From the IMG/VR virus record IMGVR_UViG_3300021959_000469, positions 1-21,815 of that record: a stretch of DNA of 21,815 nucleotides; one strand, 5' to 3'. Origin of the DNA: a virus. Position 1 is the first letter of the stretch. Each line of letters starts with the position of its first letter. Under the pieces are notes generated by a model. The model did not search any database, was not told where the DNA came from, and was given only the letters and a program-made list of their open reading frames with translations. Both the position numbers and the translations under genes were made by a program. Shown here piece after piece: positions 1 through 21,815 of this stretch.

Positions 1-1015
1 AATTATTAAATAATCCCCAAGAAGTACCACCAGAACCATAAGAGTTTTGAGCAGCTAACATATCATCAATATTTAAAGATAAATCTCTATTTAAAAATAA
101 TACATTTTCCTCAATAGCTCCTTGCTTGTCTAATTTCTTAAGCATGTTATCGAAATCAGCTAAATCATCAGAAGCAGAAGAACCGTCAATACCATCTTCA
201 TGGATGTGACCTCTATCTTTTACCGCAGCAAATAAACCTTCTGTTCCTGCGATGTCCGCTAAATTTGTGTTAACGTTTTTCTCTGATTCAATCATAGCCA
301 TTTCTAAGTAATCTTCGAATCTTTTTCTAGTATCACCTTCAGCTTTGATATACCATAAGTAACCTGACTGACCAGCCTCACCTGTGACTTCAACCCATCC
401 AATTTGAGAAGCATCAGATCCAGAGATCTCATATTTGTCTTTTAAGATAATTGGGTTATTAGTGTAAGACTGGAAACTTGGCTTAACTGCTTCGTTCATA
501 CCAGTATCAGCTTTTTTAAACTCAGAACCATATACAAAAAGTTTAATTCCAGCTCCAGCTGTTAAACCTCCACCAACACAACCAGTAGAGTTTGTATAAC
601 ATTTAACTGTTATTTGTGCAGCAGCAACTGCTGATACATAAGCTTTTACAACTGCCGTACCATCACTTACTACTACCGTTTGTCCTACTCTAATAGCGTG
701 ATTAGTAAGTCCCGTAATGTCGTTTGCACCACTTGAATCAGCTACTAATGTACCACCTGAATAAGATAGGTGTAATCTTCCTTGTTCTGACCAAATAATT
801 TGATCTGAACTCATAGGCATTTCTGCGCCTACCATTTTCAAAAACCCACCAACAGATCTATCACCGAACTTTTCAATTTCTGCCTCATATAAGTCTGGAA
901 CATATTGTTGCGCCCATCCTTTTTCTGCAGCAGATGTAAAATCAATGTAATTTGTTGACAAAGTTTGTTTAATTGGAGCTGGAGTTGTAGTTCCGCTCCC
1001 TAATGTAATTGCCAT
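1..1015 (-). CDS. Major capsid protein (3' end outside window)
   Basis: I translated this by hand; the frame is open from an ATG at 1013-1015 to the window start, giving 338 residues without a stop. The protein begins MAITLGSGTTTPAPIKQT and continues with an acidic, aromatic stretch (AAEKGWAQQYVPDLYEAEIE, about residues 29-48) typical of the N-terminal arm and E-loop side of HK97-fold capsid proteins of marine phages. A Gly/Ala/Val-rich beta region follows, and later the segment FEDYLEMAMIESEKNVNTNL, which looks like the spine helix. It should form the icosahedral shell. It is the last visible gene of the packaging and head cluster, directly after the scaffold gene, which is the classical scaffold-capsid order. 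The leader (AAAAAAAACAAATT before ATG) has no Shine-Dalgarno sequence. The C-terminus is missing, so full length is unknown. The call rests on position and general resemblance; a search against capsid profiles would settle it. Confidence 0.8.
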   Translation of the reverse strand, partial: MAITLGSGTTTPAPIKQTLSTNYIDFTSAAEKGWAQQYVPDLYEAEIEKFGDRSVGGFLKMVGAEMPMSSDQIIWSEQGRLHLSYSGGTLVADSSGANDITGLTNHAIRVGQTVVVSDGTAVVKAYVSAVAAAQITVKCYTNSTGCVGGGLTAGAGIKLFVYGSEFKKADTGMNEAVKPSFQSYTNNPIILKDKYEISGSDASQIGWVEVTGEAGQSGYLWYIKAEGDTRKRFEDYLEMAMIESEKNVNTNLADIAGTEGLFAAVKDRGHIHEDGIDGSSASDDLADFDNMLKKLDKQGAIEENVLFLNRDLSLNIDDMLAAQNSYGSGGTSWGLFNN

Positions 1016-1033
1016 AATTTGTTTTTTTTAAAG

Positions 1034-2218
1034 TTATTTTTTAATTTTAATTCTTAATTTTGAACTATCATCGCCGCTTATAGCTCTTACTTTCATTCCA
1101 CCAGCATCAATATTTTGACCAATCCTTCTAGGATCCATATTAATATTTTTAGCTTCTAAAGACATTTGCTTTATAGCATCTGACTTTCCTTGTTCATAAA
1201 AATGATTCGCTATTGAATCAGCGTTTCTAGCAGCATAAAGTGCTTTATGATAACCATTAGCATCTTTTAACATATTTTTGTCATCTAAGAACATCTCAAA
1301 TGCACTTAATATGTCACTTTGTGCTTGTTTAGTTGTCTGAACATCTTTTACGTTGTATCTAAACTTGTTTTCACCAACTTTAAACTCAAAACCTTTGAAT
1401 TTATCACTGAAAACACTATTAGTTTGATTAACAAAATGTTCATTAGACTTTTGCTGCTGAGCAGTTAATTCGTTCTGCTCTTTTTTATAATTATCATAAA
1501 AATTTATAGCTTCTTTAATTTCCGGAGAAAAATTAGAACCAGATTTTATGTCATTATAGTATTTACTTTTTGCGTTAGCTAAATATTTTTTTGCGCTAGC
1601 GACTTCTTCTTTGTAGTTTAATTTTTTTCTTCTAATATCTCTTTCCTTATCTATTTCATCATCATAAGAAAATTTATCCTCTAACAAAAAATTGATTTCA
1701 TCATTGTTCAAATGAGGTTTTGTTGATTTGTAGTATTCTAACAATAAGTCATCATCACTTAGTGATTCAACATCAACATTTAATTTTACATAATCCTGTA
1801 ATGTTCCGCCAGTTTCACTCATAAAATCCATGAGTTTCTTAACATCTTCAGGGTATTCTAGTTTTACTTCTTCTTGTAAGACTTGACTTTCTTCGGGCTG
1901 CTTTTCTTGTATTTGCCCTTGCTCTTGCACTTGTACGCCATCTTTTTCTTCTTTAATTAATGTTATTACTTCTTCTTGTTCTTGAGGTTCAACTTGTTTT
2001 TCTTCCTCTTTAATCTGTTCAACTGGTTCCTCTTGTTTTTTAGCTTCTTCTACTTTTTCAACAGGAGGTTGTTCAACTGTTTTTTCTTCTGGTTGTTTAG
2101 TTAAATCAACTTTATAAACACCATCTTCTTGTTGTCCACTAGTTTGATCGACTAATTCTTGTTCTTTTTCAGCTGTAGACAAATTGTCTTCAACTGGTTT
2201 CATTTTGATTTCTGACAT
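1034..2218 (-). CDS. Head scaffolding / capsid assembly protein
   Basis: This 394-aa protein lies between portal and major capsid protein, where tailed phages keep their scaffold. Residues about 1-120 are strikingly low in complexity, dominated by Glu, Gln, Lys and Val (for example VEKVEEAKKQEEPVEQIKEE), and are probably disordered or coiled. The central part (about 120-260) is charged and helical, with LSDDDLLLEYYKSTKP and a long Lys/Tyr-rich helix. The C-terminus is basic and ends SSKLRIKIKK; a positively charged tail is common in scaffolds that bind the acidic inner face of the capsid protein. There is no protease motif, so I do not call a maturation-protease fusion. The ATG is preceded by an A/T-only leader. 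The portal gene ends 26 bases upstream and the capsid gene starts 18 bases downstream, so the three are probably on one transcript. Confidence 0.7.
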   Translation of the reverse strand: MSEIKMKPVEDNLSTAEKEQELVDQTSGQQEDGVYKVDLTKQPEEKTVEQPPVEKVEEAKKQEEPVEQIKEEEKQVEPQEQEEVITLIKEEKDGVQVQEQGQIQEKQPEESQVLQEEVKLEYPEDVKKLMDFMSETGGTLQDYVKLNVDVESLSDDDLLLEYYKSTKPHLNNDEINFLLEDKFSYDDEIDKERDIRRKKLNYKEEVASAKKYLANAKSKYYNDIKSGSNFSPEIKEAINFYDNYKKEQNELTAQQQKSNEHFVNQTNSVFSDKFKGFEFKVGENKFRYNVKDVQTTKQAQSDILSAFEMFLDDKNMLKDANGYHKALYAARNADSIANHFYEQGKSDAIKQMSLEAKNINMDPRRIGQNIDAGGMKVRAISGDDSSKLRIKIKK

Positions 2219-2244
2219 AATAAAATATTATAAAATTTAAAAAA

Positions 2245-4662
2245 TTATCTTGGATCAAATTGTTCTAATCCAAATCCACCTAAATTATCAAATCCTGCAG
2301 ATTCAAAATCTTTTGGTGGTTTTCCAGTTTGTCGCTGGTTTATAAGCTCACTTTGTTGTGTAGCTTGTATTTTTGTTCTTTTGTCTTTTCTGTTTTCTTT
2401 GTATTCTTCTTTATTATTTATCACCTGTGTTTCAGCTTGTTTAAGCTGCATATTAAGTTGAAACTCGTGAAACATTAATTCTTTTTTAATTTCAGCTTCT
2501 CTTTCAAGCTTTTGTATTTCAAATTGATGTTCTATTTCTGACATTTTAGCTTTACCTTGCATTATCACCTGTTCTTTCTGAGCTTCACTCTGAGCAGCAG
2601 CCTGCGCAGCTTGTGCATTTGATCTGCTTTGAGCTTCAATATTTTCCATTTGAAGTTGTCTATCTTTTTCAAACTTTTTCTTTCTTCTTAGTTTAAGTAA
2701 TTGATTAGCTAGTTTTAAATTTTTGACCTCTCTCGCATCAATAGCATCTTCTATTTCTATTTGCTTTTGTTGTAATGCCATTTGAATATTATTTTCAAGA
2801 ATTTGTTTTTGTTCTTCATCTGGAGCTAATTCTAAAAATATACCAAAATCATGCAAATGTAACGTTTGTATTTCTTTTAAACTAGCTACATTAAATTTAC
2901 CAACACCATTTATAAATGCTTGAGTTGTATTTCCATATTGTAACACATCAGAAACTCTTAATGATATTGCTTCTGCTGTTTTTAAAGTTAAATATAATCC
3001 AGCTTGTAAAACATGCCTAGTGGCAACATTTGAATTAGCAGCAGCTATTTTTTGTAAGCCTACTAAAGCATTTTTATCAGGCATACTACCATCTCTTGCT
3101 TCATTTAAACCAGTCACATCTCTAATCATTTGTAAATAATAATTATAAGATTGAATTAAACTAGCTATTTTTTGTCCGCCAGAAGATGATTGTAATTCTT
3201 GAACTGGCATACGACTATGGTTATATTCACCATCTCCAGTCATAGATCTACCTATAACAGAACCTGTTTGGAAATACATGTTTAATGCTTCTTGTGGATT
3301 GTAATTAGTTCCGTTACCTAAATCTATTTCAGCTATACCATCAGCATCTAAATAAACACCATCTGGTACCATCCTTGATAATACTTGTTGTAATTTTAAA
3401 TGAGTCAATTGAACCATATCAGCAAATGTTGTCATTCTACTTACTAAAGATTCTATTTTACCTTTATAAATACGTGGAGCAACAATACTATAAGATAATT
3501 GTGCTTTTGTTATATCAGAATATGGTCTTGTCATATTTTCTGCTAACTTCCATTTAAGTAGTTTATTTGATCCAATTATTTTAGCACCTTCATAAATAAC
3601 CTCTATTGATCTATTTACTTTTTGAAACCTGTTTTCTGCATTTTTTGGTGGATCAAATTGATCAGTCTTTTTTATAGATTTTTGTGAACCAGTTGATGTT
3701 TCTTTAATTTTATAAACTTGATTATTAAATGTTTTATATTCAAAATATAAAATATAAACGTAATTATTATCTGGAGAATCTGCAGAAGAATAAGACTTAT
3801 TATATAACATAGCACTATTGCTAGAGTCTTCTAGTTCTTTAATATCATCACTGTTTAATTCAGGATACTGTTTTTTCAAATCAATTAAGCTAACTCTTTT
3901 TACCTCTCCTACATAATATATATCATCAAAGTATGGTGATTCAGTATATGAATAAACTAGATCAGCAGGATCTACATAATCTATTTTTATACCTTCAGAA
4001 GTATTAAAACTATTTTTAACAGCTCCAATACCTAAAACAGCTAAATCATAATCTAATCTCTTTTTTAATAAATCATATTTATTATAATCAAAAACATTAT
4101 TTATTGCTTCTTCTTCAGCTATTTCTATTGATTGTTTATAATCAAGTTGCATATGAAGTTCTAACTCTTCTTGTGTTTCTGGCAAAGTTTCTCTGTCATT
4201 ATTGTACATGTTAATTGAAAAAGAATCTTGTAACTCATCAAATAATGATTTGTTTTTCATATCTCTAACAATAGAATCAACATAACTTGTTCTTGTATCT
4301 ATAGAAGCTTGATCTTGAGAATAAGCTTTTATATCATACATTCTTTCTGATATACCATTTACTACAATATCAACAAATTTAGGAATTATAGGTATTGGCT
4401 TCCAGTCTAAATTTAAATATGATAAATCACCATTAATTGATAATTCATCTTTATATTTTTGTATGCTCTGCTCTCCTCTAGCATAAAGCCTTAATCTGTG
4501 AAATTGATCTCTATTAGCATAGTATCTAACAGAACCTGAATCTCTTTTAAACCATTCAGCTTCTATAGCTTTTGCAACTTCTAAACCATATGTAGATGAA
4601 GATTTTTCACCATCACTAGCTGATTGGCTAGGAAACCGTCCTTTTGTTATTTGTTTTGACAT
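2245..4662 (-). CDS. Portal protein
   Basis: This 805-aa protein follows the large terminase gene by three bases. Portals form the dodecameric ring at one capsid vertex through which DNA is packaged and ejected. It shows the expected order: an N-terminal part with WKPIPIIPKFVDIVVNGISE (about 86-105), which looks like the start of the wing/clip region; a long mixed alpha/beta body with KIDYVDPADLVYSYTESPYF; a helical segment around IQSYNYYLQMIRDVTGLNEA, near the usual stem and crown helices; and a Gln/Ala/Lys-rich coiled coil in the last 180 residues (QAAQAAAQSEAQKEQ). Long charged C-terminal helices are common in large portals, including those of Bacteroidota podoviruses such as crAss-like phages. 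The length is at the large end of the range. The call is firm from context and moderately firm from sequence; I cannot place it in a named phage family. Confidence 0.82.
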   Translation of the reverse strand: MSKQITKGRFPSQSASDGEKSSSTYGLEVAKAIEAEWFKRDSGSVRYYANRDQFHRLRLYARGEQSIQKYKDELSINGDLSYLNLDWKPIPIIPKFVDIVVNGISERMYDIKAYSQDQASIDTRTSYVDSIVRDMKNKSLFDELQDSFSINMYNNDRETLPETQEELELHMQLDYKQSIEIAEEEAINNVFDYNKYDLLKKRLDYDLAVLGIGAVKNSFNTSEGIKIDYVDPADLVYSYTESPYFDDIYYVGEVKRVSLIDLKKQYPELNSDDIKELEDSSNSAMLYNKSYSSADSPDNNYVYILYFEYKTFNNQVYKIKETSTGSQKSIKKTDQFDPPKNAENRFQKVNRSIEVIYEGAKIIGSNKLLKWKLAENMTRPYSDITKAQLSYSIVAPRIYKGKIESLVSRMTTFADMVQLTHLKLQQVLSRMVPDGVYLDADGIAEIDLGNGTNYNPQEALNMYFQTGSVIGRSMTGDGEYNHSRMPVQELQSSSGGQKIASLIQSYNYYLQMIRDVTGLNEARDGSMPDKNALVGLQKIAAANSNVATRHVLQAGLYLTLKTAEAISLRVSDVLQYGNTTQAFINGVGKFNVASLKEIQTLHLHDFGIFLELAPDEEQKQILENNIQMALQQKQIEIEDAIDAREVKNLKLANQLLKLRRKKKFEKDRQLQMENIEAQSRSNAQAAQAAAQSEAQKEQVIMQGKAKMSEIEHQFEIQKLEREAEIKKELMFHEFQLNMQLKQAETQVINNKEEYKENRKDKRTKIQATQQSELINQRQTGKPPKDFESAGFDNLGGFGLEQFDPR

Positions 4663-4665
4663 TAA

Positions 4666-6870
4666 TTATATTATTTTTGAAGAAAATCCTCTGTTATCGT
4701 ATTTTTTAAATCCAAAATCTAGTTTTTTAACTACTTTATCCGCTCTAGGAGTATATAAATGTCTATTACAAGCCATTATAGCTAATCCAGAACTTATAGT
4801 AGCATCAAATTTTGTTCTATTTGTTATATCAAACTTTGACCAATCATTTAATGTTCTATTAAAATACATAGAACCGTAAGATCCATCAGGTTTTATTCCT
4901 ACATGTTGCTGTATATATGTTTCTATTGCAGCAGCATGAGCTTGTTTAATATCTTCACCTGTATTAGGTATACCACCAACTTCTTTTTCTGTTGTTGATA
5001 ATCTACTATATGTTTTATCAGGTCTATTCATAGAATACCCTCTATAACCTCTTCTTTTTAAGTAATAAAGTAAACGAGGTTTGTTGTTTTCAGCTAATAG
5101 TGGCATCCCATAAAAAACTAAAGACATAAGTACATCTTCAAAGAATATTTCTGCAGTTTGTGGTCTTGCAACATATTCTAAAAAAAATGTATTTATTGGT
5201 GCATCTTCCATACTAAATTTAGTTAAACCATGCAAAGAACCTTTAGATCCTCTTCTGTCAACAGTACCTGATATATCATAAGAGTCACAACCAAAAGCAC
5301 CAATATGTTCATTACCTGGTTTTTTAAAACCATTTTTCATTACAACATTGTTTTGTAAATTCATTTTTGGAATCCATGAAATATAAAATCTACCTTTCAT
5401 GTCGGGATAAAAATTAACCTCAGTATCCTTAACTCCATTTTTCCATTGAAAATTACCTCTAGTAACAATACCACTACTTTTTAAATCTTCGTTGTAATCT
5501 ATTTGCTCATATAATTTAACTAAGTTAAATATACTATTTTTTGTTTCATCTCTAAAAGCATGTTCCTCTGTTCTTGGAAACTGTCTATAAAACTCATTTA
5601 AAGCATCATGATTGCTTTTTAAACCATCTGCTTCATTTTCCCAATGTTCAATGACCCCGATGTCGATAGTTTCACCATGAGGTCCAATAGCTGCTTCTTT
5701 TGGTGTGTCGAATACAGGTAATCCATAAGTATCAATGAATCCTTCGTAATTCCATTCCATAGGTATAAACAAACTATATAATCCAGAGCGAGTCTGTCCA
5801 TTTTTATTTCTTTTTGTGACGTCTGAATCATAATATAATTGTTTAAAATTATTTCCACCTTTATCAAGAGAGTTACTTGTTGAACCCATCATACATTTAC
5901 CTATAATTCTACTACCTAATCTTAAGGTTGTTTTTGTAACCCTCCAGTTATTCAATATGTTTTCTGGTCTTTCCCATTTTCCAGCTTCATCATGAACAAG
6001 AAGTGCAAGCTTTTCACCATCATAACTGTTATCTCCTGTGTTCTTCCAGTCAATAGTTGTATCTAATCCCTCCATTTCTTGAGGTTTATCTTTGGATTCT
6101 AGTCTTTTACGTGTAAATTTTGAAGCAGGTACTCTATATGCAAGCTCAGTTTTAGGTCGATCCATACCATCTTGTATGGGTCTAAAAAAAAATGGATAAT
6201 TAATTGATATTGGTACTACTTTATCTGTAAACATTTTTTTAGCATCAGCTCCAGATTTAGACAATATACCATAACGTGCGTCAGAAGATATAGTTGCTAA
6301 GTTAACTGTTTCTCCTGATGCCATAAATGAAAAACCTGAACGTCTATTTTTAAGGTAGCACATTCCATAACATCGTTTATCTGCTTTACATGCTTCCCAG
6401 AAAATGAAGAACAATCTGTTTGCTTCTCTAAAATCTGGTCTTCCTACATCAATTTTTGTCCATTGCAAGTACATGTAATGAGTCCCAGTAATATAAGTAG
6501 GATTACCTTTGTTATTGAACCAATGACCTTCTTCACGTCTTGTAAACTCTCTGTCAATATATCTATGCCATTTTTCTTTAAATTCACTTGGTAGTTCTTT
6601 CCAATCAAATATACTTTTAATTCTTTTTAGTTCTTTAGGATATTCGTGTTGTTGCCATTTATTGTTTTCATTAGAAACTTTTTGTGTTTTTGGTAAAGCT
6701 ATTTTTAAGTTTTGTATGCTATACACGTCTCCTATTTCACCTGTTTTACTTATAACCACTACATCATATTCCTTGTTATAACCATACTCCCATTTTTTTG
6801 ATTTATTCAATCTATTAATAGTAGTTTTTTTAATAGGTTCTATTGTTTTATATAAACTTTGTTCGTACAT
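4666..6870 (-). CDS. terL: Terminase large subunit
   Basis: This 734-aa protein is the motor that drives phage DNA into the capsid and cuts concatemers. The N-terminal ATPase half shows LKNRRSGFSFMAS (about 173-185) at the Walker A position, a clear Walker B (KLALLVHDEAGK, catalytic Asp-Glu at 294-295) and a motif III-like MMGSTSN (327-333). The C-terminal half looks like an RNase H-type nuclease, with GAFGCDSYD (Asp529) as the probable first metal ligand, acidic residues around 565-579, and FDATISSGLAIMA near the end. The Walker A lacks the usual Gly-Lys-Thr/Ser, a deviation also seen in some other phage terminases. The N-terminal segment WEYGYNKEYDVVVISKTGEI recalls terminases of Bacteroidota phages. 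The start codon overlaps the stop of the preceding gene (TAATG), and the portal gene follows after three bases. Confidence 0.9.
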   Translation of the reverse strand: MYEQSLYKTIEPIKKTTINRLNKSKKWEYGYNKEYDVVVISKTGEIGDVYSIQNLKIALPKTQKVSNENNKWQQHEYPKELKRIKSIFDWKELPSEFKEKWHRYIDREFTRREEGHWFNNKGNPTYITGTHYMYLQWTKIDVGRPDFREANRLFFIFWEACKADKRCYGMCYLKNRRSGFSFMASGETVNLATISSDARYGILSKSGADAKKMFTDKVVPISINYPFFFRPIQDGMDRPKTELAYRVPASKFTRKRLESKDKPQEMEGLDTTIDWKNTGDNSYDGEKLALLVHDEAGKWERPENILNNWRVTKTTLRLGSRIIGKCMMGSTSNSLDKGGNNFKQLYYDSDVTKRNKNGQTRSGLYSLFIPMEWNYEGFIDTYGLPVFDTPKEAAIGPHGETIDIGVIEHWENEADGLKSNHDALNEFYRQFPRTEEHAFRDETKNSIFNLVKLYEQIDYNEDLKSSGIVTRGNFQWKNGVKDTEVNFYPDMKGRFYISWIPKMNLQNNVVMKNGFKKPGNEHIGAFGCDSYDISGTVDRRGSKGSLHGLTKFSMEDAPINTFFLEYVARPQTAEIFFEDVLMSLVFYGMPLLAENNKPRLLYYLKRRGYRGYSMNRPDKTYSRLSTTEKEVGGIPNTGEDIKQAHAAAIETYIQQHVGIKPDGSYGSMYFNRTLNDWSKFDITNRTKFDATISSGLAIMACNRHLYTPRADKVVKKLDFGFKKYDNRGFSSKII

Positions 6871-7142
6871 TATTTAGATCTTCTTTCAGCAAAACCTTTA
6901 AAACTTTGTTCTTTTTTTTCTATAGGTTTATTTTCTAATAAACTTTCTTCTTCCTGTATCCTATTTAGTATTTCAAAAGCATCAAATATAGCTAGTTTTT
7001 TTGTAGCAGCAGCATTTTTTAATCTATCAGCAGATATATCATCATCTGAATCTACTATAGGCTCTTTAGCAACTTTTATTAATTCATCTACAGCTTTATG
7101 TCCAGCTTGGATTATATTCTTTTTCGTGTCCTTGACGTTCAT
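6870..7142 (-). CDS. Putative terminase small subunit
   Basis: This 90-aa protein is immediately upstream of the large terminase and coupled to it by a TAATG stop-start overlap. Small terminase subunits recognise the packaging site and regulate the ATPase. The sequence is mostly helical and charged: an N-terminal helix (QAGHKAVDELIKVAKEP), an acidic linker (VDSDDDISADRLKNAAATKK), a second helix (LAIFDAFEILNRIQEEE) and a Lys-rich tail. The AAATKKLAIFDAF segment is one I associate with proteins beside terminase in marine phages. It has no obvious helix-turn-helix and is shorter than many small subunits, so the function rests on position and size. Its first 47 bases overlap the end of the upstream GroES-like gene. 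The ATG at 7140-7142 is the only reasonable start in frame. Confidence 0.5.
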   Translation of the reverse strand: MNVKDTKKNIIQAGHKAVDELIKVAKEPIVDSDDDISADRLKNAAATKKLAIFDAFEILNRIQEEESLLENKPIEKKEQSFKGFAERRSK

Positions 7143-7683
7143 ATTTTATACAAATTGATTTAATTGGAACTCTATATAGTCTTTCGTTATCTATAATAAA
7201 TTCATATTCACTATTTGGAGTAAATCCAATTAGTGTATTTTTTTTAATAATTTTATTGTTTTCTATATACTTAACAACACCTATTAATTCACTTTCTTTT
7301 TCTGTAGAAAAAAAATTATTTTTTTCAATAGGTTTTACAAAACAAAAATCATCAATTGATTTCCATGTTTTATTTTGTTTATACATGAAAATTTGATCTA
7401 AATAAATAAAATACTTATTTTCTTTAAAGTAAGATGAACTATCTACTTCTTCACCTCTTATATTATTATATCTTCTAAATATATTATGATGAACTATTAC
7501 TTCATCTCCTATTTTTATATTTGTTTTTATGTTTTTAGGTACAGATAATACAATTGCATTTCTATTAACATACCTGTGATCTTCTATTTTAGTGTTTAAT
7601 ATTAAGTTTTTTTCACCTACTTTTTTAATATTATTATATCTTGATTTAATAGGTTCAACAATAAAAGCATATAAACTTTGCAT
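7096..7683 (-). CDS. Tandem GroES-like (Cpn10-fold) protein, putative co-chaperonin
   Basis: The 195 residues read as two successive GroES-like units. Unit 1 (about 5-102) starts with YAFIVEPI, like the GroES beta strand RVIVKR; then a polar loop with a hydrophobic triplet (KKVGEKNLILN, 20-30) at the place of the GroES mobile loop and its Ile-Val-Leu; then AIVLSVP and IKIGDEVIVHH, matching the GroES EVLAVG and VKVGDIVIF strands; then YFIYLDQIFMYK, matching the closing strand. Unit 2 (about 112-182) repeats this as FCFVKPIE, LIGVVKYI, TLIGFT and ERLYRVPIKSICIKY, but its loop has no hydrophobic triplet. The fold is inferred from this pattern only. If right, it may cap the phage or host GroEL, as T4 gp31 caps host GroEL. 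It overlaps the upstream stop (TAATG) and overlaps the putative small terminase by 47 bases. Confidence 0.55.
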   Translation of the reverse strand: MQSLYAFIVEPIKSRYNNIKKVGEKNLILNTKIEDHRYVNRNAIVLSVPKNIKTNIKIGDEVIVHHNIFRRYNNIRGEEVDSSSYFKENKYFIYLDQIFMYKQNKTWKSIDDFCFVKPIEKNNFFSTEKESELIGVVKYIENNKIIKKNTLIGFTPNSEYEFIIDNERLYRVPIKSICIKYERQGHEKEYNPSWT

Positions 7684-7901
7684 TAATATTCTAAATTATA
7701 TTCTACACTAACAGCCATATTTTTATTAAAATCTTTCCAAGGTAGTATTTCACCTTGTTTTTTTATAAATATACTAAATTTTTCTTCTTTTTCTACAATA
7801 TCACATATAATATGGCCACCATATACTTCTTGACCAACGGCATAGTGCATTGCAGAATCTTTATAGTCTCTACCTACACTTATTTTTCTAATTAAATTCA
7901 T
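7683..7901 (-). CDS. Conserved small phage protein, function unknown
   Basis: This 72-aa protein begins MNLIRKISVGRDYKDSAMHY and contains GQEVYGGHIICDI, a short beta-rich stretch (KFSIFIKKQGEI) and an acidic end (SVEYNLEY). I recognise the pattern 'N-L-I-R-K-I-S-x-G-x-D-Y-K-x-S-A-M-H-Y' from small proteins near terminase genes in phages of Bacteroidota and marine bacteria, but I know of no assigned role. There is no signal peptide, membrane segment or catalytic motif. The size and strand pattern suggest a single compact beta domain. It starts three bases after the holin gene ends, and its stop overlaps the next start as TAATG, so translation of the GroES-like protein downstream is probably coupled to it. 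Confidence 0.6.
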   Translation of the reverse strand: MNLIRKISVGRDYKDSAMHYAVGQEVYGGHIICDIVEKEEKFSIFIKKQGEILPWKDFNKNMAVSVEYNLEY

Positions 7902-7904
7902 ATT

Positions 7905-8366
7905 TTATTTTTTAAATATACTCGCTGCTTTTTCTCCACTTCGTCCACCAAAATAAGCTAACACAACTGACATCATAACTTTTTCAAAAGTATCGTTCCA
8001 TGTTTCACCTATATGGAATGGTATTGATTCTACACTATCTAATATTCCAGCCAATGAGAATATAACAATACACCACACTAAAACTAGAGGGCGTACATTT
8101 TTTGAAAGCCATGAATCTGACATAGAATCTGCTTGCCATCTCGAAGTGATGCTTTCCATTTCTTTATTTTGCTGTTCAAATATAAGTTGCTGTAATTTTA
8201 TTTTATCCTCACTACTTGCATCAGATTTACCTATTGCTGCTATAGCTTCTGCTGGTGTTGAAGCTCCACTAATTAAATTACCTAAAGTAGGGTTTACTAA
8301 CGATGCAGCACCGAATAAAAGTTTACCTACAGTAGTTTGTGCAAATTTCTTTTTTTTATCACTCAT
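7905..8366 (-). CDS. Holin, GTA-type 3TM family
   Basis: Holins accumulate in the inner membrane and at a set time form lesions that start lysis. This 153-aa protein matches the layout of the 'holin of 3TMs, for gene-transfer release' family: a weakly hydrophobic N-terminal segment (GKLLFGAASLVNPTLGNLI, about 14-32), a Gln/Glu-rich amphipathic middle, the conserved-looking SWLSKNVRPLVLVWCIVIFS leading into a transmembrane helix (about 91-109), and a second membrane helix (VMMSVVLAYFGGRSG, about 130-144) followed by a basic tail. SW-x5-RP at the membrane entry and the terminal YFGGR-G-E are features I associate with this family. I see no endolysin or spanin gene beside it; those may lie outside the window. 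It lies seven bases... downstream of the 50-aa gene (8373-8525), which ends just before this ATG. Confidence 0.7.
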   Translation of the reverse strand: MSDKKKKFAQTTVGKLLFGAASLVNPTLGNLISGASTPAEAIAAIGKSDASSEDKIKLQQLIFEQQNKEMESITSRWQADSMSDSWLSKNVRPLVLVWCIVIFSLAGILDSVESIPFHIGETWNDTFEKVMMSVVLAYFGGRSGEKAASIFKK

Positions 8367-8372
8367 TTTATT

Positions 8373-8525
8373 TTATTTATATGGAAACATTTCGTTTAAA
8401 CGTTTTTTTCGACCTTCACAACCACAAGGTATATTTAAACCTTTAGAAACTTTATCTACAATAGTTTTAATACCACTGGCTTTTGTTATTTTTTCTACAG
8501 TATCTCCTAAACCTTTTGATTTCAT
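8373..8525 (-). CDS. Conserved 50-aa phage protein with Cys-Gly-Cys motif
   Basis: A short gene found by translating the gap between the HEXXH protein and the holin. It runs from ATG at 8523-8525 to TAA at 8373-8375. The product begins MKSKGLGDTVEKITKASGIK and ends NIPCGCEGRKKRLNEMFPYK. The two halves, an amphipathic helix (GDTVEKITKASGIKTIVDKV) and a CGC followed by a basic helix ending in FPY, are a combination I recognise from small proteins in phage head and lysis regions of Bacteroidota and marine phages. The function is unknown. The two cysteines could bind a metal or form a redox pair, but a single CxC is too little to assign this. It starts two bases after the upstream stop and ends six bases before the holin start, so it fits the operon exactly. 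Confidence 0.7.
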   Translation of the reverse strand: MKSKGLGDTVEKITKASGIKTIVDKVSKGLNIPCGCEGRKKRLNEMFPYK

Positions 8526-8527
8526 TT

Positions 8528-9901
8528 TTAATCTAATATTGATTTTAAAAAACTAATTCTATTTCTTTTAGCTAATCTTAGATTTTCTTTTTTATTTTCT
8601 TCTTCGAAGTCTATTCCTCTAAAAAGCATGGATCCTTTAAATTTACCTAATTCTTTTGATTCTAACAACTCTTGCTCAAACCACGCGCCAAACTCCGCAT
8701 TTTGGTTTTTGTAATCATTTTGACCTCTTGTTGTAAATTTAGTTTTATAGGTTAAACCTAAAATAGCATCTAAACCAGAAAGATGTGTTGGGTTTGTTGG
8801 ATCTTTTGAACCTTGACTAGTTCTTGAGAATTTTTTACCTACAGGATACTCCGACGCGTGCGTACCTTCGTGAAAAATAAAACTTTTAACCTCGCTAATA
8901 GGTGTTGAAGGCTTAGTATAAATCGAACCTGTACCACGATTTTCAGCCATTTCATGAATTAAATGAATTGTTTTTGTAGGAACATTATATGCAGCTCTAA
9001 CGCTAAGGCCTGTAAAATTTCTTTTTTCATCATGAAAAGCAGGTCTTGATAAACCAAAATTCAATTGTTCCTCTAAATTATATCTATTAAAATCTCTAGC
9101 ATGATATAAATATTTATCTGTGTTATATCTTCCTCTAGATTCATCTAATTCATTTACTTTTATAAAATCTTTATCTTTTGTATCTAAAACGGTTCTATAA
9201 ATATTTTCTGGATAATATCTATCATAAAATTTATCATAATCAAAAGTCTGAGAATTTTGAGGTTGATACCTATTTTCATGTTCTTCGCTATAATAAGAAT
9301 AATTTTTTAGATTAGGAACTGAATCTTTAGGTTTCATTTTGTTTCTAATGTTAATGAAACTATCTATTTTACCATACGAAATTCCACCCCTTGACCCTTG
9401 TGATAATGCACTATATGTATCAAAATTTACATTTTCATTTATTAATTTCACAAGCTTTTTATTTCTTTCTGCTGAAAATCTTTCAATTAATGCATTGTTT
9501 TTTATTTCACCTAAATTAAAGTTTAGTTTTTTATCCAATGTGGGGTATTTAGGATCATTTCTTTCTATGCTCTCACTTTTTTCTATACCTTCTTTATTAA
9601 AAAAATCTCTATATCTTAATGCTAATTTTAATCTATTAGATTCTTTTATGTTTATATTAGATAAAGTTGACTTATAATTACCAGTATTTTGAAAAAATTT
9701 TTTATAATTTTCATATTCTTCTTGCGTGGGCGCTTTGTCAAAATCTATATTATCAGAAAAATATATTCTTTTATCCTCGTATTTAGGTATTTTGTTTTTG
9801 TTAATTCTTCTAGTTAACAATGAATTGACAGATCTTTCTAACCTTGGTTTGGCTTTAAATTTTTTTAATAATTTAAGTATATTAGGATCTAGTTCTTCCA
9901 T
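8528..9901 (-). CDS. Putative zinc-metallopeptidase-like phage protein (HEXXH)
   Basis: This 457-aa protein has no family I can name. Its C-terminal third contains SEVKSFIFHEGTHASE, with HEGTH at residues 344-348 (codons 8858-8872), a perfect HEXXH zinc-binding and catalytic motif preceded by a hydrophobic helix as in zincins. Downstream, NAEFGAWFEQE offers Glu403 as a possible third zinc ligand, about 55 residues on. An aromatic-rich region (about 200-275) with many Tyr and Asn precedes it. The N-terminus (MEELDPNILKLLKKFKAK) matches that of the upstream protein at 9902-10765, suggesting a shared targeting or docking signal. Possible roles are a virion protease acting in head maturation, an ejected protein or a cell-wall or surface hydrolase; none is proven. 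The upstream TAA is directly followed by this ATG with no gap. Confidence 0.6.
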   Translation of the reverse strand: MEELDPNILKLLKKFKAKPRLERSVNSLLTRRINKNKIPKYEDKRIYFSDNIDFDKAPTQEEYENYKKFFQNTGNYKSTLSNINIKESNRLKLALRYRDFFNKEGIEKSESIERNDPKYPTLDKKLNFNLGEIKNNALIERFSAERNKKLVKLINENVNFDTYSALSQGSRGGISYGKIDSFINIRNKMKPKDSVPNLKNYSYYSEEHENRYQPQNSQTFDYDKFYDRYYPENIYRTVLDTKDKDFIKVNELDESRGRYNTDKYLYHARDFNRYNLEEQLNFGLSRPAFHDEKRNFTGLSVRAAYNVPTKTIHLIHEMAENRGTGSIYTKPSTPISEVKSFIFHEGTHASEYPVGKKFSRTSQGSKDPTNPTHLSGLDAILGLTYKTKFTTRGQNDYKNQNAEFGAWFEQELLESKELGKFKGSMLFRGIDFEEENKKENLRLAKRNRISFLKSILD

Positions 9902-10765
9902 TTATTTTTTTGATAATTTATACTTACCTTTTTCCTCTTTTATATATCTTCTATCATATATTTCAAATTCATTTACTATACTTTCTAATGGTCCTTTAAA
10001 ATCATACTTATCATATATAGATATATATTTTTGTTTTTTATCTTTATCATATCCAACACTAACTTGAAAATTTTGGAGTGGATCTATTTCTTCAAATTTA
10101 TCAGAATCCATAAAACCTTCACGTATATAAGGAGTAAGTCCTTCTATATTTACAGTATCACCTACTTTTTTATTTTCTATTTTTTTTAATAATTTTTTAT
10201 AATCAATAACATCATCACTTAAAGCATAATATTTAGCATTAGGGTTTTTTGATTTAGTAGGTTTGTATTTATTTTGCTTAATAATATATTTATTTTTAGT
10301 TTCTAAACCTAAAGACATAGCCCAAGCTTCATCACCTATTGTATAGTCACCATCTTTATCTAAAGAAGGAGGAGTTGTGTTGTTTATTCCTAGTTTTTTA
10401 CCCATTAAACTAATCATTGTAGTTGTCATAGTAGTAATGTTTGGATAACTCAAGGGTCTTACATTATCAAATATAAACTGTTTATTCTCTTTTGATATAT
10501 CAGAAAAATCTGTGTATTGAGACATTTTATTCATTATAAAATCGCTAACATTGTCCACTGCTTTAGCACCACGCTTTAATGCTGGAAAAACAATATCATC
10601 ATCTAAAACATTACCACCTCTTCCTGAATTAGAAAATTGTAAATTTTGAGTTTCGTTTATTTGATTTTTAATTAAACTATTACCAAAACCTATATTATTA
10701 TTTATAGATTTGTTTTTTTTAAAATTTTTTATAAAATCAAATATTTCAGGATCAAAGTTTTCCAC
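9902..10765 (-). CDS. Unknown phage protein sharing an N-terminal leader with its downstream neighbour
   Basis: This 287-aa protein begins at a GTG (10763-10765) that overlaps the preceding TAG stop as TAGTG. The start is supported because the translated N-terminus, MENFDPEIFDFIKNFKK, lines up with MEELDPNILKLLKKFKA of the next gene. Residues about 20-75 are polar and look flexible. The middle has a small hydrophobic stretch (TTMTTTMISLMGKKLG) and an acidic DKDGDYTIGDEAWAMSLGL, where DKDGD resembles a calcium-binding loop but could be chance. The C-terminal part has alternating Lys and aromatic residues, including QKYISIYDKYDFKGP, a pattern I associate with structural proteins of Bacteroidota phages. 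It lacks a signal peptide and recognisable catalytic residues. A virion or ejection role is inferred from position only. Confidence 0.55.
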   Translation of the reverse strand: MENFDPEIFDFIKNFKKNKSINNNIGFGNSLIKNQINETQNLQFSNSGRGGNVLDDDIVFPALKRGAKAVDNVSDFIMNKMSQYTDFSDISKENKQFIFDNVRPLSYPNITTMTTTMISLMGKKLGINNTTPPSLDKDGDYTIGDEAWAMSLGLETKNKYIIKQNKYKPTKSKNPNAKYYALSDDVIDYKKLLKKIENKKVGDTVNIEGLTPYIREGFMDSDKFEEIDPLQNFQVSVGYDKDKKQKYISIYDKYDFKGPLESIVNEFEIYDRRYIKEEKGKYKLSKK

Positions 10766-10878
10766 TATTTTTTCTTATTAGGAACACAGTTGGGAACATT
10801 TCTACCACCTTTTTTCTTCATACCTACCATTTGATAACCTTTCCAACACGGATTCTTTTTTGATTTCTTTTTTGCCAT
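10765..10878 (-). CDS. 37-aa basic protein with CWKGY...VPNCVP motif
   Basis: I place the start at the ATG at 10876-10878, not at a longer in-frame ATG at 10953 that would run into the preceding gene. The product begins MAKKKSKKNPCWKGYQMVGM and ends RNVPNCVPNKKK. The motif 'P-C-W-x-G-Y-x-x-x-G-x-K-K-K-x-G-x-x-V-P-N-C-V-P' is one I recognise from many marine phage proteins, either free-standing or as a tail on larger proteins. Its function is not known to me. Two cysteines bracket a beta-hairpin-sized loop, and the ends are Lys-rich, so a small nucleic-acid or capsid-binding module is possible. Its TAG stop overlaps the next GTG start. The leader is A/T-rich (AAAATTATAATT). Confidence 0.65.
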   Translation of the reverse strand: MAKKKSKKNPCWKGYQMVGMKKKGGRNVPNCVPNKKK

Positions 10879-10888
10879 AATTATAATT

Positions 10889-11146
10889 TTAACATTTCCA
10901 ACGTCTTCTAGCTGCTCTACCTCTTTCACCTGTCCAACCTTTTGATCTAGCACAAAAAGATTTTCTACGTTTAGCTGCTTTGCTGCCTTTTTTCACTTTG
11001 CCTGTTACAGCGGTTTTTAATTTACTACCAGGGTTGTTTTTTCTATACTTTTTTACACCAGCTTTAGTCATACCAGCGCCTTCTTTAACAGTACGAAAGT
11101 TTCTACTTTTACCTTTAGTAGTTTTTCTTAATCTTTTAGCAGGCAT
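10889..11146 (-). CDS. Small basic protein, DUF6321-like
   Basis: The 85 residues carry very many Lys and Arg and begin MPAKRLRKTTKGKSRNFRTV. The central block has GVKKYRKNNPGSKLKTAVTG followed by GSKAAKRRKSFCARSKG and a tail GRAARRRWKC. The NPGSKLKTAV and KAAKRRKSFCAR-S-G blocks are what I know from the DUF6321 family of phage and bacterial proteins, whose biochemical role is unestablished. The composition resembles nucleic-acid-binding or DNA-condensing proteins. The usual family member has a longer insert before the final RRRWKC, so this one appears short in that region. The start overlaps the stop of the tiny upstream gene as TAATG. With its neighbours it makes a run of three very basic proteins. 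Confidence 0.7.
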   Translation of the reverse strand: MPAKRLRKTTKGKSRNFRTVKEGAGMTKAGVKKYRKNNPGSKLKTAVTGKVKKGSKAAKRRKSFCARSKGWTGERGRAARRRWKC

Positions 11147-11220
11147 TATTTCTTAGATTTTTTCTTAGATTTTTTCTTTGAAATTTTCTTAACCAATTTT
11201 GATTTTTTTCCGTAAGGCAT
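11146..11220 (-). CDS. Possible 24-aa lysine-rich microprotein
   Basis: An ATG at 11218-11220 opens a 24-codon frame ending in TAA at 11146-11148, which overlaps the next start as TAATG. The product starts MPYGKKSKLVKK and ends in repeats of KKKS; 13 of 24 residues are Lys. The exact stop-start coupling with a conserved gene, the A/T leader like that of its neighbours and the placement in an otherwise gap-free operon argue for a real gene. The shortness and low complexity argue against certainty. The coding part is built from a 12-bp tandem repeat. It could be a DNA-binding peptide or simply a leader that couples translation of the following gene. Confidence 0.45.
   Translation of the reverse strand: MPYGKKSKLVKKISKKKSKKKSKK
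11149..11196. repeat. 12-bp tandem repeat
   Basis: On the plus strand TTTCTTAGATTT occurs twice in direct succession (11149-11160 and 11161-11172), followed by two degenerate units starting TTTCTTTGAAAT and TTTCTTAACC. On the coding strand each unit gives Lys-Lys-Lys-Ser or a close variant, the tail of the 24-aa basic protein. Slippage in such a unit would change the protein by four residues without a frameshift. Confidence 0.75.
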
Positions 11221-11237
11221 AATTTTAATTTTAAGGT

Positions 11238-11678
11238 TTAACGTTCTTTATCTTTTATCATATCATCAAAAGCTTTATTAAAAACTTTATCTGTATATGA
11301 TTTGTTTTTAAAAAAAATATTTTTTCTAGTAACAGGTACATCTTCATCACCTAATAGTATTCTGTAAACTCTACTAATTAATTGTTTTGTTTTAAAAGAA
11401 ACACAGTATATGCTATATTTTATAGTTGTTCTATTTCTATTTCTCCAAACATCTATCCAACCCTCGTTTCTTAATCTTTCCCAACGATGTTTATCCCAAC
11501 TATATGTGTAAACACCATCTTTAAAGTCTTTTATAGAAAATCTATTTAAACAGTCTAAATATATAAGAAGCTCTAAGTCTGCTTCTTTTATTTTATATGT
11601 TTTACAAGCCCACTTTCTTACTATTCTATAATACTTTAATATTTGTAATTCTTTTAAATCACTTGAAGAAAGTTTCAT
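11238..11678 (-). CDS. Winged-helix-like (MarR-type) small phage protein
   Basis: The 146-aa protein reads as helices followed by a wing. KYYRIVRKWACKTYKIKEAD and LELLIYLDCLNRFSIKDF are consistent with the first helices of a MarR-like fold. DKHRWERLRNEGWIDVWRNR then looks like a recognition helix leading into a beta-hairpin wing (TTIKYSIYCVSFKTKQLISR), and a C-terminal helix follows. No close regulator comes to mind; similar proteins occur in marine phage structural regions, and I cannot tell whether it is a DNA-binding regulator or a virion protein with this fold. Its ATG overlaps the GroES stop as ATGA (11675-11678), so it is probably translated with the chaperonin genes. Confidence 0.5.
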   Translation of the reverse strand: MKLSSSDLKELQILKYYRIVRKWACKTYKIKEADLELLIYLDCLNRFSIKDFKDGVYTYSWDKHRWERLRNEGWIDVWRNRNRTTIKYSIYCVSFKTKQLISRVYRILLGDEDVPVTRKNIFFKNKSYTDKVFNKAFDDMIKDKER

Positions 11679-11932
11679 ATAACAATAACAACATCTTGTT
11701 GTCTAATAACATAATATGTTTTATCATTATATTCAACCATATGGCCAGCATGTTTATCATAATAAATTTTATCATTTGGATTTAAACCATCTGTTTGGTT
11801 ACCAACACTTATTATATGACCTTGTAAATAACGTATATCTTTTTTATCATTATTAGTTAATATCAGTCCATTAACTTTTTTTGATTCTTCTTTTATTTTT
11901 TCTATTATAATATAATTATTTATCGCCTGCAT
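11675..11932 (-). CDS. groES: Co-chaperonin GroES
   Basis: GroES forms a seven-membered lid that caps GroEL and drives release of substrate into the folding cage. The 85-aa product has the whole outline: an opening strand (NNYIIIEKI, 5-13), a mobile loop (about 16-33) with the hydrophobic GLIL (22-25) that docks on GroEL, GHIISVGNQ, LNPNDKIYYDKHAG for the next strand and roof loop, and a closing strand VIRQQDVVIVI. It is about ten residues shorter than the E. coli protein, mainly by small deletions, and looks intact. It lies after GroEL and overlaps it by 17 bases, the reverse of the common bacterial groES-groEL order. Its stop overlaps the next gene by ATGA. Sequence is far from any host copy I know, so a recent host capture looks unlikely. 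Confidence 0.88.
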   Translation of the reverse strand: MQAINNYIIIEKIKEESKKVNGLILTNNDKKDIRYLQGHIISVGNQTDGLNPNDKIYYDKHAGHMVEYNDKTYYVIRQQDVVIVI

Positions 11933-13475
11933 TGAGTCTCATATTAGAAATTACACAATCTGCAGATATTATAGTGCTAACAACACTAACCGCATTTTTT
12001 AAAGCTGTTTTTGTAACTAATACGGGATCTATTATTCCAGCCTTTAACATATTAGTTTCTTTACCATTTACAACATTTATTCCAAATCCTTTTTTATTGC
12101 TTTCTAAGTATGGTAAACCAGCATTTTCTATTATAACAGAATAAGGATATTTTATTGAGTTTAACAATATTTCTTCCCCTATATTTTCAGCTTTAATTTT
12201 TTGTGATGCATTTAAAAGTGCAACTCCACCTCCTGGAACAATACCTTCCTGTAGTGCTGCTTTAGTTGCATATATTGCATCTTCAACTCTATCTTTTTTT
12301 TCTTTTAACTCTACTTTTGAATCAGCACCAACTTTTATAATAGCAACAGAACCTGTTAACATAGCTATTCTTTGTTCTAATTTGTTTTTTATAAAAGCAT
12401 TAGTTTCTGTTTCTATTTTGCTATACACACTTTTTATTCTTTCTTTAGCATCTTCATTAACTTCTTCTATAGTTAGAACAGTGTTTTTATCATCTGTAAT
12501 GGACTTTAAGCATTCACCTAATACATCAGGTTGGATTAAATCTAAATCATCTCCTAGTTGCTCATCTATTATTTTAGCTCCAGTTAAACAAGCTAAATCT
12601 TCTATAGTATCTCTTTTAGTAGAAGCAAAACCAGGAAGATCAACAACATTAACTCTAATATTGCCTTTAACTTTATTAGTTAATAATGCAGACATAGGCT
12701 GTTGATCTACAGAAGCCACAATCAATAAACTTCTTTTTGTTTTAATTATATGTTCTAATACAGCTTGTATTTTTCTAATATTAGTAATTGGAGAAGCTAC
12801 TATTAATATATAAGGATTATCTAAAATAGATTTATCTTTATTTTCATTTGTAGTTAAATGATTTGATTTTAAACCAGAATCAAATTGTACACCCTCCACA
12901 TTTTCATAATAAGTTTTTTCAGTTTCTGACTCTTCCATTAATACAACTCCATTTTTTCCAACTTTATTGTAAGCATCTGCAATTATAGATCCTAAAACAT
13001 TGTCATTGTTAGCTGATATAGTGCTAACATCTTTAAGCTTATCATGTTTAACATCAATAGAGATTTTATCTAAGTAATTGTTTATTTTAAATAAACCGCT
13101 TTGAAGACCTAGTTTTATATCTCTTATATTATATTTTTCTTTTTTACAATTTTTTAAAAGTGAGTAAGCAAGGACGGTAGCTGTAGTAGTACCGTCTCCC
13201 GCTTCTTTCACTGTGTTTTTAGCAGCTTCTTTTAAAAGTGTTGCTCCTATATTTTCTAAAGGATCAAATAATATTACTGATTCAGCTACAGTTACACCAT
13301 CTTTAGTTATAACTGGTTTACCTAATGAATCTTCGTATATTACACATTTTCCTGAAGCTCCTAGTGTAGACTTAACAGCTTGTGTTAACTTGCCTACACC
13401 TATCATTATTTTGTTGTTAGCATCTGCCCCAAAAGACAAATCCTTAACTATCTCACTTGGGTTATTATATTCCAT
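11916..13475 (-). CDS. groEL: Chaperonin GroEL (phage-encoded)
   Basis: GroEL is the 14-subunit ATP-driven folding chamber. The 519-aa product aligns over the whole family: equatorial ATP site with ITKDGVTVAE (Asp59, E. coli Asp52), AGDGTTTATVLAYSLL (94-100 is the signature DGTTTAT), and RVEDAIYATKAALQEGIVPG with Asp399 (E. coli Asp398), plus GGGVALLNA. The apical part includes EGVQFDSGLKSNH (194-206), VVDLPGFASTKRDTIEDLA and LTGAKIIDEQLG. The catalytic aspartates are kept, so it is probably an active ATPase. The flexible Gly-Gly-Met tail is absent; the protein stops at NMRLNAGDK, about 29 residues shorter than E. coli. Several apical substrate-binding positions are altered. Phage GroELs are known from giant Pseudomonas phages; here it lies within a structural operon, suggesting it folds capsid or fibre proteins. 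Confidence 0.93.
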   Translation of the reverse strand: MEYNNPSEIVKDLSFGADANNKIMIGVGKLTQAVKSTLGASGKCVIYEDSLGKPVITKDGVTVAESVILFDPLENIGATLLKEAAKNTVKEAGDGTTTATVLAYSLLKNCKKEKYNIRDIKLGLQSGLFKINNYLDKISIDVKHDKLKDVSTISANNDNVLGSIIADAYNKVGKNGVVLMEESETEKTYYENVEGVQFDSGLKSNHLTTNENKDKSILDNPYILIVASPITNIRKIQAVLEHIIKTKRSLLIVASVDQQPMSALLTNKVKGNIRVNVVDLPGFASTKRDTIEDLACLTGAKIIDEQLGDDLDLIQPDVLGECLKSITDDKNTVLTIEEVNEDAKERIKSVYSKIETETNAFIKNKLEQRIAMLTGSVAIIKVGADSKVELKEKKDRVEDAIYATKAALQEGIVPGGGVALLNASQKIKAENIGEEILLNSIKYPYSVIIENAGLPYLESNKKGFGINVVNGKETNMLKAGIIDPVLVTKTALKNAVSVVSTIISADCVISNMRLNAGDK

Positions 13476-13502
13476 TTAATTTTATTTTATTGGTAAGTGG
13501 TT

Positions 13503-13799
13503 TTATTTAAAGCTCTTTACTACTTTAGGTCCTTTTAAGAACTCTATTTTTTTTAGATAATGTTCAATACTTCCGTCAATAGCAGCTTCACAACTATCAA
13601 CTGTTTCACGTCTTGTAACATCTATCCATTTGTTTTCATCATTCAGATCTTTGTGTTCTGCTTGAAAAAACCCATTAGGTAGTTGAACTATACGCCAGTT
13701 TTTTTTCTCAACAATGTGTTCCCAAAGCTTTCTGGTTCCTTCGGGTATTCCTTGGGTACTATTGTTCCCCCAGGAATAGGTTTTATAAAAATAGGTCAT
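13503..13799 (-). CDS. Conserved hypothetical phage protein
   Basis: This 98-aa protein is aromatic-rich at the start (MTYFYKTYSWGNNSTQG) and then KLWEHIVEKKNWRIVQLPNG, FFQAEHKDL and KWIDVTRRETVDSCEAAIDG, ending basic. The pattern of alternating Trp, Phe and charged residues suggests a small alpha/beta domain. I vaguely associate such 'W..I...NGF.QAE' proteins with tail-fibre neighbourhoods of marine phages, but I cannot name a family. There is no signal peptide or membrane helix. It sits between the coiled-coil gene and GroEL, and its ATG is preceded by a tandem TTAACCATTAACC and a short hairpin. A structural or chaperone accessory role is possible from position only. Confidence 0.55.
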   Translation of the reverse strand: MTYFYKTYSWGNNSTQGIPEGTRKLWEHIVEKKNWRIVQLPNGFFQAEHKDLNDENKWIDVTRRETVDSCEAAIDGSIEHYLKKIEFLKGPKVVKSFK

Positions 13800-13810
13800 G
13801 GTTAATGGTT

Positions 13811-13831
13811 AATATAGGTTTTATCTATATT
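13811..13831. other. Short inverted repeat before the 98-aa gene
   Basis: AATATAG and CTATATT form a perfect 7-bp stem with a 7-base loop. On the coding strand it begins at the stop codon of the upstream gene, and is followed by ATTAACC repeated twice (13800-13813) directly before the next ATG. There is no U-run after it in the direction of transcription, so it is not a normal intrinsic terminator. It may be chance in AT-rich DNA or may tune translation. Confidence 0.3.
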
Positions 13832-14099
13832 ATGCTTTTTTTAATACTTCTGGTCCTACAACTTCTTCTTCTTCGATTGGTTTATAGGTTCCATCTTGGA
13901 TATTGATTTGAACTTTACCGTACTTTTCTTCAAGTTTAGCTTGGAACTTGTTTAAATCAGATTGAACTTCAACAGCAGCATGGTTAATTTGGTGCTTTTG
14001 TAATTCAAGGTTTCCAATTTGCGTTGCAGCGTTATTTATTTTTCCTACATAACCTTGCAATTCTTCTAATTGTTCTTGGGTAATTTTTTTTTCACTCAT
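13830..14099 (-). CDS. Small coiled-coil phage protein
   Basis: The 89-aa product is one long amphipathic helix from about 5 to 60 (TQEQLEELQGYVGKINNAAT, then LELQKHQINHAAVEVQSDLN), ending with LEEKYGKVQINIQDGTYKPI and an acidic tail. The pattern 'LEEKYG..-.INI.DG.Y.PI' after a coiled coil is one I know from small proteins in cyanophage and other marine-phage structural regions. The helix should form a dimer or trimer. A role as a tail or head accessory is inferred from its neighbours: a DUF7936-like gene upstream and a hypothetical gene downstream, all in the same orientation and close together. No enzyme motif is visible. Confidence 0.6.
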   Translation of the reverse strand: MSEKKITQEQLEELQGYVGKINNAATQIGNLELQKHQINHAAVEVQSDLNKFQAKLEEKYGKVQINIQDGTYKPIEEEEVVGPEVLKKA

Positions 14100-14130
14100 G
14101 GTTTTAAAATTAAAATGTTATTAAATTAAA

Positions 14131-14484
14131 TTAAGCTGGATCTTCAGTTGTTTCTTCAACTGGAGCCCATGGCATTTCTACCTCTTCGTTTTTTGGTGTT
14201 ATTTTATCGCTAATTTGTTTTTCAATCACTTCATTCATGTGATCTGTTGGGTGGTTAGCTTGTGCCCATGCAATTACATCCGCTTCTGTTAAATTAGCAA
14301 GCGCTGTAAAGTTTTCTGAATCAGGTGCACTGATTGGACAAGCGCCGTTAAAAACAGCTTCCTCTCCAGAATCAGCATCTGTACCTTTGTATTCAAAATT
14401 AACGTGTGTGATCACATTTGACAATCCGTCAAGTGATGGTGCTTTTTTCATAGCCGTGATCTTCCATTCGTAAGATAAATTCAT
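14131..14484 (-). CDS. DUF7936-like small phage protein
   Basis: The 117-aa protein begins MNLSYEWKITAMKKAPSLDG, followed by a beta strand region with VITHVNFEYKGTDADSGEEA, the segment NGACPISAPDSENFTALANL, a helix with LTEADVIAWAQANH, and an acidic tail ending MPWAPVEETTEDPA. The order W-x-I, VxxxVxFxYxGTD, LTEADVxxWxQ and a terminal PW is what I know from the DUF7936 family next to tail genes of cyanophages and similar marine phages. Its role is unestablished; a small virion or tail-assembly protein is plausible. It follows the second tail-fibre gene with a 74-base gap, the largest intergenic stretch in the window, so a promoter for the genes downstream could lie there, though I see no firm one. 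Confidence 0.6.
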   Translation of the reverse strand: MNLSYEWKITAMKKAPSLDGLSNVITHVNFEYKGTDADSGEEAVFNGACPISAPDSENFTALANLTEADVIAWAQANHPTDHMNEVIEKQISDKITPKNEEVEMPWAPVEETTEDPA

Positions 14485-14558
14485 AATTTAGTTTTTAATT
14501 GTTTGTGTTATAATTTATTATTACTTGTTTTTATAAGTTTCTAATTTAAGTGAATATA

Positions 14559-17500
14559 CTAATTATTTTCTAAAGTTTCAAGCCTTGACTTAAGATCATC
14601 TATAATTGTTTGTTGTTCTTTAACTGCATTTATTAATACAGCTGTTAGTTCCCCATATGCAACTGATTTCAATCCTGAATCAGAAGCTTCAACTATTAAT
14701 TCAGGTAACACAGCTTCAACCTCTTGTGCTAGTACTCCAATTTTAGTTACATCTGTATTAAAATCGGTTCTATTATAGTAAACACCTTTCATTGCTTTTA
14801 CTTTATCAATAGCGTTTGGTATTTCAACTATATTTTCTTTTACTCTTTCATCTGAATTTTGTGTTAATGAACCGTTTATAGTCATGTTGGCGGACGTCAT
14901 ATAGAATGTAAATCTAGTACTTGCCCCTTGCCTCCAGTGTATATCTCCTACATTCGCATCAAAATATGTATGTGAGTTGTTTGTATGGAATCTAAAGTAA
15001 TTTCCAGATGTTCCGCCTATGTATATATTACCTGTGCCTGAGGCGCCCGCTTGTATATTACCAGCTGTGTGTAAAGAATTTATATAACTAGATGTGCTGG
15101 GCCTTGTGTAATATGTTGTATTGTTATAATCATAATATATAGGTGACCTCATTTGATCTAGTGATGTTACACCACCTGCTGTATATATTGAAAGATATGT
15201 AGTATTAGGATTATAAAATCTTTTGTCTCCGTATACTCTTACATATACGCTATCTTCCATCCACATACCACCACCATGAGTATTACTGTACCAACCAGAG
15301 TTTCCAGTTGTTCTTAACCAATCGCTAGCTATGAATTGTTGAGCTTGAATACGATATATATTACTTGTAGAAGCAGGATTTGTATAATAACCAGTATTAT
15401 CTGAATCGTAAAATATTGGTGCTCTATATGACCCCGCTGCAGTGCCATATCCTTTTAACCAGACATTTCCACTTGAACCATGGACAGTCCATGCTGTAGA
15501 ATCACTACCTACAAAAGCAAATTCATTTGGGTTTGTGCTATTGCTCCATATGTTTCCAGGGCCGCCATTACCATTTGTTCCATATCTTGCACCACTATTT
15601 CCAGCCCAGAATAATCCCCATGTATTACTCGCTACAGTCATCATATAGGCATTATAATCACTTGCCAACCTAAAGGGATAGTTACTTTGCCCATCACCAC
15701 TTGTGGTTACCCTCCCCAAAAACGCATCAGCAAATGTACTGACTAAATTACTTGTGCCACCTGCGTCTAAATAATATGCTGTATTACTATACTCGTAGAA
15801 TATAGTGGCCCTTACATCACTAAAGTTTGTAGCAGAATTACCACCACCATTGATGCCACCATACAACCAGTTATGTCCAGCTGAGTAGATACCCGATGGA
15901 TGCCATGAAGCTGAGCCAGTACCACCAACATTTCCATTGCCTTGGTATTGGTAAGCTTTCATTGCATAAGTATTACTAGTACTATTTGGGTTTACATAAT
16001 AACTCGTATCACCTTGATCATAAAAAGCATTACCATATACGTTACCGTCTGAAACAATATTTTGTTTAGCCCATATTGTTGTGCTTCCTTGACCTATTGT
16101 AGCCTCAAAAGAACCATTAGCAGCAACATACATACCCCAATCACTAGTTTTACCACTACCCCATAAATTAGGATGTGCAAACCCTATACCATACATATTT
16201 CCTAATGTTGTACTATTAGGATTATACGAACTACCTATTGTATATATTGGGTTTGTATATGTTGAGTTCCCTCCTATGTTGTTATATGATCCCTCAAAAT
16301 GCCCTCTATGATGCTCTGCTCTATTCAGTCGATCTATTACACTTTCTCCCGCGGGGTTTGTGTAATATGTTGTATTATTTGAATCATAGAATACTGGTGC
16401 TCTATAAGAATTGCCTGCATATCCAATATTACCAGTGTAAACATCATTAGTATCTAATTGAACATACCATGGCCATACACCATTAATTTGTGCATAAGAG
16501 GTAGAATCTGCGGGAGCACCAAGAACATAAAATCTATTTGAATTATTATGTAATACTACCGATCTATGATCTGTATCCCTTAAAGCAATTTGCGGAGAAG
16601 AGTGCCTTAAAACTATTTCACTACTATTGAAATAGGTATTTGTATCACCTAAATCATAAAATATTTCAGATCTAGCTGATGTTCCAGATAAATGTAATGC
16701 TCTATTGGTATTATTACCTGTGTAAAAATCTAATTGTCCATAGTTTGTTTGTATTCTTGGTATATTAGATGTTAATGGCGAAAGCCATAGATAAGTACTG
16801 GCATCATTACTTTGTATATTTAATGCAGATGTCCAAGCACCAGGATATGATCCCATTGAATTTTCAGTATCACCATCTTCTTTTATTGTTATTTGTCTAG
16901 GTAAACCTGTACTTGATGTATTAAATGTTGCTTTAGCAAAAGTAACCGCTGTACTTGTACTAGCACCTCTTCCTGTAACTGTTGCAAGTGTATCTGTTTC
17001 TGTATATCCTGTAATATACCCACTGTCATTTGTCCATTGAGATATATTACCAGATTTATTAGTAAGTGTATCTGTAGAGCTAGCTGTAATAAACCCATAA
17101 CTATTATTCCAATTTGTATTACCATCTGTGATATAACCACTGTCATTAGTAAACATAGAAATGTTACCTGACTTATTTGTAAGTGTTTCAGTTGATGATG
17201 CTGTAATAAAACCATATGAGTTATCCCAATTTGTATTACCATCAGTTATATAACCTGAGTCATTTGTCCATTGAGATATGTTACCAGATTTGTTTGTTAG
17301 CGTATGTGTAGAAGATGCAGTTAAATAATTATTTGTAGTTAAATAACTTCCAACTCTTGCATCAGTATAATAAAGATTTGTACCTTCACTTAAATCGCTT
17401 GTACTCGCTGCGGCTATTCTAGCATCAGCTCTTGCATCTGTATAATATAAGTTCGTTCCCTCGCTTAAATCACTAGTTGACTTAGCTGCAAATGCAGTAT

Positions 17501-17816
17501 TAAATCTTGCTTGTGTATAATATAAATTTGTTCCTTCGGATAAGTCTGAAGTTGATTTGCTACTTAAATCTAAATTGCTACCAACTTGTAATGCAATTCT
17601 AGCGTCAGTTCTTGCATCTGTGTAATATAAATTAGTACCCTCAGATAAATCTGATGTACTTAAATCACCTATTCTCGAATCAACTCTGGCGGTTGTAAAA
17701 TATAGATTACTTCCTTCTCCAATATCTGAAGTAGTAATACCGTGACTTGAATGTAAGTGTCCCTGGGTTATTGACCCGTCTTGTATAAAATCACCTGATA
17801 CTTTAGTTAATGCCAT
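14559..17816 (-). CDS. Tail fibre/spike with C-terminal S74 self-cleaving chaperone domain
   Basis: The 1085-aa protein begins MALTKVSGDFIQDGSITQGH, a common N-terminus for phage fibres. Residues about 31-154 hold five copies of DLSEGTNLYYTDAR or close variants; residues 165-269 hold a 39-aa repeat with LTNKSGNISQWTNDSGYITD, nearly three units. The long beta-rich shaft carries six variants of FYD-x-x-NT-x-YY-x-NP. The last 98 residues (from Ser988, codons 14559-14855) are an intramolecular chaperone domain of the peptidase S74 family: SDERVKENIVEI, TKIGVLAQEVEAVLPEL, and a terminal helix ending LKSRLETLENN. By homology the domain trimerises the fibre and is cut off just before the Ser. It starts 14 bases before the upstream fibre gene ends, so the two are probably cotranslated. 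The receptor is unknown. Confidence 0.88.
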   Translation of the reverse strand: MALTKVSGDFIQDGSITQGHLHSSHGITTSDIGEGSNLYFTTARVDSRIGDLSTSDLSEGTNLYYTDARTDARIALQVGSNLDLSSKSTSDLSEGTNLYYTQARFNTAFAAKSTSDLSEGTNLYYTDARADARIAAASTSDLSEGTNLYYTDARVGSYLTTNNYLTASSTHTLTNKSGNISQWTNDSGYITDGNTNWDNSYGFITASSTETLTNKSGNISMFTNDSGYITDGNTNWNNSYGFITASSTDTLTNKSGNISQWTNDSGYITGYTETDTLATVTGRGASTSTAVTFAKATFNTSSTGLPRQITIKEDGDTENSMGSYPGAWTSALNIQSNDASTYLWLSPLTSNIPRIQTNYGQLDFYTGNNTNRALHLSGTSARSEIFYDLGDTNTYFNSSEIVLRHSSPQIALRDTDHRSVVLHNNSNRFYVLGAPADSTSYAQINGVWPWYVQLDTNDVYTGNIGYAGNSYRAPVFYDSNNTTYYTNPAGESVIDRLNRAEHHRGHFEGSYNNIGGNSTYTNPIYTIGSSYNPNSTTLGNMYGIGFAHPNLWGSGKTSDWGMYVAANGSFEATIGQGSTTIWAKQNIVSDGNVYGNAFYDQGDTSYYVNPNSTSNTYAMKAYQYQGNGNVGGTGSASWHPSGIYSAGHNWLYGGINGGGNSATNFSDVRATIFYEYSNTAYYLDAGGTSNLVSTFADAFLGRVTTSGDGQSNYPFRLASDYNAYMMTVASNTWGLFWAGNSGARYGTNGNGGPGNIWSNSTNPNEFAFVGSDSTAWTVHGSSGNVWLKGYGTAAGSYRAPIFYDSDNTGYYTNPASTSNIYRIQAQQFIASDWLRTTGNSGWYSNTHGGGMWMEDSVYVRVYGDKRFYNPNTTYLSIYTAGGVTSLDQMRSPIYYDYNNTTYYTRPSTSSYINSLHTAGNIQAGASGTGNIYIGGTSGNYFRFHTNNSHTYFDANVGDIHWRQGASTRFTFYMTSANMTINGSLTQNSDERVKENIVEIPNAIDKVKAMKGVYYNRTDFNTDVTKIGVLAQEVEAVLPELIVEASDSGLKSVAYGELTAVLINAVKEQQTIIDDLKSRLETLENN
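17010..17324. repeat. 117-bp coding repeat in second tail fibre
   Basis: On the coding strand residues 165-269 consist of two full units and one partial unit of a 39-residue repeat, with LTNKSGNIS starting at 173, 212 and 251. The units differ by only a few residues (SQWTNDSG against SMFTNDSG). Near-identical tandem units are substrates for slippage or recombination that would change shaft length. Confidence 0.8.
17355..17726. repeat. YYTDAR-type repeats in second tail fibre
   Basis: Five units of the form D-(L/I)-(S/G)-E-G-(T/S)-N-L-Y-(Y/F)-T-x-A-R start at residues 31, 56, 91, 116 and 141; the steps are 25, 35, 25 and 25 residues. A related unit, EGSTNLYYTDARSRSA, is in the first fibre gene near 21541-21600, so both fibres share the module. 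Confidence 0.8.
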
Positions 17817-20800
17817 TTATTTGATCTTTTAATGTTTGGACTTCTTGAGTTAATTCTTGAACTGCTTTTATAAGCATTGGTACAAATACTGAATATTTTA
17901 CTGATTTAGTTGGTGTTTCCGTATCACCACATTCATATACCATTCCTGGGAATATTTCTTCTAATTCTTGCGCAACTACACCTATTTGTTTGTTTGGCGT
18001 ATTTGTTTCTTCATCTACATCACCTATGTAATTAAAGTTTACAACTCTTACTTGATTTATATCATCTAACTTTGGTGTTGCATCTACAATATTTTCTTTT
18101 AAGTTTATATCTGATAATTGCCCATAACTGTTGTTACTATTTTGAATATTACCATTTGAATATATTTTTATTCTTTCAGTTGAACCGCCTTGACCTAAGA
18201 AAAATCTTGATGTAGTATTATTATGTGCTGCTGCAGATATAACATTTATACCATAAAATTGTACAGCTGTTGTGCCAACTTGATGATAAAACATACATAT
18301 AGGTTCGTTACTAGAGCCGTTTTCTATTGTATGAAATCCATACCCTGGACCATAACCAAATGTTCCAGTACCACTAGCTCTAAACCAGTTGTTGATAAGC
18401 TTAGTGTCGGCATTGCTAATTTCTACTCTATTGCTTCCGTTTGTATGAATTACAAAATTATCATTTGATGGGAAACCAATATACGTATTTAAATCACCTA
18501 AATGTCTAATATAATTACTTAAATGAATTTGATCCAATTGGCTATCGCTCGCTGGATCTAAATAATAACCTGTGTTATTTCTGTCATAATATATAGGTGA
18601 TCTTACGTCATTGTATGATTCTAAAAATCCGTTTTGTATAATTACTCTATCTGATTCAACTAATAGTTTTCTTGAACCTGCTACAGCTAAGCCTAATTGA
18701 TTAGTTCCTGGTCTATACATGCCAGAGTCTTTATCTTCAGCAAATGCTATTGAAGGTGCTGAATTTGTTCCATCAGCGTAATATTCATTAGCAGAAATTT
18801 TAATTACTTTCCAACCTGAGATATAACATGCTCTTGTTCCTGAGCCAGCACCATAATTAAATAGTGCCATAGGGGTCCAGTATTTTGTTCCATTTTCAAA
18901 AAATCCAACTGAATTAGCATCGTTACCTCTAATAATACCATTGACTTTAAGCCACGAATTTCCTGCGTTTGTATTTGCCATAACCCAATACCCAAAAGCT
19001 CCTGGATTACCACCTAAACTAGTAAATGATTCATTAAATTCATTAGAACCCATATAATGCGTTTGACCAGTACCAACATTTTTAATGTAACACTCCATGT
19101 AATATATAGCTCCTTCTTCAACTGGTATATATGGGAAACCAGAATTATAAACACCACCTACATTAACACCACCATTTATATATATTGCATATCCGCCAGG
19201 CGCATCAGCCTGTGCACTCCATGAAACATTACTATTTCCAAAGTATTCTTGTAATTGTTCGTCTTTCCAGGTTGGATCTATTGACCAAATTTCTTTACCA
19301 CCTGTATAATGTCCTACCGGCCATTCTTGTGAACTAGATATTCTAGCATTCTCTAATAATAATCTATTCATTACGCTAAGGCCATCAGGATCTACATAAT
19401 AAGCTGTATTACTAATATCGTAATGTCTTTCACTATAAGTGTTACCACTTGCGTCTACTCTAAATCTATGTGTTGAACCTGTAGCAAATTGTAAGTTACC
19501 TGCTGAATTTGCATTAGCATCAGAAGATTCGTAAATCTGCCAACCATTACCATTATTCCAAGTAATTCCTTCAGCATACCCAGGATCATTTATAGTAATA
19601 GTATTTACATTAGTTAAGCTACCATTATTCATATTAATACTAGATGTCTGCGATGTTCCAGCTGGATTAATATATCTTCCCGTATTATCTGTATCATAGA
19701 ATATTGGTGCTCTAAAACTTCCCGCAGCAGTTGCAACACCTGAATCATCAGCTGAAAATTCTACAGTAGTCCAATTATAATCTACAACTTCAAACCTCCT
19801 ACCCGTGCCTGTACCTAATTGAACTGTTAGTATACCTGCAGCTCTGTCAGATGCTCTCCCAATCCATGCTTCACCCGTGTTTGCCTGTGAGCTACCAAAT
19901 GTACCAACTTGTATTCTACCTTGTAAATTTGCGGAAACTCCATTAGAGCCATTACTAGGATCAACATAAAAAGCAGTATTATCTGAATCATAGAATATAG
20001 GCGCTTGTATGTCTGTTGCTGCTGTAATTGGTGAGTCAAAATTCCACCTATCACTAGATATTTGTATACTGTGATAACTATTACCATCATACCATCTTTC
20101 TTTATATGGTCCGTAACCACTTCCATTATTAGTTCCTTTGTGAACTGCTGAATAACTTCCGTCAGCTCTAGCGTCTTGATATGCGTATGAGCCGTTACCA
20201 CTTTGATATAAATTAAGACCGGATCCTTGCATAATACTAATAGCTCTCGTTTGAGATGTATCAGCAGGGTTTACATAATAATTAGTATCATTTGAATCGT
20301 AGAATATCGGTGCTCTGTGGGATGCATAAGCTATTGAATTACCGCTATTATCTACTATTAAAGCATTTATCGTATCTCCACTGTTATTGAATCTAAGCCC
20401 ATGGCTTGGTGAACCTACAAAATAACCATTATTATCTAACGTTATTGCGGCGCTAAGTGTATCCGCAGCATTGCTTCTTAAATACTTAGGATCTGTTTGT
20501 GTTGTTATATCAAATGAAGTTATATAACCTGCGCCTGCATGATCGCCCCAACCATAAGCTGTATTCCAGTTTGAATCATTGTATCCTGACGCTGTTAATG
20601 TGCCAGTAAACGTAGCATTACCACTTGCAGTTATTGTTAATCTTGCAGTTTCATTAGTTCCTAAAACTAAATTTCTGCCAGAGCTATTATGGTAAACATA
20701 CATAGCAGTATCATCCAAAGCAATAGCACCCTGATAACCATTACCATCAATCATTAATTGACCATTGGCACTTGAATCCATGCTAATATCACCATCATTT

Positions 20801-21815
20801 CCAACAGTAACATTACCTGAAAAATGTGCATTACCTGTTGAAAAATCATAAGACGAGCCTCTAAAATATGTTGCATAAGAATTATCACCAAAATATAAAT
20901 TACCGTTAGAATATATATGGTCGGTTTGTAATGTTAATGTTCTACTATCGCCAGTTGATGATAACCTTAATACTGTACCATTACTTGTTGCGTTTTGTAA
21001 TTCATGAAAACCTGTTCCAGTATAAGTGTTTAAAATCTTACCAGCAAAAGTTGCATTTCCTGATGCTCTAAATGTTCCGTTAACGTCAAGTTTATAAAAA
21101 GGAGTTAATGTTCCTATACCAACTTCTTCACTGCCATTTATTGTTATAGCTGTTGCATTTGCGTTGTCGTCAATACCTTGTGATGTAAAAAACCCATTTA
21201 TGGTTGCGTTTCCATCAACAACTAAATTATTTGTTAAATCCCATGTGTCATCCGCATCGTCAAATATAAAACTCGCTTGTGTGACTCCATCACCTCTATA
21301 TACAGATATACCAGACGTAGTTGCTGTTGCTGTATCTGGTGAGCCCTGAGTAGTGTTTAATTGTAATATATTATCTTCTACCTCGACTGTTTGCGTATTT
21401 AATATAGTTTGCGTACCGTCAACAGTTAAATTTCCACTTATAGTTACATTTCCTGTAAATGTTGGATTTTCTTCATAATTAGAAGTTATAACTCCAGTTG
21501 ATGAATTATAACTTATAGCATTACCTGAAACACTAATTGCGCTTCTAGATCTTGCATCTGTATAATATAAATTTGTTGATCCCTCTGTTATATTATCTGT
21601 AGTTCCAGATAAACCACCTAATACAGGGGGTGTATATGTAAATATACCTGAACTATTATTATATGCTAAATTACCATCACCTGCCGCCGTTCCTTCTGTT
21701 CCTACACTTAATAAGCCTCTTGCTGTGCTTGTAAATTCTGTAGGTGTTGCAACTCCAGATGAATTACCTAACCAAAAATAATCATTAGTAATATTTGGTA
21801 CGTCGTTTGTTCTAA
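17803..21815 (-). CDS. Large tail fibre with S74 chaperone domain (5' end outside window)
   Basis: The frame stays open from the TAA/stop at 17803 to the window end; I checked every codon from 20782 to 21815 and found no stop, so the internal ATG at 20781 is not the start and at least 1336 residues are coded here. The visible N-terminal part has EGSTNLYYTDARSRSA, TFTGNVTISGNLTVDGTQTI and NTQTVEVEDNILQLN, a stretch well known from fibres of marine T4-like phages. The body has NWNTAYGWGDHAGAGYI and five variants of APIFYDSDNTAFYVDP. The last 103 residues (codons 17803-18114) are an S74 domain: SDINLKENIVDA, KQIGVVAQELEEIFPGMVYE and a terminal coiled coil (VQELTQEVQTLKDQ). It should be a trimeric host-recognition fibre whose chaperone is released by cleavage. 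Confidence 0.88.
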   Translation of the reverse strand, partial: RTNDVPNITNDYFWLGNSSGVATPTEFTSTARGLLSVGTEGTAAGDGNLAYNNSSGIFTYTPPVLGGLSGTTDNITEGSTNLYYTDARSRSAISVSGNAISYNSSTGVITSNYEENPTFTGNVTISGNLTVDGTQTILNTQTVEVEDNILQLNTTQGSPDTATATTSGISVYRGDGVTQASFIFDDADDTWDLTNNLVVDGNATINGFFTSQGIDDNANATAITINGSEEVGIGTLTPFYKLDVNGTFRASGNATFAGKILNTYTGTGFHELQNATSNGTVLRLSSTGDSRTLTLQTDHIYSNGNLYFGDNSYATYFRGSSYDFSTGNAHFSGNVTVGNDGDISMDSSANGQLMIDGNGYQGAIALDDTAMYVYHNSSGRNLVLGTNETARLTITASGNATFTGTLTASGYNDSNWNTAYGWGDHAGAGYITSFDITTQTDPKYLRSNAADTLSAAITLDNNGYFVGSPSHGLRFNNSGDTINALIVDNSGNSIAYASHRAPIFYDSNDTNYYVNPADTSQTRAISIMQGSGLNLYQSGNGSYAYQDARADGSYSAVHKGTNNGSGYGPYKERWYDGNSYHSIQISSDRWNFDSPITAATDIQAPIFYDSDNTAFYVDPSNGSNGVSANLQGRIQVGTFGSSQANTGEAWIGRASDRAAGILTVQLGTGTGRRFEVVDYNWTTVEFSADDSGVATAAGSFRAPIFYDTDNTGRYINPAGTSQTSSINMNNGSLTNVNTITINDPGYAEGITWNNGNGWQIYESSDANANSAGNLQFATGSTHRFRVDASGNTYSERHYDISNTAYYVDPDGLSVMNRLLLENARISSSQEWPVGHYTGGKEIWSIDPTWKDEQLQEYFGNSNVSWSAQADAPGGYAIYINGGVNVGGVYNSGFPYIPVEEGAIYYMECYIKNVGTGQTHYMGSNEFNESFTSLGGNPGAFGYWVMANTNAGNSWLKVNGIIRGNDANSVGFFENGTKYWTPMALFNYGAGSGTRACYISGWKVIKISANEYYADGTNSAPSIAFAEDKDSGMYRPGTNQLGLAVAGSRKLLVESDRVIIQNGFLESYNDVRSPIYYDRNNTGYYLDPASDSQLDQIHLSNYIRHLGDLNTYIGFPSNDNFVIHTNGSNRVEISNADTKLINNWFRASGTGTFGYGPGYGFHTIENGSSNEPICMFYHQVGTTAVQFYGINVISAAAHNNTTSRFFLGQGGSTERIKIYSNGNIQNSNNSYGQLSDINLKENIVDATPKLDDINQVRVVNFNYIGDVDEETNTPNKQIGVVAQELEEIFPGMVYECGDTETPTKSVKYSVFVPMLIKAVQELTQEVQTLKDQINGIN

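Follow-up and report, generated by a model that had tools for sequence, protein, structure and literature searches.

A short N-terminal leader shared by adjacent, otherwise unrelated proteins of an uncultured marine Bacteroidota phage

The capsid-targeting sequence of phage T4 is a short N-terminal leader borne by diverse, strain-variable internal proteins whose bodies are unrelated (PMC3012670). Microcompartment encapsulation peptides combine a terminal amphipathic helix of about 18 residues with a poorly conserved flexible linker and are found on different cargo (PMC12339742). Crassvirus, a podovirus of Bacteroidota, stores proteins in both head and tail, including the cargo proteins gp45 and gp46 (PMC10172136). 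Here we describe two adjacent phage genes, P2 and P1, whose products share a leader that invites comparison with these systems.

The DNA analysed (the window, 21,815 nt) is a 21.8-kb IMG/VR fragment, IMGVR_UViG_3300021959_000469, from an uncultured marine Bacteroidota phage. Its terminase and portal match those of Flavobacterium elemo phages, of Cellulophaga phi38:1 and relatives, and of the metagenomic podovirus MW202828 (62% identity in the terminase); the phi38:1-type and elemo phages are podoviruses of Bacteroidota. The main genes lie on the minus strand in the order fibre proteins, GroEL/GroES, basic small proteins, P2 and P1, continuing after P1 with a 50-aa protein, the holin, three small genes, the terminase, the portal and the probable scaffold protein (1034-2218), whose N-terminal part is acidic. 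P1 and P2 are thus located between GroES and the holin/terminase genes, outside the portal-capsid block, with 162 nt separating the end of P1 from the holin (Table 1). A 49-aa gene similar to the 50-aa one immediately precedes the HExxH gene of a related locus (L079). Elsewhere in the window, the phage GroEL and GroES genes adjoin (11675-13475) and a second GroES-like protein (phrog_13932) is encoded near the terminase (7096-7683). Two consecutive, slightly overlapping fibre-like genes (14559-17816 and 17803-20781) both end in a KENI...GV(L/V)AQE(V/L)E stretch, typical of the S74 intramolecular chaperone; the first contains several STSDLSEGTNLYYTDAR repeats.

Table 1. Positions of the leader-bearing genes and their neighbours in the window.
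Feature	Position	Strand	Remarks
P2, 287 aa	9902..10765	-	lacks HExxH; no Pfam, PHROGs or PDB-sequence match
P2 leader MENFDPEIFDFIKNFK, GTG start	10718..10765	-	read from the sequence, conserved in relatives
P1, 457 aa	8528..9901	-	leader, K/N-rich linker and body with zincin-like motif
P1 leader MEELDPNILKLLKKFK	9854..9901	-	read from the sequence, conserved in relatives
P1 HEGTH (HExxH) motif, residues 344-348	8858..8872	-	alignment of relatives
P1 invariant Glu403 in EFGAWFE	8693..8695	-	alignment
50-aa Cys-containing protein	8373..8525	-	between P1 and holin
Holin (phrog_3427)	7905..8366	-	in relatives, commonly adjoins the HExxH gene

P2 begins with MENFDPEIFDFIKNFKK and P1, which has an ATG start, with MEELDPNILKLLKKFKA. 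The first 16 residues of both follow the consensus M-E-x-[LF]-D-P-x-I-[LF]-x-[LF]-[LI]-K-x-F-K; an earlier note on this DNA had reported such a common leader, and the resemblance reads as written there and proves stronger than first described. The GTG of P2 comes directly after the upstream stop codon (TAGTG) and the ATG of P1 directly after the stop codon of P2 (TAAATG). When all 2,556 N-terminal protein pairs of a relative of 61,578 bases (G003) were scored with BLOSUM62 over residues 2-16, the P2-P1 pair ranked first with 39, against a background mean of -12 (SD 8.9), and none of 200,000 shuffles of the leader reached this score. The next-best pairs were signal-peptide pairs (30 and 28) and a tail-fibre N-terminal pair (28). 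The hydrophobic moment of the leader lies in the 96-98th percentile of 11-mers. The shared start is likely an N-terminal signal.

Residues 1-16 are invariant in nine of nine P2 and nine of nine P1 sequences, window included, and every homologue with an intact start carries the leader. When P1 genes are set against one another, and P2 genes likewise, the leader codons compared show synonymous changes and no non-synonymous ones, while P1 residues 17-66 vary freely and P1 bodies fall to about 69% identity among relatives. P2 is 92-98% identical over its whole length, so the contrast between leader and body rests mainly on P1. As proposed in the earlier note, related genomes were searched for the leader: a degenerate DNA pattern matched 8 of 2.9 million viral contigs and a relaxed pattern 9, all from this lineage. 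The pattern occurs two or three times per contig wherever the contig extends past P2; in G003 it is confined to the P2 and P1 genes. Since the leader is limited to one small lineage, the selection acting on it is measured over a short evolutionary time.

In two of the nine contigs with complete P2 and P1 (window included), a third leader-bearing gene, P3, is found between them (3300017744_000305, 396 aa; 3300006921_000289, 394 aa). Its leader reads MEELDPNIL[KE]LL[EK]KFK. A direct repeat comprising TAA-ATG-leader is present at both borders of P3, extending over 51 nt with 98% identity in one locus (L018) and over 56 nt with 91% identity in the other (L002). Thus, gain or loss of the gene can take place precisely at the leader: recombination between the repeat copies would add or remove P3 and nothing else.

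Zincin-like HExxH motifs are present in P1 and P3 and absent from P2. The P1 motif reads HEGLH in relatives, and H344, E345 and H348 are invariant in nine P1 sequences; Glu403 is a possible third metal ligand. Both P3 proteins contain HELSH as well as SELGAR. On the strength of these motifs, P1 and P3 may be zincin-like metallopeptidases. Searches of Pfam, PHROGs and PDB sequences with P1, P2 and P3 returned nothing usable, matches to integrin and BglII being at chance level. No close P2 was found in bacterial genomes, and the YDKYDF region of P2 did not recur in relatives. AlphaFold models of P1 and P2 (pLDDT 33 and 36, respectively) were unusable and lend no structural support to the leader helix or the zincin fold.

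To place the locus in a wider context, 80 loci with a related terminase were compared. P1, P2 and P3 were detected in none of them. The place of P1, just before the holin, is taken in these phages by small HExxH proteins (24 members; phrog_10499, phrog_16532), all starting M-x-[FY]-K-[LMI]; for 17 of the 24 a holin was detected, and its start is -61 to +868 nt away from the end of the HExxH gene. Like P1, these proteins combine a position before the holin with a shared leader of their own; unlike P1, they are short (102-145 aa versus 457 aa) and their leader is different. Profile comparison with hhalign confined the alignment of P1 with these proteins to the HExxH stretch (P 0.0006, probability 28%), and any homology between them is tentative. 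Against isolated phages, the small proteins gave weak matches only. Nine other plus-strand ORFs (66-282 aa) in the 80 loci share the M-x-[FY]-K-[LMI] start, with up to three per genome (L096), whereas the minus strand gave one match, which is the chance level. One of the nine, from L086, is a basic Cys-containing protein which, when compared by eye, looks like DUF6321 proteins. Altogether, the two leaders show that shared short leaders recur in this phage group, with sequences that differ by lineage. The searched literature yielded no mention of the FKMKG motif.

Several further observations concern shared starts and small basic proteins in these phages. A MAFK[ML]KG-like leader occurs on several unrelated neighbours, including the small HExxH protein before the holin, in L084 (for example at 1375-2627 and 5655-6050), L096, L086, L113 and L080. 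The window encodes a basic Cys-containing DUF6321 protein (10889-11146), and the protein that looks similar in L086 (7656-7901) bears a MAFKM leader. In G003, MARIS(S/K)Y is another common N-terminus, found on fibre-like proteins (L031-L034; reversed coordinates 25734-30290 and 30681-31379). Upstream of its amidase and portal genes, Cellulophaga phi38:1 encodes a small basic protein, gp080, which has a structural annotation and resembles by eye a small basic protein of G003. A leader of the present kind is absent from gp080; its annotation and this likeness hint at the incorporation of small accessory proteins into the virions of these phages.

The reading that we favour, with a confidence just short of even, is that the leader is a docking tag for one common partner and that P1-P3 are cargo, most likely of the virion interior. 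The leader would probably form an N-capped amphipathic helix, with D-P as the cap followed by hydrophobic residues at positions 8, 9, 11, 12 and 15. Its hydrophobic side would fit a docking groove, and a K/N-rich linker would join it to the body. The common partner would bring P2 and the zincin-like P1 to one place, together with the likewise zincin-like P3 in those relatives that have it; the scaffold, the portal or the inner capsid are the most likely candidates. The cargo could then reach the host along with the genome or serve in the maturation of the head. In line with the earlier note, the idea that proteins with unrelated bodies share a modular N-terminal signal is well supported by the leader-only similarity, the purifying selection, the third member and the fact that an entire gene has come or gone at this point. 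Several lines of evidence argue for a docking tag: the leader is invariant, with synonymous changes only, while P1 bodies diverge; what the three profiles have in common lies at their N-termini; the repeat framing P3 gives the locus a cassette structure; the hydrophobic moment is high; and the second leader marks, in relatives, the small HExxH proteins before the holin and other ORFs of those loci. It also fits that the P2-P1 pair scores best of the 2,556 and that the runners-up in the pair scoring include known kinds of signal and anchor, namely secretion signals and fibre N-termini.

Packaging into the virus particle, as a possible goal of the leader, is suggested by the precedents of T4 (PMC3012670), crassvirus cargo (PMC10172136) and microcompartment peptides (PMC12339742). 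As in T4, one N-terminal leader is found on proteins with unrelated bodies, and the set of proteins varies between related phages, P3 being the variable member. T4 leaders enter a scaffold core; the likeness proposed here is one of idea. In T4, the capsid-targeting leaders are cut off by the head protease. Microcompartment peptides are alike in architecture only, their shell system being different. Crassvirus virions hold megadaltons of cargo, which speaks for virion cargo here (PMC10172136); gp45 and gp46 are large proteins for which no shared leader is reported, while P1-P3 are lineage-specific accessory proteins. Against virion cargo stands the result of a tblastn search, in which P1, P2 and P3 had no match in 50,697 phage records; moreover, P1 adjoins the holin, as a protein involved in lysis might.

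Indeed, the leader might dock its proteins outside the virion: on the inner membrane or holin, on the phage GroEL/GroES, or on one another, for instance as parts of a protease complex with a role at lysis or with host proteins as its targets. We consider this unlikely, yet worth weighing. P1 adjoins the holin, as do the small HExxH proteins in relatives, the leader is amphipathic, and the GroEL/GroES genes lie just upstream. However, the leader has no apparent transmembrane or secretion signal, and G003 encodes an M15 endolysin-like protein and a row of signal-peptide proteins elsewhere, so that P1-P3 are not the main lysis enzymes. P1 or P2 as the endolysin was likewise dropped on account of the M15 endolysin-like gene.

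Somewhat more doubtful is the view that the shared start is a relic of recombination, left by capture or fusion at a short homologous 5' segment and having no targeting role, or serving translation initiation only. At the DNA level, the P1 and P3 leaders do agree closely (98% identity over 51 nt), and they mark the precise borders of the gene that was gained or lost. On the other hand, the P1 and P2 leaders differ at many codons and keep the protein pattern, and within either gene the leader undergoes synonymous change only, while the P1 residues that follow it change freely. Besides, a leader function and recombination at the leader can coexist.

It is improbable that P1, P2 and P3 are old paralogues over their full length that have diverged beyond recognition everywhere but at the start. 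P1 and P3 both contain HExxH, and a BLAST comparison of the two, uncorrected for composition and with the low-complexity filter off, gave 30% identity over 188 residues. This similarity, weak and of low complexity, is unsupported by hhalign, which aligned N-terminal columns only: 18 for P1/P3 (P 1.7e-6), 37 for P1/P2 (P 0.0013, probability 18%) and 20 for P2/P3 (P 0.0023). P2, moreover, has another length and no HExxH. The earlier statement that the bodies of P1 and P2 do not align therefore holds, and their full-length paralogy, which would have spoken against a leader, is contradicted by the profiles; P1 and P3 may be distant paralogues. Finally, a chance resemblance of two lysine-rich starts is very improbable, for although 18 of 300,000 random 15-mer pairs from the same proteome score equally high (a null to which fibre repeats may contribute), the pair is the top one, its genes are adjacent, its conservation is strict and a third gene already carries the leader.

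In conclusion, the leader is best read as a docking tag that is specific to this lineage and sits on swappable proteins, which are plausibly carried in the virion. A possible, more tentative extension is that a cassette of cargo genes stands before the holin in these marine phages, that the tag differs by lineage (the DP-helix here, M-x-[FY]-K-[LMI] in relatives), and that recombination at the tag adds or removes proteins, often a protease; the tag would then serve both as address label and as exchange site. If the leader loads particles, its sequence alone would mark unknown proteins that are carried into the host by a widespread marine phage group, and would provide a short tag with which such particles could be loaded with proteins. 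Recombination at the tag would offer phages an easy means of exchanging the proteins they deliver.
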